In this document: piece by piece, positions 1 through 64,000 of the stretch
Layout of the letters: each line of letters begins with the position of its first letter
Position numbering within the stretch: position 1 is the stretch's first letter
The notes under the pieces: generated by a model
The model's input: only the letters and a program-made list of their open reading frames with translations
What the model was told of the DNA's origin: nothing
The model's database searches: none
Assembly (NCBI GenBank): GCA_001603275.1
Contig: LUYM01000016.1
Span: forward strand, 1 to 64,000
Reading direction: 5' to 3'
DNA from: Actinomycetales bacterium Actino_02
GTDB taxonomy: Bacteria; Actinomycetota; Actinomycetes; Propionibacteriales; Propionibacteriaceae
DNA length: 64,000 nucleotides
Program-made: the position numbers and the translations under genes

Positions 1-25
1 GGGTCTGCTGCACGATCAGGTGACA
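1..25 (+). repeat. IS3 element left terminal inverted repeat
   Basis: Begins GGGTCTGCTGCACG and matches the reverse complement of 1271-1295 at the first 14 bases and the last 8 (AGGTGACA), with three mismatches between. Confidence 0.9.
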
Positions 26-33
26 GTGGTTAG

Positions 34-921
34 TCACGCAGCCTGAGTGGCTGTCGTGGTCATGATGGTCTCGTACTCGATGGGGGTCAATCGGCCGAGG
101 GCGTCTTGTCGCCGGCGGCGGTGGTAGGTGCGTTCGATCCAGGTGACGATCGCGATCCGGAGTTCCTCGCGGGTGGCCCAGGCGTGCCGGTTGAGGACGT
201 TCTTTTGGAGCAGGGAGAAGAAGCTCTCCATGGCGGCGTTGTCGCCGCAGGCACCGACCCGCCCCATCGATCCGACGATGTGGTGGCGGTTGAGCGCGCC
301 GACGAATTTCCGGCTCCGAAACTGGCTGCCCCTGTCGGTGTGAACCACACAGCCAGCCACCTGGCCACGGCGTGCGACGGCGTTGTTGAGGGCGGTGACG
401 GCGAGGCGGGACTTCATCCGGGAGTCGATGGAGTAGCCCACGATCCGGTTGGAGTACACGTCCTTGAACGCGCACAGGTACAGCTTGCCCTCACCGGTCC
501 AGTGCTCGGTGATATCGCCGATCCACAGCTCGTTGGGTGCTGTGGCGGTGAACTCGTGCCGGGTCCGGCCCTTCTCATCGACGACGGCGCACAGGTCGTC
601 GTGGACCGGCGGACCAGGCTTCTTCCCGTTCTTGCCGCGCTTCTTTCCGAACCTCGACCACCAGCCGTTGTCGGCACAGATCCGCCACGCGGTGCGCTCA
701 GCCATCGGCTGGCCGGCCTGGCGGGCCTCATCGGCCAAGAACCGGTAGCCGAACTCCGGATCATCACGATGGGCGTCGAACAGGGCGTTCGCCCGGTAAG
801 CCTCGACCAGCTCGGCATCGGTCACCGGATGAACGAGCCAGCGATAGTAGGGCTGGCGGGAGAGCTTCAACACCCGGCACGTCACCGCGACAGGAATCCC
901 ATCGCCGGCGAGCTCACTCAC
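34..921 (-). CDS. IS3-family transposase OrfB (DDE integrase core)
   Basis: Catalytic half of an IS3 transposase, 295 aa. The N-terminus matches the HTH_21-like region (GIPVAVTCRVLKLSRQPYY). The rve core shows the DDE triad: first Asp in ELWIGDIT (about residue 136), second in HTDRGSQF (about 195) and Glu in AMESFFSLL (about 231). It starts with GTG in a 4-nt GTGA overlap with the OrfA stop. The -1 frame is open upstream of this GTG and encodes RLYPLVSELAGDGIP, typical IS3 family sequence. A slip on the AAAA run at 936-939 would give the OrfAB fusion. The catalytic residues are intact. Whether frameshifting or reinitiation makes OrfB is inferred. Confidence 0.93.
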   Translation of the reverse strand: MSELAGDGIPVAVTCRVLKLSRQPYYRWLVHPVTDAELVEAYRANALFDAHRDDPEFGYRFLADEARQAGQPMAERTAWRICADNGWWSRFGKKRGKNGKKPGPPVHDDLCAVVDEKGRTRHEFTATAPNELWIGDITEHWTGEGKLYLCAFKDVYSNRIVGYSIDSRMKSRLAVTALNNAVARRGQVAGCVVHTDRGSQFRSRKFVGALNRHHIVGSMGRVGACGDNAAMESFFSLLQKNVLNRHAWATREELRIAIVTWIERTYHRRRRQDALGRLTPIEYETIMTTTATQAA

Positions 922-1226
922 GAGCGGGTAGAGCCTTTTCCCGGCAGGTTCGCCTGCGACAAGTACGCCGCGGCCCTCCTGAGCACCTCGTTCTCCTGCT
1001 CCAGCAGCCGGATCCGCTTGCGGGCCTCCCGCAACTCCACCGAGTCCACCCGTGAAGGGCTCGGCTTCGCCCCATCATCGATATCGGCCTGGCGCAGCCA
1101 CTTGAACAAGGTCATCGGATGGACACCGAAGTCCTTGGCGATCTGTTCGACCGTCACGCCTGGCTCGCGGCCACGCGCGACCCGAACCACATCGTCCCGG
1201 AACTCCTTTGGGTACGGCTTAGGCAC
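918..1226 (-). CDS. IS3-family transposase OrfA (HTH/leucine-zipper subunit)
   Basis: 102 aa. DNA-binding half of the transposase: an HTH_Tnp_1 helix-turn-helix (about residues 8-45, VTVEQIAKDFGVHPMTLFKWLR) followed by a heptad-rich coiled coil (about 60-90, LREARKRIRLLEQENEVLRRAAAYL) that normally mediates multimerisation. The start is GTG at 1226. The last codons contain GGA AAA GGC, where -1 slippage on A-AAA would move ribosomes into OrfB. It lies in the same orientation as the regulator gene the element has cut. Confidence 0.92.
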   Translation of the reverse strand: MPKPYPKEFRDDVVRVARGREPGVTVEQIAKDFGVHPMTLFKWLRQADIDDGAKPSPSRVDSVELREARKRIRLLEQENEVLRRAAAYLSQANLPGKGSTRS

Positions 1227-1270
1227 AGCAACATCCTCTCAGGCCACCCTCCCGGGCAAGCCAGATCAGT

Positions 1271-1295
1271 TGTCACCTATCCGTGCAGCAGACCC
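1271..1295 (-). repeat. IS3 element right terminal inverted repeat
   Basis: Read on the minus strand it begins GGGTCTGCTGCACG, as at base 1. The TAG that ends the interrupted LuxR frame (1279-1277) lies inside this repeat. Confidence 0.9.
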
Positions 1296-2647
1296 GTGTG
1301 GGGCGAGATCACCAGCTTCTCGGCAACAGCGTTAGCGGAGTAGCCGAGTCCGACCAGGGCGACGATTTCACGTTCACGTTCAGAGAGCTGGAACTCCGTG
1401 GCCACCGAATCGACCATGGCATCCAAGTCACTGGCCTCCGGGGGTCCGGTGGTGATCATGTGAATGACGTACTCCTGGCGAACCATGGTCATTGCGAAGC
1501 CGGCCAGGCCCACGATCAGCACCACGAACGTGGGGGCCAGTGCGACTGTGGCGACCTGCGGCATCCGAGCGAAGACCGTGCCGACGATGATCGCGAGGGT
1601 AACCCCGAAGCGGAACGCGCTGCGCGAAATCGCGAAAGCGACCAACGGCGACAGGTAGCCACGCAGAGTCAACACGCCCATGAAGTGCACCAGAAGCAAC
1701 TCCAGCAGCAAACAGGTGGCAAGCGCGAGAAGGAACTCGAGCAAGTGCGTTTGTGGGGTGGCTAGATAGATAGCACAAGCGGCGATCGTGGGGAGAAGAA
1801 GCCAGGCGAAGGACGAGAAGTTGTACCCGCGGCGCTGAGTCCAGAGCCGGAGTCCTGCATAGGCCAGGATCAGGACGGCGCCGCAGATCACGCCCCACGC
1901 GAACGGGTAGACATCCGACGGCAGGCCGGTGAGGGGGATGATCATCACCAGCAGAAAGCAGGTGAAGGCAGCCGTCGCCGACGCCACGGCCGCGGTGACG
2001 ATGGGACGCCGGGCGTCGTCCCTGGTCGCGCGTGGCAGCAGCCTTGGAGCTCTGGTGTGAGTCTGTAGCCGAAGGTCGAGGTGCAGCAGGAGGCCGGAGG
2101 CGAGGGGGAAGGCCGCTATCACCAGGCTGCGCGCCGGGTTGGGGATCACGGCCGTCGTAATGACCGTCACCAGGAGGAGTCCGCCGTACACCGGCGCGAT
2201 GTGTTCAATCGCGAAGTCGGCGGCCTGGTCGGCGAGCCGCTGGCCCCACATCAGCCAGAGGATGGCGCTGAAGGTTCCGGTGGTCAGGCTCACCGCGAAG
2301 TACGGCCAAGGGTTCGGCATGGACCGGTCCAGCAGCCCGGACACCATGCTGGCGACGGAGGCGAACATGGCGGAGGCCCAGATGAGAGCTGGGGTAACAG
2401 GCATCCGCGCGGTCCGACCGAGGCTCCACACGAACAGCAGCGGCACCACCACGGACGTGAGAGTTGTGGTTAACCGCGACAGCACGAGGGTGTCGCCGGA
2501 TTGAAGCAGGCTGGAGACCGGAGAAGTGACGAACCACACTGAGTAGGTCCAGCACAGCAGGAGAGCGATCCCCACGTAGCGCGTCCGAGGGCCAGCGGCG
2601 ACGCCGTGCGCAGCGGCGGCCGTCGTGGTGCTCGCACCGGCGTCCAT
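1277..2647 (-). pseudogene. Membrane-anchored LuxR-type regulator truncated by the IS element
   Basis: Host-derived codons run from 2647 to about 1296. The start ATG follows a GAAGGAA Shine-Dalgarno. The product has about ten to twelve predicted membrane segments (residues about 25-395) and then the beginning of a LuxR-type HTH (LSEREREIVALVGLGYSANAVAEKLVISPHT). Its intact paralogue at 13249-14673 continues with VNTHIQHIYAKLG and about 20 more residues. Here the frame instead enters the IS terminal repeat and stops after GLLHG. The recognition helix is therefore missing and the protein should not bind DNA normally. The displaced 3' end would lie left of base 1, outside the window. Confidence 0.88.
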
Positions 2648-2870
2648 GATGGTTCCTTCGGGTCCGGTGTCGGCGGGCCGGCCCAGTTCGCATCTCAGCG
2701 ATCCTCGCCAAACGAACTGCGCATGATGTTCTCACACTCGCGCCACGGCATCAGGTATTTCTAGTGAGTCGGTGTGCAGCCGCTCAGCGAAAACCGATGA
2801 ACTTGCTTACCGTGTGGAAATGGGGATGATCACGGGATGCGCGCGCAGCCCACACAATGCAAGGTTGTGT

Positions 2871-2894
2871 CATGCCCCATCCACCCGGGGCATG
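2871..2894. promoter_or_regulatory. 8-bp inverted repeat upstream of truncated luxR
   Basis: CATGCCCC at 2871-2878 pairs with GGGGCATG at 2887-2894 around an 8-nt loop, about 225 bp upstream of the regulator start. It could be an operator or a weak hairpin. Only the symmetry is seen. Confidence 0.3.
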
Positions 2895-3005
2895 TAGCGA
2901 TCAGGTGATGGGCTCCCCCCGGGCCATGGATCCGAAACCAGGCCGCCCGCAGATGAGTCAGCACTGAGGACGGCAAGAACCCCGCAGGTTGCTTGACGAC
3001 ATATC

Positions 3006-3045
3006 CATCGGCTCGGGTGAGGCCGCCACCACACCCGAGCCGATG
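3006..3045 (-). terminator. Strong hairpin downstream of the VIT gene
   Basis: A perfect 14-bp stem (3006-3019 with 3032-3045) and 12-nt loop lie about 70 bp beyond the stop of the VIT-family gene. There is no clear U-tract, as is common in actinobacterial terminators. Confidence 0.65.
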
Positions 3046-3114
3046 TCCTGTATTCAGGGGCTGTGGATTGCCTCGGGTGGCCGAACTACCTGCAACCGCG
3101 AGTCCGTCCGCGAC

Positions 3115-3858
3115 TCAGCCGAGGGTGTGGCCGACGAGGCGTCCGATCCAATAGGTGATGCCCATGGCGAGCAGGCCGCCGGCGACGTTGCGGATGATCG
3201 AGCGCCACACCGGGGTGCCGCCGACGCGGGCGCTGAGGTAGCCGGTCAGCAGCAGGGCGGCAACGACGGCCGCGACGGTGATCGGGATCTTCAGGTCGGT
3301 CGGGGCGATCAGGATCGCCAGCAGCGGCAGCACTGAGCCGATGGTGAACGAGACCGCGGACGACACCGCAGCCACCCAGGGGCTGGTCAGCTCGTTGGGG
3401 TCGATGCCCAGCTCGGTCTCGGCGTGAGCGGCCAGCGCGTCGTGCTCGTGCAACTGGACGGCCACCTGCAGCGCCAGCTCTGGGTCGAGGCCCTTGGCCT
3501 CGTAGAGGCCGGCCAGTTCGGCGAGCTCCTCTTCGGGCATCTCCTCGAGTTCGCGGCGCTCCTTGTCGAGCAGGGCTTGCTCGGTGTCACGCTGGGCGCT
3601 GACCGACACGTACTCACCGACCGCCATCGACAGTGCGCCGGCGGTCAGGCCGGCGATGCCGGCGGTGAAGATGGGGAAGAACTCCAGCGTGGCGCCGGCC
3701 ACGCCGATCACGATGCCGGCGGTGGAGACGATGCCGTCGTTGGCGCCGAGGACGGCCGCGCGCAGGCTGTTTAGTCGGCGCGCGTGCGAGCCTTCCTGCG
3801 CCTCAGCCGCCTGGTAGCCGGACGGATCCCCGTCGGCCAGAGTCTCGCGCTGTGACAT
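3115..3858 (-). CDS. VIT1/CCC1-family (vacuolar iron transporter-like) membrane protein
   Basis: 247 aa from ATG at 3858 (MSQRETLADG), chosen because GAGAAGGAC lies just upstream; the longer frame has no such signal. The N-terminal motif LNSLRAAVLGANDGIVSTAGI and the GALSMAVGEYVSVSAQRDTE segment are characteristic of the VIT/CCC1 family, which moves Fe2+ or Mn2+. A soluble acidic stretch (ERRELEEMPEEELAEL, about residues 96-111) corresponds to the metal-binding loop of plant VIT1, and three hydrophobic segments follow. It is monocistronic: a hairpin lies downstream and a two-component operon is behind it. The exact metal cannot be deduced. Confidence 0.9.
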   Translation of the reverse strand: MSQRETLADGDPSGYQAAEAQEGSHARRLNSLRAAVLGANDGIVSTAGIVIGVAGATLEFFPIFTAGIAGLTAGALSMAVGEYVSVSAQRDTEQALLDKERRELEEMPEEELAELAGLYEAKGLDPELALQVAVQLHEHDALAAHAETELGIDPNELTSPWVAAVSSAVSFTIGSVLPLLAILIAPTDLKIPITVAAVVAALLLTGYLSARVGGTPVWRSIIRNVAGGLLAMGITYWIGRLVGHTLG

Positions 3859-3926
3859 ACGTGTCCTTCTCAACTCGAACGATTCGCTACTGAGCATAAC
3901 CACCTACGGTGGCACCGACTGGTTCG

Positions 3927-4589
3927 TCAGCCCTCGGCGAGGAGGCCCGCCCGCTCGGCAAGCACGGCGATCCCTACCCGATTCGCCACCCCGAGTTTGC
4001 TCTGGATCGCGGCCACGTAGGTCTTCACGGTCGGCTCGGCCAGGTAGAGCGCCGCGCCGATGGCGGCGTTGGTGAGCCCCCGAGCGACAGCCACCGCCAC
4101 CTCGCGCTCGCGTTGGGTCAGCTGGGCCACAGCCTGCTGAGCGGCGCGCTGCTGGGGGAGCGCGGGACTGCGTCCGAGCTGGTCGAGCAACTGGCGCGTG
4201 CTGCGCGGGGAGAGGACGGCATCGCCGGCCATCACCGCACGGATCGCTCCGATGATCTCCGTCGGTGCAGACGTCTTCAGCAGGAACCCCGCGGCGCCTG
4301 CATCAAGAGCGGCCAGCACGGCATCGTCGACATCCCACGTGGTCAGCGCAATCACCTGTGGGGGAGCGGGTAGTGCCCGAATCGCGGAGGTCGCTGCGAT
4401 TCCACCCATGCCGGGCATGCGCAGGTCCATCAGCACCAGATCGAGGCCGCCACCTTGAGCGATGGCGATCGCCTCCTCACCGTTGCCTGCCTCGGCGGCC
4501 ACCCTCAGGTCGTCCGCGCTCTCCAGCATGAACCGCAGGCCGGTTCGCACCATCGGATCGTCGTCGACAAGCATCAACTGGGTGGGCAC
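3927..4589 (-). CDS. NarL/FixJ-type response regulator
   Basis: 220 aa. Receiver domain (about 1-120): acidic pair VDDD at residues 8-11, phosphoacceptor Asp in LVLMDLRMPGMGG (about 55) and Lys in GFLLKTSAP (about 105). LuxR/GerE HTH (about 152-215): LTQREREVAVAVARGLTNAAIGAALY then TVKTYVAAIQSKLGV. The start is GTG at 4589. A TAGACT box lies exactly six bases upstream (4601-4596) and there is no Shine-Dalgarno, suggesting a leaderless transcript. The gene is immediately downstream of a DesK-type kinase (40-bp gap), its likely partner. The target genes are unknown. Confidence 0.93.
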   Translation of the reverse strand: MPTQLMLVDDDPMVRTGLRFMLESADDLRVAAEAGNGEEAIAIAQGGGLDLVLMDLRMPGMGGIAATSAIRALPAPPQVIALTTWDVDDAVLAALDAGAAGFLLKTSAPTEIIGAIRAVMAGDAVLSPRSTRQLLDQLGRSPALPQQRAAQQAVAQLTQREREVAVAVARGLTNAAIGAALYLAEPTVKTYVAAIQSKLGVANRVGIAVLAERAGLLAEG

Positions 4590-4629
4590 GGCCGCAGTCT
4601 ATGGCTAGCCAAGCCCGCGCTGGCGGTTC

Positions 4630-5877
4630 CTAGCCTCGCCCGGAGGTCCGCCAGGGGAGCTCGACGCGAACTCGGAAGTCGGTGCCATCAAGGCCGGAGC
4701 GGACGGTCCCGCCGAGCAGCTGGGCCCGCTCGCTTATTCCGGCCAGACCGCGGGAGCTACCCATTGGCGCAACGGTCACACCGACGTAGCGATTACGGGT
4801 CTCGATCACTACACCGGCAGATGGACTTCCCGTTACGGACAGAGCGACTGGTTGGCTTGGAGCGTGCTTGCGAGCATTGGTGAGCAACTCCTGGACGATC
4901 CGATACACCGCACGAGCCAGCGCAGGATCCGCAGTCTCGGCATCCTGAATGAAGATCGACGAACTTAGTGGCTGCGATGTACCGAAGGACTCTTGGACGA
5001 CCTGCGCCAAGTCCACGAGCGAGACCGACGGCTGGTCTGCACCCATCGGCTCACGAAGGACCGCGAGGAGCGAACGGAGGTCGTCCATCGTGGCGGCGGC
5101 GGTCTCGCGAATCAGCCGCGCCGATTCGGCGACTCTTGGGTTGTTGGTCGAGTTGGCTTCGAGCGCACCAGCATGGAGGTTGAGCAAGCTGAGCCGGTAT
5201 CCCATCGCATCGTGGACCTCCCGAGCAATGCGCTCGCGCTCCTCTCGTCTGGCTACCTCATCCCCGAGTCGGACCACGGTCTCCTTCTCGACGGTGACCG
5301 CCTCGCCGGCGCTGCGCGCCTCTCGACGTGAACGCACGAGCAAGCCCAGGGAGATCGCCACGGCGAGCTGGGCCGCGATGATTCCGATGACCCAGAGTGC
5401 CGGGAGATCATAAGGCTCGGAGTAGTCACTCGGTTGAGGCCCGAGCCAGGCCTTCCAGAATGAGGCACCGCGCGGCTGGGCGAGGCTATCCGCGACCACT
5501 ACCCATGCCGAGGCCAACCCGGCGGCCGCGGTTGTCCACCAGACGGCCGGGCCGCGACGCCGGCCGATCAGCGTGCTCAGCGCCACCAGCAGCAGGGCAT
5601 TGCCGATCGGCATGACCACAGCGACCGCGGCGGTCACCAACGTGACAGTGAACGGGATCCGATGGCGCCAGCACAACAGCACCGGCAACCCCAGACAGGC
5701 CAACAGTCCCACCAGGAGAATCAGGGTCTGGGCGCCGGACGCCCCCGGAGTGACGGCCCGTCCGATCGGGGAGAACACCAGCGAGAACAGGCCCATGAAA
5801 GCGGTCGCGCCGAGGTAGCCAGCCGTACGCCACCACGGCGGACGGTCGCTGTCAGGAATCGGGGTGTACTCCAACAC
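4630..5877 (-). CDS. DesK/HisKA_3-type sensor histidine kinase
   Basis: About 415 aa. N-terminal membrane sensor with about six hydrophobic segments and no obvious extracytoplasmic domain. A coiled linker follows, then a HisKA_3 dimerisation domain with the phosphoacceptor His in ERERIAREVHDAMGYRLSLL, and a C-terminal HATPase domain (IVQELLTNARKHAP N-box, RGLAGISERAQLLGG G-box). Upstream frame could extend to 6141 but would overlap the divergent gene at 6051. I chose GTG at 5877 because TACGAT (5889-5884) sits exactly six bases before it, a leaderless arrangement shared with the response regulator. The N-terminus remains the least certain part. Confidence 0.88.
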   Translation of the reverse strand: MLEYTPIPDSDRPPWWRTAGYLGATAFMGLFSLVFSPIGRAVTPGASGAQTLILLVGLLACLGLPVLLCWRHRIPFTVTLVTAAVAVVMPIGNALLLVALSTLIGRRRGPAVWWTTAAAGLASAWVVVADSLAQPRGASFWKAWLGPQPSDYSEPYDLPALWVIGIIAAQLAVAISLGLLVRSRREARSAGEAVTVEKETVVRLGDEVARREERERIAREVHDAMGYRLSLLNLHAGALEANSTNNPRVAESARLIRETAAATMDDLRSLLAVLREPMGADQPSVSLVDLAQVVQESFGTSQPLSSSIFIQDAETADPALARAVYRIVQELLTNARKHAPSQPVALSVTGSPSAGVVIETRNRYVGVTVAPMGSSRGLAGISERAQLLGGTVRSGLDGTDFRVRVELPWRTSGRG

Positions 5878-6050
5878 ACAGGCATCGTAGGGGCTCGGCC
5901 GCGGATGGCGCCGTGGCCGATCGGGTGATCCTGGCCACCGATTTCGCATCCGATCGGCGGGGGTGCTCCGAGCCGATCGGACGATACCGGCCCGATCGAG
6001 GAACGGCTTGGCTGAGAGCCAACCGAAATCGTTGAATTTAGGAGGTCCTG

Positions 6051-6608
6051 ATGACCAACCCGCCCCTTCCTCAGCCCGGCCAGCCCGGTCCGTACCCGGG
6101 CTCCGCCACCCCCGCTCCGGAGCCCAAGCCCGCCAAGCCATGGTTCAAGAGATGGTGGGTATGGGTGCTGGCCGTGATTGTGCTCGGAATCCTCGGCAAC
6201 GCCCTGGGCGGTGGCCAGCGCTCCGCTGCCCCCGCCCCCAGCCAATCCAAGCCTGCCGTGGATGTCTCAGCGCCGCCGTCGAGCACGGCGCCGGGCTCCC
6301 AGCCCACCCAGGGAGAGCCGGAACCGGCCACCGAGCGACTCACCTTGGAAAAGGGCTGGAAGGTGGACAAGTCGAACCAGTTCGCCATCTTCGTTACCGG
6401 CTACGTCCGCAACAACTCCACTGAGCCGATCAACACCTATGTCCAGATCACTTTCGATGTACTGGACAAGAGCGGCGCGAATGCCGGCACCTGCCTCGCC
6501 AACACCAACACCATCGACGCCGGTGGCCGGTGGAAGTTCAAGGCACTGTGCAGCGGCGAGCCGAAGGAGATCGGCAAGGTTCGGTTCAAGGAGATCACCG
6601 GGTTCTGA
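6051..6608 (+). CDS. Membrane-anchored FxLYD-domain protein
   Basis: 185 aa preceded by a good ribosome-binding site (AGGAGG, 5-nt spacing). A proline-rich cytoplasmic N-terminus (about 1-30) is followed by one transmembrane helix (WWVWVLAVIVLGILGNAL), a Pro/Ser-rich linker, and a C-terminal beta-sandwich of the FxLYD type (about 105-185: VTGYVRNNSTEPINTYVQITFDVLDKSG ... GGRWKFKAL). FxLYD domains are common on actinobacterial membrane proteins and have no fixed function. It is divergent from the sensor kinase, so it could share promoter DNA with it. No partner gene is obvious. Confidence 0.8.
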   Translation: MTNPPLPQPGQPGPYPGSATPAPEPKPAKPWFKRWWVWVLAVIVLGILGNALGGGQRSAAPAPSQSKPAVDVSAPPSSTAPGSQPTQGEPEPATERLTLEKGWKVDKSNQFAIFVTGYVRNNSTEPINTYVQITFDVLDKSGANAGTCLANTNTIDAGGRWKFKALCSGEPKEIGKVRFKEITGF

Positions 6609-6617
6609 GTCGACGCC

Positions 6618-6651
6618 ACGCTCTCCGGCAGCACAGCTGGCCGGAGAGTGT
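6618..6651. terminator. Bidirectional hairpin terminator
   Basis: ACGCTCTCCGG (6618-6628) pairs with CCGGAGAGTGT (6641-6651), with one G-U wobble, between two convergent genes ending at 6608 and 6701. Confidence 0.65.
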
Positions 6652-6700
6652 CGTCGTTCAGGATCGGAGGAGGTGAGGCGGCGACTAGCCTGCCGGGGGC

Positions 6701-7063
6701 TTACGACTCCTTGTTGGCGGCCTTGATCCGCTCCTGCTCGGCGATCACCTTCTGGTGGACGTCGCGCTCGACGTGAAGCCAGCGCGGGGGATTGGCGATC
6801 AGCTCGCCGATCTGGTCGGCGGTCAGGGCCTCGGTGATGCCGCCGCGGACCAGGCCGGAGCGGGAGACGCCGAGCTTGGCGGCGACCACGTCGCGCGGGA
6901 ACGGTCCGTTGCGGCGCAGCTCGACCAGCCATTCCGGCGGGTTGTCGCGCAGGGCGTCCAGCTCGTCGCGGGTGATCGGTGAGCTCTGGAACTCGGCTGG
7001 GGCCGCGGGCAGGTAGATGCCGAGCTTGGCCGCTGCGGTGATGGGTTTCATTGTCTGGCTCAC
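6701..7063 (-). CDS. DUF5997 family protein, possible HTH partner of the adjacent LysR-domain protein
   Basis: 120 aa with the actinobacterial DUF5997 sequence pattern. The segment FPRDVVAAKLGVSRSGLVRGGI (about residues 53-74) reads like a helix-turn-helix. The start is GTG at 7063, with TACGCT (7075-7070) exactly six bases upstream and no Shine-Dalgarno, so it is probably leaderless. It is divergent, with a 42-bp gap, from a gene encoding a LysR substrate-binding domain without a DNA-binding domain. I infer that the two may form one split regulator. A purely structural role is equally possible. Confidence 0.8.
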   Translation of the reverse strand: MSQTMKPITAAAKLGIYLPAAPAEFQSSPITRDELDALRDNPPEWLVELRRNGPFPRDVVAAKLGVSRSGLVRGGITEALTADQIGELIANPPRWLHVERDVHQKVIAEQERIKAANKES

Positions 7064-7069
7064 CGGATC

Positions 7070-7105
7070 AGCGTAGCTGGCCGCGGGCCGGGTTACCCTA
7101 ACCGG
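7070..7105. promoter_or_regulatory. Divergent leaderless promoters with a palindromic operator candidate
   Basis: TACGCT on the minus strand (7075-7070) and TACCCT on the plus strand (7094-7099) each lie exactly six bases before a GTG start (7063 and 7106). The perfect inverted repeat GGTTA-CCC-TAACC (7091-7103) covers the plus-strand -10 box, so a bound protein would occlude it. Confidence 0.55.
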
Positions 7106-7810
7106 GTGGAGAACCAGCAGCCGGCGGGCCAGCGCGACGCACGGCCGGACAGGCTGAGGATCGGCTTCGTCCCGGGAGTGACGCTCACCAAGTGGCGCCG
7201 AATCTGGGCCGAACGGTTCCGGCGGGCCACCCTGGAGACCCTCGAAGTGCCCCGCGTCGAGCAGCGGGACGCCCTGATCGACGGTGACGATCGGCTCGAC
7301 ATGTGCTTCGTTCGGCTGCCGATCGACCGCGACGGGTTACATGTCATCCCACTGTATGAAGAGCAGCCGGTCGTGGTTGTCCCCAAGGATCACCCGCTGG
7401 CCGAGTTCGACGAGGTCAGCCTGGACGACCTGGCCGGCGAGCCGATCCTGCCCGATCCGGAGTCGCCGGACGCAGCCGATCGGACGGCCTGGGCCGGTGG
7501 CCTGTGGCTGACTCCGCAGTCGGTGGCCCGCACCCAAAGCCGCAAAGACTTGGCCATCCTTCCGCTCACCGACGCCGAAGCCACCACGATCGGCTTGGCC
7601 TGGCGGGTCGGCGATGACAACCCGCTGATCGAGGAGTTCATCGGCATCGTCCGCGGACGCACCGTCAATTCGTCGCGCACCCAGAGCGCCCGCGAAGCCC
7701 GGCACGGCGATCGCGAGCCCGACAAGGCCAAGAAGGCTCAGAAGAGAACCAGCACTCCCGTCGCCAAGGCTGCGCCGAAGCCCAGAAGGGGAATCCCCAA
7801 GAAGCGGTAG
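7106..7810 (+). CDS. LysR substrate-binding-domain protein without an HTH domain
   Basis: 234 aa. From residue 15 it follows a LysR C-terminal effector domain (RLRIGFVPGVTLTKWRRIWAERF; RLPIDRDGLHVIPLYEEQPVVVVPKDHPLA), but the winged-helix N-terminus of a normal LTTR (about 60 aa) is absent and there is no room for one upstream. The C-terminus is a basic tail rich in Lys, Ala and Pro (about 195-234). GTG at 7106 has a TACCCT box six bases before it. Its last 73 bases overlap the 3' end of the convergent giant surface-protein gene. Pairing with the divergent DUF5997 gene suggests joint function. The ligand is unknown. Confidence 0.8.
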   Translation: MENQQPAGQRDARPDRLRIGFVPGVTLTKWRRIWAERFRRATLETLEVPRVEQRDALIDGDDRLDMCFVRLPIDRDGLHVIPLYEEQPVVVVPKDHPLAEFDEVSLDDLAGEPILPDPESPDAADRTAWAGGLWLTPQSVARTQSRKDLAILPLTDAEATTIGLAWRVGDDNPLIEEFIGIVRGRTVNSSRTQSAREARHGDREPDKAKKAQKRTSTPVAKAAPKPRRGIPKKR

Positions 7811-10800
7811 AGCCAGGTCATCTCGAAGGTCTCACCCTCGCGGGCGAAGAACCCGATGATTCCCAGCGCCAGCCCGGGCAGGCCCAGCGCCACGAAGGCC
7901 ACCTGAACGAACTGCGCCGGATCGGGCACCAGCCACTTCACCAACGCCGCGAAGGCGCCACCGATGATGAGCATGGCCACGGTCTTGATCAGACCCTTCG
8001 GTAGCCAGCGCACCACATTCGGCAGGTTGGGCAGCTTCATCTGGTAGGCCGCAATCACCGACGGCACGAAGAACAGCACCGCACCGAAGGCCAGGTACCA
8101 GTTCAGGCCGATGTAGACGTAGGCGAAGAACAGGTACAGCGCCGTCCGCAGCGCCGCGGAGATGATCTGCTGCCGCGGGCTCGGGAAGCCCATCTTCGGC
8201 GGAGCTACCGCGGCCAGCCGCTGCGGGTAGTAGTGGGCGGCCATCGACTCCAGCAGGTAGCGAGCCACCATGCCGGCAGCGAACATGGCCACGATCTCGT
8301 TGGTGCTGTTCACGATCGGGAACTCCGCGCCGGCGATGGCCGAGGTCGACTTCACAATCGCCGACAGCGCCCAGGCGCCGATCAGCGTCGCCAGCACGAT
8401 GTCGGTGATCCGGTCGAAGCGCTCGGCCGGGCTCGACGACGGCGGACGACGCAGCGGACGGGCCGCCGTTCCAGCCAGCGTGGCCGCGAAGAACACCAGG
8501 CTGATCGCCAGCACGCTGCGCAGCGCCTCGGGGGAGTTGAGTCCGCCGCCGATGGTGATGGTGACTCCGTAGGCGATGGCTGCGCCGAAGCCGGCCCCGG
8601 CGTCCAGGCAGGAGATCACCACAATGGTCAGCACCAAGCCCAGTGTGGGCGGCACCGCCACCAGCCCGGCCGAGAAGGCCGCGGCCACGCCTAGGACGAC
8701 CCCGGCCACGTGGATCAGCAGCGACCACGTCCCCAGGATCGCTCGCAGGTAGGCGGCATCGCCGAACAGCCGGGCCACCATCGGCGACCAGGTGTTCAGC
8801 CGCGCCGGTGCGCTCAGGCTGAACGCGTCATAGCTGGTGACCAGGGGAGAGATCCAGGTCGCGGAGCGATCACCCCAGGCCGTCGCCTCATAGCGGAACT
8901 TGTGGTGCTTGACCTTGACCCCCTTCAGAGTGCCCTTGCCGCGTCGACCCCGGGCTGCCCCAACCGCAGTGGCAGCGGCCGCCCCGGCCGCGGCGCTGCC
9001 CAGGCCGCCGGCGCCCGCCGTGCCCGCTGCTCCGGTCGCGGCAGCGACCCCTCCGCTGGCGGCCATCGCCGACGCGCCGGCCGCACCGGCGGTCAGGACG
9101 CTGAGCAGGGTCAGGGAGGTCAGGATGGTCTTCGCCGACTCGTCGGCATGCTCGGCCGAGGTCGGGTTGTAGCTCGGGTAGCTGACCCCGCCGATCGTCT
9201 TCTGGTCTTCGGCTGGGCTGACCACCGGGGCATCGTCCGAGCCGCTGGTGCTCGGGACGGACGGCGAAGCCACCGGGGTGGTCGGCGCGCTCGGAACCTC
9301 CGACGGTGCCGCGGACGGGCTCGGCTCGGGCTGGGCCGGCGGCAGGTAGCTGCCGTTGTCGTCGGCGTCGTTGTCACCGTCGCCGGTTTCGACCTGCGGC
9401 ACCCGGACCTTGTAGGTGGCCACGGCGCGGACGCTGGTGCCGTCGGTGCCGAAGCCGTAGGCGGCCATCGTGTGCCCGCCGGCCTCCAGCTTGCTGGGCA
9501 CATTCAGCCGGACGCTGGCATTGCCGTCGGTGTCGGCGATCGCCTCACCCAGCAGCAACGGGGTCGAATAGGTGTAGATCGAGACCCGCGAACCGGGGGC
9601 GAAGCCGCTGACGGTGACCTGCAGGGTGGCGCCAACGGTCACGCTCGAGAACGCTTGGCCATGACGGTCGGTGACCGTCGCGCTGGTGTCACCGGTGGAG
9701 CTGGTCGGGGCAGCGCCGGGGGCCACCGACTTCGGAGCGGTGTACTTCCCGTCGGCCGGAGTGGCATCGGTCGAGCCCGCATCGGTGGCTGCCTCGACGG
9801 TGAAGGTGTAGGTCGTCTTCGGGTTCAGGCCGGTGACCACGCACCAGTTCTGGGTGGTCTGACAGCTCGCCCCGCCCGGATGGGCGGTCGCGGTGTAGTG
9901 CACCTCGCCGGCACCGCCGTTGTTGGCCGACGGCGTCCATGACACCGACGCCTGCTTCAAGCCCATGGTCACGGCAACCTCAGGGACGGCCGGAGGCGGG
10001 CCAGCCACCACGGTGACTCCGAGCTCGGCGGAGGCGCCCTGGTAGTCGGTGGTGGCCGGAACCTGCGCCCGCAGCACACAGCTGCCGGCCGCGTCGAAGG
10101 TGAGCGTGCGTCCATCCAGGGAGCAGCCGGCACCGCCTGCGTCGACCACCGAGTAGCTGATCGTCCCGTCGCCTTGCGTGGTTGCGGCCGGCACCGATGA
10201 ACCGTTGTCGGCAAAGGGCCACTCCGAGGCCAGCTCCCAGCCCAGGCTGCGGTCGAGCTTGGCCACCGTCACCGTGATCTCGGTGCGCGCCTCCAGGTTG
10301 TTCTCGGTGGCGGCCGCGACGGCCTGCAGCCGGCAGGTACCCAGATCACTGAAGCTGAGCTTGCCCTCGTTCAGCGAGCAGCCTGCCGAGCCGGCATCGG
10401 TGACGGCATAGCTGAGCTCGCCCTCACCGCTGGTGGCGGCCGCGGGCAGGTCATCGCCGCTGCGGCTGGGCACCAGCGAGTAGTCCGACCAGCTGATCAC
10501 CTGGTTGGACGGATCGATCTGACCGGAGATGTGCGGATCGAGGCGATAGTTCGCCGCATCGTCCCCGTCCAGACCGAGCCCGTGGACGGTCACGGTCCGG
10601 CTGCCCGCACCCGCGGCCTCGTAGCTGGCGCTCGTCACCGAGCCCGACACGCTCACCTCGTCCTCGCCGAGGACGCCGCTGAGGCCAGGGGTGCCGGTGA
10701 TCGACGCGTCGGTCGAGCCGTCGTAGTCCTTGCTCGCTGTCAGGCCGGTCAGGGTGAGCGTCCGCTTGGCCACCTCGACTTCCCGCTCAACGGCGTCGGC

Positions 10801-13062
10801 GCCGGAGAAGTCGCTGTTGCCGAGCTGGACGGCCTTGATCCGGCAAGTGCCGGACGCGACCGCCGCCAGCGTCCGATCGGAGACGGCGCAGACCTCGGGG
10901 GTCAGCGAGGTGATCTCCGGAGACAGATCGGAGCTGGCCGAGCTGGTGAACTCCTTCGACTCGCCATAGGTGAGGCTGTCGGGCAGGTGCAGACTCAGGC
11001 TCTGTGAGGCTTGGGTGATTTCGCCGGCGATCGTGGTGATCAGCCGGTAGTTGCCGGCCTGCTCTCCCTCGAGGCTGAGCCCGTTCACGGTCACGATCCG
11101 CGACCCGGCCCGGACGCTGTCGTAGCTGGCGCCGGAGATCTCGCCGGCCAGGGTCACCTGGTCGCCGTCGAGCACGCCGACGAGTTCCGGAGTGCCGGTC
11201 ACTGCGGCACTGGTGTCGCCGTCATAGGTCTTGGTGGCCGTCAGTCCGGACAGGGTGAGCGGCTGGGCTGCGATGTTCAGCTCGGCTTCGGCCGGGTCGG
11301 CCGCGGTGTAGTTGGTGTTGCCCGACTGGGTCGCCTGAACCCGGCAGGTGCCCGCGGCAATCGCGGTCAGCGTGTGGTCGCTGATCGTGCAGATGCTCGG
11401 CGTCAGAGCGGTGATCGATACGTCCAGGCCGGAGCTTGCCGATGCGCTGAATGAGCCGGACTCCTTGTAGCTCAGGCTGCCCGGCAGGTGCAGGCTGACC
11501 GTCTGAGACGCCTTGTTGATCGTGCCGGGGATGGTGTTGCACAGCTGGTAGCTGGCGGCCATCGCGCCGCTGAGGCTGAGCCCGCTGATGGTGACCGTCC
11601 GGCTGCCCGCGGTGGCTGAGTCGTAGCTGGCTCCGGTGATGCTACCGGTCAGGCTCACCGCATCGCTGCGGACGATTCCCGACAGGCCCGCGGTACCGTT
11701 CAGCGAGACGGCCGTGGTTCCGTCGTAGGTCTTGGCGGCAGTCAGGCCCGAGATGGTCAGGGTCCGGACGTCCACGCTGACCTCGGCGTCGACCGAGGTT
11801 GCCGCGGCGTAGTTCGACGTGCCGGCCTGGGATGCCCGCACCCGGCAGGTGCCGGCCGAGACTGCGGTCAGACTGCTTCCCGATGCTGTGCACACCGAGG
11901 TGGTCAGCGAGGTGACCGTCACGGTCAGGCCTGCGCTGGAGGATGCGCTGAGACTCTTCACGTCGCCATAGCTGATGGAAGTGGGCAGGGTCAGGCTGAG
12001 GGTCTGCTCGGCCTTCAGAATCTCGCCGGTGATCGTATTGCTGAGCTGATACCGGTCGGCCATCAGGCCGCTCAGGGTGAGCCCGCTGACGGTGACCGTC
12101 TGGGTTCCGGCCGACGCGGACGCGTAGCTGGCACTGGTGATGGTTCCGGCCACGCTGACCAGGTCGGAGCCGACCACACCGGACAGGGCAGGGGTGCCGG
12201 TGACGGACGCAGTGGTGGTGCCGTCATAGCGTTTGGACGCGGTCAGCCCGGACAAAGTGACCGTCTTGGGTCCGACCGTGAAGCTGCTGCGGACGGCCGG
12301 AGCCGCCTCAATCTGAGAGCTGCCGCTCTGGGTGGCTTCCAGGGTGCAGGTGCCCGCACCGGTCGTGCTGATCGTCCAGGTGCCGACGTTGTTGGTGCCG
12401 TAGCTGGCCGCCGAGACCGAGCAGACCAGCGGGTTCAGCGAGTTCAGGGTGACCTGTTGGCCCATGTTCGTGCTCGCGGTGTAGCTGGCCGTACCGCCGT
12501 AGGTGAGGCTGCTCGGGGCGGAGACGGTGATCACCTGGGGGCACTGCGTGAGCAGCGTCAGCGGGACCGTCGAGTACAAGGTGTAGGTGCCGGTCGCGTT
12601 TGCTGAGTAGGTGGTGGCGGCGAGGAAGCCGCTGGTGTTGATGCTCGCCGAGGCCAGGTATGCGTCGAGGCCGACGCCGGCATCGTCATCCTGACTGAGG
12701 ACGTGGGTGCGGTCGGCCAGCACCTGCACGAAGGGGTCGCTCAACGTGCCGTGTTCGATGTAGAAGCTGGCGCTGGAGTAGTTGTTGGCTGAGACGTACA
12801 TGTCGCCGTAGAAGCTGAAGCCGCGTGCGGGGTTCATGCACGACTGCGAGGTCAATGTCCCCGAGTACTGGTACGGGAAGCTGAGGACGGTCCCGTTATC
12901 GAGCTGAGGTGTGGCGGCCGCTTGGGTCGCGGTCGCGATCGCGAGGCCGAACATCGTCGCGCACAGCGCCACGATCGAGGCGAGTCGGTACCTGCGAGAT
13001 CGGGCACGATCTGGTCGGATCTGGGGAATGTCTATGCAGCTTGCTTTTCGAGCGCCAAGCAT
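7738..13062 (-). CDS. Giant YDG/Ig-like-repeat surface protein with C-terminal polytopic membrane domain
   Basis: 1774 aa. Basic leader and signal-type helix (about 24-48, ending TQAAA); a unique N-terminal beta region (to about 180); alternating Ig-like and YDG modules with four YDG motifs at about residues 279, 446, 613 and 779; further Ig-like modules (about 850-1040); a fibronectin-III-like module (about 1040-1130, VSWTPSANNGGAGEVHYTATAHPGG); a filamin-like module; a Pro/Ser-rich linker (about 1230-1300); one hydrophobic Ala/Gly-rich segment; and a C-terminal domain with about eight to ten helices (about 1430-1774). The extracellular part resembles adhesins. Fusing it to a multi-pass domain rather than a sortase anchor is unusual. 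The start ATG has GAGGAG 11 nt upstream. Function is not recognised. Confidence 0.85.
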   Translation of the reverse strand: MLGARKASCIDIPQIRPDRARSRRYRLASIVALCATMFGLAIATATQAAATPQLDNGTVLSFPYQYSGTLTSQSCMNPARGFSFYGDMYVSANNYSSASFYIEHGTLSDPFVQVLADRTHVLSQDDDAGVGLDAYLASASINTSGFLAATTYSANATGTYTLYSTVPLTLLTQCPQVITVSAPSSLTYGGTASYTASTNMGQQVTLNSLNPLVCSVSAASYGTNNVGTWTISTTGAGTCTLEATQSGSSQIEAAPAVRSSFTVGPKTVTLSGLTASKRYDGTTTASVTGTPALSGVVGSDLVSVAGTITSASYASASAGTQTVTVSGLTLSGLMADRYQLSNTITGEILKAEQTLSLTLPTSISYGDVKSLSASSSAGLTVTVTSLTTSVCTASGSSLTAVSAGTCRVRASQAGTSNYAAATSVDAEVSVDVRTLTISGLTAAKTYDGTTAVSLNGTAGLSGIVRSDAVSLTGSITGASYDSATAGSRTVTISGLSLSGAMAASYQLCNTIPGTINKASQTVSLHLPGSLSYKESGSFSASASSGLDVSITALTPSICTISDHTLTAIAAGTCRVQATQSGNTNYTAADPAEAELNIAAQPLTLSGLTATKTYDGDTSAAVTGTPELVGVLDGDQVTLAGEISGASYDSVRAGSRIVTVNGLSLEGEQAGNYRLITTIAGEITQASQSLSLHLPDSLTYGESKEFTSSASSDLSPEITSLTPEVCAVSDRTLAAVASGTCRIKAVQLGNSDFSGADAVEREVEVAKRTLTLTGLTASKDYDGSTDASITGTPGLSGVLGEDEVSVSGSVTSASYEAAGAGSRTVTVHGLGLDGDDAANYRLDPHISGQIDPSNQVISWSDYSLVPSRSGDDLPAAATSGEGELSYAVTDAGSAGCSLNEGKLSFSDLGTCRLQAVAAATENNLEARTEITVTVAKLDRSLGWELASEWPFADNGSSVPAATTQGDGTISYSVVDAGGAGCSLDGRTLTFDAAGSCVLRAQVPATTDYQGASAELGVTVVAGPPPAVPEVAVTMGLKQASVSWTPSANNGGAGEVHYTATAHPGGASCQTTQNWCVVTGLNPKTTYTFTVEAATDAGSTDATPADGKYTAPKSVAPGAAPTSSTGDTSATVTDRHGQAFSSVTVGATLQVTVSGFAPGSRVSIYTYSTPLLLGEAIADTDGNASVRLNVPSKLEAGGHTMAAYGFGTDGTSVRAVATYKVRVPQVETGDGDNDADDNGSYLPPAQPEPSPSAAPSEVPSAPTTPVASPSVPSTSGSDDAPVVSPAEDQKTIGGVSYPSYNPTSAEHADESAKTILTSLTLLSVLTAGAAGASAMAASGGVAAATGAAGTAGAGGLGSAAAGAAAATAVGAARGRRGKGTLKGVKVKHHKFRYEATAWGDRSATWISPLVTSYDAFSLSAPARLNTWSPMVARLFGDAAYLRAILGTWSLLIHVAGVVLGVAAAFSAGLVAVPPTLGLVLTIVVISCLDAGAGFGAAIAYGVTITIGGGLNSPEALRSVLAISLVFFAATLAGTAARPLRRPPSSSPAERFDRITDIVLATLIGAWALSAIVKSTSAIAGAEFPIVNSTNEIVAMFAAGMVARYLLESMAAHYYPQRLAAVAPPKMGFPSPRQQIISAALRTALYLFFAYVYIGLNWYLAFGAVLFFVPSVIAAYQMKLPNLPNVVRWLPKGLIKTVAMLIIGGAFAALVKWLVPDPAQFVQVAFVALGLPGLALGIIGFFAREGETFEMTWLYRFLGIPLLGFGAALATGVLVLF
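10490..12545 (-). repeat. Tandem ~501-bp repeats encoding Ig-like plus YDG modules
   Basis: The YDG codons recur at about 12225, 11724, 11223 and 10723, a spacing of 500-501 bp (167 codons). Each unit encodes GLTAxKxYDGxT, then SAS/GASY, a GSRTVTVxGLxL strand and a LxLPxSLxYxxSxxFxxSAS Ig-like segment ending AGTCRVxAxQxGNxxY. The units are diverged, so this is old duplication inside the gene. Confidence 0.85.
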
Positions 13063-13154
13063 GGCCGTATCGGCTCCTCATTGCACCGCGGTGGGGCGGG
13101 CGGACCACGGATGGCACCCCACTCGAGCCAACCTATTGCACCAGCTGCGCAATT

Positions 13155-13187
13155 CTTGGTACCCAAGCGGAATTCCACACTGGAATT
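13155..13187. promoter_or_regulatory. Two adjacent palindromes upstream of the surface-protein gene
   Basis: CTTGG-TAC-CCAAG (13155-13167) and AATTCCA-CAC-TGGAATT (13171-13187) are both perfect and lie 93-125 bp upstream of the start at 13062. Their symmetry and AT-rich composition fit operator sites. The binding protein is unknown; the LuxR-type regulator just upstream is one candidate. Confidence 0.45.
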
Positions 13188-13248
13188 GGTGCTGTCACTA
13201 GGCACTTTGTCACCCGGACGGGGGTGTCCTCTGGTCTGTGGCCGGCTG

Positions 13249-14673
13249 CTATCCCGTTCGGTTCAGGTAGGCGATCAGTTCAGCCCGCTTGTGGATGCCG
13301 AGCTTGGCGTAGATGTGCTGGATGTGGGTGTTCACGGTGTACGGCGAAATCACCAGCTTCTCGGCCACGGCGGAGGCGGTGTAGCCGCGTCCGATCAGAG
13401 CCATGATCTCACGCTCTCGCTCGGACAGCCGGTACTCCTCGGCCACCGAGTTGACCAGCGAGGCCAGCTCGGACTCCGCCTGCGGGCTGCGGGCCAGCTC
13501 CTCGATCGCGTACTCCTGTCGGACCATCGTGATCAACATGCCGGCCAACAGTGCGATCAGGGCGACGAAGGTCGGACGGACCAGTAGGTCATGCCAGCCC
13601 GGTACCCGCTCATAGATCAATGCGGTGCCATTGCCCAGACAGATACCGGCTCGAATGGCGCTGCCGGACAGGGCGAACGCGGTAGCCGGGGGCGCGTAGC
13701 CGCGCTGCGTGAGCACACCCATGTACAAGGTGAGCAGGATCTCGAACAGCGACGAGATGGCCACTGCCAGCAGGAACGCGGCGCTGTCGAGCCGTTCGTC
13801 GGCCAAAAACATCACACAGGCGATCACCAGCAGTAGCAGCAGCCAGGGGTAGACCCGGAACGCCGACCGCGGCGCCTTCGAGCTGGCCTGCAAACCGGCG
13901 AAGGCCAGAATCAGCGCGGCCCCGATCAGGATGCCGACGGTGAAGCTGTTCGCGACCGTCCCCAACGCATCCCACGGCACGATCGCGACCGTGTAGTAGC
14001 AGACATAGGCGGCGACGAACGAGATCAGCGTGACGATCACCATGGTGTGCCGCCCCTGGGTCGCCGCCTTGCTCGGCAGCAGCTTGGGTGGTCCGGACGG
14101 CACCTCACAGGTCTGCAACTGCAGCAGCAGGCCGGACGCCAGTGGAAGCAGGCTCACCAGCGCCGTCGCGCTCCAGCCAGGGGCGACCCAGGTGAGCAGG
14201 ACCAACGCGAACAGGAAGCCGCCGTAAGTAGGGGCCACCCGACGCAGAGTGAAGCGCGCCTTCTGGCAGGCGAGTCGCTCGCCCCACATCACCCACAGCA
14301 CGCCGGCGCAGGCCCCGACGACGAAGGCCGAGCAGTAGGCGACCTCAGGCCCCTCAGCGAGCATCCCCAGCGAACACAGCACTGCCGTGCCGGCCGAGCC
14401 GAGTCCGGACACCAGCCAGATCATCAGCGGGCGGGTGTCCAGGTGTCGGGTGCGTCCGAGTCGCCAGGCGAGCACCAGTGGGACGGCCGCCGCGGCGCCC
14501 AGCGCGATCAGCCAGGCGAAGGTGATCCGGTCATCGAGCAGGAACGTCGTCGGGAACGAGGTGGGCACGAACCACAAGCAGTAATGCCAGGCGAGCACCA
14601 GGGTCAGGCCCAGATACTTCAGCCGGGAGTCGAGAACGATCCGAGCAATTGGTCCGCTCGGGACTGCGCTCAT
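13249..14673 (-). CDS. Membrane-anchored LuxR-type transcriptional regulator (intact paralogue)
   Basis: 474 aa. About ten to twelve hydrophobic helices (residues about 18-395) precede a complete LuxR-type HTH at the C-terminus (about 410-470: LSEREREIMALIGRGYTASAVAEKLVISPYTVNTHIQHIYAKLG). It has no receiver domain, so signal sensing probably occurs through the membrane part. The start ATG follows GGAGAGG. It is divergent from the cai/fix cluster, the usual position of a local regulator, and it also lies directly upstream of the giant surface-protein gene. It is clearly related along its length to the IS-truncated gene at 1277-2647. Similar HTH-plus-membrane proteins are familiar from gut Coriobacteriia. 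The ligand is unknown. Confidence 0.85.
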   Translation of the reverse strand: MSAVPSGPIARIVLDSRLKYLGLTLVLAWHYCLWFVPTSFPTTFLLDDRITFAWLIALGAAAAVPLVLAWRLGRTRHLDTRPLMIWLVSGLGSAGTAVLCSLGMLAEGPEVAYCSAFVVGACAGVLWVMWGERLACQKARFTLRRVAPTYGGFLFALVLLTWVAPGWSATALVSLLPLASGLLLQLQTCEVPSGPPKLLPSKAATQGRHTMVIVTLISFVAAYVCYYTVAIVPWDALGTVANSFTVGILIGAALILAFAGLQASSKAPRSAFRVYPWLLLLLVIACVMFLADERLDSAAFLLAVAISSLFEILLTLYMGVLTQRGYAPPATAFALSGSAIRAGICLGNGTALIYERVPGWHDLLVRPTFVALIALLAGMLITMVRQEYAIEELARSPQAESELASLVNSVAEEYRLSEREREIMALIGRGYTASAVAEKLVISPYTVNTHIQHIYAKLGIHKRAELIAYLNRTG

Positions 14674-14991
14674 CCAATGGCCTCTCCGGCGGGGTGGACC
14701 TGTGCTCTAGAAGGGGATCGAGTTGGTGCCGACGATGCCAGCTAGCGTGCTTCTGTGGACGCCGGACTCGCTCACTAGTGTGCCAGCTACGAGGTCTGGC
14801 CAGTATCGCCAGATTCTGGTGAGTGGGGTCGATGAAACCTGATGCTCTTCGGGTTCACGCCGTTTTGGGGACGCTTCGGGCGTGCGCGGCCGAGCTGCTG
14901 ATCGAGAGAGTGACGCCCGGGGCCCGTGCGTCCCAAGCCACTCGCCCTGAGCTCGACGGGAGGTGGCTGTGAACACCTCGAAGGAGTCTCA
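14674..14991. promoter_or_regulatory. Divergent control region between luxR-type gene and cai/fix cluster
   Basis: These 318 bases hold no gene. TGCCAGCTA occurs twice as a direct repeat (14736-14744 and 14781-14789, 45 bp apart) on the regulator side, and a GGCCAG/CTGG-rich interrupted palindrome lies near 14797-14818. The repeats are candidate binding sites. No confident -35/-10 pair was assigned. Confidence 0.4.
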
Positions 14992-16311
14992 ATGGCGAAC
15001 TCAACGAGCAATGAGAAGACTTACGCCGACCTGAGTTCTGGTCGTCGCTGGTTCCTGCTCATCCTCGCGAGCATCGGCAGCTCGATCATCTACGCACCGG
15101 CGTACCTGAAGGCGGTCTTCTACGATCCGCTGCAGCAGGCGCTCGGCGTCACCAACACCGAACTCGGCGCCGTCTTCGGCGCCTACGCGATCACCGCCCT
15201 GATTTGCTACCTGCCCTCCGGAATCCTGGCCGACAAGATCCGGATGCGGACGCTGTCCTCGGTCGGCTTCATCTCCACGGCGGTGCTGACCTTCATCTAC
15301 GCGATGCTGCCCAGCCTCGCCGTCTTGTACGCGGTGTTCATCCTGATGGGCGTCACCACGATCCTGATCTGGTGGGGCGTGCGCTACAAGCTCGTCCGCC
15401 TAGTCTCCAAGGAGGACGAGTACCCCAAGCGGATCGGCCTGTCCTACGGCTTCTATGGCATCGCCGGACTGCTGATTGGCCTGGTCTCGACCGCAATCGT
15501 CGCCGCCGTCGGTGAGAACCTGCACCTGGGCGTCTCGATCTACCTGTTCTTCCTCAGCGCCGTCATCCTGATCCTCGGCATCCTCTCCTGGCTGTTCATC
15601 CCGAAGTTCGCCGGCGAGATCAAGACCGAGGGCGGCTTCAGCCTGGGCGAGTTCACCGCGGCCTTCCGTGACCCGGTGGTCTGGATTGCAGCCGTCTCGC
15701 TGTTCTTCGTCTACTTCTTCTACACCGGGGTCACCTACACCACTCCGTACATGACCGGTGTCCTGGGAGTCTCGCTGGCTGCGGCCACCATCGTGGCCAA
15801 CATCCGCAACTACGGCATCACCTTGCTGTCGGGCCCGATCTTCGGCTGGATCGCCAACAAGTTCCGTCCGTCGGTCGTGATCGCAGCCGGCTCGGTGGTC
15901 TTCATCGTCGCCCTGCTCGCGATGATGATGCTGCCGTCGGGTCCTGCGGTGATGGTGATCGCGTGCGTCCTGGTGGTGGTGCTCGGCTTCATCGCCAACG
16001 GCTCCTTCGGCGTGGTGTCCGCACAGCTGACCGAGGGCAAGGTTCCGCTGGGCCACTTCGGTGCAGCCACCGGCATCCTGTCGATCATCGGCTTCCTGCC
16101 CGACACCTTCTCCAGCACCTGGTTCGGGTCGATCATGGACGCCCAGACCGACGCGGCCGGCACAGTGGCCGCCGGCGCCTACCAGGAGATCTTCTGGATC
16201 CTGATCGGCTCGGCCGTCCTGGCCGCGCTGTCGTCGCTGGCGCTGTGGGCTTACCTGCGCAAGGCCCGTCCCGAGGTGGCCGCTGACGCGACCGCCGAGG
16301 TCGCGGCCTAG
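14992..16311 (+). CDS. MFS transporter, first gene of the cai/fix-type cluster
   Basis: 439 aa with about 12 hydrophobic segments and an MFS-type loop after TM2 (GILADKIRMRTLSSVG). ATG at 14992 was chosen over an upstream in-frame start because AAGGAG lies 5 nt before it. It probably imports the pathway substrate or exchanges it for the reduced product, the job done by the BCCT antiporter CaiT in enterobacteria; no BCCT gene is present here. Spacing to the next gene is only 9 bp. The substrate is inferred from neighbours, not from the sequence. Confidence 0.85.
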   Translation: MANSTSNEKTYADLSSGRRWFLLILASIGSSIIYAPAYLKAVFYDPLQQALGVTNTELGAVFGAYAITALICYLPSGILADKIRMRTLSSVGFISTAVLTFIYAMLPSLAVLYAVFILMGVTTILIWWGVRYKLVRLVSKEDEYPKRIGLSYGFYGIAGLLIGLVSTAIVAAVGENLHLGVSIYLFFLSAVILILGILSWLFIPKFAGEIKTEGGFSLGEFTAAFRDPVVWIAAVSLFFVYFFYTGVTYTTPYMTGVLGVSLAAATIVANIRNYGITLLSGPIFGWIANKFRPSVVIAAGSVVFIVALLAMMMLPSGPAVMVIACVLVVVLGFIANGSFGVVSAQLTEGKVPLGHFGAATGILSIIGFLPDTFSSTWFGSIMDAQTDAAGTVAAGAYQEIFWILIGSAVLAALSSLALWAYLRKARPEVAADATAEVAA

Positions 16312-16320
16312 GAGTCAGCG

Positions 16321-17295
16321 ATGGTTGCCCACAACAAGCTGCCTGTCCTGGACCTGATCTCGCCGCAGATGCGGGCGGTTCTGGACAAGTCCGCCGAACT
16401 GGCCCCGGACGCCTATGCGACCGACGTCAGCCTTGACCAGCAGCGATTGGCCTACGGCCGTGAGCGCCGCTACTGGAACGAGGGTGGCCCGGTGATGGCG
16501 GCGACGATCGACGACCGGATTCCGACCCCGCACGGGGAGGTGGCGATCCGTTGCTACCTGCCGGTGCCGGATGTCGATCTGCCGGCTGTCATCTACGTTC
16601 ACGGGGGCGGCTGGGTTGTGGGCAACCTCGACACTCACGATCGGATCATGCGGGCCCTTGCCGCCGATTCCGGCGCGGCCGTGATCGGCCTGGACTACTC
16701 CCTCTCTCCGGAGGCGAAGTTCCCGGTCGCAATCGAGCAGGCTGCCGCCCTGGCGCGGCACCTGCTCGATCAGCCGGGCCGCTACCACCTCGACGGCACC
16801 CGGCTGGCCTTCGCCGGCGACTCCGGCGGGGCGGCCATGTGCCTGGGAACGACGCTGCTGCTGCGCGATCAGGGCTTCGGCGTCGGGGCGGTCAAGGCGC
16901 TGATCCTCTACTACGGCCTGTTCGGGCTGCGCGACTCGGCGTCACGCCGCCTGCTCGGCGGCCCCTGGGACGGCCTCACCGAGGCCGACCTCGACTACTA
17001 CCTGGACGCTTACCTGGCCGACTCCGCTGCGATGCGCAGCCCATACCTGGACTGCCTCAGCGCCGACCTCAGCTGGGGCGTCCCGGCCACCTATCTGGCA
17101 TCGGCGGAGTTCGATCCGCTCCGTGACGATTCCACGGCGCTCGAACAGATCCTCATCGGCCACGGTGTGGACTGCCGGCACGAACAGTTCCCCGGCGTCC
17201 TGCACGCCTTCCTGCACAACTCTCGAATGCTCGACGCGGCCGTGGTCGCGCTGCGCCACGGTGGCGACTTCCTTCGCCACGCCTTCACCGACTGA
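16321..17295 (+). CDS. Alpha/beta hydrolase of the HSL/acetyl-esterase family
   Basis: 324 aa. Oxyanion-hole motif HGGGW (about residues 94-98), nucleophile in GDSGG (about 165-169), acid Asp in [10 protein letters not shown] (about 261) and His in GVLHAFLH (about 291) make a complete catalytic triad of the hormone-sensitive-lipase family. The ATG has a GGAG ribosome-binding site. It sits between the transporter and caiA, so it likely acts on the imported compound, for example hydrolysing an ester before CoA activation. Enterobacterial cai operons do not include such a gene. The true substrate is unknown. Confidence 0.85.
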
Positions 17296-17309
17296 CAAGG
17301 AGTATTCCC

Positions 17310-18446
17310 ATGGATTTCCGGCTCAACGACGAGCAGCAGCTGTTCGTGGACAACGTTCGCGAGCTGATGCAGCGCGAGAACTGGGAGGCCTATTTCGCCG
17401 AGTGCGATCGGACGCACACCTACCCCGAGCGGTGGGTCAAGGCGTTGTGTGACCTCGGTTTCGACCTCATCATGCTGCCCGAAGCCCACGGTGGCCTCGA
17501 ACTCGGTCTGGTCACCCTGACCGCGGTCTACGAGGAACTCGGGCGCTGGGGCGCGCCGACCTATGTGCTGTACCAGCTGCCATGCTTCGACACGATTCTG
17601 CGCGAGGGCACCCCGGCGCAGATCGACAAGGTGCTGGCCTACGTCGGCACTGGCAAGCAGATCTGGAACTCGGCCTGCACCGAGCCCGGAGCCGGCTCCG
17701 ACGTCGGCAGCCTGCAGACCAACTACACCCGCCGCGACGGCAAGATCTACCTCAACGGGCACAAGACCTTCATCACCTCGTCGGCGCATGTGCCGTTCCT
17801 GGTGGTGATGGCCCGCAACAGCGAGGACCGGGACTGCTTCACCGAGTTCTTTCTGGACATGAGCCTGCCCGGTATCCGGATCGAGCCGCTGGAGAAGCTC
17901 GGCCTGCGGATGGACAGTTGCTCCGACGTCTACTTCGACAACGTCGAACTCGACGAATCCGACATCTTCGGACGCGAGGGCAACGGCTTCAGCCGGGGCA
18001 TCAAGGACTTCGACTTCGAACGTTTCCTGGTTGCGGCCAGCGACTATGCGGTGGCCATCTCCGCCTTCGAGGATGCCGCCCGCTATGCGAACGTCCGGGT
18101 GCAGTTCGGCAAGCCGATCGGGCGCTTCCAGCTCAACCAGCTGAAGTTCACCGAGATGGCCATCAAGCTCAACGCGATGAAGAACATGGTCTACGAAGCG
18201 GCCTGGCATTACGACACCGACGAGATGACCGCGACTCAGGCGGCCATGTGCAAGTACTACTGCGTGAACGCCGCCTTCTCCGTGGTCGACGACGCGATGC
18301 AGGTGATGGCCGGAGTCGGAGTGGCCGGCGATCACCGGATCCAGCGGATCTGGCGCGACCTGCGGGTAGACCGGGTCAGCGGCGGCACCGACGAGATGAT
18401 GATCCTGACCGTCGCCAAGGGCGTCCTGCGCCAGTACGCGAACTGA
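17310..18446 (+). CDS. caiA: Crotonobetainyl-CoA reductase-like acyl-CoA dehydrogenase
   Basis: 378 aa, against about 380 for E. coli CaiA, with long blocks that I recognise as near-identical ([70 protein letters not shown]). It has acyl-CoA dehydrogenase N-, middle and C-terminal domains and binds FAD. In the known pathway CaiA reduces crotonobetainyl-CoA to gamma-butyrobetainyl-CoA with electrons from the FixAB flavoprotein, whose genes lie just downstream. AAGGAG precedes the ATG. The similarity to CaiA is much closer than to generic dehydrogenases, though the acyl group could differ. Confidence 0.92.
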
Positions 18447-18455
18447 GGCCCGGTC

Positions 18456-19670
18456 ATGCAGATTCCCACGCAGAAGCCGACCTTCGGAGTCCTGGACGAC
18501 CTGAAGGTGGTCTACGCCGCCATGGAGCTGGCCGTGCCCAAGGCTGCCTGTCTGATGGCCGAATGGGGTGCCGACGTCACCTGGCTGGAGAACACCGGCT
18601 CCGGCGACACCATCCGCGACACCGCCTGGATCAAGCAGGCCGAGCGGCGCAACCAGCGCTCGGTCGCCCTGGACTACTTCTCCGAGCAGGGCAAGCAGGT
18701 GCTCCTGCGGATGCTCGCCGAGGCGGATGTCTTCATCGAGTCGAGCAAGGGCGGCACCTGGGCCAAGAAGGGCCTCACCGACGAAGTGCTGTGGCAGATC
18801 AACCCCAAGCTGGTGATCGTCCACGTCTCCGGCTTCGGCCAGACCGGGGTACCCGAGATGGTCACCCGGGCCGCGTACGACCTCACCGTGATGGCCTACT
18901 CCGGCTACATGAGCCAGAACGGCACCCCGGAACAGCCGATGAACCCCGGCCCGTACGCCGGGGACTACTTCAACTCGCTGATGATCCTCAGCTCGACCCT
19001 GGCCGCGCTGCACAAGGTCGCACTGACCGGAGTCGGTGAGTCGATCGACGTGGCCATGTACGAGTCGCTGCTGGCGATCGGCCAGTACTACCTGGTCGAC
19101 TACCTCAACGCTGGCGTGGTCTGGCCGCGTCCGGGTGCCCGCAACCAGAACCTGTGTGCGATCGGCGAGTACGAGTGCGTCGACGGCTTCATCGGGCTGT
19201 GCGTGTACGGGGTGCCGCAGAACAAGTACCTGCTCGAGCAGATCGGCCTGGGGGAGCTGTGGGGTACCCCCGACTACCCCGAGGACTGCAGCGCCCTGTG
19301 GCTGTCCAGCCCGAAGGCCGCCCTCATCGAGGCGAAGCTGGAGGAGTACCTGGCCACCCGCAAGGTCGTCGAGGTCGAGGCGGACTTCTCCGCCCATCGG
19401 ATCGCGGCCCAGAAAGTGATGGAGTTCACCGACCTGGTCGCGGAGCCGCACCTGGCCGCCCGTGGCGTCTGGCAGGACTGGCAGACCGCCGACGGTGAGC
19501 AGTTCAAGGGCTTGGGAGTCTTCCCGCGGTTCGACCAGCACCCCGGACAGGTGTGGCGGCCGATGCCGGCCCAGGGCTACGACAGCACCGACGTGCTGAC
19601 CCGGCTGGGCTACTCGCCCGAAGCGATCGACGGCCTGATCGAGGCCGGCGTGATCAAGCAATCCAACTGA
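18456..19670 (+). CDS. caiB: CaiB-type (class III) CoA transferase
   Basis: 404 aa, the expected length for CaiB (405 in E. coli). Family features: N-terminal VVYAAMELAVPKAACLMAEWGADVTWLEN, DEVLWQINPKLVIVHVSGFGQTG, and the catalytic Asp in PYAGDYFNSL (about residue 169), which forms an acyl-anhydride intermediate. The C-terminal GxFPRFDQHPGQVWRPMPAQGYD block also matches CaiB. It transfers CoA between gamma-butyrobetainyl-CoA and the incoming acid, so that ATP-dependent activation is needed only to prime the cycle. It starts 9 bp after caiA and is surely cotranscribed. Confidence 0.92.
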   Translation: MQIPTQKPTFGVLDDLKVVYAAMELAVPKAACLMAEWGADVTWLENTGSGDTIRDTAWIKQAERRNQRSVALDYFSEQGKQVLLRMLAEADVFIESSKGGTWAKKGLTDEVLWQINPKLVIVHVSGFGQTGVPEMVTRAAYDLTVMAYSGYMSQNGTPEQPMNPGPYAGDYFNSLMILSSTLAALHKVALTGVGESIDVAMYESLLAIGQYYLVDYLNAGVVWPRPGARNQNLCAIGEYECVDGFIGLCVYGVPQNKYLLEQIGLGELWGTPDYPEDCSALWLSSPKAALIEAKLEEYLATRKVVEVEADFSAHRIAAQKVMEFTDLVAEPHLAARGVWQDWQTADGEQFKGLGVFPRFDQHPGQVWRPMPAQGYDSTDVLTRLGYSPEAIDGLIEAGVIKQSN

Positions 19671-19682
19671 GGAAGGACCCCG

Positions 19683-20426
19683 ATGCGAATCGTTGCCTGC
19701 ATCAAGGCCGCACCCGATGATGCCGACATCACTGTCGGCCCCGACCGGTCCTTGGACTTCACCCGGGCCCAGCCGCGGATCGGCGCGTACGACCTGAACG
19801 CGATCGAGGCCGCTCGGCAACTGGCCGATCAGGTCGGCGCCGAAGTGGTCGGCATCAGCGTCGGCGCAGCCGAATGGGACAACACCAAGCTGCGTAAGGA
19901 CGCCCTGTCGCGCGGGCTGGACTCGCTGGTGATCGTCAGCGGCGAGCCAGACGCCGACAGCTTCCAGACGGCCAGCCTGCTGGCCGCCGCGATCACCGAA
20001 CTGGGGGAGTGTGACCTGGTTCTCCTCGGTGCCGGCAGTTCCGATCGGTACGCCCAGCAGGTCGGCAATCAGCTCGGAGCACTGCTGGGGCGTCCGACCC
20101 TGAACCAGGTCAACGCGATCAGCCTGACCGACTCCGGCGTGCGCGTCGAGCGCCTCCTGGAGGACGCCGAGCAGGTCATCGACGCCGACCTGCCGACAGT
20201 GATCAGCCTGACCGCCGGGGCCAACGTCCCGCGGATCGCCGGCATGAAGGACATCCTCGCCGCCGGCAAGAAGCCGGTGACCCAGGTCTCGGGGCAGCCG
20301 GTCGCGGCCACCGCACGGCTGGTCTCGGTCCTCGCCCCCGAACAGGTCGATCGACGCCGCCAGGTCGTCGAAGGAGACCCCGCCGACACCGCGGCTGCGC
20401 TGGCCGCCTTCCTGAAGTCCTTGTGA
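19683..20426 (+). CDS. fixA: Electron-transfer flavoprotein beta subunit
   Basis: 247 aa, EtfB/FixA family: MRIVACIKAAPDDADITVG start, IGAYDLNAIEAARQLADQVGAEVVGISVG and the DLVLLGAGSSDRYAQQVGNQLGALLGRP nucleotide-binding segment. With FixB it binds FAD/AMP and passes electrons to CaiA. Presence of FixC and FixX in the same cluster points to the bifurcating FixABCX type, which couples NADH oxidation to both a high- and low-potential acceptor. The start has GGAAGGA upstream. The stop overlaps the region just before fixB. Confidence 0.9.
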   Translation: MRIVACIKAAPDDADITVGPDRSLDFTRAQPRIGAYDLNAIEAARQLADQVGAEVVGISVGAAEWDNTKLRKDALSRGLDSLVIVSGEPDADSFQTASLLAAAITELGECDLVLLGAGSSDRYAQQVGNQLGALLGRPTLNQVNAISLTDSGVRVERLLEDAEQVIDADLPTVISLTAGANVPRIAGMKDILAAGKKPVTQVSGQPVAATARLVSVLAPEQVDRRRQVVEGDPADTAAALAAFLKSL

Positions 20427-20434
20427 GGAGCAAC

Positions 20435-21325
20435 ATGACCGAGGTTTGGATCATCGCCCACGACGCGACCGGCGGCAACGCCCTCGCCTGCGCCGCACGG
20501 GCACTCGGCGACCGGGTGGTCGCAATCAGTCTCGGCGCCGGGGTGCTGCCCGGCGCCGATCTCAGCCTGACCGTCCAGGTCAGCCCGGAGGTTCCGGTCG
20601 AGGCCTACGCCTGCGCAGTGGCCGATCTGCTGTCGGCCCGCGGTGCGCAGCTGGTCCTCACCGACGCCACCACCACCGGACGCCTGCTGGCCGGCCAGGT
20701 GGCCGCCCGACTTGGCGTGAGCCCGCTCACCGCGTCCGGTGTGGTCCGCGGTAACAGCCTGCAGGTGACCCGCCTGGTGTACGGCGGCTTGGCGGTCGCG
20801 ACCGACGAGGTCATCTCGCCGGTGTGCGTGCTGGTGGTAGCACCGGGCGCGCTGACCGCCGAGGAGAGCGTCCGGGCGGGCCAGAGTGAAGCCGTCAGCC
20901 TCACCCCGGCCGGTGGTCTTCGACTGGTGGAGACCCGGGCCAAGGGCGGGACCAGCGTCGACCTCACCGGCGCCAAGCGGGTCGTCGGGGTCGGACGCGG
21001 GTTCGCCGCCGAAGCCGACCTGGAACTGGCCCGCGCGCTGGCCGTGAAGCTCGGGGCCGAGGTGGCCTGCAGCCGTCCGATCGCCGAGGGCGTGAACTGG
21101 ATGCCGGCCGAGCGCTACCTGGGCGTCTCGGGGGCGACCATCAAGCCCGAGCTCTACCTCGCCATCGGCATCTCCGGACAAGTCCAGCACCTGGTCGGAG
21201 TGAACCACTCCAAGGTGATCGTCGCCATCAACTCCGACAAGAACGCACCGATCTTCGCCCACGCCGACTTCGGCGTGGTCGGAGACCTCTACCAGGTGCT
21301 GCCCGAGCTCACCAAGAGCCTGTAG
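20435..21325 (+). CDS. fixB: Electron-transfer flavoprotein alpha subunit
   Basis: 296 aa, EtfA/FixB family. N-terminal ETF domain (about 1-170) and C-terminal FAD-binding domain with AKRVVGVGRGFAAEADLELARALAVKLGAEVACSRPIAEG, YLGVSGATIKPELYLAIGISGQVQHLVGV and INSDKNAPIFAHADFGVVGDLYQVLPEL. ATG at 20435 has GAGGAG five bases upstream and is preferred over the in-frame GTG at 20423, which would overlap fixA. It partners FixA and delivers electrons to CaiA in the membrane-proximal cytoplasm. Confidence 0.9.
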   Translation: MTEVWIIAHDATGGNALACAARALGDRVVAISLGAGVLPGADLSLTVQVSPEVPVEAYACAVADLLSARGAQLVLTDATTTGRLLAGQVAARLGVSPLTASGVVRGNSLQVTRLVYGGLAVATDEVISPVCVLVVAPGALTAEESVRAGQSEAVSLTPAGGLRLVETRAKGGTSVDLTGAKRVVGVGRGFAAEADLELARALAVKLGAEVACSRPIAEGVNWMPAERYLGVSGATIKPELYLAIGISGQVQHLVGVNHSKVIVAINSDKNAPIFAHADFGVVGDLYQVLPELTKSL

Positions 21326-21353
21326 CCGCATCCGAAGGAGAAGGGAACTCGCG

Positions 21354-22964
21354 GTGGCCGACATCACGACGGGCCAGACCACAGCCTCGCTGTGGGCGGC
21401 AGCCTGCCGAGACTTCGGTGATCGCCAGTTCCTGGTGCATCTGGACGCCACCGGTGGCCGGACCGAGTACAGCTACGCCCGGTTCGCCACACTCATCCAC
21501 CAGGCCGCCCACGCCTTTCTCAGCGTGGGCGTCCGGTCCGGCGACCCGGTGGTGCTCCAGGTGCGCAATCGTCCCGAGATGCTGGCTGCATTCTTCGGGC
21601 TCACCGAGATCGGCGCGATCGTCGTGCCGCTCGGCATGGACGCAACCCCCACCGAGCTGCTGCGGGCCTACCAGGCCTGTGGTGCCGAGTGGGCGGTGGT
21701 GGAGCCGCACCTGTGGCCGACGCATCAACGACTGCGCGCCGAAGCCGGGCTCAGCGCAGTCGCCGTGCTCGTCGTCGGCGACCGGGACGGCACTCCGCAG
21801 GCTCAGGGAGCTGGAGTCCGGGGATTCCGGGAGCTGTGTGCGCAGCAGTCGAGCGAGCCGGTCGTCGCCCCGGAGCTCGATGGCCGACAGGTGGCCGAGC
21901 TGCTCTACACCTCCGGCACCACCGCCGCCCCCAAGGGGGTGATGATCACCCACGCGAACCTGGTGTTCTCCGGTCATTACGGCGTCTGGCAGACCTCGCT
22001 GCGCGCCGACGACCGGGTGTTCACCACCATGCCCGCCTGCCACTCGAACTTCCAGCTGGCCGCCCTCACTCCGGTGCTCGTCGCCGGCGCGACGCTGGTG
22101 ATGGCCGAGCACTACTCGGCCAGCCAGTTCTGGTCGCAGGTGCGCCGGGAGCGGGCCAGTGTCGTCCAGCTGATTGCGATGATGGTGCGCACCCTGCTGC
22201 TGCAGCCGCCCGCACCCGACGACACCGATCATGAGCTCCGCGAGGCGCTCTACTTCATGCCGCTCTCCGATGCCGAGAAGCAGACCTTCGAGACCCGATT
22301 CGGGCTGCGGCTGATGAACTCCTACGGATCGACCGAGTCGATCGGCTGGGCGGTGACCGATCCGCCGGTCGGCGCGCGGCGGTGGCCATCGGTCGGACGA
22401 GCCGGACTCGGCTACGAGGTCGGCATCTTCGACCACTGTGGCAACGAACTGCCGCCAGGTGAGATCGGCGAGTTCCGAATCAAGGGGACGCCGGGGGTCA
22501 GTCTGATGCTCGGCTACCACGACGACCCGGCCGCGACCGCGTCCGCGCTGAGCGAGGACGGCTGGCTGCGCACTCACGACGAGGGCTATCGCGATGAGGA
22601 CGGCTGGTTCTACTTCGTCGACCGGGCGGTGAACCTGATCAAGCGGGCCGGTGAGAACATCTCGGCCAGCGAGGTCGAGTGTGTGCTGACCTCGCACCCG
22701 CTGATCGCGGAGGCCGCCGTCATCGGCGTCCCGGACCCGATCCGAGACAAAGCGGTCCTGGCCTACGTGCGGCTGCAGCCGGGGGCGCGACTCAGTGTCG
22801 CCGAGATCCTCCAGCACTGCCGGGGACAGCTGGCCGCCTTCAAGGTGCCCAGCTATGTCGAGTTCGTTGACGACTTCCCCAGAACTGCCTCGATGAAGAT
22901 CGAGAAATGCCGCCTACAACGAGCTGAACCGCAATGCCGCGGGACTGATGAAGGGAACCACTGA
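21354..22964 (+). CDS. caiC: CaiC-like carnitine/crotonobetaine-CoA ligase, C-terminus probably frameshifted
   Basis: 536 aa, AMP-forming acyl-CoA ligase. P-loop LLYTSGTTAAPKGVMITH (about 181-198), A5 motif NSYGSTESIGWAV (about 322), A7/A8 GWLRTHDEGYRDEDGWFYFVDR and KRAGENISASEVE, and A10 PRTASMKIEK. It activates the acid with CoA and ATP to prime the CaiB cycle. It starts with GTG and a distant AAGGAGAAGG. After MKIEK the frame uses rare codons (CTA, CAA, CGA), whereas the +1 frame from 22912 reads AYNELNRNAAGLMK with normal codons. This suggests a one-base indel near 22905-22912 affecting only the last about 18 residues. Confidence 0.88.
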   Translation: MADITTGQTTASLWAAACRDFGDRQFLVHLDATGGRTEYSYARFATLIHQAAHAFLSVGVRSGDPVVLQVRNRPEMLAAFFGLTEIGAIVVPLGMDATPTELLRAYQACGAEWAVVEPHLWPTHQRLRAEAGLSAVAVLVVGDRDGTPQAQGAGVRGFRELCAQQSSEPVVAPELDGRQVAELLYTSGTTAAPKGVMITHANLVFSGHYGVWQTSLRADDRVFTTMPACHSNFQLAALTPVLVAGATLVMAEHYSASQFWSQVRRERASVVQLIAMMVRTLLLQPPAPDDTDHELREALYFMPLSDAEKQTFETRFGLRLMNSYGSTESIGWAVTDPPVGARRWPSVGRAGLGYEVGIFDHCGNELPPGEIGEFRIKGTPGVSLMLGYHDDPAATASALSEDGWLRTHDEGYRDEDGWFYFVDRAVNLIKRAGENISASEVECVLTSHPLIAEAAVIGVPDPIRDKAVLAYVRLQPGARLSVAEILQHCRGQLAAFKVPSYVEFVDDFPRTASMKIEKCRLQRAEPQCRGTDEGNH

Positions 22965-23836
22965 TGGGCAGGATCAAGACTGAGATGGTGGGCCAGACGT
23001 ACGGCCCGTTCGTCCGGGACTACAGCTTTCGCGACCTGGAACTGTTCGCGCTCGGCTGCGGCGCCGGCATCGACGGCCGGGACGATCTGATCTACCTCAA
23101 CGAGCACGACGAGCGGGATCCGCAGCTGAAGGTGCTGCCGATGTTCGCCGCGATGCTGATCGTCGACTCCGAGGTGACCAGGACCATCGACTACGGCTAC
23201 AACTACGCCGGCTCCCTGCACTGGGGCTTCGACATCAGGTTCCATGCACCCATCACCAAGCTGAGCGACCGGGTCGAGACCAAGGTGAAGCTGGCCGGCC
23301 TCTACGACCGTGGCGAGGGCAAGGGTCTGCTGGCTCAGCACATCGGCGACACCTACGACTCCGACGGCACCCTGCTGTGCACCAACGAGTCCTGGGATTG
23401 CCTGATCTACGACGGCGGCTGGGGTGGCCCGGCCGCCCCCAAGGACGTCGTCGAGATGCCCGATCGGGCCCCGGACGCCGAGGTGGTCGAGACCATCCCG
23501 TTCAACCAGGCACTGATCTACCGGCTCTCGGGTGACTTCCATCCCCAGCACATCGACTGGGACTACGCCGCGGCCAACGGTGAGCCCCGTCCGATCCTGC
23601 ACGCGATCAGCTATGCCGGCGTGGTCATGCGGCACTTCATCCGGACCTTCATCCCCGGGGAGCCGGAGCGGCTGACCCGGTTCAAGACCCGGATCACCTC
23701 GCCGGTGCACCCGGGCACCTCACTGACCACCCAGCTGTGGCAGGTCGGCGACCACGAGGCCCGGTTCCGTCTGGTCGACACCGACGCCCCGGACGCCAAG
23801 CCGCACCTGAACTGGGGAATCATCGAATGGAAGTAG
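22964..23836 (+). CDS. MaoC-like (hydratase 2 / hot-dog) enoyl-CoA hydratase, likely CaiD substitute
   Basis: 290 aa. The C-terminal half has the hydratase-2 signature YRLSGDFHPQHIDWDYAAANGEPRPILHAISYAG, with the catalytic Asp and His of the SGDxxPxHxD motif retained and the usual Asn replaced by His. The N-terminal half (FRDLELFALGCGAGIDGRDDLIYLNE) looks like the first, non-catalytic hot-dog of a double-hot-dog protein. The ATG overlaps the caiC stop (TGATG), implying translational coupling. In the pathway a hydratase interconverts carnitinyl-CoA and crotonobetainyl-CoA. In E. coli this is the crotonase CaiD, which is not encoded here, so functional replacement is inferred. Confidence 0.82.
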   Translation: MGRIKTEMVGQTYGPFVRDYSFRDLELFALGCGAGIDGRDDLIYLNEHDERDPQLKVLPMFAAMLIVDSEVTRTIDYGYNYAGSLHWGFDIRFHAPITKLSDRVETKVKLAGLYDRGEGKGLLAQHIGDTYDSDGTLLCTNESWDCLIYDGGWGGPAAPKDVVEMPDRAPDAEVVETIPFNQALIYRLSGDFHPQHIDWDYAAANGEPRPILHAISYAGVVMRHFIRTFIPGEPERLTRFKTRITSPVHPGTSLTTQLWQVGDHEARFRLVDTDAPDAKPHLNWGIIEWK

Positions 23837-25191
23837 CACCTGCTGGGACGAGTGGGGACGACTCCCGACTCGTCCCGGCCGGCCCGCGGCTGATCGACGA
23901 CGCCGGGATGAACCGCTTCCTGAAGAAGATCATCTTCTTCTCCAGCGGCGGTTCATTCCTGGACGGCTATGTGCTCTCGCTGATCGGGGTGGCGCTGGTC
24001 CAGCTCACCCCTGCGCTGGGGCTGAGCCAGGCCGAGGTTGCCGCCACCGGAGCCGCCGCACTGGCCGGGATCTTCTTCGGCTCGCTGGCCGGCGGCCGGC
24101 TGACCGATGCACTGGGCCGGCGGACCATGTTCATCCTGGACGTATCGGCGATCGGCATCGCTTCGCTGGCCGCCTGTTTCGTGGACGCCGCCTGGCAGCT
24201 GATCGCCTTGCGCTTCCTGCTCGGCTTCTTCATCGGAGCCGACTACCCGATCGCCACCTCGCTCATCGCCGAGTTCAGCCCACGCCGTGAGCGTGCGGTG
24301 AGCATGGGGATCGTGTCCGGGGCCTGGTATCTCGGCGCGACCGCGGCCGCGTTCGTCGGGTACGGGCTCTACTCGGTCGATCAGGGCTGGCGGTGGATGC
24401 TCGGCAGTGCTCTGGTGCCGTGCATCGTGCTCCTGATTGGCCGCCACGACATCCCCGAGTCGCCGCGCTGGCTGTGCCAGCGGGGTCGGCTGGACGAGGC
24501 CCGGCAGGTGATGCGGAAGGTGTTCGGGGCCGAGATCGAGCTGGAGGATGAGGCTCCGACCCGGGCCGGCTTCGGTTCGGTGTTCCGCGCCGGCTACGGC
24601 AGCCGAGTGGTGTTCCTGGGCGTGCTGATCTTGTGCCAGGTGGTGCCCATGTGGGCGATGTACACCTTCGGACCGATGATCATGTCGGCCTTCGGTCTGG
24701 GTGAGGGCAGTCTTTCGGTGCTCGGAGAGGCGCTGGTCAGCCTGTTCTTCCTGATCGGGACCGTGCCGGCCATGTACTGGCTGAACTCGCTAGGGCGGCG
24801 TCCGCTGCTGATCGGCTCGCTGGCGCTGATGGCGCTGGGCCTGTTGATTCCCGGCATCTGGCCGGCCGCGCACATCGTGGTGATCATTGCCGCATTTGCG
24901 CTGTACGCCTTCTTCTCCGGCGGACCGGGGATCCTGCAGTGGCTCTACCCGAACGAGATGTTCCCGACCGAGGTCAGGGCGACCGCCGTCGGGGTGGCCA
25001 TCGCGATCAGCCGGATCGGGGTGGTGATCTCGACCTACGGGCTGCCGATCTTCCTGGCCGCCTATGGCATCGGTCCGACGATGCTCACTGGTGCCGGCCT
25101 ACTGGTGCTTGCCCTGGTGCTGTCGGTGTTCATGGCTCCGGAAACTCGGCACCTCACCCTCAGTGAAGCCAGCTCACTGCCGAACGACTGA
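23827..25191 (+). CDS. Second MFS transporter of the cluster (sugar-porter/AAHS type)
   Basis: 454 aa with about 12 hydrophobic helices. Family motifs: GRLTDALGRRTMF (loop 2-3), FLLGFFIGADYPIATSLIAEFSPRRERAV (TM4 region), PESPRWL after TM6, and LYPNEMFPTEVRATAVGVA. ATG at 23827 overlaps the hydratase stop by 10 bp, so the two are translationally linked. It is distinct from the MFS protein at the head of the cluster. One may import and the other export or exchange the reduced product. Specificity is not readable from the sequence. Confidence 0.87.
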   Translation: MEVAPAGTSGDDSRLVPAGPRLIDDAGMNRFLKKIIFFSSGGSFLDGYVLSLIGVALVQLTPALGLSQAEVAATGAAALAGIFFGSLAGGRLTDALGRRTMFILDVSAIGIASLAACFVDAAWQLIALRFLLGFFIGADYPIATSLIAEFSPRRERAVSMGIVSGAWYLGATAAAFVGYGLYSVDQGWRWMLGSALVPCIVLLIGRHDIPESPRWLCQRGRLDEARQVMRKVFGAEIELEDEAPTRAGFGSVFRAGYGSRVVFLGVLILCQVVPMWAMYTFGPMIMSAFGLGEGSLSVLGEALVSLFFLIGTVPAMYWLNSLGRRPLLIGSLALMALGLLIPGIWPAAHIVVIIAAFALYAFFSGGPGILQWLYPNEMFPTEVRATAVGVAIAISRIGVVISTYGLPIFLAAYGIGPTMLTGAGLLVLALVLSVFMAPETRHLTLSEASSLPND

Positions 25192-25237
25192 CCCAACCCA
25201 TCGCGAGGGGATCGCCCTCGCCGACGAAAGGAACCTG

Positions 25238-26524
25238 GTGGCTGATTTCGACGCAATCGTGGTCGGCTCTGGCTGTGCCGGCCCGGTGGCTGCCTACGAA
25301 CTTGCCAAGGCTGGACGCAGCGTCCTGGTCGTGGAGCGCGGCAACTACTGCGGGGCGAAGAACGTCTCTGGCGGAAGGCTGTACACCCATGCCCTGCGCG
25401 CGGTCTTCCCCGACTTCGCCGAGAGTGCACCGCTGGAGCGGCGAGTCACCCGCGAGCGAATCAGTCTGCTCGCCCCCGATGCAGCAACGACCCTGGAGGC
25501 CAGCGACGCGCTGATGAGCGATGAGCGCTACGAGTCGTACACGGTGCTGCGGGCTCGATTGGACCCGTGGCTGGCCGGGCAAGCCGAACAGGCCGGCGCC
25601 GAGTACGTGAACGGGATCGCGGTCGAGTCGCTGATCATGGCCGACGGCCGGGTCAGCGGGGTCCGGGCCGGTGGGGACGAGATCAGTGCGGACGTGGTCC
25701 TGCTCTGCGACGGGGTGAACTCGCTGCTCACCCCGCAGGCCGTCGGAGCGACGGTCCCGCGTCCGGATCAGGTGGCGGTCGGGATCAAGCAGGTGATCGA
25801 GCTGCCCGCGCAGGTGATCTCCGATCGGGCGCTGTGTGCTCCCGGCGACGGCCTTGCCTGGTTGTTCGTCGGCGCTGCTACCGGCGGACGAGTGGGCGGC
25901 GGCTTCCTGTACACCAACGTCGATTCGATCTCCATCGGCCTGGTGGCCACTGCATCCGACCTGGCCGAGTCGCCGGTCCCGATCTACCAGTTGCTGGAGG
26001 AGTTCAATCAGCACCCGGGCGTTGCGGCGATGATCGCCGGCGGCAAGGTGGTCGAACACTCCGGGCACCTGGTCGCCGAGGCCGGCTACGACGCAATGCC
26101 GCCGCTGGTGGGCGACGGTGTGCTGCTCGCCGGCGAGTCGGCGCTGATGTGCATCAACGCCGGCTACACCGTTCGTGGAATGGATCTGGCCATCGCGGCG
26201 GGGCAACAGGCCGGGCGCAGCGCTGCAGCCGCCCTCGAAGCCGGTGACACATCGGCCGCGGGGCTGGGGGGTTACCGGACGGCACTGGAGGACAGCTTCG
26301 TGCTGCAGGACATGAAGACGCTGCGCCGGTTCCCGCACTTCATGGAGAGCACCCCGCGGATGTTTGGGCAGTACCCAAAGCTCGCCCGGGACGCGATGCG
26401 CTCGCTCTTCCTGGTTGACGGCACTCCGATCAGACCGATGCGCAAGCAACTGCTGCCGCTGGCCAAACAGGTCGGAGTGTGGAACCTGGTCAAGGACCTG
26501 AACAAGGGGATGAGGGCGCTGTGA
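25238..26524 (+). CDS. fixC: FixC-type FAD-dependent electron-transfer flavoprotein:quinone oxidoreductase
   Basis: 428 aa from GTG at 25238, which has AAAGGAA six bases upstream; the longer frame runs back into the transporter gene. N-terminal FAD-binding GxGxxG (VVGSGCAGPVAAYELAKAGRSVLVVERG), YCGAKNVSGGRLY typical of FixC, and a second FAD motif GDGVLLAGESALMCINAGYTVRGMDLAIAAGQ. FixC belongs to the ETF-QO family and, with FixX, connects FixAB to the quinone pool. Menaquinone genes at the right end of the window show that this organism makes a suitable quinone. GTGA overlap with fixX. Confidence 0.92.
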   Translation: MADFDAIVVGSGCAGPVAAYELAKAGRSVLVVERGNYCGAKNVSGGRLYTHALRAVFPDFAESAPLERRVTRERISLLAPDAATTLEASDALMSDERYESYTVLRARLDPWLAGQAEQAGAEYVNGIAVESLIMADGRVSGVRAGGDEISADVVLLCDGVNSLLTPQAVGATVPRPDQVAVGIKQVIELPAQVISDRALCAPGDGLAWLFVGAATGGRVGGGFLYTNVDSISIGLVATASDLAESPVPIYQLLEEFNQHPGVAAMIAGGKVVEHSGHLVAEAGYDAMPPLVGDGVLLAGESALMCINAGYTVRGMDLAIAAGQQAGRSAAAALEAGDTSAAGLGGYRTALEDSFVLQDMKTLRRFPHFMESTPRMFGQYPKLARDAMRSLFLVDGTPIRPMRKQLLPLAKQVGVWNLVKDLNKGMRAL

Positions 26525-26820
26525 GTGAGTTGCCACCGACCGCGGTCAACATCGACGAGTACCTCGGCCTGAACAAGTACGAGGTCGACGAAGGGCATCC
26601 GCACATCGAGCCGATGCACCCGGCCCCCGCCGCCGAGTTCGCCAAGCTGGTTCGGGTCTGCCCGGCCGGGCTGTACAAACTCGGACCCGATGGCGGCCAG
26701 CTGTTCGACTACGCCGGCTGTCTGGAGTGCGGCACCTGCCGTGTCATCGGACTGGGCACCGCTCTGACCAGTTGGGAATACCCGCAGCCGACGATGGGCG
26801 TGGAGTACCGGTACGGCTGA
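26521..26820 (+). CDS. fixX: FixX ferredoxin-like protein
   Basis: 99 aa. Closely follows enterobacterial FixX: LGLNKYEVDEGHPHIEP, VRVCPAGLYKL, DYAGCLECGTCRVIGLG and the C-terminal WEYPQPTMGVEYRYG. The Cys residues in CPAGLY and CLECGTC can ligate an iron-sulfur cluster. It starts with GTG in a four-base overlap with fixC. As the last gene of the cluster it completes the FixABCX set. A strong hairpin follows. Confidence 0.92.
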   Translation: MSELPPTAVNIDEYLGLNKYEVDEGHPHIEPMHPAPAAEFAKLVRVCPAGLYKLGPDGGQLFDYAGCLECGTCRVIGLGTALTSWEYPQPTMGVEYRYG

Positions 26821-26855
26821 CCTGGACGTCGAGAGGGTGGAGGCTGCCACCTCCG

Positions 26856-26899
26856 CCGGAGCCGACCCGTCCGGAGCGTCGTTGACCCCTCGGCTCCGG
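26856..26899 (+). terminator. Terminator of the cai/fix cluster
   Basis: CCGGAGCCGA (26856-26865) pairs perfectly with TCGGCTCCGG (26890-26899). A smaller GGTGG/CCACC hairpin precedes it. No U-tract. Confidence 0.65.
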
Positions 26900-27027
26900 G
26901 CGGGTCGGACGGCGTTCTGACTGGGGCTTCGTCGCTGAGCCTGCCGCGATCCAGGTGCTGCCGCCGGACTGTCAGAGCAGCGAATTGGTCGGGGTGAGCA
27001 CTCAACCCGACCACAGTCAGCCAGCGG

Positions 27028-27525
27028 TCAGTCGAGCGCGGCAGCCTTCGCATTCGCCATGGCGTCGGCGATTTCGGTCAGCAGATCGTCGGTGGAGGAC
27101 TCCTCGTCGAGGGTCTCGCCGAGCAGCTGTGCGGCCTGATCCAGCCCGAACAGGTAAGCCCAGCGACGCAGCGTCCCGTGGCGGGTGATCTCGTAGTGCT
27201 CGACGGCCTGGGCGGATGCGATCAGGGCAGCATCCCCAGCCGGGCTGCCCCCGAACTCGCGCAGCACCGAGCGGCCCTCCTTGAGGATGCCCTCGATCCC
27301 GTCACACTTCTTGGTGCTCGGCTCCTCGCCGAGCGCCCTGAATACCTGCTCCAGCCGGGCGATCTGGCCCTCGGTCTCGCCGCGGTGGTGGGCGAAGGCG
27401 TTGCGCAGCCGCTCGGACTCAGCGGCGGACTCCAGCTCGCTCAGCGATCCGAGAATCTCTTGCTCGGCGTAGTACACGTCCTGAAGGGTTTCCTTGAAGA
27501 GGTCTTCCAGTCCTTTGGTTCCCAT
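27028..27525 (-). CDS. DUF892 (YciE/YciF) ferritin-like stress protein
   Basis: 165 aa, four-helix ferritin-like fold of the DUF892 family: LEDLFKETLQDVYYAEQEIL, HHRGETEGQIARLEQVFRALGEEP, CDGIEGILKEG, and AQAVEHYEITRHGTL with Glu/His residues suited to a di-metal site. AAAGGAG lies before the ATG. A GTTA-N15-GGGTAC promoter sits upstream (27585-27561). YciE/F-like proteins are stress-induced in many bacteria. First gene of a cluster of stress-type genes. Confidence 0.88.
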   Translation of the reverse strand: MGTKGLEDLFKETLQDVYYAEQEILGSLSELESAAESERLRNAFAHHRGETEGQIARLEQVFRALGEEPSTKKCDGIEGILKEGRSVLREFGGSPAGDAALIASAQAVEHYEITRHGTLRRWAYLFGLDQAAQLLGETLDEESSTDDLLTEIADAMANAKAAALD

Positions 27526-27560
27526 TGCTGCTCCTTTGTCATCGCGCGTTCTCCACTCCG

Positions 27561-27585
27561 GTACCCGGGAGCGTGTGGGGGTAAC
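27561..27585 (-). promoter_or_regulatory. SigB/SigF-type promoter of the DUF892 gene
   Basis: On the minus strand GTTA (27585-27582), 15 bp, GGGTAC (27566-27561). It is close to the GTTT-N15/16-GGGTAT consensus of SigB/SigF-type sigma factors and lies about 35 bp before the start codon. Confidence 0.6.
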
Positions 27586-27587
27586 GG

Positions 27588-27944
27588 CTAGGCCCGGTCG
27601 GTCTTGGGCCCGGGCAGGCCGGATGGGTAGAAGTCGGTTTCGCGCACGACCTCACCTTCGGCGGTGCGTGCCGCGCCGGTCCCGGCCTGGCCGGGCTGGT
27701 CGGAGGCCGGGTCGTCGCCGCCCTGCATCCGTTCAGCGACCGGCTCGGGATCTCCTGGATTCGGCTCCGGTGAGGGGGCCTCCTGCCAATCGCCGGTGTC
27801 GGTGCGTAGCGAGAGTCCTTCGTCGCCGGATGCGCTGCCCGACTCCTGAGTGGTGATGGTCGGCGTCGGCTCGGCGAGCTGTGCGGCGTCGTCCGGCTGG
27901 TCGGGATGGCGAGCCGATTCGGTCGGGGAATCGTTGTCTGTCAT
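27588..27944 (-). CDS. Small acidic, disordered protein of unknown function
   Basis: 118 aa from ATG at 27944, with GAAGAGG upstream. The sequence is rich in Asp, Glu, Pro, Ser and Thr (TESARHPDQPDDAAQLAEPTPTITTQESG) and has no hydrophobic segment, so it is probably cytoplasmic and disordered. A GGGTAC box lies upstream (27995-27990) but its -35 is poor. Its position between stress genes is the only clue to role. The frame can be extended to 28199 but that would overlap the divergent gene region. No family recognised. Confidence 0.6.
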   Translation of the reverse strand: MTDNDSPTESARHPDQPDDAAQLAEPTPTITTQESGSASGDEGLSLRTDTGDWQEAPSPEPNPGDPEPVAERMQGGDDPASDQPGQAGTGAARTAEGEVVRETDFYPSGLPGPKTDRA

Positions 27945-28017
27945 GGCGTCCTCTTCGGGTTCCGGTGGCCGGCTGGCCACTTCCGTCCAGTACCCAGCCG
28001 GGCGGAGCCGACTCCCT

Positions 28018-28043
28018 GTTTGGCCTTGCCGGAGGTGGGGTAT
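28018..28043 (+). promoter_or_regulatory. SigB/SigF-type promoter of the Rho-N-like gene
   Basis: GTTT (28018-28021), 16 bp, GGGTAT (28038-28043): an exact match to the general-stress consensus, about 155 bp before the start at 28198. Confidence 0.65.
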
Positions 28044-28197
28044 TGGCAAGTCGCGTCCGTGGGACGTCCGCGACCCCGCCCCTGCCAGAGCGCCCGGTGC
28101 CGGAGCCGACAACGAGGTCCGGCTCGGCATCGGGTCTTGTGCGTCGATCGCCGGCGAGGCGGGTACCGATGGGGCAACTCGACAAGGAGGAGTTGTC

Positions 28198-28467
28198 ATG
28201 CCAGAACGCCAGCCCGGGCCCTCCGTGAAGGACCCCGAACTCTATGAGGCGCTACGCGACGACGGAGCGAGCAAACAGAAGGCTGCCCGGATCGCCAATG
28301 CCGCCGCCAGGTCCTCGCGCAGCGAGGTTGGACGCAAGGGAGCCACGGCGGAGAATCTTCCCGACCGCACCCTGGCAGAGTTGCGCGATCGTGCGAAGGA
28401 ACTCGGCATCAAGGGACGGTCCCGAATGCGCAAGCAGCAGTTGATTGACGCCATACGCAACCACTAG
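28198..28467 (+). CDS. DUF7218-like protein with Rho N-terminal-type domain
   Basis: 89 aa with AAGGAGG before the ATG. The N-terminal half (KDPELYEALRDDGASKQKAARIANAAARSSRSEVGRKG) is the short motif found in many small actinobacterial stress proteins. The C-terminal half (RTLAELRDRAKELGIKGRSRMRKQQLIDAIRNH) is a Rho-N/SAP-like helix pair that could bind nucleic acid. It is strongly basic. An exact SigB/SigF-type promoter lies upstream. Function inferred as a stress-induced nucleic-acid-associated protein. Confidence 0.82.
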   Translation: MPERQPGPSVKDPELYEALRDDGASKQKAARIANAAARSSRSEVGRKGATAENLPDRTLAELRDRAKELGIKGRSRMRKQQLIDAIRNH

Positions 28468-28489
28468 GCCCGACCCGCATCGGGCCGAC

Positions 28490-28528
28490 GAAGACCCCGG
28501 ACGGAGCCAAAGCCGAGCCGGGGTCTTC
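28490..28528. terminator. Bidirectional terminator between convergent stress genes
   Basis: GAAGACCCCGG (28490-28500) pairs perfectly with CCGGGGTCTTC (28518-28528). A second hairpin GGCCCG/CGGGCC lies at 28467-28486. Genes end at 28467 (+) and 28551 (-). Confidence 0.75.
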
Positions 28529-28550
28529 GGGAATCAGGAACGCCGGACGA

Positions 28551-29702
28551 TCAGGCCAGTCGTCCGCGCAAACCGGTGAGGCCCACCGAGTCGACCGCCT
28601 CGGGGAGCACTCCGCGACGAGCCGGCCGGGTGTCACTGGCCAGACCGAGCGCGGCGGCCCCGACGAACCAGACGACGCCCACGGTGAGCATCGACCAGGT
28701 GATGCCGATCAGCTCGGCGAGGCCCAGGGCCACGCCGATTGAGATGAACTGCATCGCCAGCAGTGCGGTCACGCCCGAGGCAACCAGCAGCAGGGTGGCG
28801 CGGGGGAGTCCACTATCGATGCTCTGGCGGCGCAGCGGTGGCCGCGCCCCGGTGATCCCCGGGCCGCCGGTCAGCCCCGGAGCACCCGGGAGGGGGATGG
28901 TCGGCTCACCGCTCAGTCCGGGAGTAGGCATGGGCTCTCCCGCGCCGCCGCCGGGAACCGGAGGCTCGGGGAGCTCGGTGTCGGGGATCGGCGGCTCGGG
29001 TTCGTCCTCGCCGGGAATGTGCGGATCCGGAATGTCCGGGCCGGGCTCGGGCGGCAGCGGCAATGCGCCGCCGGGCGGGAACGGCGGCATCGCGGCAGCC
29101 AGGCCCGGCATCATCGGCGATGCTGCAGCGAACTCACTCAGGTCGAGACCGGCTTCAGGGATGTCCTCGGCCTCCGGGCCGAGATTGCCCGACCCGGACG
29201 GCTCGGGATCGACCACCTCGGAGTTGCCTGGCCCGGGGTTGCCTGAGCCGGACGGGAATTGTGCGGTACCGCTCGGCTCGTCGGCGTCCAGGTTTGGGCC
29301 CGGATTGCCCGAGCCCTCAGGGAACTGGGCGTTCTCCGGCGTCGCCTGAGTGCCAGGGCCGGGGTTCCCGGCAGCGGAGAGGTCTTCCGGGTTGGCATAG
29401 TCCGGTTCGTCGTAGTCAGACTCCTCAAGCACCTGCTCGAGCTCCGGGTCCGCGAGGCCGATGTCGGCCAGTCCACCGACATAGTCGGCTGAGTCGACGT
29501 AGTCCTGGGCGGGATCGTTGGGTCCTACGAGTGTTGGTGGGTAGTCCTCCTCGGCATCGGCCGAGGCGCTCTCGTAGGGATAGTCGTTCGCGGCCAGTGC
29601 GGCGTCGCCCTCAGACTGCTCGCTGGTGGCCACCGAGGGTTCGGTGTCGTCCAGCTCGTAGGCGTTGGCGCTGGTGCCCGGGTCGATGCTGTCGTTGTTC
29701 AT
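28551..29702 (-). CDS. Acidic Pro/Gly-rich protein with two C-terminal membrane helices
   Basis: 383 aa from ATG at 29702. Residues 1-100 are very acidic (ESASADAEEDYPPTL, LEQVLEESDYDEPDY). Residues 110-180 carry repeats of the form GSGNPGP (GNPGPGTQ, EGSGNPGPN, SGSGNPGPG, GSGNLGPE). A proline-rich stretch follows (GPDIPDPHIPGEDEPEPPIPDTELPEPPVPG), and then two hydrophobic helices near 305-360. No enzyme motif. A GTTT-N15-GGGTTA promoter lies upstream, placing it in the stress regulon. It may be a membrane-tethered disordered protein. No family recognised. Confidence 0.7.
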   Translation of the reverse strand: MNNDSIDPGTSANAYELDDTEPSVATSEQSEGDAALAANDYPYESASADAEEDYPPTLVGPNDPAQDYVDSADYVGGLADIGLADPELEQVLEESDYDEPDYANPEDLSAAGNPGPGTQATPENAQFPEGSGNPGPNLDADEPSGTAQFPSGSGNPGPGNSEVVDPEPSGSGNLGPEAEDIPEAGLDLSEFAAASPMMPGLAAAMPPFPPGGALPLPPEPGPDIPDPHIPGEDEPEPPIPDTELPEPPVPGGGAGEPMPTPGLSGEPTIPLPGAPGLTGGPGITGARPPLRRQSIDSGLPRATLLLVASGVTALLAMQFISIGVALGLAELIGITWSMLTVGVVWFVGAAALGLASDTRPARRGVLPEAVDSVGLTGLRGRLA

Positions 29703-29768
29703 CTCAACTCCGTCCTGCTGCCAAGGCAGCTGTCTGTCGGATGCCACGTTTTGCAGCATTCGAGTAAG

Positions 29769-29793
29769 TAACCCGCTTTCTGGTGGCTGAAAC
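29769..29793 (-). promoter_or_regulatory. SigB/SigF-type promoter of the acidic membrane protein gene
   Basis: Minus strand: GTTT (29793-29790), 15 bp, GGGTTA (29774-29769), about 66 bp before the ATG. Confidence 0.5.
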
Positions 29794-29824
29794 CGCTCCG
29801 CGTGGCAGTGCCGTCAATGGGGCC

Positions 29825-30700
29825 TCAGAAGGTCGGCAGGCCGCCGGTGACCCCGACGATGCTCCCCGACACGTAGGACGCCTCCAGCGGAGAGGCGAGG
29901 TACACGTAGGCGGGGGCCACCTCGGCTGGTTGGCCGGCCCTGCCCAAAGGTGAGCTGGTTCCGAAGCTGCTCACCTCGTCGGCGCTACGGGTGGCCGGCT
30001 GCAGCGGCGTCCAAATCGGGCCCGGAGCGACGGCGTTGACCCGGATTCCGCGGGGCCCGAGCTGCTCGGCGAGGGCGGCTGTGATCGCGTTGATCGCCGC
30101 TTTCGTCCCCGCATAGTCGATCATGTGCCCGGATGGGGCGTAGGCCTGGATCGAGCTGGTGTTGATGATGCAGGCGCCAGGGTCCAGGTGCGGCAGGGCA
30201 GCCTGGGTCAGCCACAAGGCTGCGGTCAGGTTGGTGTGAATCACCCGTTCGACGAGTTCGGGCTCCAACCCGTCGATCGTTCCACGACCGTCTCGGGTGT
30301 AGTGGAACCCGGCATTGTTCACCAGGACGTCCAGTCCGCCGAGCTGCTCGACGGCGGCTGCGATCACCGATCGACAGGCTTCGACCGAACGCAGATCAGC
30401 TGCGATCGAGAAGCCGTCGCGTCCGGCTCGCTCGACCCAGCGCAGGGTCTCGTCGGCGTCGGGTTGCTCCTCGGGCAGGTGCACGATGACCACATCGGCG
30501 CCTTCCCGGGCGTAGGCGATGGCCACCGCGCGCCCGATGCCGGAGTCGCCACCGGTGATCATCGCTCGCAGCCCAGTCATCCGGCCGTGGCCAACGTAGC
30601 TGTGCTCGCCGTGATCGGGCACTGGGCTCATCGGCTCGGTCAGCCCCGGAGGCTGCTGTTCCTGGGTTGGGAAGCCGGCCGGCTCGCTGCTTTCACTCAT
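29825..30700 (-). CDS. Short-chain dehydrogenase/reductase (YghA/YhdG-like stress SDR)
   Basis: 291 aa. Rossmann motif TGGDSGIGRA (GxxxGxG, about 48-57), NNAG (about 129-132), catalytic Ser (NTSSIQ), and YxxxK (YAGTK, about 195-199). The N-terminal 40-residue extension rich in Pro/Gln (FPTQEQQPPGL) is typical of the general-stress SDR subgroup. ATG at 30700 has no Shine-Dalgarno; a GGGTAT box ends only eight bases before it, so the mRNA is probably leaderless. It is divergent from csbD, and both promoters are of stress type. Substrate unknown. Confidence 0.87.
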   Translation of the reverse strand: MSESSEPAGFPTQEQQPPGLTEPMSPVPDHGEHSYVGHGRMTGLRAMITGGDSGIGRAVAIAYAREGADVVIVHLPEEQPDADETLRWVERAGRDGFSIAADLRSVEACRSVIAAAVEQLGGLDVLVNNAGFHYTRDGRGTIDGLEPELVERVIHTNLTAALWLTQAALPHLDPGACIINTSSIQAYAPSGHMIDYAGTKAAINAITAALAEQLGPRGIRVNAVAPGPIWTPLQPATRSADEVSSFGTSSPLGRAGQPAEVAPAYVYLASPLEASYVSGSIVGVTGGLPTF

Positions 30701-30708
30701 GACACCCA

Positions 30709-30733
30709 ATACCCAGCCTCGCCGAGGGCAACC
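30709..30733 (-). promoter_or_regulatory. SigB/SigF-type leaderless promoter of the SDR gene
   Basis: Minus strand: GGTT (30733-30730), 15 bp, GGGTAT (30714-30709), then eight bases to ATG. Confidence 0.6.
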
Positions 30734-30755
30734 TTCGATTGACGTTGTCGCACCA

Positions 30756-30781
30756 GTTTCGGCCGGAGACGACTCGGGTAC
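30756..30781 (+). promoter_or_regulatory. SigB/SigF-type promoter of csbD
   Basis: GTTT (30756-30759), 16 bp, GGGTAC (30776-30781), 32 bp before the csbD start. Confidence 0.65.
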
Positions 30782-30813
30782 TGAACCGACAACGGCAACG
30801 AGAGGAGCCCGTC

Positions 30814-31041
30814 ATGGGAATCGAAGATAAGGCCCGTCACGCAGTCGATGACACCAAGGGCAAGGTGAAGGAAGGCTGGGGCAAGCTCACCGATAACGAG
30901 CGGCTCGAGACGGAAGGCAAGCTCGATCAGGTGAAGGCAGCCGCCGGTAAGGCCGGCGAGGCCATCAAGGACGGCATCCGCGATGCCGCCGATCAGGCCG
31001 CAGAGGTCGGCCGCGACGTCATGGACAACGACAAGAACTGA
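30814..31041 (+). CDS. CsbD-family stress protein
   Basis: 75 aa, highly charged, all-helical. MGIEDKARHAVDDTKGKVKEGWGKLTDNERLETEGKLDQVKAAAGKAGEAIKD matches the CsbD family (B. subtilis CsbD is a SigB-dependent general-stress protein). GAGAGGAG lies before the ATG. A good stress-type promoter is 32 bp upstream. It ends three bases before a 33-residue membrane peptide gene and is probably cotranscribed with it. Molecular role of CsbD is unknown. Confidence 0.9.
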   Translation: MGIEDKARHAVDDTKGKVKEGWGKLTDNERLETEGKLDQVKAAAGKAGEAIKDGIRDAADQAAEVGRDVMDNDKN

Positions 31042-31044
31042 CTC

Positions 31045-31146
31045 ATGTCGGCCTCCCTGCTGTGGGTCTTCACGGGGGTGGTCGTGGCATCGGCCATGGT
31101 CGCAATAGGGTTACTGGCCGTCCCGCTGATCGGGGCGGCCGGCTGA
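31045..31146 (+). CDS. 33-residue single-helix membrane peptide downstream of csbD
   Basis: ATG at 31045 to TGA at 31146. The product, MSASLLWVFTGVVVASAM then VAIGLLAVPLIGAAG, is one hydrophobic helix with no charged residues. It begins three bases after the csbD stop and has no separate Shine-Dalgarno, so it would be translated by coupling, and the csbD terminator follows it. The fit between the csbD stop and the terminator and the coherent hydrophobicity support a real gene, but the length is marginal. Confidence 0.5.
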   Translation: MSASLLWVFTGVVVASAMVAIGLLAVPLIGAAG

Positions 31147-31175
31147 CCTGACAGCAATCCGTCAGCATTCGACTG

Positions 31176-31214
31176 CAACACCCGCTCCGGCCCGCTTTGC
31201 CGGTGCGGGTGTTG
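31176..31214 (+). terminator. Terminator of the csbD unit
   Basis: CAACACCCGC (31176-31185) pairs with GCGGGTGTTG (31205-31214), with a further CCGG/CCGG pairing inside the loop. Confidence 0.7.
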
Positions 31215-31332
31215 CGTGTGCGTATCCCTAGAAGTGCGCCTCGATCGGTTTGGCGTGCGGACGTAGATTCTCAGCATCGTCCGAGGAAGCACATCCGCCC
31301 AGGTAACCCAATCCGCCTGAAGGAGCTGACTG

Positions 31333-32454
31333 ATGGAGGCCGCGCATGTTGACGACGACCAGTTGCAAGGCAGCCAGCCGGTGAGTGCTGAGCAACTCGA
31401 TGCGGGCTTCAGCACCGCGTGGGCGGCGCTGGGGCGCATGCACGCGCCGGTGGACGTGTCGGAGGTGCTCGGGCTGCTGCGAGTGATCGCCGACAGTGTG
31501 ACCGACGGGGTATTGATCCTCGATCCGGCAGACCGTGTGGTCGGATTCAACCAGGCGTTCGCTGATCTCACCGGCTACTCTCCCGACGAAACACCCTTCG
31601 AGCCGCCATTCCCCTGGTGGCCGTCCGAGGTGGACAATCCAGCGGCGTATCAGCTTGTCGCAAGCACTTTGCGAGAGACCGGCTCGGGAGCACAGCTGCA
31701 GCGAGACCTGATCATTTTCCGCCGCGACGGACGACCGCTGGTCGTTCAGTCTCGGGGCGCGGGTCTGACCTCTCGTGACGGAACAGTCGTGGCCCGTCTG
31801 CGGATCGTCCGAGATCTCACCCGGGATCGCGCGGCACTGGAACACCGGCGCGAGGCCGCGCAGGCGGCCGTCAATCTGGCCACGGCGGACGATCTGGAGT
31901 CGCTGCTCGAGGCGGCCGAGTGCAGTTTCCGGCGGCTTTTTGACGGTGAGCCGACGATCTCGGTGCGCTCGGGCACCGAGAAGATCCTGTTCACCAAAGG
32001 CCTGTTTCGGCGGCCCCGTGAGGTGGCAGCCGACATCCGCGCGGCCTTGAAGGGCACTACCAGCCCAGACACGATCACTCACCGACCCGGTGTTCTGTTG
32101 TTGCCGGGCCTGCCGGGGGAGTGGCAGGCCAAGGCCTGGGTGCAGTTCCCACGTCCACGACGGATCGGACCCGACGAACTCGTCGTCGCCGACCTGCTGG
32201 CCCAGGCTCTCAGCAATGCGGTGCAACGGTTGGCCGACGCAGAACGTGCGGCGGGGCGTGAAGCACAGCTGGAGGAGGCTGTGGCCAGCCATCGCGTTGT
32301 CGGGCAGGCCGTCGGCATCCTCGTCGAACGCCATCGGATCCTGCCCGAGGATGCCTTCGACCGGCTGCGTGCCGCCAGTCAGGATCGGAATCTGCGGGTC
32401 CGTGAACTCGCTGAACGCATCCTCCAGACCGGCGAGGAACCGGACGTGGTCTGA
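31333..32454 (+). CDS. PAS/GAF-like sensor with C-terminal ANTAR RNA-binding domain
   Basis: 373 aa. PAS domain (about 55-165: VIADSVTDGVLILDPADRVVGFNQAFADLTGYSPDE), a GAF-like middle region (about 180-300), a coiled segment, and an ANTAR domain (about 310-370: LEEAVASHRVVGQAVGILVERHRILPEDAFDRLRAASQDRNLRVRELAERI). ANTAR domains bind paired hairpins in mRNA leaders and prevent termination. AAGGAG precedes the ATG. It lies in the stress island next to a sigma gene. Its RNA targets are not visible here. Its last codons form one arm of a shared terminator. Confidence 0.88.
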   Translation: MEAAHVDDDQLQGSQPVSAEQLDAGFSTAWAALGRMHAPVDVSEVLGLLRVIADSVTDGVLILDPADRVVGFNQAFADLTGYSPDETPFEPPFPWWPSEVDNPAAYQLVASTLRETGSGAQLQRDLIIFRRDGRPLVVQSRGAGLTSRDGTVVARLRIVRDLTRDRAALEHRREAAQAAVNLATADDLESLLEAAECSFRRLFDGEPTISVRSGTEKILFTKGLFRRPREVAADIRAALKGTTSPDTITHRPGVLLLPGLPGEWQAKAWVQFPRPRRIGPDELVVADLLAQALSNAVQRLADAERAAGREAQLEEAVASHRVVGQAVGILVERHRILPEDAFDRLRAASQDRNLRVRELAERILQTGEEPDVV

Positions 32455-32480
32455 GGGGTGTGGTCAGACCACGTCCGGTT
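32438..32480. terminator. 17-bp coding hairpin terminator shared by two convergent genes
   Basis: The 17 bases at 32438-32454 are the exact reverse complement of 32464-32480, with a 9-nt loop. Each arm ends at a stop codon, so both convergent genes end in the residues PDVV. Very strong bidirectional terminator. Confidence 0.8.
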
Positions 32481-32640
32481 GTGACGGATCAGGGTGCTCT
32501 TCGGGAGCGCCGCGGCCCGGCTGCTGCCCCGGGTCGCCCCAGTGGGGGTTGACCGGGGCGTCCGGCAGCGGGTCCGGATCGGTCGGGATCCGCGGCTGCT
32601 CGAGCGGCTCCTGGTCCGGGAATGGAACGCTGATGTTCAC
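32464..32640 (-). CDS. Small proline-rich protein coupled to the YHS gene
   Basis: 58 aa, GTG start in a GTGA overlap with the YHS-protein stop, a sign of translational coupling. The product (VNISVPFPDQEPLEQPRIPTD ... HWGDPGQQPGRGAPEEHPDP) is Pro-, Asp- and Glu-rich, without hydrophobic or catalytic features. Its end is fixed by the terminator arm. No family recognised. Confidence 0.5.
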   Translation of the reverse strand: MNISVPFPDQEPLEQPRIPTDPDPLPDAPVNPHWGDPGQQPGRGAPEEHPDPSQPDVV

Positions 32641-32798
32641 GAACCGGTGTTCCCGACGTAGCTGCCAGGGTCGGCCAGGAACTGGTCCCGGCACCCCTGG
32701 GAGCAGAACTGGTAGGTCTGCGCGTCGAAGGTTGCGCTGGCCGGAGCCAACTCGCTGTCGATCGTCATTCCGCAGACCGGGCATTCCACCATGGGCAT
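32637..32798 (-). CDS. YHS-domain small metal-binding protein
   Basis: 53 aa from ATG at 32798 with AAGGAG seven bases upstream. The whole protein is one YHS module: ECPVCGMTID (CxxC), then QTYQFCSQGCRDQFLADPGSYVG (CxxxC). Such domains occur in copper/heavy-metal and stress contexts, and the Cys residues can hold a metal. A GTTT-N15-GGGTAC promoter lies 37-61 bp upstream, putting it in the stress regulon. Confidence 0.85.
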   Translation of the reverse strand: MPMVECPVCGMTIDSELAPASATFDAQTYQFCSQGCRDQFLADPGSYVGNTGS

Positions 32799-32834
32799 CG
32801 CTGTTCTCCTTCCGCCGTGCACCGTGCAGATGCT

Positions 32835-32859
32835 GTACCCACCCTCGCCGGAGCCAAAC
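32835..32859 (-). promoter_or_regulatory. SigB/SigF-type promoter of the YHS gene
   Basis: Minus strand: GTTT (32859-32856), 15 bp, GGGTAC (32840-32835). Confidence 0.65.
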
Positions 32860-33068
32860 AGGTGGTGGCGAGATCTGTGGCATTGGCTTCCCTGCGTCGA
32901 TGGTCGTTGCCTGGTGTGAGCACCGTCAGGTCCGCTTTGTCGAGCCGGGGAGGACTACCAGGGATTGAGTAGAGGGCTTGTGAGGGCGGCAGTGCTGTGT
33001 GAGGGTCGAAGTAGTCGGGGGCGGTCAAGAAACGGCTGACCTCAGGCGTGATCCCTTCGGGAGTCGTC

Positions 33069-33836
33069 ATGCCAACAGCTCTATCCACAAGAAGAGACCG
33101 CCGAACGCAGTCGCTTCTCTCGACCCTCGCTCGCGTCGAAGACCCGAGCCGAAGGGCGGCGATCACCGCAGAGGTGGTCGAGTTGAATCTCGGTGTCTGC
33201 GATGCCGTTGCCAATCGTTTCGTCAATCGCGGTGTCGAGCGGGACGACCTGGTTCAGGTCGCTCGGCTGGCCCTGGTCAGGGCCGTCACCAGATTCCGAC
33301 TCGAAGCCGAGCGGCCGTTCCTGTCCTTTGCCGTTCCGACCATCACCGGAGAGCTCAAGCGCTACTTCCGCGACCACGGCTGGATGGTCCGCCCGCCGCG
33401 GTCGATCCAGGAGAGTCGAGCTCGCCTCGACCAGGTCGGACGCGACCTGGAGCAGGAACTCGGTCGCCCACCCAGGATCTCCGAGCTCGCTGCCGTGACC
33501 CGGCAGGAGCACCGGGAGGTCGCGGAAGTCTTGTCCGCAGGCGGCGGTTACCATCCGCTGTCGCTGGAGGCGCCGCTCGACGGGCGTAGCGCGCAGGCCA
33601 CCATCGGCGACGTGCTCCCGGTCGAAGACCAGGAGCTGGAGTCGCTGCCGGAACGCTTGACGCTTCGTGATGCGCTCAGCTCACTGCGCCCGATCGATCG
33701 AGTGGTGGTGGAGTGGAGGTTCGCCGAAGAGTGCAGCCAAAGTGAGATCGCCCGGCGTTTGGGAGTCTCCCAGATGCAGGTCTCACGCATGCTGCGCCGA
33801 ATCCTCGCCCAGCTGCGGGAGTCCGTGGGGAGTTGA
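33069..33836 (+). CDS. SigB/SigF/SigG-family sigma factor
   Basis: 255 aa. Region 2 (about 35-100: LNLGVCDAVANRFVNRGVERDDLVQVARLALVRAVTRFRLEAERPFLSFAVPTITGELKRYFRDHGW) and RPPRSIQE, region 3 (LGRPPRISELAAVTRQEHREVAEVLSA), region 4 with HTH (about 200-250: SLRPIDRVVVEWRFAEECSQSEIARRLGVSQMQVSRMLRRIL). This is the SigB/SigF general-stress or developmental group. ATG at 33069 has GGGAG upstream; an in-frame GTG at 33048 is an alternative. No anti-sigma or anti-anti-sigma gene is adjacent. Nearby stress promoters match its expected consensus, so it may control them. Confidence 0.88.
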   Translation: MPTALSTRRDRRTQSLLSTLARVEDPSRRAAITAEVVELNLGVCDAVANRFVNRGVERDDLVQVARLALVRAVTRFRLEAERPFLSFAVPTITGELKRYFRDHGWMVRPPRSIQESRARLDQVGRDLEQELGRPPRISELAAVTRQEHREVAEVLSAGGGYHPLSLEAPLDGRSAQATIGDVLPVEDQELESLPERLTLRDALSSLRPIDRVVVEWRFAEECSQSEIARRLGVSQMQVSRMLRRILAQLRESVGS

Positions 33837-33842
33837 GTGGTT

Positions 33843-33884
33843 CTGCTGCCGGCGGACAGGTGTCCGCGGGTCCGCCGGCAGCAG
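33843..33884. terminator. 15-bp bidirectional terminator
   Basis: CTGCTGCCGGCGGAC (33843-33857) pairs perfectly with GTCCGCCGGCAGCAG (33870-33884), 12-nt loop, between convergent genes ending at 33836 and 33893. Confidence 0.8.
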
Positions 33885-33892
33885 GCTCTGGG

Positions 33893-34891
33893 TCAGCTAC
33901 GCCAGGTCCATTGCAGCCGGGCGTAGCCGAGGGCGAGTTCCACGTCGCCGGCGCTGAGGACGTGCGGCTGCCGGAGCAAGAAGCCCGGCAGCTGACGGCG
34001 GGAGACCATCGGCAACTCGGTGGGAAGCAGGGCGGCCTCAGCGGTGCTGAAGCCGATCGGGACAAGCACATGGCGGACCCAGACCGGAGTCTCCATAGCG
34101 TTGGTCAGCACAATGCTGGCGCGCTTGGCGAAACCGGTTCCGCGAAAGGCCGCCATGGTCGGAGTGATCACGTCAACGGCGAAGATTCCGCTCGGCCCGC
34201 CGACGAGGAAGTCGACAGCGGCGTCAGTGATGCCGAGATCGGCGGCGGTGAGGTAGTCCCAGCCGGGTTGACGCCCGATGAAGCCGCTCAGCGTGCGGGC
34301 GAGCACTTGCTGCTCGGCGGCACCGTGACGCAGGCGGAGCCGGTCGGCCAGGGCGTCCAGTGGTCCGAACCGGAACCGCTCTTGCTGCGGCACAGCGAGC
34401 TCTGTGGAGGTCTGCGAGGTGGCGGCAGTGCTGGGCGTCGCAGCAGAGCGTCGTCCGCGACGCCGGGTGTTCGGCTTGCCAGCCTCGGTGACTACCGACC
34501 AGACCGGCTGATCCGGGTCGGGAACCGACCGGCGTGGTGCCGGTGTCTCCGTCTTGGCTCCCCGGCCAGCTGTCACGGACTGAAGCTGGGCGCGCCGGGG
34601 CGTGTAGGCGGCGGGAATGCCAGGCTGGGCGGCGGCAATCGCCGCCTCGAAGGCGGGCTGCATCTCGGGGACCTCGATGACGCGCTCACCGGTGCGTACG
34701 TCCACCCAGCCGATGGGATGGCCCGTCTGGGTCTTCACATACAGCCGTGCCTGGCCGTACATGAGCCAGCGGGTGACACTGAGAGGTTCGGACTGCAGAT
34801 GGGCCGCAAAGCCATGCTGAAGCCTGGCAATGACGGCGCTCTGTTCCGGCGTTTGGGCGCGGTCAAATCGCGGTTGAGTGTTGGCGGACAC
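33893..34891 (-). CDS. Protein with C-terminal NERD-like domain
   Basis: 332 aa. N-terminal about 100 residues (GWVDVRTGERVIEVPEMQPAFEAAI) and a basic, Ser/Thr/Arg-rich linker (about 105-175) precede a C-terminal segment resembling the nuclease-related NERD domain: AAVDFLVGGPSGIFAVDVITPTM then ASIVLTNAMETPVWVRHVLVPIG. In NERD nucleases the beta-strand ends in a catalytic Lys (xVxxVKT); here it is DVI, so the active site may be lost. GTG start at 34891; CACCCT six bases upstream suggests a leaderless mRNA. The role is unknown. Confidence 0.6.
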   Translation of the reverse strand: MSANTQPRFDRAQTPEQSAVIARLQHGFAAHLQSEPLSVTRWLMYGQARLYVKTQTGHPIGWVDVRTGERVIEVPEMQPAFEAAIAAAQPGIPAAYTPRRAQLQSVTAGRGAKTETPAPRRSVPDPDQPVWSVVTEAGKPNTRRRGRRSAATPSTAATSQTSTELAVPQQERFRFGPLDALADRLRLRHGAAEQQVLARTLSGFIGRQPGWDYLTAADLGITDAAVDFLVGGPSGIFAVDVITPTMAAFRGTGFAKRASIVLTNAMETPVWVRHVLVPIGFSTAEAALLPTELPMVSRRQLPGFLLRQPHVLSAGDVELALGYARLQWTWRS

Positions 34892-34982
34892 AACTCAAGG
34901 GTGCCAGCCGGGAGGCGGGTCAACTAGACCCCCTGTGGGCGACATACTGAGGAATTTCGGCGGACGCGGCCCCACCGATGAC

Positions 34983-35900
34983 TCAGCTGTGGGCGACCAC
35001 GTTGTCCAGCGGCTCACCGGCCAGCAGATGCTCCAGCTGGCGACGCAACAGGGCGGCCACTCGCGGGTAGGTGGCATCGGAGTTTCCGCCTTGATGGGCG
35101 GTGATGATCGTGTTCGGGGCGTGCCACAACGGGTGATCGGTGGGCAGCGGTTCCGGATCGGTCACATCCAGTGCCGCCCGTAGCCGTCCACTGTTCAGCT
35201 CCGCGAGCAAGGCCTCGGTGTCCACGACCCGTCCACGTGCGACATTGACCACCAGTGCGCCGTCGGGAAGTGCGGCCAGGCGTCCGGCGTCGAGCAGTTG
35301 GTGGGTCTGCGGTGAGTAGGGGACCGTCAGTACCACGATGTCGGCCTGTCCGAGCAGGTCGCTCAGCTCGTCGATCCCGTGCACGCCCGGACGAGCTGTC
35401 CGGCCCACCACTGTGATCTCGACCTCGAAGGGGCGTAGCCGCTCGATCACCGCCTGAGCCACCGAGCCTGCTCCGACCACCAGCACCCGGCGATCGGCCA
35501 GCGACGGCAACTCCGGGTTGAACCAGCGTCCCTCCCGCTGGGCCTCCAGCGCCTCGGCAAGGCCGCGTTGAGCCGCCAGGATCAGCGCCACCGCAAGCTC
35601 GGCTGTGCCCGTGGAGTGCACGCCGCGGCCATTGCACAACGTGACTCCGGGCGGAATCAGCGGTAGCGCGTGGTCGAAGCCGGCCGAGGGGAGTTGCACG
35701 TAACGCAAGTTCGGCACCTCAGCCAATCGGCGCCAACGGTCCGGCTTCACCCAATAGTGACCGATCTGGACCATGCGCACCCGTTCGGCAACATCGGGGG
35801 GCAGCGGCGAGAGCAGGTCCCACAGGACCAGCTCGACCCGGCCCGAAAGGTCTTGCAGACGGTCCAGCAAGTCGGTGTCAGGGACGGTCACAGTCAGCAC
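34983..35900 (-). CDS. D-2-hydroxyacid dehydrogenase (NAD-dependent)
   Basis: 305 aa. NAD-binding Rossmann region VLVVGAGSVAQAVIERLRPF (GxGxxx), conserved Arg in NVARGRVVDTEAL (about 225), Glu/Asp in ALDVTDPEPLPTDHPLW and His in ITAHQGG (about 280), the usual R-E-H arrangement of the family. GTG at 35900 is chosen for its AGGAAC site; the frame runs further upstream without support. Substrate unclear: family members act on glyoxylate, hydroxypyruvate, phosphoglycerate and others. Confidence 0.88.
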   Translation of the reverse strand: MLTVTVPDTDLLDRLQDLSGRVELVLWDLLSPLPPDVAERVRMVQIGHYWVKPDRWRRLAEVPNLRYVQLPSAGFDHALPLIPPGVTLCNGRGVHSTGTAELAVALILAAQRGLAEALEAQREGRWFNPELPSLADRRVLVVGAGSVAQAVIERLRPFEVEITVVGRTARPGVHGIDELSDLLGQADIVVLTVPYSPQTHQLLDAGRLAALPDGALVVNVARGRVVDTEALLAELNSGRLRAALDVTDPEPLPTDHPLWHAPNTIITAHQGGNSDATYPRVAALLRRQLEHLLAGEPLDNVVAHS

Positions 35901-36164
35901 GTTCCTGAGTCTGTCAGTTCGTCCGTCTGACTTGCGACGATGGTCTCTGGACGGGACGCCAACGTCCCCGGATGGGGGGCCGCTTTTGGCCCGCAATAAC
36001 CCTCAACCCCTAGTCAGCAAACCCTCAAGTAACTCTGTGCACTCCTGTCACGGCTGCCAGACTCACAAACACCGGCCCCCAGCAGGAGACCGGTGGTGCC
36101 CGTCCCGGGCGCGCCAGCAGCTGCTGAAGTACCCCCACTCAGCAGCACGGAGAAGGGTGAGGCG

Positions 36165-37568
36165 ATGCGGCAGTCCGCCACTGTGCGAAGCCTGATTGCG
36201 ACGTTGCTCAGTGCAGCGCTCGCCGGCATGATCGCGCTGTCCGGTCCGGTTGCCCCCGCATCCGCTGCGACCAGCACCGACACCACCAGCCTCCGAGCGA
36301 AGGCCATCTACCTGCAGGGCAAGGGCGACTTCGATGGACGTGACGCTGCGGTTGCAGCGCTGACCAAGCAGTCGTCGTGGCAGGGCAAGGTCTGGCGCGA
36401 CTTCGTCGAAGACTGGGCCGACGTCACGGCCGGGATGAAGATGAACACCGCCGTCCCCTCCGGTCTGCCCACCAAGAATCACGTCTTCATTCTGCTGGGC
36501 TCTGCGCTCACCTCGTCAGGCAAGGTGTCGACCAAGCTCGAGCGCCGGCTGAAGCTGGCCGCGAAGGCGCTGAAGGCTTATCCGAACTCGAAGATCCTGG
36601 TCAGCGGCGGTGCCCCGAAGAATGGCAAGACCGAGGCAGCCGTGATGAAGTCCTGGCTGCTGGCCAATGGTGTCGCCTCAAGCCGCATCATCAGCGAGTC
36701 CAAGTCGACCAGCACCGTGGGCAACGCCCGGTACTCGATGGAGATCCTGTACAAGCTCGGTGGGTACACCACCTACACGATCATCACCGACTCCTCGCAC
36801 ATTCGTCGAGCGTCCGTGCTGTTCATGGCCGGCACCGTGCGAGTCGAAGAGCAGAACAGCAAGACCTGGTCGATCAAGCCGGTGGCGAACGTGGTCTACC
36901 CGGACCTGGCCACCGCGGGCCAGAAGGCGCTCTCGGCGTCGTCGGCCGAGTATGCGGCTTCGAATGTGGCCGGGGTGTTCGGGCTGACCTCGCAGTACAA
37001 GGCCCTGGCTTCCGGCACCACGACCTCGACCAAGCTGACCGCGATCGCCCTCACCAAGCCGTCCCGGCTGGCCTATGGCATCGGTGACTCGCTGAGCACC
37101 TCGGGCATGGTGGTGAAGGCGAGCTACAGCGACGGTTCCAGCCGAACCGTGACGGGCAGCGCCAAGCTCTCCGGCTTCTCCTCGGCGAAGATCGCGAAGG
37201 GGACCGTCACGGTCAGCTACTCCGAAGGTGGCGTCACCAAGACGTCGAGCTTCAGCTACACGGTGGGCAAGGCGAATAGTGCCGCGAAGATCTCGCTGGC
37301 GTCGTCGAAGGCCAAGCTGCTCAAGACCAAGCTTGCCGTGCAGGTGAAGGTCTCTGCCGGCTCCGCGAAGCCCACCGGTACCGTCAAGCTGTACCTCGAC
37401 GGCAAGCTGGCCCGGACGGTCACGCTCAAGAAGACCTCCGCGGGCGTCGCGAAGTTCACCTTCGTGTTCAACAAGACCGGCACTCGGCAGTTAAGCGTCA
37501 CGTACTCCGGTGACAGCCTGACCACGTCCGCTACTGGCAAGGTCGTGAAGGTGACGGTCTCCAAGTAG
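36165..37568 (+). CDS. Secreted DUF218 (YdcF-like) protein with two Ig-like domains
   Basis: 467 aa from ATG at 36165 (GGAGAAGGG upstream). Signal peptide (about 1-35, ending ASAAT). DUF218 domain (about 105-245): HVFILLGSAL, YPNSKILVSGGAPKNGKTEAAVMKSWLLANGV, ISESKSTSTVGNARYS, IITDSSHIRRASVLF. A bacterial Ig-like domain (about 300-395) and a second Ig-like domain (about 400-467, GSAKPTGTVKLYLDGKLARTVTL) follow. YdcF-like proteins bind nucleotide-like ligands and act in envelope metabolism. Here the export signal places it outside the cell. Convergent with the G5 gene, 17-bp gap. Confidence 0.85.
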   Translation: MRQSATVRSLIATLLSAALAGMIALSGPVAPASAATSTDTTSLRAKAIYLQGKGDFDGRDAAVAALTKQSSWQGKVWRDFVEDWADVTAGMKMNTAVPSGLPTKNHVFILLGSALTSSGKVSTKLERRLKLAAKALKAYPNSKILVSGGAPKNGKTEAAVMKSWLLANGVASSRIISESKSTSTVGNARYSMEILYKLGGYTTYTIITDSSHIRRASVLFMAGTVRVEEQNSKTWSIKPVANVVYPDLATAGQKALSASSAEYAASNVAGVFGLTSQYKALASGTTTSTKLTAIALTKPSRLAYGIGDSLSTSGMVVKASYSDGSSRTVTGSAKLSGFSSAKIAKGTVTVSYSEGGVTKTSSFSYTVGKANSAAKISLASSKAKLLKTKLAVQVKVSAGSAKPTGTVKLYLDGKLARTVTLKKTSAGVAKFTFVFNKTGTRQLSVTYSGDSLTTSATGKVVKVTVSK

Positions 37569-37585
37569 CGGCGTTCAGCCGGGGC

Positions 37586-38290
37586 TCAGCTCAGCCAGAT
37601 CCCACAGTTGGTCCAGCGCAGCTTCTGCCACTCGGCCTGGAACTCGAAGGACTTCGTTCCGGACGCCTTGTAGTCGCGCTTGTTCTCGCCCCACACGATC
37701 CACAGGTGATAGCCGACCTTGTCCGGATCGTTGACGGTCACCCGGACGACGGGAGCATGCCGCTCGAACACGCACTGTTGGCCGGTCAACCATGGCTTGG
37801 TCGTCCGGGTGCCGATCGAGACCAGCTTCGACACCGGCTTGCGGACCACCTTGGTCGAGGTCAGCTTGCCGTCGGTGTAGGTGAGCTCGTTCAGCCCGGC
37901 CACCCCGGCCCGCAGCACCTTGGTCTGACCTTTGGCCAGCTGGGGGTCCTTGCGGGTCACGGTCGTGAACGGAACGCTGACCCGCTTCACCTTGATTACG
38001 GGCATGTTGGTCATCGTGACCGTCGGTGTCGGACTGATCGTCGGGACCCCGGACGACTCAGGCGGATCTGCGGTGCCGGCAACCGTCCCGGGCGGAAGAA
38101 CCGGCGAGGCGCTGGCACCCGGGGTCGGGCTGGCGATCGGCACGGTCGGCACGTTGCTGTTGGGCGAAGCCGGGTGAGAGCTGAGCACTGATGGTGAGGT
38201 CAGCGACGCGCCACCAACAACCAGCACCGCGGCCAACGTTACCAAGGCGCGTCGGTACTGGGTCCCCGTGACCCGTTCAGGTCCAGCCAT
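37586..38290 (-). CDS. Secreted or membrane-tethered G5-domain protein
   Basis: 234 aa from ATG at 38290. One N-terminal hydrophobic helix (ALVTLAAVLVVGGASL), a Pro/Ser/Thr-rich linker with a STP-type stretch (about 45-110), a G5 domain (about 120-180: VSVPFTTVTRKDPQLAKGQTKVLRAGVAGLNELTYTDGKL) and a unique C-terminus with a Cys pair. G5 domains are found on cell-wall hydrolases and proteins that bind N-acetylglucosamine polymers. The start lies inside the last codons of the upstream NRPS-like gene (14-bp overlap), so they form one operon. Confidence 0.83.
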   Translation of the reverse strand: MAGPERVTGTQYRRALVTLAAVLVVGGASLTSPSVLSSHPASPNSNVPTVPIASPTPGASASPVLPPGTVAGTADPPESSGVPTISPTPTVTMTNMPVIKVKRVSVPFTTVTRKDPQLAKGQTKVLRAGVAGLNELTYTDGKLTSTKVVRKPVSKLVSIGTRTTKPWLTGQQCVFERHAPVVRVTVNDPDKVGYHLWIVWGENKRDYKASGTKSFEFQAEWQKLRWTNCGIWLS

Positions 38291-41200
38291 CGTGAACCAC
38301 CCCCCGTGCGTCGTCTTCCCCGAGTTCGCTGTCGACGGATCCGACCACTGCGATCCAATGCTGCACCCGACCAACCAGCCGCGGCCAGACTGTGCAGGGT
38401 AGGACGAGTTCGGTCCCGTCGGGCCGATGCCAGTGAATGGCGTTCGGCGTCGTGATGGTGTCCAGCTCGGTGGCCTTGGCTGCGCCGAGTTCGCTGACCG
38501 CCTTGATCGCTGCGCTCTTCAGTGCGGCCATCCGGGTCAGCGAGGTGCCACTGGTCGCATGCCCGCGGTGCGTCAACCAGTCCCACTCGCGCTGGCTGAG
38601 CGCCTCCACCGACGCCGGCTCCCGGCCGTGGTCACCGAACTCGGCCATCACCGACACTCCGATCGGCCCAGGCGCGATGGCAGCGACGACGGCGGCGTCC
38701 GACCGGCCAATGCTGATCGCCTCATCTGTCGTGGGCCAGAACGGACGCAGCCCACCCGATGAGGCACGGATGAAGCCCCACTCTTCAGGCTGGTACTGCG
38801 GGTGAGCGGTGCTGAGCAGCTGCCGCAGCAGCACGCGAGCCAGCAGCGACCGGATCTCGGCACTGGAGCTGATCGGGGCATCACGCAGGCTCAGGTCGTC
38901 CTCGAGGCACTCCTCGGGGATCCCGAAGCCGGCCAGCGTCTGCGGCAGGTTCAGGTCGATCAAAGGGGTGTCGCTCAGATCCAGCACAGCGATGGTGGCC
39001 GCCAGCTCCGGCACAGCGATCCGCTCGGCGCCGAAGCTGGTACCCAGCAGGGCGAAGTGCTGACCGACAGCCGGGGCGGGCACCGGGCGAGGCTCAGCCG
39101 GCGGGATCGGCGCAGCGACCGTCGCGGCGGGCGGCTCGCTGACCGAGGTCGATCGCCGGAGTCGCTTGCCGATCCGGGGCCGTGGTGGCTGCGGTGTCTG
39201 CGGCTGCGTCGGCGTGGTGGCGGAAGCGGCCGTCGCAGGTTCGGCAGATGGTGACAGCACCGTGGTTGGGGCCGCGACCGGCGATAGGACGGGGTCCGCA
39301 GCAGAGGGTTTCGGCACTGCGCGGGCCACCGGGCGGCTCGGTGCAGGACGTGTCTCGGGTGGGGGAGCGAAGATCGGCTTCGGTGCGGTTACCAGGTCGT
39401 CGGTCGGCTCGAGGGTCATCCGCGCCGGATTCCCCAGCCAGCTGCCCCCCGCCGGCCCCACCTCAGCGAAGAGGACGGAGTCGGCGGCGACCGAGCTGTC
39501 CGCGCCGAGCTCGGTTCCAGCTACCAGCAGGACGTGAGCGCCCAGCACCGTCCGGTCTCCCACCGTGATCTCGGCCAGCGAGTAGACCGCGTCCTTGGTC
39601 TCGTGGCTCTGCAGGGACGCCCCGTGGCCCAACTGGGCCTGGTCGCCGATCCGAACCAGGCTCGGCTCACTCAGGGTCGCGCCATCGTCGAACACGCAGC
39701 GGCCCACCTGGGCTCCACGCAGCCGCCACCAGCCGACGCGCAGCGCCGTCCCGTCCAAGATCCTCGGCGGCTCCAGGCCCAGGCTGCGGACCCGATGGTG
39801 GCGACTGAACCGTGGGTCGCGAACTGCGAAGGTGACCGAGCGGGCCGGGGTCACCGAGCGGGCGATCGCCTCCACTCCCAGCCAGCAGCCCCAGCGGATC
39901 AGGTTCGCTCCGGCCAGAATGCCGAAACCGACCAGCCAGTCCGGCAAGCCGACGACCACCAGGAGTTGCACCAAAAGCAGTGCCAGCGACAGCCAGCACC
40001 AGCCGACGAGCAGCTGCAGGCCGATGGTCGCCACGTCCGCCCGGGCCCGGTCACCGAGCTGACGGTAGAGCTCCGGCAGCGATCGGCCCCACTCGCTGCG
40101 TTCGGACGACTGGCGCTCGCTCTCCACGGCCGGGCTGCCATGCAGGCTGACCCGGATCCGCAGCGGTCCGCTCACCGGCACCGCAGTGCGGGGAGCGACC
40201 TGGCAGCTGTCGCCGAGCCGGGCTGCGCTCGGCCACGAGACCTCATCGCCCAGCGAGCAGTCGGCGCCGATCCGGGCCGGGGCCACCCGGAACGCGTCTG
40301 CCGAGCACTCCAGGTTGGCAATCCACAGTCGGTCGCCGGCCGTGCTGCCCGCGCCCCAGCTGACGGCCAGCGGATTGGCTTGGCCGACGCCCTCACCGAA
40401 TGCTTCGATGCTCCCCGGACGCTGCCGCAGCCGCCAGCCGAGAAGCCGCAGCCGCCGAGTCGCCAATGCCGAGCCGTTGAACAAGACGCTGAACCAGGGG
40501 AGGTTCGAGGCCGTCCGGGCCATTCGCACCAGCGCCCACCGGCTCCCCGGTAGCGGGAACACCCTTCCGTCCTCGAGCAGGCCGGCAACGGCCCGTGGAG
40601 CGGCCGACAGCACCACCATGGCCAGCAAGACGACAAGCAGCATTGCCGCGGCCAAGGCCAGGGACCAGCCCAGCGCGATCGGAAGGCCGAAGGCTGACCC
40701 GTCCACCGCAGCCGGGAACAGCTCGGTGAGCAGATAGCGACCCAGCCACGAGACGGCGTCTGCTACGACAGCCAGCCCGGCCACCCAGACGACCAGCTGG
40801 GCGATCGCATAGCCGACCCGCCGAGCCGGCGCGCCCAGCCGCGGTCGGGCGATCAGCTGGAGTTGATTCGGCAGCTCGGTATCGACCGGACGGGCCGGCG
40901 AACCATGCCAACTCTGGCCGGAGGGAACGCTCTGGCCGGGCTGCAGGCTGGCCGATCCGGCCAGTCGGGCGTGATCGCCGAGCGAGCTGCCCGGTTCCAG
41001 CACACAGTCGTCGCCGACGACGGCGCCGGCGCCGAGCTGCACGCGATCAAGGACCAGCGCCCCGTCTGCGTGGCGATAACCGGACAGCAGCGTCCGCTCA
41101 CCCACGAAGCTGTGCGGCCCGATCTCAACCAGGTCGGGGACCGGGGGAGTTGCGCAGAGCAGGACGGTGCCACGCCCGATCCGCGCTCCGCTGGCGTTCA

Positions 41201-41615
41201 GATGCCAGCGCTGCCACTCCGAGCCCACCAGCCGGGCAGCGGGGGCGCCGCGAACCAGCCGGGTTGCCGCCCAGAACCGGAAATGGTGAAGGCTCCACAA
41301 ATCGAGGGTGCCAGGGCGAGCTCGTCCGATCAGCAGCCATTTCCCGATGATTGCCGCCAGTTCCCAACCGACCAGAACCAGTGCCGTCCACAACAGTGCG
41401 CAGAGATACCCGAAAATGGGGTTTTCGGCGCTGGTGATCCAGGTGAATCCCCATCCGGCCACGGCTCCAGTCGCCAGGGTGAGGGCGAGGAGAACGCCTA
41501 GTTGGCCGATGCTGGTCAGGGTGAAGGCAACGCGAAGTAGGGCAGGCGTAACCGGCGTACCGGACACCCCCCCACCTTCCGGGCGGACCGCCCCGCCCGG
41601 GTGTTGCACAGTCAT
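38277..41615 (-). CDS. Pls/NRPS terminal-domain-like membrane protein with degenerate PPTase-like C-terminus
   Basis: 1112 aa. Three rounds of membrane helices plus left-handed beta-helix hexapeptide repeats: about residues 25-240, 260-480 and 520-760 (IGRGTVLLCA, VGDDCVLEPGSSLGDHARL; IGADCSLGDEVS; IGDQAQLGHGASL, VGDRTVLGAHVLL). This matches the terminal region of Pls/PosA-type NRPSs (TIGR02353), but adenylation and carrier domains are absent. After a Pro/Thr-rich linker (about 780-860), residues about 890-1100 resemble a 4'-phosphopantetheinyl transferase, with ISIGRSD for SISHSD and GVSVMAE for GVDIE, so the Mg ligands are lost. The start is uncertain by up to about 20 residues. Function unknown. 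Confidence 0.72.
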   Translation of the reverse strand: MTVQHPGGAVRPEGGGVSGTPVTPALLRVAFTLTSIGQLGVLLALTLATGAVAGWGFTWITSAENPIFGYLCALLWTALVLVGWELAAIIGKWLLIGRARPGTLDLWSLHHFRFWAATRLVRGAPAARLVGSEWQRWHLNASGARIGRGTVLLCATPPVPDLVEIGPHSFVGERTLLSGYRHADGALVLDRVQLGAGAVVGDDCVLEPGSSLGDHARLAGSASLQPGQSVPSGQSWHGSPARPVDTELPNQLQLIARPRLGAPARRVGYAIAQLVVWVAGLAVVADAVSWLGRYLLTELFPAAVDGSAFGLPIALGWSLALAAAMLLVVLLAMVVLSAAPRAVAGLLEDGRVFPLPGSRWALVRMARTASNLPWFSVLFNGSALATRRLRLLGWRLRQRPGSIEAFGEGVGQANPLAVSWGAGSTAGDRLWIANLECSADAFRVAPARIGADCSLGDEVSWPSAARLGDSCQVAPRTAVPVSGPLRIRVSLHGSPAVESERQSSERSEWGRSLPELYRQLGDRARADVATIGLQLLVGWCWLSLALLLVQLLVVVGLPDWLVGFGILAGANLIRWGCWLGVEAIARSVTPARSVTFAVRDPRFSRHHRVRSLGLEPPRILDGTALRVGWWRLRGAQVGRCVFDDGATLSEPSLVRIGDQAQLGHGASLQSHETKDAVYSLAEITVGDRTVLGAHVLLVAGTELGADSSVAADSVLFAEVGPAGGSWLGNPARMTLEPTDDLVTAPKPIFAPPPETRPAPSRPVARAVPKPSAADPVLSPVAAPTTVLSPSAEPATAASATTPTQPQTPQPPRPRIGKRLRRSTSVSEPPAATVAAPIPPAEPRPVPAPAVGQHFALLGTSFGAERIAVPELAATIAVLDLSDTPLIDLNLPQTLAGFGIPEECLEDDLSLRDAPISSSAEIRSLLARVLLRQLLSTAHPQYQPEEWGFIRASSGGLRPFWPTTDEAISIGRSDAAVVAAIAPGPIGVSVMAEFGDHGREPASVEALSQREWDWLTHRGHATSGTSLTRMAALKSAAIKAVSELGAAKATELDTITTPNAIHWHRPDGTELVLPCTVWPRLVGRVQHWIAVVGSVDSELGEDDARGVVHDGWT

Positions 41616-41840
41616 CTGGCCCCCCGGTCCAAGATGCCCTGGCTGGTCTCATCTGGAAAGGCGTAAAGAATGCTCCCCCAAAATGAGCCCGCTCGCTCCC
41701 CCGAAATCGAACTCTCCCTGCGCCGAACGGTGCCAAATGTGGGCGCCCGTGTCAATCCAGGCAGGCACATCGGCTCACGCGGAGCTGGGGTCGGAGCCGA
41801 CCCCAGCTACACTTGCCGCAACTCTCGACAGGAGCACAGC

Positions 41841-42326
41841 ATGCGGAGCAGGCGAAACTGGGGGCGATTGCTCGCCACCGGCCTGCTCGCGTTCAGCGGC
41901 CTGATCGGACTGCGACAGGTGCTTCCGCTCTTGCGGATCGACTCCAGCGTATGTCTGCACCCGGCGGCGAGCGGTCTGGGTGAGATCGGGCTGCGGCTGC
42001 ATGTGTTCAGCGCCTCGGCGGCGTGCCCGAACGGCTCGTATCTGCCTGGCCACAACTTCGGCGCGGTCGTCCAGGTCTCCTTCGCTGTCTCCGTGATGAC
42101 CTTGGTGTTCGGCTCCATGCTGGTGCTGGGGGCGCTCGGAGTCGGCTGGTGGGCTGCTGGGGTGCTCCGCCAGCTGCGCAGCTGGCTGCGACGGCGACTG
42201 GCCGTCCGCCTTGTTCCTCGGGTGATGGCGCCACAGCGCGCGCTGATCCCGGTTGCGGTTCCGGTCCGGGTTGCCCGGACGCTGCCGTCGTCGCAGTCGC
42301 GGCGTGGCCCTCCTTGTGGTTGCTGA
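41841..42326 (+). CDS. Hypothetical membrane protein with two helices
   Basis: 161 aa; CAGGAG before the ATG at 41841. Helix 1 about residues 8-28, helix 2 about 75-105 (VSFAVSVMTLVFGSMLVLGALGVGWW). The intervening loop has two Cys (SSVCLHP, AACPNGS) that could form a disulfide outside the cell. The C-terminus is very basic. It lies upstream of a DsbA/VKOR disulfide-forming pair, which would suit such a disulfide. No family recognised. Confidence 0.6.
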   Translation: MRSRRNWGRLLATGLLAFSGLIGLRQVLPLLRIDSSVCLHPAASGLGEIGLRLHVFSASAACPNGSYLPGHNFGAVVQVSFAVSVMTLVFGSMLVLGALGVGWWAAGVLRQLRSWLRRRLAVRLVPRVMAPQRALIPVAVPVRVARTLPSSQSRRGPPCGC

Positions 42327-42447
42327 CTCACCATTGCGGTGACCGCCGTTGCGGGCGGGTGGCTGTGCGCTGCCCAGGTCCGTTGGTTGCCGCACCCACT
42401 GTGCCTTGGCCGTCTGCCGGGCACTCCGAGCAACCAAGAGAGCAACC

Positions 42448-43206
42448 ATGTCCAAGAAGAGTGTGTCGCCGGCGAAGCCCGGCAATCAGCCCCAGCCCGA
42501 CAGTCGCCGGCAGCGGCTGCGCGAGGAACAGCAGCGCGTCCAGCGTGAGCGCCGTGTTCGTACGATCCTGATGTCCGTAGCCGGCCTGGCCGTTGTCGGC
42601 ACCGTCATCTGGGCGGTCTTCGCCCTGGTCGGCAGTGTCCCGGCCACGCCCTCGGCCGGTTCGGTCGATGAGTCCACCGTTGTCATTGGCAAGGCGGACG
42701 CCAAGGTGCGCGTCGACGTGTTCCAGGACTTCATGTGCCCCTACTGCGGCCAGTTTGAGCGGGCCAACGGCGCCGATCTGAAGTCCATGATCGACGCCGG
42801 GACGGTGCGTCTCGTGATTCACCCGATGTCGTTCCTCGACGAGCAGTCCGGCACTGCCCGTTACTCGACGCGCTCGGCTAATGCGCTGTTCGCCGTGTAC
42901 AAGGCAGAGCCCGACAAGGCGCTGGCCTTCAACGCCGCGTTGTATGAGAACCAGCCGGAAGAGGGAACGCCCGGACCTAGCGACGATCAGCTGAAGGCGC
43001 TGGCCACCGGAGTCGGGGTCAGCCAGGCGGTCGCCGACAGTTTCACCGCCATGGCCAATGAGTCTGCGGTGGTCCAGGCCACCCAGTCGGCATTCGCTGC
43101 GGGAGTCAACAGCACGCCGACCGTGAAGATCAACGGTGAGAAGTTCGCCGGCAACCCGACCCAGGCCGGCGCGCTGAAGGCAGCGGTCGAGGCCGCAGCC
43201 AAGTGA
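42448..43206 (+). CDS. Membrane-anchored DsbA-like thiol oxidoreductase
   Basis: 252 aa. Basic cytoplasmic N-terminus (about 1-38), one helix (about 40-62), then a thioredoxin/DSBA domain with CPYC active site (FQDFMCPYCGQFE, about 93-96), a helical insert and cis-Pro STPTVKING (about 231). It oxidises secreted proteins outside the membrane. The start ATG at 42448 is the first plausible start before the helix. GTGA overlap with the VKOR gene that would re-oxidise it. Confidence 0.88.
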   Translation: MSKKSVSPAKPGNQPQPDSRRQRLREEQQRVQRERRVRTILMSVAGLAVVGTVIWAVFALVGSVPATPSAGSVDESTVVIGKADAKVRVDVFQDFMCPYCGQFERANGADLKSMIDAGTVRLVIHPMSFLDEQSGTARYSTRSANALFAVYKAEPDKALAFNAALYENQPEEGTPGPSDDQLKALATGVGVSQAVADSFTAMANESAVVQATQSAFAAGVNSTPTVKINGEKFAGNPTQAGALKAAVEAAAK

Positions 43207-43823
43207 GCGACGTCCTTGAGCGGGTGCATCGGTTCCGACAGACCAACGGGTGGCTGTTCGGGACGATGATCTTCTCCGCCTGTCTAAGTCTGCTCGCCTC
43301 TTTCGTGCTGAGCGTCGACGCGATTGAACTGGCTCGGGATCCGTCAGCAAACCTGGCCTGCAACATCAACCAGGTGATCAGCTGCGGCACCGTCGGGGCG
43401 TCCTGGCAGGCCAGCCTGCTGGGCTTCCCGAATGCCTTTTTGGGGCTGATCGCCGAACCGGTGGTGATCACGATCGCCGTGGCCAGCCTGGCCGGGGTGA
43501 AGTTCCCTCGTGGCTTCATGCTGGCGGCGCAGGTCGTGTACACGATTGGCTTCGTCTTCGCCTACTGGCTGTTCTTCCAGGCCATGTATGTGATCGGGGC
43601 GCTGTGCCCGTGGTGCCTGCTGGTCACGTTGTCGACCACCTTGGTGTTCGTGACCCTGACCCACGTGAACCTGCGCGACGGGAATCTGTTCCTGCCGCCA
43701 CGGGCACAACAAGCCGCACTGTCGGCCCTGCGGCTCGGAGTGGACGCCTTCGTGGTGGTCGCCTGGTTGCTGGGCTTGACCGTGCTGATCATCAGCCACT
43801 ACGGGACGGCCCTGCTGGGGTAG
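43203..43823 (+). CDS. VKOR-family protein, quinone-linked re-oxidant of DsbA
   Basis: 206 aa with about five membrane helices. Conserved Cys pair in the loop NLACNINQVISCGTV (about 57 and 65) and active-site CPWC (about 137-140) as in bacterial vitamin K epoxide reductase homologues, plus the conserved Ser/Asn region GFPNAFLGL. It would pass electrons from DsbA to menaquinone. GTG start overlaps the DsbA stop by four bases. Confidence 0.9.
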   Translation: MSDVLERVHRFRQTNGWLFGTMIFSACLSLLASFVLSVDAIELARDPSANLACNINQVISCGTVGASWQASLLGFPNAFLGLIAEPVVITIAVASLAGVKFPRGFMLAAQVVYTIGFVFAYWLFFQAMYVIGALCPWCLLVTLSTTLVFVTLTHVNLRDGNLFLPPRAQQAALSALRLGVDAFVVVAWLLGLTVLIISHYGTALLG

Positions 43824-43842
43824 CCGGACGGATCCGGGTCGC

Positions 43843-44571
43843 TCAGTGCGTCCGGTGGTCCTCGGGCGTGATTCCCAGCGTCCGATAGGCCCGCCGGATG
43901 TGCTGTTCGACCAGGTTCGCGGCTGCTGTCGCGTCCCGGTTGGTGATCGCCTCGATGATCTGCCGGTGTTCGGCCAGCAGCTGGGCGCGGTGTCCGGGCC
44001 AGTCGGGCAACGCCTGGGACAAGGTGCGGATCCGCTCCCGGACGGCTTCGCGCAGGCCAACAGTGAGATCGGCGGTCAGATCGGCGCTGCCCACCCGGGC
44101 GATCAGGACGTGCAGGTCGGTGTCGAGGGCGTTGAACTGGTCGATCGCCTCGACCAGTTCGCTCTGGTCCACGACAGCCTGCAGGCGCAGCAGCGCTTCC
44201 GGGGTGGCCCGCTGCGCGGCGAGCGCTGCGGAGGAGCGCTCCAAAGCGATGCGGGTCTCGGTGAGATCGGCATCGGCGGCCGTCGACAGCGACAGGTGAA
44301 GTTGGAAGAGCCGAGCCAGGGCGTCCCCTCGGGCCGGGGCGATTCGGGTGCCGCGGCCGGGGCCGGTGCTGGAGGTGATCAGGCCTTGGGTCTGCAGGAC
44401 GCGCATGGCCTCCCGGACCGCGGAGCGGCTCACCGACAGTTGGGTGGCCAAATCGCGCTCGGTGGGGAGCTGATCGCCGGCTCGATGCTCGCCGGACAAG
44501 ATGCCTGCCTCGATATGCCGAAGCACGATCTGGTAGGCGTGCAGCCCCGATCGATCCTCTTCAACGGTCAC
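43843..44571 (-). CDS. lutR: GntR/FadR-family repressor of the lactate-utilisation operon
   Basis: 242 aa. Winged helix (about 8-75: YQIVLRHIEAGILSGEHRAGDQLPTERDLATQLSVSRSAVREAMRVLQTQGLI) and FCD effector domain (about 90-225) with the His/Asp metal-ligand pattern (ALDTDLHVLIARV, AEHRQIIEAI). It is divergent from lutABC, and a perfect TTGGTC-T-GACCAA palindrome lies between them. GTG at 44571 has a GACAAT box six bases upstream and no Shine-Dalgarno, so it may be leaderless. The upstream frame extends to 45504 but overlaps lutA. Confidence 0.85.
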   Translation of the reverse strand: MTVEEDRSGLHAYQIVLRHIEAGILSGEHRAGDQLPTERDLATQLSVSRSAVREAMRVLQTQGLITSSTGPGRGTRIAPARGDALARLFQLHLSLSTAADADLTETRIALERSSAALAAQRATPEALLRLQAVVDQSELVEAIDQFNALDTDLHVLIARVGSADLTADLTVGLREAVRERIRTLSQALPDWPGHRAQLLAEHRQIIEAITNRDATAAANLVEQHIRRAYRTLGITPEDHRTH

Positions 44572-44633
44572 TGTGACATTGTCGCCGACTGTGGCGTCGC
44601 TTGACGCCAGGACGCGGCAGGTCCATGATCTGA

Positions 44634-44648
44634 ATTGGTCTGACCAAT
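44634..44648. promoter_or_regulatory. FadR-type operator in the lutR-lutA intergenic region
   Basis: ATTGGTC-T-GACCAAT, a perfect 15-bp palindrome containing the TGGTCnGACCA core known for LldR/LutR-type GntR regulators, 62 bp upstream of lutA. Confidence 0.75.
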
Positions 44649-44709
44649 AGGGACGACTGTGGCGGGCACTGGAGCCCGGGGCTCGACTGGACGGGCCGAA
44701 GGAGGAGCG

Positions 44710-45471
44710 ATGCCGAGCGATGCCGCCGGTCCCCGAGTCGCACTGTTCGCGACCTGCATCAATGACGTCATGTTCCCGGACACGCCGAAGGCGGTCGTGA
44801 CCCTGTTGGAGCGGCTGGGCTGCACGGTGGAGTTCCCGCTGGAGCAGACCTGCTGCGGGCAGCTGTTCACCAACACCGGCTACTACGACGCCGCCGTGCC
44901 GAACGTCCGCAACTACGTGAAGGCGTTCGAGTCCTACGACTACATCGTCGGGCCGTCCGGCTCGTGCGTGGGGGCGGTGCGGCATCAGCACCCGATGCTG
45001 GCCGATCACAGCGGTGACGCCGGGTTGGCGAAGGCGTCCCGCGAGGTGGCGCTGCGCACCTACGACATCAGCGAGTTCCTGGTGGACGTGTTGCAGGTGA
45101 CCGATGTGGGCGCCTACTTCCCGCACCGGGTCACCTATCACCCGACCTGCCACTCGGTTCGGGTGGCCAAGGTGGGGGATCGGCCCTACCAGCTGCTCAG
45201 CAAGGTGAAGGGGCTGGATCTCGTCGCCCTGCCCGATGCCGATCAGTGCTGCGGTTTCGGCGGCACCTTCTCGGTGAAGAACCCGGACGTGTCGGTGGCC
45301 ATGGGCGCCGACAAGGCCCGCAACGTCCGCTCGACCGGGGCGGAGTACCTCGTCACCGGCGACAACGCCTGCCTGATGCACATCACCGGGCTGCTGCACC
45401 GCGAACGTGCCGGGATCAAGCCGATTCACCTGGCCCAGATCCTGGCCCAGACCGAGGCGGGTGCACGATGA
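44710..45471 (+). CDS. lutA: LutA, CCG-domain subunit of the lactate oxidation complex
   Basis: 253 aa, two cysteine-rich CCG domains: EQTCCGQLFTNTGYY (about 53) with GPSGSCVGAVR, and DADQCCGFGGTFSVKNPDVS (about 180) with SVRV/CHS. These bind iron-sulfur clusters of the HdrB type. LutA works with LutB and LutC to oxidise L-lactate to pyruvate. ATG at 44710 has GAAGGAGGA upstream. ATGA overlap with lutB. Confidence 0.93.
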   Translation: MPSDAAGPRVALFATCINDVMFPDTPKAVVTLLERLGCTVEFPLEQTCCGQLFTNTGYYDAAVPNVRNYVKAFESYDYIVGPSGSCVGAVRHQHPMLADHSGDAGLAKASREVALRTYDISEFLVDVLQVTDVGAYFPHRVTYHPTCHSVRVAKVGDRPYQLLSKVKGLDLVALPDADQCCGFGGTFSVKNPDVSVAMGADKARNVRSTGAEYLVTGDNACLMHITGLLHRERAGIKPIHLAQILAQTEAGAR

Positions 45472-46949
45472 CCGCCGAGCCGCAGGCCCGCCGGACGCCG
45501 GCACCCTCGTCCACCTACTTGGGGATGCCGAAGTTTCAGAAGAACGCCAAGGCCAAGCTCGACGACCCGCAGCTGCGCAAGAACCTGCGGTATGCCACCA
45601 CCACGATTCGGGCCAAGCGGGCCGAGCGGGTGGCCGAAGTGGCCGACTGGGAGGAGCTGCGCCAAGCCGGTGAGGCGATCAAGACCCGGACGCTGCGGCA
45701 TCTGGATACCTATCTGGCCCAGCTGGAGGAGTCCCTGACCCGCAACGGGGCCACCGTCCACTGGGCTCGGGACGCCGCCGAGGCCAACCAGATCGTGATC
45801 GGGCTCGTCCAGGCCAAGGGCGTGGACGAAGTGGTCAAGGTCAAGTCGATGGCCACCCAGGAGATCGACCTCAATGAGGCGCTCGAACAGGCCGGCATCG
45901 CCGCCTGGGAGACCGACCTGGCCGAGTTGATCGTCCAGCTCGGGCACGATCGTCCCAGCCACATCCTGGTTCCGGCGATCCACCGCAACCGCGCCGAGGT
46001 GCGTGAGATCTTCCTGCGCGAGATGAAGCAGTACGGCACCCCGGCGCCCGAGGATGTCTCCGATTCCCCGGCCGAACTGGCCGGTGCGGCCCGACGCCAC
46101 CTGCGGGAGAAGTTCCTGCGGGCCAAGGTCGGCATCTCCGGCGCGAACTTCGCGATCGCCGAGACCGGCTCGCTGGTGGTCGTCGAATCCGAGGGCAATG
46201 GACGGATGTGCCTGACCCTCCCGGAGACTCTGATCAGCGTGGTCGGCATCGAGAAAGTGCTGCCGACGATTGCCGACCTGGAGGTATTCACCCGGCTGCT
46301 GCCGCGCTCGTCCACCGGGGAGCGGATGAACCCGTACACCTCGCTGTGGACCGGGGTCACGCCCGGTGATGGGCCGCAGGAAGTGCACGTCGTCCTAGTC
46401 GACAACGGCCGGACGAAGGTGCTGTCCGACCCAATCGGACGAGCCGCGCTGCGCTGCATTCGATGCTCGGCCTGCCTGAACATCTGCCCGGTCTACGAGC
46501 GGGTCGGCGGCCACGCCTATGGCTCGGTGTACCCGGGCCCGATCGGTGCGATCCTCGGCCCGCAGTTGCGCGGTATCGAGACCGAGCTGGACAAGTCGCT
46601 GCCCTACGCGTCCAGCTTGTGCGGGGCTTGCGGGGACGTCTGTCCGGTCCGGATCCCGATCCCGGACATCCTGGTGCACCTGCGGCACAAGGTGGCCCAG
46701 ACCAAGCACGTCCCCAAGCTCGAACCGACGGCGATCGCGCTAGCCGGCTGGGCGCTGAGCGACTACCGCAATCTGCAGTTCCTGGAGCGGTTCTCGACCC
46801 TGGCCGGCAAGACGTTGTCCTCGCGCAGCCACCTGGGCGCGTTGCCGTGGCCGGCATCGCCGTGGACCAACGCCCGCGACCTTCCGGTACCCGCGCAAGA
46901 GTCGTTCCGCCAGTGGTGGAAGAACAGTCACAAGGAGGGCGAGCGATGA
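45468..46949 (+). CDS. lutB: LutB, iron-sulfur subunit of the lactate oxidation complex
   Basis: 493 aa. N-terminal LUD domain (about 70-305: AETGSLVVVESEGNGRMCLTLPE) and ferredoxin-like region with two [4Fe-4S] motifs: CIRCSACLNICPVY (about 325) and CGACGDVCPVRIPIP (about 385). C-terminal DUF3390 region (WWKNSHKEGER). Overlaps lutA and lutC by four bases each. Confidence 0.93.
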   Translation: MTAEPQARRTPAPSSTYLGMPKFQKNAKAKLDDPQLRKNLRYATTTIRAKRAERVAEVADWEELRQAGEAIKTRTLRHLDTYLAQLEESLTRNGATVHWARDAAEANQIVIGLVQAKGVDEVVKVKSMATQEIDLNEALEQAGIAAWETDLAELIVQLGHDRPSHILVPAIHRNRAEVREIFLREMKQYGTPAPEDVSDSPAELAGAARRHLREKFLRAKVGISGANFAIAETGSLVVVESEGNGRMCLTLPETLISVVGIEKVLPTIADLEVFTRLLPRSSTGERMNPYTSLWTGVTPGDGPQEVHVVLVDNGRTKVLSDPIGRAALRCIRCSACLNICPVYERVGGHAYGSVYPGPIGAILGPQLRGIETELDKSLPYASSLCGACGDVCPVRIPIPDILVHLRHKVAQTKHVPKLEPTAIALAGWALSDYRNLQFLERFSTLAGKTLSSRSHLGALPWPASPWTNARDLPVPAQESFRQWWKNSHKEGER

Positions 46950-47596
46950 ACGCCCGCGAAGAGATCTTCTCCCGGATCCGGACGGCGCTGGCCGACGTGA
47001 CCGAGCCCGACCCGGCCCTCGACGTGCCGATCGAGTGGGTCTATCAGCGTCCGACGCCGATGGCCGACGTCCTGGATCGCTTCGTCGAGACCGTCGAGGA
47101 CTACAAGGCGCTGGTGGTGCGGGTGCCGGCCGCCGAGGTGCCGACTCGGGTGGCCACGCTGCTGCGTGGGGCCGAGGTGTCGTCGGTGGTGCTGCCCGCT
47201 GGGATCGACCCGACCTGGCGGACGGCGATCGTTGCGGCTGGCATCGAGGTGCGCGAGGACGATCCGCCCCTGGATCGCATGGAGCTCAACGAGATCGACG
47301 CCGTGGTCACCGCCGCTGCCGTGGGCGTGGCCGAGACCGGGACCATCATCCTCGATCACGCCGCCGACCAGGGACGTCGTGCGCTGACTCTGGTGCCGGA
47401 CACCCACCTGGTGGTCGTCCGGGCCGATCAGGTGGTCTCCGACGTCCCCGAGGCCGTCGGACGCCTGGGCGCCTCGGTCGCTGCCGGCAGCCCGCTGACC
47501 TGGATCAGTGGACCGTCGGCGACCTCCGACATCGAGCTGAGCCGGGTCGAGGGCGTCCATGGCCCTCGCAAGCTGCTGGTGATCCTGGCCGAGTGA
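46946..47596 (+). CDS. lutC: LutC, LUD-domain subunit of the lactate oxidation complex
   Basis: 216 aa, LUD domain: AREEIFSRIRTALADV start, EIDAVVTAAAVGVAETGTIILD, GRRALTLVPDTHLVVVRADQVV and WISGPSATSDIELSRVEGVHGPRKLLVIL, the diagnostic C-terminal LutC signature. Third gene of the operon. Confidence 0.93.
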   Translation: MNAREEIFSRIRTALADVTEPDPALDVPIEWVYQRPTPMADVLDRFVETVEDYKALVVRVPAAEVPTRVATLLRGAEVSSVVLPAGIDPTWRTAIVAAGIEVREDDPPLDRMELNEIDAVVTAAAVGVAETGTIILDHAADQGRRALTLVPDTHLVVVRADQVVSDVPEAVGRLGASVAAGSPLTWISGPSATSDIELSRVEGVHGPRKLLVILAE

Positions 47597-47775
47597 GCCG
47601 GGCCGGGCTGAAAAGTCCCCGCCCACCAGTCAGCGATTGTCGTCGGACGGCAGGCAGCGACGTGATTTGCACGCTAGACCGTCGAAAAGGGCCTCGCGAG
47701 GCCTGAGATGGGCCTCTGGCGCGCAAATCGCGTCGCGGGCGAGGCCGTCCTGGCCGGGGTGCCGAACCGGCGCAA

Positions 47776-47892
47776 GTGGTGGCTGTTCGGCTCACGGCTG
47801 AAGAACTGGAAGCTCTGGACGCTGCGGCCAAGCGTCACGACCTCAGCCGCTCGGAGGTCATTCGGGCTGCGCTCGCACCCTACGCGGCGTGA
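47776..47892 (+). CDS. Short ribbon-helix-helix (CopG/Arc-like) protein, possibly decayed
   Basis: From GTG at 47776 the frame reads VVAVRLTAEELEALDAAAK then RHDLSRSEVIRAALAPYAA and stops at 47892, a typical RHH DNA-binding module (beta strand plus two helices). The frame stays open upstream to 47707 with a basic stretch (RRGRGRPG) like the N-termini of actinobacterial RHH proteins, but no start codon lies there. The ATG at 47708 is in another frame. So the gene either starts at 47776/47779 or has lost its start through an indel. No toxin or integrase partner is beside it. Confidence 0.5.
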   Translation: MVAVRLTAEELEALDAAAKRHDLSRSEVIRAALAPYAA

Positions 47893-47947
47893 AGATCCAC
47901 ATCGGTCTGTTAGTCATTGGTGTTGGGCGCGTCGGTGCACGTGCGGT

Positions 47948-48505
47948 TCAGCGGAAGGTGGTCTGGTTGATCTGGCCACCTGAGTTCGTGCGGGACGCCG
48001 CCACGCAGCCCCAGACGATGCTGGCCGGCCACACCAGAATGCTGCCGACTCCGGCGGTTACCGGCACCAGGACCAGGCTGATCAGCAGCATCACCAGGGC
48101 GCCGGAGACCGTCGAGTAGAACATGCCCAGCGGGCCGAAGAAGAAGGTGAGGACGAAGGCGACCCCGACCGACTTCCTTCGTTCGACCGTTCCGGCCACG
48201 GCCGCGGTTTGCACGACGTTGTTGATCACGATGTTGGGCGGATACATCGGCTGGCCGTACGGACCGGGTTGCCCCGGAGCCTGCGGGTAGGAGTTGGGCT
48301 GGCCGGCATAGGGGTATGGCGGCTGTGGGTACGGGCTGTAGCCCTGCGGCGTCGCCGACGGCTGCTGGTACATCGTCGGCCATTGCTGCTGGCTGTAGTC
48401 GGGCGGCTGGCTGGTGGGGATCGGTGCGGTGGGCCACTCGGGGTTCTGGCCGGGCGTCGCCCCACCTGGCTGGTAGGGCCCCGGCTGGGCGTTCGGTTCG
48501 GTCAT
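47948..48505 (-). CDS. Pro/Gln/Tyr-rich protein with TM2-like membrane domain
   Basis: 185 aa. Low-complexity cytoplasmic N-terminus rich in P, Q, Y and G (about 1-100), then ERRKSVGVAFVLTFFFGPLGMFYSTVSGALVMLLISLVL, a two-helix unit resembling TM2/DUF4190 families. GGGGGAAAC before ATG. Function not assigned. Confidence 0.72.
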   Translation of the reverse strand: MTEPNAQPGPYQPGGATPGQNPEWPTAPIPTSQPPDYSQQQWPTMYQQPSATPQGYSPYPQPPYPYAGQPNSYPQAPGQPGPYGQPMYPPNIVINNVVQTAAVAGTVERRKSVGVAFVLTFFFGPLGMFYSTVSGALVMLLISLVLVPVTAGVGSILVWPASIVWGCVAASRTNSGGQINQTTFR

Positions 48506-48647
48506 GTTTCCCCCACGGTCTCGACCCGGCCAACCGGCCGGGGGGACTCTCGCGTCAGCCTAATCACGCGCCTGCTCGCAGGTGCGGCTTTACGCAACAT
48601 GACGTCCGGACGGACCACCGCAGGCGCAGGGGGTGCTCGTGCCCACT

Positions 48648-48666
48648 GGCTGAGCTTGTCGAAGCC
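48648..48666. repeat. REP-like palindromic element
   Basis: GGCTGAGCTTGTCGAAGCC (48648-48666). The reverse strand contains the TTCGACAAGCTCAG core that I recall as a widespread intergenic repeat in high-GC genomes. Only one copy was noticed in this window, so the assignment depends on genome-wide counts. Confidence 0.4.
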
Positions 48667-48705
48667 GGCAGAAAGGCTCCAGCCGCCGCTGGGGCCTCAG
48701 CCGGA

Positions 48706-48722
48706 CCTGACCGGAGGTCAGG
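48706..48722 (-). terminator. Short hairpin at the 3' end of the 48718-49128 gene
   Basis: CCTGACC (48706-48712) pairs with GGTCAGG (48716-48722) around three bases and overlaps the stop codon. Confidence 0.4.
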
Positions 48723-49128
48723 CCCCTCGATAGCCAGCCGACGACATCAACGTAAGTGCGATCACGATCACGAGTGTCCAGAGGAAGTACTTCCAGATGG
48801 CCCATCGAATCCGACTCGATCGGGCAATGAAGCCGACGGCCACTGCGGCAGCGACCGGGCCAACGGTGAGCCGACCCACCAGGTAAGAGACGTCCGCTTG
48901 GGCTGGAGCCAGTGGAATGAGTAACAGGCAAGAGACAAGCAACCAGCTGCCTGCCGCGAGGAATGCGCGCCGGAACGGGCGAGGATTGGCTCGCTCGGTC
49001 AGCCACAGAATCCAGCCCGCCGGCGGAGGCCCCCAGGCGGCGTCCGGCTGCCAGCCCGGGTCTGGCGTCCAGCCTGGCGGAGGTGCGGGCCAGTTGGGCG
49101 GCGGGTTGTAGCGAGGCTGTGGTGCCAT
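48718..49128 (-). CDS. Hypothetical membrane protein with Pro/Trp-rich N-terminus
   Basis: 136 aa. N-terminal NPPPNWPAPPPGWTPDPGWQPD repeats, a type found on many actinobacterial membrane proteins, followed by about three helices (AFLAAGSWLLVSCLLLIPLA; LTVGPVAAAVAVGFIA; FLWTLVIVIALTLM). It lies among similar small membrane proteins. No function recognised. Confidence 0.6.
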   Translation of the reverse strand: MAPQPRYNPPPNWPAPPPGWTPDPGWQPDAAWGPPPAGWILWLTERANPRPFRRAFLAAGSWLLVSCLLLIPLAPAQADVSYLVGRLTVGPVAAAVAVGFIARSSRIRWAIWKYFLWTLVIVIALTLMSSAGYRGA

Positions 49129-49533
49129 GGACGCAAGCTTCGCAGGCCGACGCCTCGGCTGCCCGGTGCGGCGCGAAGCGCCGTGATTTGTCCGCTGGCA
49201 GGTGGTGGGGCATGGGGCAGACGATGGTGTCCCGGCTGTCGGCAGTGCTTGTGGTGTCTGTTGCTGCCTCGCTGCGCAGGGCTGCCCGAATGCCGACGCC
49301 GGTGACCACCCGATCCTGGGCGGCCAAGCCAGGGCGATCGGCAGTGGTGTCGGCTCAAACAGCTAGCGGTGGCGATTTCCGTACTGAATCCGGAGCTGCT
49401 TGATCTCGGCGAGGTTCTTGGTGAGTTCGACGTTCACCCAGGCGGCGGGCGAAGGACTTGAGGGGCCTCGGCTGTGCTCGCCGAAGCCAGCGCCTGTCCA
49501 GCCCAGCGCTGAGTCTGCCAGGCGCTTTGGGGC
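49129..49533. other. Non-coding stretch with a possible gene remnant
   Basis: No complete gene was found. On the minus strand an open stretch from about 49535 to the stop at 49363 ends WVNVELTKNLAEIKQL then RIQYGNRHR with normal codons, which looks like the tail of a real protein, but no start, Shine-Dalgarno or family could be assigned. It may be the remnant of a deleted gene. Confidence 0.3.
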
Positions 49534-49890
49534 CTACCCGTGGACGGTGAACAGATCAATCCAGGTCGCCATTAGGTCTGACAACCCGCCCGATATCGTC
49601 ACCCCGGCCAGGTAGGCGACCGGGAGAGCACCAGCGGCTACCACGTAGAAGAGCGCGCGACCACCGGTGAAGACAAAGACGATGGCAAGTATCAACTCGA
49701 TGCATGCGGCCACCAGGAATGGCGCGAAGATGAGCGCAAAAATGATCGCGTAGCCACCGGCCTGAATGCCTGCGTTCGCAGCCATCACAAGGCCGGCCAC
49801 GAGAGTGGCTACTACGGCTACGGCAGTGGCAATGGCCCAGGGTGGCTTCCATCGGGCTGGCCGTGGCGGTGTCGGGTTCTGGCTCAGCAT
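49534..49890 (-). CDS. Hypothetical four-helix membrane protein
   Basis: 118 aa with a Pro/Arg-rich N-terminus (QNPTPPRPARWKPPW) and about four hydrophobic helices (WAIATAVAVVATLVAGLVMA; YAIIFALIFAPFLVAACIELI; LFYVVAAGALPVAYLAGV). GGAGGAG before the ATG, which overlaps the end of the upstream gene by 7 bp. Cotranscribed with it. No family recognised. Confidence 0.65.
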   Translation of the reverse strand: MLSQNPTPPRPARWKPPWAIATAVAVVATLVAGLVMAANAGIQAGGYAIIFALIFAPFLVAACIELILAIVFVFTGGRALFYVVAAGALPVAYLAGVTISGGLSDLMATWIDLFTVHG

Positions 49891-50444
49891 GGGCTCCTCC
49901 GCGCCGGGTCAGCGCAGACGCCGAGGTGCAAGTAGACAGTCTCTGTGCCAGCTTCTTCGCCGTCGCGGTACTCGACGATCAACTCATCCACGTCGTAGCT
50001 GTTGGCCTCGGGAGCAACGAACTCGATTGCCAGTTCGGTCTGTGGGTCGCTCGACAGGCCCTGCAAGCACCTGGCGTGCACCAGGTGTGAGCTCGGGTCG
50101 AAGCCGCTTGTCGCCAGCCCCTGGCTTGCGGTGCCTGGTTCGAGACCGCGACCGGAGCTCGCCTCCCGTGTCGCGAATCGCGTGACGTGTAGGCCGTTGT
50201 TCTTCTTGAAATGCACCCCGGTTATGGTCACCGGATTGGCACCAGTAACGCACAGGGACATGCCGCGCATGGTGCTAAGCGCACCCGCATCGGTGTCGAT
50301 CCACATGCCATACCCAGCTGACTCCGAACTAAGAGTGTGAATCGGGGCGTGGGGGATGGTAAGCGAACTGAGTCCAAGGAGGAAGACGGCCGTGATCGTG
50401 CCGATCACCACGGTCGGTACTGCAACTGCCGAACTATTCCGCAT
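49884..50444 (-). CDS. Hypothetical single-pass exported protein
   Basis: 186 aa from ATG at 50444 (CGGAGG six bases upstream; the frame extends further without support). One N-terminal helix (VPTVVIGTITAVFLLGLSSL), then an extracytoplasmic region with three Cys (SLCVTGAN, HARCLQG, LGVCADP) and beta-rich pattern. Operon with the four-helix membrane protein. No family recognised. Confidence 0.62.
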   Translation of the reverse strand: MRNSSAVAVPTVVIGTITAVFLLGLSSLTIPHAPIHTLSSESAGYGMWIDTDAGALSTMRGMSLCVTGANPVTITGVHFKKNNGLHVTRFATREASSGRGLEPGTASQGLATSGFDPSSHLVHARCLQGLSSDPQTELAIEFVAPEANSYDVDELIVEYRDGEEAGTETVYLHLGVCADPARRSPC

Positions 50445-50603
50445 CAGGCCTCCGAAGGCTTGCGGCTGGCGCCTGAAGCCAAACGCAAGGTACCGCAACC
50501 GTGAGTCGGATCGGCGACGCAGAGCGAATGCTGCCATGTCGTCTCGGGGCGGTGTTGTTCGCTGAGTGGCGAAGCGCCTTCACTTGGTGCCAGTGGTATT
50601 CTC

Positions 50604-50623
50604 CTTACCGACCGGTAGGTAAG
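50604..50623. promoter_or_regulatory. TetR-type operator in front of the MFS exporter
   Basis: CTTACCGACCGGTAGGTAAG, a 20-bp palindrome with one mismatched pair, starting just after a TATTCT -10-like box (50597-50602) and ending 10 bp before the ATG. Typical of TetR-family repressor sites that block transcription start. Confidence 0.7.
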
Positions 50624-50633
50624 TGAGGATTCA

Positions 50634-52013
50634 ATGGACGAGAAGCAGCGGAACCGTCTGCTAGGAGTGCTGTTCGTCGGCGTGCTGATGGGCGCGCTCG
50701 ACATCGCGATCGTGGGGCCGGCGCTGCCGGCGATCCAGGCGCAGTTCGGGCTCGACTCGCGCGCGGTCTCGTGGATCTTCAGCGTCTATGTGCTGGCGAA
50801 CCTGATCGGCACCCCGCTGATGGCAAAGCTCTCCGACAACTTCGGACGCCGCGCGATCTACCTCGCCGACGTGGCGCTGTTCGCGATCGGCTCGGCCGTG
50901 GTGATCGCCTCCGGACTGGCCGGCGGCTTCGTCCTGCTGCTGATCGGACGCGCAATCCAGGGCTTCGGCGCCGGTGGCATCTTCCCGGTGGCCAGTGCGG
51001 TCATCGGGGACACCTTCCCGGCCGAAAAGCGGGGGAGCGCGCTCGGTCTGATCGGGGCCGTATTCGGCATCGCCTTCGTGATCGGCCCGATCCTGGGCGG
51101 CGTGCTGCTGCTGGCCGGCTGGCAATGGCTGTTCGTGATCAACCTGCCGATCGCCGCCGTGGTGATGGTGCTGGCCTGGCGGGAGCTCCCGCACGAGCGG
51201 CACGCCGAAGCCGGCAGTTTCGACTGGCTGGGCATGGCGCTCCTCGCGATCGCACTGGCCGCCCTCGACCTGGGCCTGGTCAGCATCGACACCGCCAACT
51301 TCGTGGCCTCGGTGGCCACCCCGGCAGTCTGGGGTTGGCTGCTGGCGTCCGCTGTGGCGTGGGTGTTGCTGGTATTGGTCGAGCAGCGCGCGACCAGTCC
51401 GGTGTTCCCGGTCGGCCTGTTCGCCCGCCGCCAGCTGCGGCTGGGCTACCTGCTCACCGCCGGTGCCGGCCTGGGCGAAGCCAGCCTGGTGTTCATGCCG
51501 CTGCTGGCCGTCACCGCGTTGGGCGTGACCAGTGGGGTCGGCAGCTTCCTGCTGATGCCGGTGGTGCTGGCCATGGGCGCCGGTTCGCCGATCGCCGGAC
51601 GACTGCTGGACCGCTTCGGCTCCCGAATCGTCATCGTGATCGGGGTGGCAATCATGGCCATCGGCATGTTCCTGCTGAGCCTCACCGCCAGCGTCTTGTG
51701 GCTGTTCATCGCCTCCGGACTGCTGATCGGTTTTGGCATGTCCGCACTGCTAGGCGCCCCGATCCGCTACGTCACCCTCAACGAGACCACCGCAGAGGAG
51801 CGATCCTCGGCCCAGGGCCTGGTGAATGTGTTCACCAGCATCGGCCAGTTACTCGGCGCAGCCGTCGTGGGTGCCGTTGCGGCCTCGGCCACGTCACCGG
51901 CGTTGGGCTACACCAACGCGTTCCTCTTCATCGGCTGGATCGGGGTGGCGCTGCTGGTCGCCGCGGTGTTCCTGAAGTCGAAGGGCGACGAAGCGCGCCC
52001 AGCCGTGCGGTAA
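50634..52013 (+). CDS. DHA2-type MFS multidrug exporter
   Basis: 459 aa, about 12-14 helices. Motif A-like loop MAKLSDNFGRRAIYLAD, DHA2 motifs GRAIQGFGAGGIFPVASAVIGDTFPAEKRGSALGLIGAVFGIAFVIGPILGG (motif C). Asp in TM1 (GALDIAIVGPALP). Directly followed by a TetR regulator (9 bp) with a palindrome in its promoter, so it is probably an inducible drug or metabolite exporter. Substrate unknown. Confidence 0.88.
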   Translation: MDEKQRNRLLGVLFVGVLMGALDIAIVGPALPAIQAQFGLDSRAVSWIFSVYVLANLIGTPLMAKLSDNFGRRAIYLADVALFAIGSAVVIASGLAGGFVLLLIGRAIQGFGAGGIFPVASAVIGDTFPAEKRGSALGLIGAVFGIAFVIGPILGGVLLLAGWQWLFVINLPIAAVVMVLAWRELPHERHAEAGSFDWLGMALLAIALAALDLGLVSIDTANFVASVATPAVWGWLLASAVAWVLLVLVEQRATSPVFPVGLFARRQLRLGYLLTAGAGLGEASLVFMPLLAVTALGVTSGVGSFLLMPVVLAMGAGSPIAGRLLDRFGSRIVIVIGVAIMAIGMFLLSLTASVLWLFIASGLLIGFGMSALLGAPIRYVTLNETTAEERSSAQGLVNVFTSIGQLLGAAVVGAVAASATSPALGYTNAFLFIGWIGVALLVAAVFLKSKGDEARPAVR

Positions 52014-52022
52014 CGTCCGATC

Positions 52023-52574
52023 ATGCGCGAGCGGATTCTCCAGACGGCCACCGTCCAGTTCCTGGAACGGGGTTACGACGGGGTCTCCATGCGCGAGATC
52101 GCCGAGGCCTGCGGCATCACCAAGGCGGCGCTGTACTACCACTTCACCGGCAAGGCCGAACTGCTCGCCGAGATCTTCACTGAATCCCTCGGCCAGATGG
52201 CCGACCTGGTCGAGGCCGGGCGCGCTCGCCAGGGATCGGTTGAGGACCGGATTCGCTGGATCATCGAACGCATCTTCGAGATGCCGACCGAGCAGCGCGC
52301 GATCATCCGGCTGGCCCGCCACGACACCGACCGGCTCGACGAGGCCGACCGGGTCAGCGTCGGAAAGGCCTACTCCGAGCGCTTCCTGCAGCCCATCGCG
52401 GGTCTGCTGGCCGAGGGCAGTGCGAGCGGCGAGCTTCGCCAGTTCGACCCGGATTGGGGCCTGTGGGTGCTCCTCGGGATGCTCTACCCGTTCCTGGTTC
52501 CGCCCGGCATCAGTTCCGACCCGCGCGCCATCACCGAGTTGATGGACGTGTTCTTCCACGGCACGGCAGGCTGA
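52023..52574 (+). CDS. TetR-family repressor of the adjacent exporter
   Basis: 183 aa. N-terminal HTH (about 3-48: RILQTATVQFLERGYDGVSMREIAEACGITKAALYYHFTGKAELL) and helical ligand domain. It follows the exporter by nine bases. A TAACGT box that includes the exporter's stop codon lies exactly six bases before its ATG, so it may also have its own leaderless promoter. It likely binds the palindrome at 50604. Confidence 0.87.
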   Translation: MRERILQTATVQFLERGYDGVSMREIAEACGITKAALYYHFTGKAELLAEIFTESLGQMADLVEAGRARQGSVEDRIRWIIERIFEMPTEQRAIIRLARHDTDRLDEADRVSVGKAYSERFLQPIAGLLAEGSASGELRQFDPDWGLWVLLGMLYPFLVPPGISSDPRAITELMDVFFHGTAG

Positions 52575-52613
52575 TCCACATCAGCTGAGCCGGCCTGAGT
52601 CGAAGGAGGTCGC

Positions 52614-53708
52614 ATGCGTCCCGTTCTGCGCAGTGCGATCGGCCTCGCCACCGCGGTTTCGCTGGTCGGCTGCGGAGCGTTGGGTCAGACGCCGGCCACA
52701 GCCACCGACGATCCCACGCTTCGGGCGGTCATCGCCACGGCCGAAAGCTCGGTGGCCAAAGTCCTCGCCACTCGCTGTGACGCCGGACCGATTCCCGGAT
52801 CCGCCTTCGTGGTGGGTCCCGGTCTTCTCCTCACCGCCGCCCACGTCGTCACCGGCTCGCGTCAGGTGGCTGTCGCATTCCCGGGCGGCACCATGGCGCT
52901 GGCCGAGGTGGCCGGACTCGATCCGTCCGCCGATACCGCACTGCTGCGAACCACGGCCGAGCTCCCGGCGGCGCTGCCGCTGCTGACCGACCCGGCCACT
53001 GTGGGTGCACCGATGGCCCTGATCGGCCACCCGCTCGGCGGGGACGGTGTGTCGGCGGCTCAGGGCGTGATCACCTCCATCGGCGACCAGGTAGTAGTCA
53101 ACGGCTTCGACATGAACCGACTGCTCACTTTCGACGTCGAAGTAGCTCCCGGCAACAGCGGTGGTCCGGCGCTCGACCGCACCGGTGCGGTGGCCGGCAT
53201 GATCGTGGCCCGGATGGGCGGCAAGCCCTGGCGGGATCGATCCGCTCAGGTGACTGTGGCCATTCCGGCATCAGTGCTGGCCGAGCATCTGGCCGGTTGG
53301 CCGGATCCGGTCACCGTCTCGCCATGCTCCGGGGAGGCCGATGCTGCGGGGCAGGCGCCGCTGATCGGTGAGGAATCGATCGACGATGAGCCGGTGCTCA
53401 GCGTCTGGCTGCTCGCAGCCGGCCTCAACGCCGGCCAGTACCCGAGCAGTTGGCAGCTGCTCACCCCGGCGGCTCGGCTGGGCGCCGGCAGCTTTGAGAC
53501 CTGGCAGCGCGATGCCGCCGCCACCCGCTGGCGCTCGCTGCAGATTCACTCAGTGCAGCGGGACGGTGAGCGGGCAGCGGTTTCGATCCGGGCCGAGGCG
53601 GTGCGGGGCGAGGCCTGCGCCGTGCTGGCGCAGGAGTATCAGCTGCGCCGAGTGGATGGCATCTGGCTGATCGACCAGCTCAGTCAACGGCCGGACGGCA
53701 CCTGCTGA
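52614..53708 (+). CDS. Secreted trypsin-like serine protease, lipoprotein
   Basis: 364 aa; GAAGGAGG before ATG. Signal with lipobox LVGC (Cys about 20). Protease domain (about 40-225): His in LLTAAHVVTG (about 78), Asp in DPSADTALLRT (about 105), Ser in APGNSGGPALD (about 184): a full HtrA/trypsin triad. C-terminal about 100 residues form a separate domain with a Cys pair, and there is no PDZ. It probably acts at the cell surface. Confidence 0.88.
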   Translation: MRPVLRSAIGLATAVSLVGCGALGQTPATATDDPTLRAVIATAESSVAKVLATRCDAGPIPGSAFVVGPGLLLTAAHVVTGSRQVAVAFPGGTMALAEVAGLDPSADTALLRTTAELPAALPLLTDPATVGAPMALIGHPLGGDGVSAAQGVITSIGDQVVVNGFDMNRLLTFDVEVAPGNSGGPALDRTGAVAGMIVARMGGKPWRDRSAQVTVAIPASVLAEHLAGWPDPVTVSPCSGEADAAGQAPLIGEESIDDEPVLSVWLLAAGLNAGQYPSSWQLLTPAARLGAGSFETWQRDAAATRWRSLQIHSVQRDGERAAVSIRAEAVRGEACAVLAQEYQLRRVDGIWLIDQLSQRPDGTC

Positions 53709-53727
53709 GCTGCGCTCAATCCGAGGT

Positions 53728-55197
53728 TCACCAGGCCTGATGGACGATCTGTCCGGCCACCATCGTGGCCGCCACCGGCATCGCCCGCAGCCGCACGGCG
53801 ACGCTCGCGCTGTCGCCGTCGGCCAGTGGATCGGCCTCCAGCAGCACCAGATCTGCCGGGGCGCCCGCGATCGGCGTGCCGTGCCCGTCGGTGCTCGCGG
53901 CCAGCACCTGGGCCGTCGTCAGTGAGTGCTCGGGGTGCCAGGGCACATCCTCGGGCTCGCCGCGATGGACGGCGGCCGCCATCGCCAGCCACGGATCCAA
54001 CGGAGCCACCGGCGCATCCGAGCCGAGCGCCAGCTCGACGCCAGCCTCGGCCAGTTCGCGCAGCGGGAAGCTGCGGGCGGCCCGGGCCTCGTCCCAGATC
54101 ACCTCGGTGACGCCGCGGTCGTCCAGCAGATGCGCGGGCTGGACGCTGGCAGTCAGTCCGAGGCGGGCGATCTCGGCCACCTGGTCGGGGCCGGCCAACT
54201 GGGCGTGCTCGATGCTGCCCCTGGCACCGGTGGTGGCGAAGGCGTCCAGCGCGATCTGCAGGGCTGCGTCACCGATCGCATGCAACGCAATCTTGAGGCC
54301 GCACTCCTTGGCCCGGCCGAGCAGTCGGGCCAGCTCGGGGGCCGGGGCGTTCTGCACTCCGTGGGCACCGTCGGCATAGGGCTCTCGACAGTGCGCGGTC
54401 TGAGTGTTCAGCGAACCGTCGGAGATGATCTTCAGTGCGCCCATGGTCAGCAGCGGCTCGCCGTCGATCACATCGCCCGTGTGCAGTCCGGCGGCGATCG
54501 CCTGCTCCAGGTCCACCGGATAGGTGGACGTCCGGACGCGCAGCCCGACGCCGACCTGGCGATAACGCTGCGGCCAGCGGGCGAAGCCCGGCTCGAACTC
54601 GTAGTCCACGATGCCGACCACGCCGCGCGCGGCAGCCGCCTGCATGGCTGCGGCATAGGCCGACGGCCCGACCTGGGCGTCCTCGGCTGCCAGCACGGCC
54701 GGCAGCAGGTCGAACCATTCGGCCTCGCGGAGCAGCCCGTCGCGGGGCGCGAGTCCGAAGCGGCGCAGGGCGGCCGAGTTCAACCAGCCGGAGTGTGCGT
54801 CCCCGCTGACCAGGACGATCGGACGATCCTCACTGACCTCGTCCAATGCGGACGTGGTCGGCGCCTCGGCCCACGACGAAGGACGAAACCCGCCGCCGAC
54901 CAGCACCTCACCGGGCGCGCCCAGCCCGGCCCGAACCCGGGCAATAGCTTCAGCTCGGGTGGTCGAACCGGCCAGGTCCAGCCGGGTTCCTTGCCGCGAC
55001 CACTGGCCCAGATGGGTGTGCTGATCCCAGAGTCCGGGGATCAGCCAGCGGCCGGTGGCGTCCAACTCGTCCTCGCCGGGCAGCCGCTCCAGCGACGGCC
55101 CGACGGCGGCGATCCGATCACCATCGATCCGCAGATCAACCAGCCCGGTTGGTGCCGCCGAACCCAGCGGCACCAACCGAACCTGACGAAGCAGCAC
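53728..55197 (-). CDS. YtcJ-like amidohydrolase (amidohydrolase 3 family)
   Basis: 489 aa. Metal motif WDQHTHLG (HxH, about 58-60), a middle ALHAIGDAALQIALDAF His region, and SDAPVAPLDPW (Asp about 405). C-terminal beta strand closing the composite domain. GTG start one base after the alanine dehydrogenase stop, so cotranscribed. Family members hydrolyse amide or formamide bonds; the substrate is unknown. Confidence 0.87.
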   Translation of the reverse strand: MLLRQVRLVPLGSAAPTGLVDLRIDGDRIAAVGPSLERLPGEDELDATGRWLIPGLWDQHTHLGQWSRQGTRLDLAGSTTRAEAIARVRAGLGAPGEVLVGGGFRPSSWAEAPTTSALDEVSEDRPIVLVSGDAHSGWLNSAALRRFGLAPRDGLLREAEWFDLLPAVLAAEDAQVGPSAYAAAMQAAAARGVVGIVDYEFEPGFARWPQRYRQVGVGLRVRTSTYPVDLEQAIAAGLHTGDVIDGEPLLTMGALKIISDGSLNTQTAHCREPYADGAHGVQNAPAPELARLLGRAKECGLKIALHAIGDAALQIALDAFATTGARGSIEHAQLAGPDQVAEIARLGLTASVQPAHLLDDRGVTEVIWDEARAARSFPLRELAEAGVELALGSDAPVAPLDPWLAMAAAVHRGEPEDVPWHPEHSLTTAQVLAASTDGHGTPIAGAPADLVLLEADPLADGDSASVAVRLRAMPVAATMVAGQIVHQAW

Positions 55198-55198
55198 C

Positions 55199-56314
55199 TC
55201 AGTCGAGCAGGTCGGACGTGCGCACGCAGTCCAGCCCGAACGCGTCGGCGACGCCGGGGAAGGTGATCTGTCCGGCGTGGGTGTTCAGACCCAGCGCCAG
55301 CGCGTGATTCTCCTTGCAGGCGCGCTTCCAGCCCTTGCCGGCCAGCTGCAGGGCGTAGGCCAAGGTGGCGTTGGTGAGCGCCCAGGTGGAGGTGTTCGGC
55401 ACCGCACCGGGCATATTCGCCACGCAGTAGAAGATCGAGTTGTGTACCGCGAAGGTCGGGTCATCGTGGGTGGTCGGCTTGGAGTCCTCGAAGCAGCCAC
55501 CCTGGTCGATGGCCACATCCACCAGCACTGAGCCGGGCTTCATGGCAGCCACCATCTCATTAGTGACCAGCTTGGGCGCCTTGGCTCCGGGGATCAGCAC
55601 AGTGCCGATCACCATGTCGGCGGCCAGCACCTGCTCCCGGACGCTCAGCTTGGAGCTGACGATGCCGTGCACCCGGTTCTCGTAGCGCCAGAAGGTGTTG
55701 CGCAGCTTGTCCAGATCAGTGTCCAGGATGGTCACGTCCGCGCCCATGCCCAGAGCCACGTTGGCGGCGTTCTGCCCGGCAGTGCCGCCGCCCAGGATGA
55801 CCACCTTGGCGTTGGCGACGCCACCGACGCAGCCCATCAGCACACCGCGTCCGCCCTGAGCCTTCATCATCGAGTAGGCACCGACCTGCGGAGCCAGGCA
55901 GCCGGCCACCTCAGACATCGGGTAGAGCAGGGGGAGCAGGCCGCTGGGCAGCTGGACGGTCTCGTAGGCGATCGCCGTGGTGCCCGAGGCCAGCAGGGCG
56001 TCAGTCAGCTCGCGATCGGCGGCAAGGTGCAGATAGGTGAACAGCAGCAGGTCGTCGCGCAGGTAGCCGTACTCGGACTCGATCGGCTCCTTGACCTTGA
56101 GCACCATCTCGCCGGCCGCCCAGGTTTCCGCTGCGGTCGGCAGGATCTTGGCGCCCTGCGCGAGGTACTCGGCATCGGAGATCGATGAGCCGATTCCAGC
56201 GCCGGCCTGAATGAAGACTTCGTGTCCGTGGCCGACCAACTCGGCGACACCGACGGGAGTGATGGCCACCCGGTATTCGTGGTTCTTGACCTCGGCGGGT
56301 ACGGCGATCCGCAT
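55199..56314 (-). CDS. ald: Alanine dehydrogenase
   Basis: 371 aa, full length. MRIAVPAEVKNHEYRVAITPVGV start, KVKEPIESEYGYLRDDLLLFTYLHLA with catalytic His (about 96), NAD-binding ILGGGTAGQNAANVALGMGADVTILD, SVLVDVAIDQGGCFEDSKPTTHDDP. Reversibly deaminates L-alanine to pyruvate with NAD. AAAGGAC precedes the ATG. First gene of a two-gene unit with the YtcJ-like hydrolase. Confidence 0.95.
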   Translation of the reverse strand: MRIAVPAEVKNHEYRVAITPVGVAELVGHGHEVFIQAGAGIGSSISDAEYLAQGAKILPTAAETWAAGEMVLKVKEPIESEYGYLRDDLLLFTYLHLAADRELTDALLASGTTAIAYETVQLPSGLLPLLYPMSEVAGCLAPQVGAYSMMKAQGGRGVLMGCVGGVANAKVVILGGGTAGQNAANVALGMGADVTILDTDLDKLRNTFWRYENRVHGIVSSKLSVREQVLAADMVIGTVLIPGAKAPKLVTNEMVAAMKPGSVLVDVAIDQGGCFEDSKPTTHDDPTFAVHNSIFYCVANMPGAVPNTSTWALTNATLAYALQLAGKGWKRACKENHALALGLNTHAGQITFPGVADAFGLDCVRTSDLLD

Positions 56315-56442
56315 CCTTGCGTCCTTTCGGTTCAGGGCCGGTCCTGCCCGACCCGGGAAAAGTTTGCTACACCTCGGTTAAGACCGGATGTCGGCACACC
56401 TGGCCTGAGTGCCGTTGGTGAGGCGCTAAACTCGTTTCCGAA

Positions 56443-56568
56443 CGTGCTCCGGGGTCGGTGTAAGTCCGAACCGGCGGTGATAGTCCGCGACCCGTTCCTG
56501 CTTGCAGGAGCGGTTGACTCGGTGAAACTCCGAGACCGACGGTGAAAGTCCGGATGGGAGGCAGCACG
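56443..56568 (+). ncRNA. FMN riboswitch (RFN element)
   Basis: The conserved RFN blocks are present in order: CTCCGGGGTCGGTG, AAGTCCGAACCGGCGGTGAT, AGTCCGCGACCCG, a variable stem, TTGACTCGGTGAAACTCCGA, GACCGACGGTGAAAGTCC, GGATGGGAGGCAGCACG. P1 pairs CGTGCT (56443-56448) with AGCACG (56563-56568). It lies 80 bp before the RibX-like gene. A TAAACT box (56427-56432) is a plausible -10. FMN binding should lower expression. Confidence 0.95.
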
Positions 56569-56621
56569 CGGCGTCGCCACGCGATCTGATCGCCTCGGCG
56601 AGCCGTTGCGCATCCCAAGAA

Positions 56622-56644
56622 CCGCCTCGAAGCTGAGGCGGAGG
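56622..56644 (+). promoter_or_regulatory. Shine-Dalgarno-overlapping hairpin of the riboswitch expression platform
   Basis: CCGCCTC (56622-56628) pairs with GAGGCGG (56635-56641). The last two G of the stem are the first bases of GGAGG, the ribosome-binding site for the ATG at 56650. This suggests translational control by the upstream FMN aptamer. Confidence 0.6.
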
Positions 56645-56649
56645 ATTGG

Positions 56650-57402
56650 ATGAAGCGCGAGTTTGCAGCTCCGGTGGCCCTGGGTGGGCTGCTGATCGTC
56701 GGCTGGCTGGTGACGGCCAGTGCGAACCCGTCCGCGCTGCTGCCCGGACCCGGCGCGGTGCTCGCCCGGCTGGCCGGCTTCGTTGTTGACTCCAGCTACT
56801 GGGGCTACCTGGGGACCACAGTCTTGGAAGCCTTCGGCGGTGCCCTGCTCGGCACGGCGGTCGCCCTGCCGATGGCCGCGCTGATCCACCGCTCGCGTTG
56901 GGCCGCCGCGGCGATTAACCCCTTCCTGGGCGCCACCCAGGCGATTCCGGCGGTCGCAATCGCGCCGCTGCTGGTGCTGTGGATCGGTTACGGGCTGACT
57001 CCGGTGATCGTGCTGTGTGCGCTGATCGTTTTCTTCCCGATCCTGATCTCGACGGTGATCGGCCTGCGCCATGTGGACGCCGACGTCGTCGATGCGGCCC
57101 GAATGGACGGGGCCGGCAGCTGGCAGCTGCTCACCCAGGTCGAGTTCCCGATGGCCCTGGCCTCGGTGCTCGGCGGCATCCGCAACGGCGTCACCCTCTC
57201 GGTCACCGGCGCCATCGTCGGCGAGATGGTGATGGGCGGCGGCGGGCTGGGCACCGTCCTCACCGTCCAACGCGACTCCTTCGATACCGCCGGGATGATC
57301 GGGACCGTCATCGTGCTCGCCCTGATCGCATCGTCGGCCTATGCCGTCATCCACCGCTGGGAGCGCAACTCCCGGGTGATCGAGTCTTTCCGCAGGTCCT
57401 GA
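56650..57402 (+). CDS. ribX: ABC transporter permease, RibX-like (riboflavin uptake)
   Basis: 250 aa, about six helices, BPD_transp_1 domain with the EAA loop DAARMDGAGSWQLLTQVEFPMALASVLGGIRNGVTLS (about 153-190). Of the nitrate/taurine/NMT1 permease class. Being first behind an FMN riboswitch, with an NMT1-like binding protein next, it corresponds to RibX of the RibXY system predicted in Chloroflexi and Actinobacteria. No ATPase gene follows, so a shared ATPase encoded elsewhere is needed. The ribosome-binding site is part of a hairpin. Confidence 0.85.
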   Translation: MKREFAAPVALGGLLIVGWLVTASANPSALLPGPGAVLARLAGFVVDSSYWGYLGTTVLEAFGGALLGTAVALPMAALIHRSRWAAAAINPFLGATQAIPAVAIAPLLVLWIGYGLTPVIVLCALIVFFPILISTVIGLRHVDADVVDAARMDGAGSWQLLTQVEFPMALASVLGGIRNGVTLSVTGAIVGEMVMGGGGLGTVLTVQRDSFDTAGMIGTVIVLALIASSAYAVIHRWERNSRVIESFRRS

Positions 57403-57413
57403 AAGGAACAGCT

Positions 57414-58436
57414 ATGCGCAAGATCCTTGTGGCCGTCCTGGCCGCCGCTGTGTTCGCCCTCGTCGGTTGTTCGCAGCCGGCGAGTTCGACGACGCCGAGC
57501 TCGACGACGCCGAGCAGCTCCGCTGCGCTGCCGGCGGCCACGATCGGGCTGACCTACATTCCGAACGTCCAGTTCAGCCCGTTCTACGTCGCTGAGTCCC
57601 AGGGCAGCTTCACCAAGGCCGGCGTGGACGCCACCTTGCGCCATCACGGCACCTCCGAGGGCCTGTTCACCGCCTTGGTGGCCGGCCAGGAGCAGTTCGT
57701 GGTGGCCGGCGGGGACGAGATGCTGCAGGCCCGGTCGCAGGGCATGGATCTGGTCGCTGTGTCGGCCTACTACCGCAGCTACCCGGTGGTGCTGATCGTG
57801 CCGGACAGCTCGTCGATCACCAGCCTGGCCGATCTCAAGGGGCATTCGATCGGAATCCCCGGCAAGTATGGGGAGAGCTGGTTCGGGCTGCAGGTCGCCC
57901 TGCGCAGCGCGGGCTTGAGTGAGTCCGACGTGAAGATCAAGGAGATCGGCTACACCCAGCAGGCTGCGCTGCAGGGCGGCAAGGTGGACGCCATCATCGG
58001 CTTCTCCAACAACGATCTGGTCCAGGCGACGCTGGCCAACTTCCCCGCCCGCTCGATTCCGATCACCAGCGGCGACGTCCCGCTGGTCGGGGCCAGCCTG
58101 ATCACCACGACCGCCTACGCCAAGGCTCACCCGGAGGTCGTTCGCGCGGTAGTGGCCGGCACCCTGGCCGGGATTTCGTCGGTCGTCGCCGACCAGAGCC
58201 AGGCGATGACGATTTCGGCGGACTACATCCCCGGCCTGGACGTGGCCGCGACCAAGGCGGCCGCTGAGGCCACCATCGCCGCCACGATTCCGCTCTGGAA
58301 GGGTGCCGACGGAGTCATCAGCGGAAAACTCGATTCATCGCAGTGGGCAAAGATGGCCGAATTCATGGGCGCCAATGGTTTGACCACAAGCACCCAGGAT
58401 CCGACACTGGCGATGAGCAACGACTACCTCGGCTAG
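57414..58436 (+). CDS. ribY: Riboflavin-type substrate-binding lipoprotein, RibY-like
   Basis: 340 aa; AAAGGAA before ATG. Lipobox LVGC (Cys about 19), a Ser/Thr/Pro linker with a repeated STTPSS unit, then an NMT1/THI5-like periplasmic-binding fold (about 42-340: IGLTYIPNVQFSPFYVAESQGSFTKAGVDATLRHHGTSEGLFTALVAGQEQFVVAGGDEML). Under the same FMN riboswitch as the permease, which points to riboflavin or a precursor as ligand rather than thiamine precursors. Confidence 0.85.
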   Translation: MRKILVAVLAAAVFALVGCSQPASSTTPSSTTPSSSAALPAATIGLTYIPNVQFSPFYVAESQGSFTKAGVDATLRHHGTSEGLFTALVAGQEQFVVAGGDEMLQARSQGMDLVAVSAYYRSYPVVLIVPDSSSITSLADLKGHSIGIPGKYGESWFGLQVALRSAGLSESDVKIKEIGYTQQAALQGGKVDAIIGFSNNDLVQATLANFPARSIPITSGDVPLVGASLITTTAYAKAHPEVVRAVVAGTLAGISSVVADQSQAMTISADYIPGLDVAATKAAAEATIAATIPLWKGADGVISGKLDSSQWAKMAEFMGANGLTTSTQDPTLAMSNDYLG

Positions 58437-58502
58437 AACTCCGACCCTGGGAGATACCCTCTGTGGAGGCGAGAGATCATTCCGCGGTGAGATAGGAGGG
58501 AC

Positions 58503-58946
58503 GTGTCCGCTGTGACTGTGCCCAGCTGGGACGAGTATTTCCTCACTATCGCCTCTGCGGTGGCCACCCGGGCCAAGTGCACTCGGCGTCGGGTGGGTGC
58601 GGTGTTGGTGCTGGACCGGCGGATCATCGCCACCGGCTACAACGGCGCGGCACCCGGCCATCCCGACTGTCTGGAGGGCGCCTGCCCGCGCGGTCAGCTC
58701 AGCTATGACCAAGTGCCCGGACTCGGTGACTACGACCGTCCGGGCACTCCCGGCTTCTGCATCGCCATCCATGCCGAGGTGAATGCGCTGCTGTTCGCCA
58801 CCAGAGACACCAAGGGCGCCACCGCCTACATCACCGATCCACCGTGTCCCGGCTGTCGCAAGGCTCTTGCCGCCGCGGGCATCGAGAGAGCAGTCTGGCC
58901 GCAGGGTGAGCACAACGCTGCACAGCTGGTGGATTGGACCAGGTAG
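58503..58946 (+). CDS. dCMP deaminase-like cytidine/deoxycytidylate deaminase
   Basis: 147 aa, GTG start with AGGAGGG just upstream. Zinc motif HAEVNAL (about 81-87) with PPCPGCRKAL (about 114-123), and the extra Cys/His region GYNGAAPGHPDCLEGACPRG seen in ComEB/dCMP deaminases. It would convert dCMP to dUMP for thymidylate synthesis. It lies 66 bp after ribY. The link to riboflavin metabolism is positional only, though RibD deaminases belong to the same superfamily. Confidence 0.87.
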   Translation: MSAVTVPSWDEYFLTIASAVATRAKCTRRRVGAVLVLDRRIIATGYNGAAPGHPDCLEGACPRGQLSYDQVPGLGDYDRPGTPGFCIAIHAEVNALLFATRDTKGATAYITDPPCPGCRKALAAAGIERAVWPQGEHNAAQLVDWTR

Positions 58947-58954
58947 GTAGTCCG

Positions 58955-61165
58955 TTGAAATTCAGTCTGAAGACCGCACAGCTCTCCGCCTGGGTGGAGC
59001 GCGGCGTCGCCCTGTTCTGCCTCGGCACCCTGATCCCGGCCGCCTTCGCTGCCGCCGGTCAGGTGCCCTATCTGGCCACCTGGTGGCTGGCCGTCGTGGG
59101 TGGCGGGATCATCGTGGCCAGCCTGGGAATGATGGTGTTCAGCTTCCTGGGCCGCAGTCTGAACCTGTGGGCGATGGCGTATGTGGTGCTGGTCACCGTG
59201 GGCTTGGTCACCTGGCCGTGGGCCTGGCAGTCCACCTCGCCGGCCTCCAGCAGTCCGTGGATCTGGATGTGCCTGGGGGTCGCGTCGATCTGTCTGGCCG
59301 TGACCATGGGGACGGCCTGGGGCCTGGGCTACGCGATCGTGGCCGGGATTCTGTTCGCGGTGATTCGGATGACCCCGTCCGGACAAGGGGCTCCGCTGTT
59401 GGGTGCGGTCCAGGACATGATCGTCTTGGTGATGAACGCCGCCGTTGTGATCGTGGCCCTCGGAGTGGTCGGCAACTCGTTCAAGGACTTGGACGAGATC
59501 GAGGAGAACTCGCGGCGCGAAGCGACCGCGGCCGCCATCGAGGACGCCCTGCTGGAGGAGCGGCATCGGCTGGACGGCATCGTCCACGACGAAGTCATGA
59601 CCACCTTGGTCGCGGCCGCCAATCACCCCGACGATCAGGCGGTGGCTCAGCAGGCCCAACGTGCCGTGGAGCGACTGGCGCAAGCCGAGGCGCCCACCGA
59701 GGCCCGATTGCCGGTGACCGGTGACCAACTGACCTGGCTGGTCAGCGATGTGGTCTCCACGCTCGTCCCGCAGTCGCGATTCACCTCGCAACTGGAAGAC
59801 ATCCTGGTGCCTCAGCCGGTGGCCAGCACCCTGGGCATGGTGGTGCGTGAGGTGGCCCTGAACGTGGCCAAGCACGCCCAGGCGGAGAAGGTCGAGGTCA
59901 GCCTGACCAGTCCGGCGCACGGTGCGGTCGAAATCACCATCGCCGACGACGGCATCGGCTTCGACCCCGATCTGGTGCCGAAGCGGCGCCTGGGCCTGCA
60001 GGTCTCGGTGGTCTACCGGATGTGGGCGATCGGCGGCCATGCCGAGATTCGTTCGGCCCCCGGTGAGGGCACCGTCGTCACCCTGACCTGGACGCCCACC
60101 GAGGAGCTGGTGGCCACCGACTCCGAGGGTTCGCCCGGACGTCGGCCGCGGCGCGGCATGCCCGACATTCCGGACCTATCGCGTCCGATGCTGGTGCGGC
60201 TGGTCTGGGTGCTGGTCGCGCTGCAGTTCCTGCTCGGCTGGACGAGCCTGGACCAGGTCACCGCCGTGTGGCCGGTGTTCCTGGCCCAAGGCCTGGCTGC
60301 GGTGGCCACCGCGGTCACCCTGTGGCACTCGGAAGAGCATCCGATGAGTGTCGGCAGGGCCACAGCTGTGGTGGCCATGCTGCTGGCCCTGACTCTGATC
60401 GTCCAGTCGGTTCTGCCGCAGGGTTATTGGCCCGGCTATGCCACCTGGCACAGCACGGTGGTGATGGTCCTGCTGGTTGCCGTGCTGGTTCGCGGCCAGG
60501 AGCGGATCGCCTGGGCCGGGGTCGTCCTGTATGCGCTGGTGTCGGCGGTCTGGGCGATCAGCCGCGGCCTGGAAGTGGGCGACACCCTACGGGTCGGCTT
60601 CGGGCCGTTCTCCTGGATGCTGGTGGCGCAGCTGCTGCAGGCCTGGCTGATCGACATGGGCGATCGGATGAACACCTCGCGTCGCTCGTCGGCTCAGGCC
60701 AACAAGGCGATCGCCCAGAGCTTCTCCAAGCTGGTCCTGCGCGATGTGTGGCTCACCCAGTTGCGCGCCCAGGTCGGCCCACTGCTGAACCGCATCGCGG
60801 ACCCCGATTACGTGCTGACCGCGGAGGAGCGGGCCAACTGCCTGGCGCAGGAGAGCCGGCTTCGTGATGCCATGCGCGCCGGAAACCTGGTCACCGAGCT
60901 CACCTCGGACGCGATCGAAGTGGCGCGGGGACGTGGCGTGGATGTCCGGCTGGTGGATAGCCGGGGCACTAGACTTCCCGAAGATGTTCGCACTGCATTG
61001 ACCCGCCATCTCGGCCGGTTGCTGACCGACAGCTCAACCAAGAGAGTGGTTGCCCGAGCTGCGCCGGAGGGCTACGAGGACGTGGTGACGGTACTGGCGG
61101 TGCGTGAGGATGGCAGCAGCGAGCTGATCGGCTTGGATGCAAGCGGCAAGGCGAGCACGAAGTAG
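58955..61165 (+). CDS. Large membrane sensor histidine kinase with duplicated membrane modules
   Basis: 736 aa from TTG at 58955 (AGGTAGG upstream). Residues about 10-185: membrane domain. About 185-390: DHp/HATPase, with likely phosphoacceptor His in EERHRLDGIVHDEVMTTL, N-box REVALNVAKHAQAEKV and DDGIGFDPDLVPKRRLGLQVSV. After the kinase a second hydrophobic block (about 415-580) and a C-terminal helical domain (about 590-736) follow. A kinase core between two membrane blocks is uncommon. The partner regulator lies 11 bp downstream. The signal is unknown. Confidence 0.82.
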   Translation: MKFSLKTAQLSAWVERGVALFCLGTLIPAAFAAAGQVPYLATWWLAVVGGGIIVASLGMMVFSFLGRSLNLWAMAYVVLVTVGLVTWPWAWQSTSPASSSPWIWMCLGVASICLAVTMGTAWGLGYAIVAGILFAVIRMTPSGQGAPLLGAVQDMIVLVMNAAVVIVALGVVGNSFKDLDEIEENSRREATAAAIEDALLEERHRLDGIVHDEVMTTLVAAANHPDDQAVAQQAQRAVERLAQAEAPTEARLPVTGDQLTWLVSDVVSTLVPQSRFTSQLEDILVPQPVASTLGMVVREVALNVAKHAQAEKVEVSLTSPAHGAVEITIADDGIGFDPDLVPKRRLGLQVSVVYRMWAIGGHAEIRSAPGEGTVVTLTWTPTEELVATDSEGSPGRRPRRGMPDIPDLSRPMLVRLVWVLVALQFLLGWTSLDQVTAVWPVFLAQGLAAVATAVTLWHSEEHPMSVGRATAVVAMLLALTLIVQSVLPQGYWPGYATWHSTVVMVLLVAVLVRGQERIAWAGVVLYALVSAVWAISRGLEVGDTLRVGFGPFSWMLVAQLLQAWLIDMGDRMNTSRRSSAQANKAIAQSFSKLVLRDVWLTQLRAQVGPLLNRIADPDYVLTAEERANCLAQESRLRDAMRAGNLVTELTSDAIEVARGRGVDVRLVDSRGTRLPEDVRTALTRHLGRLLTDSSTKRVVARAAPEGYEDVVTVLAVREDGSSELIGLDASGKASTK

Positions 61166-61176
61166 GGCAGGGACAG

Positions 61177-61824
61177 ATGATCAACACCGCCGTAATCGAT
61201 GACCACGAGGCCATCCGGATCGGAATGGCCGCGGCACTGGATGCGAATCCCGGACACCAGGTGACCCTGGTGGGCGGTGCCGGCACCGTCGACGAGTTCC
61301 TGGCTCAGGACGTCCCGGCTGATGTCGTGCTGCTCGACCTGCAGCTGGACGACGGCTCCGACCCGCTCGACAACACCGAGCGGCTGATTGATGCCGGCTA
61401 CAAGGTGCTGGTCTACTCGATCGCCGACAACGTCAGACTGCTGCGCCGGGCGCTGGCCGGTGGTGCTGCCGGAGTGTGCCGCAAGGCTGAACCGCTGGCG
61501 GTGACGCTGGCTTCGATCGAGGCCGTGTCCGAGGGCCAGGTCGTGATCAGCCAAGAGATCCTTGCCGCGATCGAGGGTGACGCCTCCTACGTGGCGGCGA
61601 ACCTCGGTCCGCGTGAGCGCGAGGTGCTGGCGCTGTACGCCGGTGGCTTCGAAGTTCCCGAAGTCGCCGAGCGGCTGACCATCACCGAGAACAGCGTCAA
61701 GGAGTACCTGAAGCGGATCCGGGTGAAGTACACCAATGTGAACCGCCCTGCGGCCAGCAAGCTGGATCTGTTCCGCCGGGCCATCGAGGACGGCATCGTC
61801 CCGCCGGTCGAGCCGCACCAGTAA
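61177..61824 (+). CDS. NarL-type response regulator
   Basis: 215 aa. Receiver: VIDDHEA (acidic pair, about 7-9), DVVLLDLQLDDGSDP (Asp about 53), GVCRKAEPL (Lys about 106). LuxR-type HTH (about 148-200: LGPREREVLALYAGGFEVPEVAERLTITENSVKEYLKRIRVKY). Partner of the large kinase upstream. A strong terminator follows. Confidence 0.92.
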   Translation: MINTAVIDDHEAIRIGMAAALDANPGHQVTLVGGAGTVDEFLAQDVPADVVLLDLQLDDGSDPLDNTERLIDAGYKVLVYSIADNVRLLRRALAGGAAGVCRKAEPLAVTLASIEAVSEGQVVISQEILAAIEGDASYVAANLGPREREVLALYAGGFEVPEVAERLTITENSVKEYLKRIRVKYTNVNRPAASKLDLFRRAIEDGIVPPVEPHQ

Positions 61825-61836
61825 CCAGACAAAGCA

Positions 61837-61867
61837 CGAGGCCCCGTCCGTTATGGACGGGGCCTCG
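61837..61867. terminator. Strong bidirectional terminator
   Basis: CGAGGCCCCGTCC (61837-61849) pairs with GGACGGGGCCTCG (61855-61867), 5-nt loop, between convergent genes ending at 61824 and 61882. Confidence 0.85.
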
Positions 61868-61881
61868 TCGCGTCTATCGAT

Positions 61882-62439
61882 TCAGTACCAGCCGTGGGCC
61901 CGCTTGTAGGACCAGGCCTGGCACGGGGTGCCGTAGCGGGTCTTCACGTAGTTCAGGCCCCAGGCGAGCTGGGTGGCCGGATTCGTCCGCCAATCCGCGC
62001 CGTAGGCGGCCATCCGCTTGCCGGGAAGCGCCTGCGGAATGCCGTAGGCGGAGGAGTGCGGGTTGTCCGCCGTCACCTGCCAGCGGCTTTCCTGGGTGAT
62101 GATCCGGTCGTAGCAGGCGAACTCGTCCGAGCCCCAGCCGTACCAGTTCTGCATCATCTGGCTGGCAATCTCGCGCGGATCGGTGGTGCCGGGCTCATAG
62201 CCCATTTCCTGCACCTTCTGCTGGTGCAGCGCCTCGAGGCTGGCATGGTGCTGCGCGATGGCGGCCTGCTCGGCTGCCAGCAGATGGGCGCGGTAGGCGG
62301 CAGCCTCGCTGGTGAAGCTGACCGAGACCGCTGACGTAGCGCCGGTGTCGATGATCGGCATCGCATATGCGGGGACGCCACAGGCAAGTCCGGTTGCGGT
62401 GGCTATGGCGATCACCGCTGCGCGCAACGTGCCTGGCAC
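61882..62439 (-). CDS. Exported lytic-transglycosylase-like (SLT/APF-type) protein
   Basis: 185 aa, GTG start. Signal peptide (about 1-26, ending PAYAM). A helical linker (about 45-80) precedes a C-terminal lysozyme-like domain (about 95-185): WYGWGSDEFACYDRIITQESRWQVTADNPHSSAYGIPQALPGKRM, with the putative catalytic Glu in TQES and the SSAYGIPQA motif, like aggregation-promoting-factor proteins. It likely acts on peptidoglycan. N-terminus start is not certain. Confidence 0.8.
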   Translation of the reverse strand: MPGTLRAAVIAIATATGLACGVPAYAMPIIDTGATSAVSVSFTSEAAAYRAHLLAAEQAAIAQHHASLEALHQQKVQEMGYEPGTTDPREIASQMMQNWYGWGSDEFACYDRIITQESRWQVTADNPHSSAYGIPQALPGKRMAAYGADWRTNPATQLAWGLNYVKTRYGTPCQAWSYKRAHGWY

Positions 62440-62559
62440 AAGCCGGATTCTTTCACATGAGAGTCTCTCAGGCTACGTTCAGGCGCGCGATTTCGCGTGG
62501 TGGACGCCTGGTCCGCTGGTCGGCTCGGTCCCGGGCCGCAGACTGGCTAGCCTGGGATG

Positions 62560-63645
62560 GTGTTCCTGCAGGTGACCGAGGACGAACGGCTGGCCGCGGC
62601 CCTGGCTGAGGCGATGGCCGGCGGCCCTCCGGTGACCCCGCAGGCGCCGCCGACGGCGATGGCTGCCGTCCGGCCGCAGCTCCCGGTGACCGAACCCGGT
62701 GCGGCGGTGGTGGTGGCCACGTCCGGGTCGACCGGTGAGCCGAAGGCTGTCGTCCTGACCGGCTCCGCTCTGGAGTTCTCGGCGCGCGCCACCCACGACC
62801 GACTGGGTGGACCAGGGGAGTGGGTCTGCGCGCTGCCCACCCACTACGTGGCCGGTCTGATGACCGTGGTGCGCTCGGTGGTGGCCGGCCGCGGGCTGCG
62901 CTTCACCGCACCCGACCTGTCCGAGCTGCCCAGACCGGGAGAGCGCAGCTATCTTTCCCTCGTAGCCACCCAGCTGCACCGGGCGATGGCGCACCCCGGG
63001 CAACGCGACCTGCTGCGCGGCTACGCCGGAGTGCTGATCGGCGGCAGCGCCGTCCCCGACGGGTTGCGTGAACAGGCATTGGCGGCCGGCATTCCGGTGG
63101 TGACCACCTATGGGATGAGCGAGACCGCCGGCGGCTGCGTCTACGACGGCATCCCGTTGACCGGAGTCGGGGTAGAGGTGGCCGGGGAACGACTCGGCCT
63201 GCGTGGGCCGATGGCCTTCGCCGGATACCGGCTGCGTCCGGACCTCACCGCTCAGATCCTGGACGGCGATCTGGTCTGGACGAATGACCGCGGACGGATC
63301 GGTGCGGACGGCCGGCTGCAGGTGCTGGGCCGCTTCGATGACGTGGTGATCAGCGGGGGAGAGAAGGTCGACCTGGCGGCGGCTCAGCGGCTCTGTGACG
63401 AGCTGATCGCCCCGGGGGAAGCCCCCGTGGTGTTGCTGGCCGTGCCCGATGTGCAGTGGGGCGTCCGGGTGGTGGCGGTGACCACGGGCGGGTGGCAATT
63501 GGACGATCTGAACGCCCGGTTGCGGGGACGAATCGGCCGGGCCGGGCTACCCAAGGAATTGCGGCAGGTGGCCGAACTGGCGTACACATCGACGGGCAAG
63601 ATCGATCGGGCGGCCCTCATCGCCGCCTGGCAGGACGAAGGGTGA
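62560..63645 (+). CDS. menE: o-Succinylbenzoate-CoA ligase (menaquinone synthesis)
   Basis: 361 aa, short AMP-forming ligase. P-loop VATSGSTGEPKAVVLTG (about 52-68), ALPTHYVAGLM, A5 TYGMSETAGGCVYDG, A7/A8 GDLVWTNDRGRIGADGRLQVLGRFDDVVISGGEKVD, A10 TSTGKIDR. This is the compact MenE of actinobacteria. GTG at 62560 has a TAGCCT box exactly six bases upstream, so leaderless; ATG at 62557 is the alternative. Followed two bases later by menA. Confidence 0.92.
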   Translation: MFLQVTEDERLAAALAEAMAGGPPVTPQAPPTAMAAVRPQLPVTEPGAAVVVATSGSTGEPKAVVLTGSALEFSARATHDRLGGPGEWVCALPTHYVAGLMTVVRSVVAGRGLRFTAPDLSELPRPGERSYLSLVATQLHRAMAHPGQRDLLRGYAGVLIGGSAVPDGLREQALAAGIPVVTTYGMSETAGGCVYDGIPLTGVGVEVAGERLGLRGPMAFAGYRLRPDLTAQILDGDLVWTNDRGRIGADGRLQVLGRFDDVVISGGEKVDLAAAQRLCDELIAPGEAPVVLLAVPDVQWGVRVVAVTTGGWQLDDLNARLRGRIGRAGLPKELRQVAELAYTSTGKIDRAALIAAWQDEG

Positions 63646-63647
63646 GC

Positions 63648-64000
63648 ATGGCCACAATCAGCGACTGGATCGAGGGCGCGCGTCCGAGGACCCTCCCGGC
63701 GGCCGTCGCTCCGGTACTGGCCGGCAGCGGCGTGGCCTGGTTCGCCGGGGGCTTCGATCCCGTGCTGGCCGGCCTGGCCCTCGTGGTCTCGCTGGCTCTG
63801 CAGCTCGGCGTCAACTACGCCAACGACTACTCCGACGGGATCCGCGGCACCGACGCCGATCGGGTCGGCCCGCTGCGCCTTGTCGGTTCCGGGCTCGTCG
63901 AGCCGCGCTGGGTGCGCGCGGCCGCGGTGAGCTGCTTCGCTGTGGCGGCGCTGGCCGGCCTGACTGCGGTCTGGATCACCGGAGACTGGTGGTTGCTCGG
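63648..64000 (+). CDS. menA: 1,4-dihydroxy-2-naphthoate polyprenyltransferase, 5' part
   Basis: Runs off the window end; the first 117 codons are visible. WIEGARPRTLPAAVAPVLAGSG start and the UbiA-family prenyl-diphosphate site NYANDYSDGIRGTDADRVGPLRLVGSGL are diagnostic of MenA. Starts two bases after menE, so the two form a menaquinone operon. Confidence 0.95.
   Translation, partial: MATISDWIEGARPRTLPAAVAPVLAGSGVAWFAGGFDPVLAGLALVVSLALQLGVNYANDYSDGIRGTDADRVGPLRLVGSGLVEPRWVRAAAVSCFAVAALAGLTAVWITGDWWLL

Follow-up and report, generated by a model that had tools for sequence, protein, structure and literature searches.

An island of about 6 kb in the 64-kb window (the whole stretch of DNA that was analysed) is, judged from its sequence, very probably the core of a SigB/SigF-type stress regulon, whose promoters would be read by the sigma factor encoded beside them. 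A general-stress regulon next to this sigma gene had been proposed in the initial annotation. The concentration of promoters, the conservation of their boxes and the joint occurrence of sigma and csbD support this proposal, and its stress part follows from knowledge of the sigma family. The features are listed in the table.

Table. Promoter-like elements, genes and further features of the island, with related loci in other genomes of the genus. Positions refer to the window unless a locus (L) is given.
Feature	Position	Strand	Form or length	Basis
DUF892 (ferritin-like family) gene	27028-27525	-	165 aa	PF05974, E=9.3e-53
DUF892 element	27561-27586	-	CGTTA-N15-GGGTAC	matrix score 12.07, top 0.7% of background
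118-aa uncharacterised acidic protein gene	27588-27944	-	118 aa	no Pfam match
Rho-N element	28017-28043	+	TGTTT-N16-GGGTAT	exact match; matrix score 17.07; kept in G015
Hairpin in the long Rho-N leader	28093-28134	+		alignment and fold of window and G015 leaders
DUF7218 + Rho_N domain protein	28198-28467	+	89 aa	PF23855, E=7.9e-23; PF07498, E=1.3e-11
Acidic, proline-rich protein, C-terminal membrane part Holin-X-like	28551-29702	-		start codon uncertain; G015 orthologue
Acidic membrane gene element	29768-29794	-	GGTTT-N16-GGTTAC or N15-GGGTTA	matrix score 11.98
Short-chain dehydrogenase/reductase (SDR)	29825-30700	-	291 aa	PF13561, E=2.2e-54
SDR element	30709-30734	-	GGTTG-N14-GGGTAT	matrix score 9.93, top 2.7% of background
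csbD element	30755-30781	+	AGTTT-N16-GGGTAC	exact match; matrix score 12.6
CsbD-family protein	30814-31041	+	75 aa	PF05532, E=1.2e-14
PAS-ANTAR protein	31333-32454	+	373 aa	PF03861, E=1.9e-17; PF00989, E=2.1e-08
YHS-domain protein	32637-32801	-	54 aa	PF04945, E=6.2e-10
YHS element	32835-32860	-	TGTTT-N15-GGGTAC	exact match; matrix score 18.12, above every background gene
SigB/SigF-type group-3 sigma factor gene	33069-33836	+	255 aa	Pfam, TIGR02980, one-clade genus orthologues
PAS-ANTAR loci in relatives	L054 6813-9530; L061 17078-18478; L140 5144-6091
Ferritin-like (Dps-type) gene near sigma	L054 14331-14840; also L056, L057, L059, L061

All six elements that the initial annotation had described as GTTT-like and GGGTAY-like boxes 15-16 bp apart were found in place; three match GTTT-N15/16-GGGTAY exactly and the other three deviate from it in the -35 box, the -10 box or the spacer. 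To avoid circularity, the scoring matrix was trained only on csbD promoters from the genus, taken from 11 genomes other than that of the window. The background consisted of 292 upstream regions, predicted within 400 kb from other parts of the window's genome; here the 95th percentile of the matrix score was 9.4 and the 99th percentile 10.8. The island sites scored from 9.9 (SDR) to 18.1 (YHS), and all six rank within the top 0-2.7% of the background regions. Having six of the nine island genes at the top-2.7% level corresponds to a p-value of ~3e-8; when csbD is left out, five of eight genes remain (p ~8e-7). No sigma-70-type promoters were found in the island region.

The SDR element ends 8 nt upstream of the start codon (ATG, 30700), and in the nearest relative (G015) GGGTAT ends 9 nt upstream of the ATG of the corresponding gene, which suggests a leaderless mRNA in both. 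For the acidic membrane protein, the Holin-X model (PF07332) gave 25.9 bits, below the cut-off of 28.4. The 118-aa gene was absent from the initial list and is probably a seventh member of the regulon: in the window, a GGGTAC -10-like box with a poor -35 lies upstream of it at about 27990-27995, the -10 alone is likewise present in G015, and the orthologues in G008 and G010 carry a full element (scores 14.4 and 15.0). Directly 3' of csbD lies a frame of 33 codons (31045-31146), apparently for a small membrane protein; to judge from conserved antisense frames, several relatives seem to have a similar small gene after csbD.

The sigma gene, which has an alternative in-frame GTG start at 33048, encodes regions 2, 3 and 4 (Pfam Sigma70_r2, r3 and r4, all above the cut-offs) and does not have the long N-terminal extension of primary sigma factors. 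Its top curated family is TIGR02980 (SigB/SigF/SigG) with 230.1 bits, compared to 82.5 bits for FliA/WhiG and 62.2 bits for RpoD_Cterm. Since this is 4 bits short of the curated cut-off of 234.35 bits, the SigB/SigF type is claimed here and the formal family name is not. With these regions and this best family, the SigB/SigF-family sigma gene of the initial annotation was borne out, though below the cut-off. TIGR02980 also matches all 12 orthologues in the genus. Top matches among solved structures were 8x6g_H (“RNA polymerase sigma factor”) and 1l0o_C (“sigma factor”). In the genome, the TIGR02980 profile search found this as the single SigB/SigF-type sigma.

We infer that this sigma reads the six promoters and that stress is the trigger. 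The sigma would join RNA polymerase and guide it to xGTTT-N15/16-GGGTA(Y) promoters in front of the csbD, YHS, DUF892, Rho-N, acidic membrane and SDR genes and probably the 118-aa gene. A few further targets would lie outside the island: two membrane proteins, one with a LapA domain and one small. As in the analogous systems of mycobacteria, Streptomyces and Bacillus, transcription would take place under stress, and the products of the regulon look like ordinary stress-protection proteins.

Before the sigma gene itself, no promoter of its own type was found (matrix score 4.8), nor was a sigma-type element found before the PAS-ANTAR gene (upstream score 5.2). Both values are at background level and, thus, give no sign of local autoregulation; the activity of the sigma would most likely be set after translation, via an unlinked regulator or a linked sensor. 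An RsbW-type anti-sigma gene adjacent to the sigma gene is typical, not strictly defining, for this type; no RsbW or RsbV was present among the conserved neighbours, and there was no adjacent HATPase_c_2 or STAS match. The sole single-domain RsbV-RsbW pair of the genome is located on contig 21 (51576-52233; L141, L172), far from the sigma gene, and a similar pair exists in G008. As the cognate switch, the contig-21 pair is possible, but it was not adopted for two reasons. In G015, no single-domain pair was found though sigma and promoters are kept (STAS matches are in frames of 584 and 599 aa, HATPase_c_2 matches in frames of at least 385 aa), and the sigma-less genome G004 carries an RsbW-like gene similar to the one on contig 21.

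The PAS-ANTAR protein is a candidate for the input to the sigma. Its gene is linked to sigma or csbD in six genomes (the window's own, G015, G005, G001, G016 and G010), and a search of genus genomes without sigma did not find it. In G001, the protein is part of a fusion with a histidine kinase and a receiver, in G016 with a receiver. Together with the persistence of sigma and promoters in G015 without a single-domain RsbV-RsbW pair, these observations would fit a real regulon in which the linked PAS-ANTAR protein, and not an RsbW/RsbV partner switch, passes the signal to the sigma. We consider this route unlikely, however, as the sigma-bearing genomes G002, G007 and G008 yielded no close PAS-ANTAR homologue and a distant RsbW may have been missed. 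Furthermore, ANTAR domains are RNA-binding antiterminators, but no ANTAR-type RNA target (paired hexaloop hairpins with the A..G pattern) was detected in the Rho-N, PAS-ANTAR, sigma, csbD and DUF892 leaders.

A regulon read by the neighbouring sigma is supported by the conservation of the boxes in the genus. All 12 genus genomes examined, that of the window included, have xGTT(T/A)-N15/16-GGGTA in front of csbD, at a distance of 31-41 nt from its start codon. In G015, whose sigma is 83% identical to that of the window, the boxes before the YHS, acidic membrane and Rho-N genes are kept, and spacers and flanks have diverged; the element of the acidic membrane orthologue reads GGTTT-N16-GGCTAC there (score 15.5). 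A GGGTA box before DUF892 is also found in G015, G010 and G001. The DUF892 genes of the latter two have GGGTA plus a usable -35 and were not found in the sigma neighbourhoods compared. In a Nocardioides locus (L017), GGTGT-N15-GGGTAC stands upstream of a Rho-N homologue about 1.3 kb from the sigma gene. The element is absent before the YHS genes of G007, G008 and G005; hence, regulon membership is not fixed. Five other genus genomes have a ferritin-like (Dps-type) gene near the sigma gene; no such gene belongs to the window's island.

A sigma orthologue was found in 12 of the 25 genus genomes searched, including that of the window, and the 12 orthologues form one clade in the sigma tree (support 97/99), which is stable with two very long rows that may be wrong-strand translations. 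Among the first 16 genus genomes, csbD was present in 9/9 with sigma and in 1/7 without sigma (Fisher p=0.0009), whereby the incompleteness of several genus genomes weakens the absences. The single sigma-less genome with csbD (G009) has a perfect element before this gene, yet its assembly yielded no SigB/SigF-type sigma. This case speaks for promoters which are real and mainly read by another sigma, the neighbouring sigma gene being a bystander. Such a reading is quite improbable given the co-occurrence of sigma and csbD across the genus. In addition, the csbD contig of G009 breaks off within a partial PAS gene, under 1 kb past csbD, so that its sigma may be unassembled. In the genome of the window, TIGR02980 matches, down to E 1e-8, no more than two further sigmas, both on contig 14, which reach 120-133 bits, show ~31% identity to the query sigma or no match, and look primary-type.

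On both strands of the whole genome (3,053,133 bases), there are 8 exact matches to GTTT-N15/16-GGGTAY, with 5 matches for the reversed-pattern control. Three of the eight are inside the 6.3-kb island, and two of those outside precede the genes of the LapA-domain membrane protein and the apparent small membrane protein. For KGTTT-N15/16-GGGTWH, 10 matches were counted genome-wide versus 1 in the reversed control, with 3 in the island. At a simple consensus score of at least 10, the window contains 6 sites (1.0 expected window-wide), 5 of which belong to the island. An equal frequency of the motif before unrelated genes, named in the initial annotation as evidence against the regulon, was checked for and not seen; the sites are concentrated at the island. 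Elements of the form GTTT-N14-17-GGGTA were accordingly found before the targets, above chance and conserved. In the relatives, totals of the exact pattern are near the control and three of the matches in G015 cluster at its sigma gene. One recurrent match in the relatives, GTTTACGGCGTGGACTACCAGGGTAT, is presumably 16S rRNA. A chance origin of the elements in G+C-rich DNA is hardly conceivable: GGGT-rich words are common at 67% G+C, the exact pattern has no genome-wide excess, and at loose consensus scores of 8-9 the window sites are no more numerous than in shuffled sequence, but the exact and near-exact forms cluster in the island, and their conservation between species extends to a fixed spacing from the start codon.

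Contrary to what had been noted initially, metabolic genes were not strictly free of the element. A good match (GGTTT-N16-GGGTTA) at 35997-36023 on the minus strand precedes the gene of a 2-hydroxyacid dehydrogenase (34986-35903) by 126 nt. Its -10 is not kept in G015 despite conserved flanks; thus, this gene is probably not a target and the match was left out as a regulon promoter.

In G015, the hairpin of the Rho-N leader has nearly the same sequence, and one compensatory change from A-U to G-C keeps the pair. The G015 counterpart (L051 13790-14062, minus strand) has no Rho-N reading frame; promoter, hairpin and the following inverted repeat are kept. Neither in the window nor in any locus examined was the hairpin found more than once, and Rfam gave nothing credible near the island. 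From the two sequences compared, the hairpin may be a small RNA, a leader element or what a recent deletion has left behind. There is a small chance that the sigma in this genus has dropped adjacent RsbV/RsbW and receives its input via PAS-ANTAR, and that, in addition, the Rho-N promoter drives a structured RNA which outlived the coding sequence in G015.

As a SigB/SigF-type regulon, the island can be compared to three described systems. SigF promoters of Mycobacterium smegmatis have the form GTTT-N(14-19)-GGGTA (PMC4694148), and GGWWT-N16-17-GGGTAY has been given for mycobacterial SigF promoters (PMC7693655); the promoter form of the island elements agrees with both. Many M. smegmatis SigF promoters are 8-11 nt before the start codon, as is that of the island SDR, and the targets include oxidoreductase/dehydrogenase and membrane proteins. 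In contrast, sigF of M. smegmatis is cotranscribed with an anti-sigma gene (PMC7693655), whereas the island sigma is without adjacent RsbW/RsbV and reaches only 207.5 bits with the mycobacterial SigF model PRK07122, below the cut-off of 372. The mycobacterial SigF switch receives input from the RsfSR two-component system (PMC10950880). Promoters of SigB homologues in Streptomyces coelicolor, GTTTGC...GGGTAC and GTTTCC...GGGTAT (PMC8346170), share the GTTT-like and GGGTA-like boxes with the island. S. coelicolor has nine cross-reacting SigB homologues, unlike the genome of the window with its single SigB/SigF-type sigma found. Sigma B promoters of Bacillus subtilis, GTTTAA-N12-14-GGG(A/T)A(A/T) (quoted in PMC8346170), are similar in form, and expression of CsbD is mediated by sigma B (stated in PMC6828939), with csbD also being part of the island. 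However, no rsb operon lies beside the island sigma, and the Sigma_B model TIGR02941 gave 140 bits with a cut-off of 315.

The kind of regulon is already known, and the island adds an ordinary further example which is well supported by sequence. A sigma gene without an adjacent anti-sigma gene raises the question of its control. The regulon would place DUF892, DUF7218/Rho-N, 118-aa acidic, YHS and Holin-X-like membrane proteins in one regulatory unit. It is compact, and as approximately half of the examined genomes of the genus have the sigma and half are without it, the genus offers a natural experiment.

Follow-up and report, generated by a model that had tools for sequence, protein, structure and literature searches.

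Organization of the locus

The window (the whole stretch of DNA that was analysed, 64,000 nucleotides in length) belongs to a Propionibacteriaceae genome and carries an FMN riboswitch followed by ribX, which encodes a permease, and ribY, which encodes an NMT1-type substrate-binding lipoprotein. The features are collected in Table 1. The structures of the two proteins were predicted with pLDDT values of 89.1 (RibX) and 90.5 (RibY). No ABC ATPase gene adjoining ribXY was present among the genes called in the region 49.5-64 kb; PF00005 gave zero matches within the 64-kb window and the nearest match on the contig lies at C16:70604. The first-pass annotation had read the locus as a permease and an NMT1-type binding protein without an ATPase gene, and this description was upheld by the PF00528 and PF09084 matches and by the absence of PF00005 from the window.

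Table 1. Features of the ribXY locus and the orphan ATPase of the same genome
Feature	Position	Strand	Basis and remarks
-10-like box TAAACT	56427-56432	+	Read from sequence; ~8 nt 5' of the aptamer
FMN riboswitch aptamer	56441-56570	+	RF00050, 97.1 bits, E 3.3e-21
7-bp hairpin	56622-56641	+	Sequence and folding; first two G of the Shine-Dalgarno site lie in the 3' arm
GGAGG Shine-Dalgarno site of ribX	56640-56644	+	Sequence; 5 nt before ATG 56650
ribX, permease	56650-57402	+	PF00528 BPD_transp_1, E 1.2e-28
ribX coupling (EAA) loop	residues ~145-169, Asp153-Gly154		Loop comparison
ribY, NMT1-type substrate-binding lipoprotein	57414-58436	+	PF09084, E 4.3e-35
Orphan ATPase L108	G000:C11:30794-31888	minus	UgpC/MsiK sugar type, no permease neighbour

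FMN riboswitch and leader of ribX

The aptamer was aligned to the full RF00050 model (positions 1-138) and its score exceeds the gathering score of 66.2 bits, in agreement with its earlier description as complete. A covariance-model search of the whole 3.05-Mb genome returned the aptamer 5' of ribX as the sole RF00050 match. The position of the -10-like box suggests that the transcript may start at the aptamer; TAGACT, TAGAAT and similar boxes stand at this position in those leaders of the relatives that were displayed. A consensus scan returned no sigma-70-type promoter.

The arms of the hairpin downstream of the aptamer are CCGCCTC (56622-56628) and GAGGCGG (56635-56641). When the whole leader was folded, the five bases of GGAGG were unpaired with probabilities of 0.0, 0.01, 0.99, 0.76 and 0.76, so that the last three are mostly open. 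A 7-bp hairpin covering the start of the GGAGG site had been claimed previously; the hairpin is real and overlaps the start of the site, but its pairing takes in just the first two G of the Shine-Dalgarno sequence, and by itself it would be a partial block. In two relatives (L004 and L009) the folded stem takes up the entire GGAGG. Across 13 leaders from the window's genome and related genomes, in which the post-aptamer part was folded alone, the mean probability of being unpaired at -15 to -5 ranged from 0.09 to 0.47. No terminator-like site was found within 56300-58600, which fits translational control; such control is thus likely for ribXY. From this anatomy, the ribX start would be open at low FMN and ribXY would be made; on binding of FMN the leader would favour the Shine-Dalgarno hairpin and synthesis would drop.

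Conservation among related genomes

Relatives were collected by a search in which each species was represented by one genome; it yielded 80 loci, the records being those of Actinomycetota. A RibX homologue adjoins ribY in all 80 loci, on the opposite strand in L066. An FMN element is located immediately 5' of ribX in 67 of the 80 (doubtful cases were rechecked with Rfam), two loci are truncated by contig ends and 11 have no such element upstream of ribX; these 11 are records of Streptomyces and, in one case, Saccharothrix (L065, L066, L068, L073-L077, L079-L081). In L066 the FMN element precedes ribY, with ribX on the opposite strand, and in L065 and L077 it is located elsewhere. Three Georgenia records contain an extra FMN element some kb downstream (L031 10008-10147, L078 10261-10354 and L038 7375-7467). 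No ATPase-like ORF was found beside ribXY in any of the 80 loci (945,304 bases); the single ATPase-like ORF across these bases, in L016, is distant and on the other strand.

Riboflavin supply

No match to lumazine synthase or riboflavin synthase was found in the window's genome (completeness 100), with the same searches being positive in 14 of 14 and 11 of 14 control genomes, respectively. The organism is presumably a riboflavin auxotroph, and since the last two known enzymes of riboflavin synthesis are missing uptake should be essential. Lumazine synthase was also missing in 36 of the 50 RibXY genomes searched, which are a chosen subset of the 80 loci and include many MAGs, so that absences in those are weak. 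In some Streptomyces of the set RibXY and riboflavin synthesis occur together. An ECF-type S component is encoded at G000:C15:1170-1661 (L264, in L130), beside an ATPase gene and at a contig end; it scored above the PF12822 cut-off and gave no NCBIfam or PDB match. As this S component has no assigned ligand, it could conceivably provide a second route for riboflavin.

Identity and cargo of the transporter

The locus is RibXY and its kind is already known: the combination of an FMN riboswitch with an ATPase-less RibXY was described in 2013 and 2015. The name RibXY dates from 2013, when it was given to a Chloroflexi transporter of riboflavin that is homologous to ThiXYZ and lacks the ATPase (PMC3766115). 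In 2015 RibXY was listed in Actinobacteria too, in a paper whose threshold was >38% identity and 80% coverage to Chloroflexus aurantiacus RibY (PMC4418817). In the same 2015 work the growth of an Escherichia coli riboflavin auxotroph was rescued by the two Chloroflexus ribXY genes alone, a report of flavin binding by C. aurantiacus RibY is cited and a ribZ ATPase gene is noted in a few Chloroflexi (PMC4418817). A 2019 survey places RibXY in prototrophs and auxotrophs alike (PMC6593275). The C. aurantiacus system (Caur_0816-0817) shares with the present locus the FMN riboswitch, the permease and NMT1-type binding protein and the lack of an adjoining ATPase gene, whereas the present locus belongs to a Propionibacteriaceae genome without lumazine synthase and riboflavin synthase.

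The locus very probably serves FMN-controlled uptake of riboflavin, where we infer both ligand and regulation. Riboflavin is taken as the ligand of RibY on the strength of the riboswitch, the absence of both synthases and the experiments published for Chloroflexus, and the same evidence lends support to the FMN-responsive riboflavin uptake proposed in the first-pass annotation. The closest solved folds to RibY are 3ix1 (Z 32.6, 296 residues, rmsd 3.3) and 4nmy (Z 31.5, 293 residues, rmsd 3.2), which bind an HMP precursor and thiamin, respectively; the absence of a fold from the structure-match lists of RibX and RibY excludes nothing. These folds, which RibY has in common with ThiXYZ, the transporter of HMP and thiamin precursors, would suit a cargo that is thiamine-related or some compound other than riboflavin, as would the thiamine riboswitch on ribXY homologues of other phyla (PMC4418817). 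Such a cargo is nevertheless highly improbable, given the FMN riboswitch in 67 of the 80 related loci, a genome devoid of the last two enzymes of riboflavin synthesis and the flavin binding reported for C. aurantiacus RibY (PMC4418817). The locus further differs from ThiXYZ in having an FMN instead of a thiamine riboswitch and no ThiZ-type ATPase gene nearby.

Class and fold of RibX

By sequence and fold, the body of RibX belongs to the nitrate/taurine (NitT/TauT) type. RibX scored 200.4 bits against a nitrate/taurine-type profile and 30.3 and 30.7 bits against two sugar profiles; with the loop masked the scores were 158.3 bits versus 7.3 and 0.0 bits, where the nitrate/taurine-type profile has an advantage, since the sequences it was made from had been aligned to RibX. 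The top fold matches (9ua0, Z 23.1, 243 residues, rmsd 2.9; 8wm7, Z 22.4, 240 residues, rmsd 2.6) include the nitrate and bicarbonate systems NrtBCD and CmpBCD along with OpuA. OpuA is also the top solved sequence relative, and the top paralogues within the genome are OpuA/ProW-type permeases on contig C3 (36 and 31% identity). NrtBCD and CmpBCD carry their own ATPases, whereas the RibXY operon has none; an operon of a NitT/TauT transporter is recognized by an ATPase gene of that class, which the RibXY operon lacks. The coupling loop differs as well, with Asp at position 9 in RibX and no Asp there in the 118 distinct NitT/TauT loops compared.

Search for the ATPase

PF00005 gave 86 matches in the genome, from which 35 stretches around single-domain ATPases were picked by eye and their neighbourhoods read. 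According to the gene calls, the importer-type ATPases in these stretches adjoin permeases, L108 being the sole exception. This orphan scored 452.9 bits against the UgpC subfamily NF008653 (cut-off 432) over residues 1-363, a length that includes the C-terminal domain, and it matches the solved SugC, MsmX and MalK. No ATPase of the genome reached the cut-off of the NrtCD profile, the top score being the 190.6 bits of the L099 ATPase, and for none of the ten ATPases typed was a nitrate, sulfonate or taurine ATPase family the best match. The first-pass annotation had held that the ATPase is shared from elsewhere and had advised a search for an orphan of the NMT1 type. No such orphan emerged from the searches of the genome with PF00005, with the NrtCD profile and for RibX paralogues, and the one that was found is of the UgpC/MsiK sugar type; the notion of sharing as such is supported by the lack of an ATPase beside ribXY and by the presence of this orphan in the genome.

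No ATPase-like ORF occurs in the stretches of those sugar permeases of the genome that entered the loop comparison. Relatives of L108 (E <= 1e-90) were found in 46 of the 50 RibXY genomes, the survey being confined in nearly every genome to 40 scored candidates; the four without a UgpC-type match at this threshold (L012, L015, L018 and L036) are all MAGs. Since an ATPase of this type is near-universal in RibXY genomes, its co-occurrence with RibXY says little. In genomes G084 and G093 RibX was the sole match to the RibX query, which leaves these two genomes with no apparent paralogous system of the RibX class; both genomes are MAGs, and a UgpC match is also missing from G084. A literature search, which covered few subscription journals, returned no paper that names the ATPase partner of RibXY.

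The coupling loop of RibX

In this class of importer the permease docks into the ATPase via the EAA loop, as described for MalFGK2 (PMC7658222). The stretch compared comprised 25 residues around this loop and was placed with profile alignments. At its position 9, 77 of 78 RibX sequences carry Asp; this set leaves out three frames of >400 aa (L064, L065 and L077), all of which read Asp-Gly. The lone exception (L013, 21-761) has Glu-Cys in place of Asp-Gly, and its contig starts just before ribX. Asp at position 9 was found neither in the nitrate/taurine-type permeases used as controls (118 distinct stretches) nor in any of seven permeases of other systems in the window's own genome. The controls came from genomes of the class and were drawn from 30 loci and 80 regions picked by score among the matches listed, a few of the regions overlapping; Leu is their most frequent residue at this position. 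The sugar permeases, which come mostly from this genome and were counted as distinct segments because the set has overlapping loci, carry it in 26 of 29 stretches; the other three, from operons L103 (also L084) and L105, were set aside as polyamine-type since their ATPases match PotA-type models best, which leaves 26 of 26.

In the RibX model Asp153 directly follows a short helix (144-152), and among 73 aligned RibX sequences Asp153, Gly154 and Ala155 are nearly invariant and Ala149 is invariant. With SugA, a mycobacterial sugar permease, the RibX family profile aligns only over profile positions 118-174 and 134-173, in the loop region.

Two broader propositions were discarded. The likeness of the whole loop to that of sugar permeases is weak once the Asp is removed: scored without the Asp-Gly columns, the RibX loop has no clear sugar-permease character (median 1.2 bits, 43 of 78 positive). 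A rule by which a missing ATPase gene goes with the loop Asp also failed: an ATPase is located within 1.5 kb in 115 of 121 rows of nitrate/taurine-type permeases, and the six rows without one nearby are likewise without the Asp. RibX forms one clade, so the loop Asp counts as one evolutionary event, and the loop evidence for a putative sugar-ATPase partner is essentially one residue in one clade.

Proposed mechanism and alternatives

RibY would take up riboflavin outside the cell and RibX, probably as a homodimer, would pass it inward. An ATPase acting in trans would provide ATP hydrolysis; the most probable one is the orphan UgpC/MsiK-type ATPase, which is also taken to serve the sugar permeases that have no ATPase gene, and RibX would dock to it via the coupling loop bearing the Asp of sugar permeases. 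It is on account of this Asp and of the orphan that RibX is proposed to have changed partners. The case for the UgpC/MsiK-type ATPase as the partner of RibXY, which is built on sequence comparison, stands evenly balanced. The reading as a whole, an FMN-switched riboflavin importer RibXY driven by a shared UgpC/MsiK-type sugar ATPase, is slightly favoured. The further statement that a vitamin permease of the nitrate/taurine type was switched to the shared sugar ATPase by adopting the loop Asp, and that the flavin supply of an auxotroph hangs on it, is put forward tentatively, its chances falling just short of even.

RibXY might instead draw on the ATPase of a complete system of the genome, for example one of the OpuA/ProV or PotA/PhnT type. 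The OpuA/ProW-type permeases on C3 are the best paralogues of RibX in its own genome, among solved structures OpuA is closest to RibX in sequence and the L099 ATPase tops the NrtCD scores, all of which would be in keeping with such a loan. The ATPases in question, however, sit in operons with their own permeases, and the own-genome permeases of other systems lack the loop Asp in all seven cases; we regard a loan of this kind as unlikely. Operation as a binding-protein-assisted facilitator without ATP hydrolysis would account for the lack of an ATPase gene beside ribXY in the 80 loci and for the rescue of E. coli by two Chloroflexus genes alone (PMC4418817), although in that host the cell's own ATPases could be lent. 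Yet the residues of the EAA docking loop (Asp153, Gly154, Ala155 and Ala149) are conserved, from which an ATPase is expected because the loop would not be kept without one, and a few Chloroflexi possess a ribZ gene for an ATPase (PMC4418817). A facilitator is accordingly considered very unlikely.

The proposed sharing by the UgpC/MsiK-type ATPase resembles that of the multitask ATPases of CUT1 importers (MsiK, MsmX and MsmK), with which L108 has in common a score above the UgpC cut-off and the lack of a permease neighbour; it differs in that the proposed client RibX is a vitamin permease of another subfamily. According to a 2020 paper, reports of ATPase sharing are limited to CUT1 sugar importers (PMC7658222), and a riboflavin client for a multitask ATPase would be new. 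RibXY without an ATPase has been known since 2013. If the proposal is true, multitask ATPases reach beyond sugars and the puzzle of the missing ATPase of RibXY is settled; loss of the shared ATPase would then be expected to starve auxotrophs of both flavins and sugars.

Neighbouring genes

A gene of the dCMP/cytidine-deaminase type (58503-58946 of the window) comes after ribY; a relative occurs in 18 of the 80 RibXY loci and lies directly 3' of ribY in most of those listed. Upstream of ribXY an alanine dehydrogenase gene is located on the opposite strand (55199-56314), and a relative is present in 17 of the 80 loci, at the same position in those listed.
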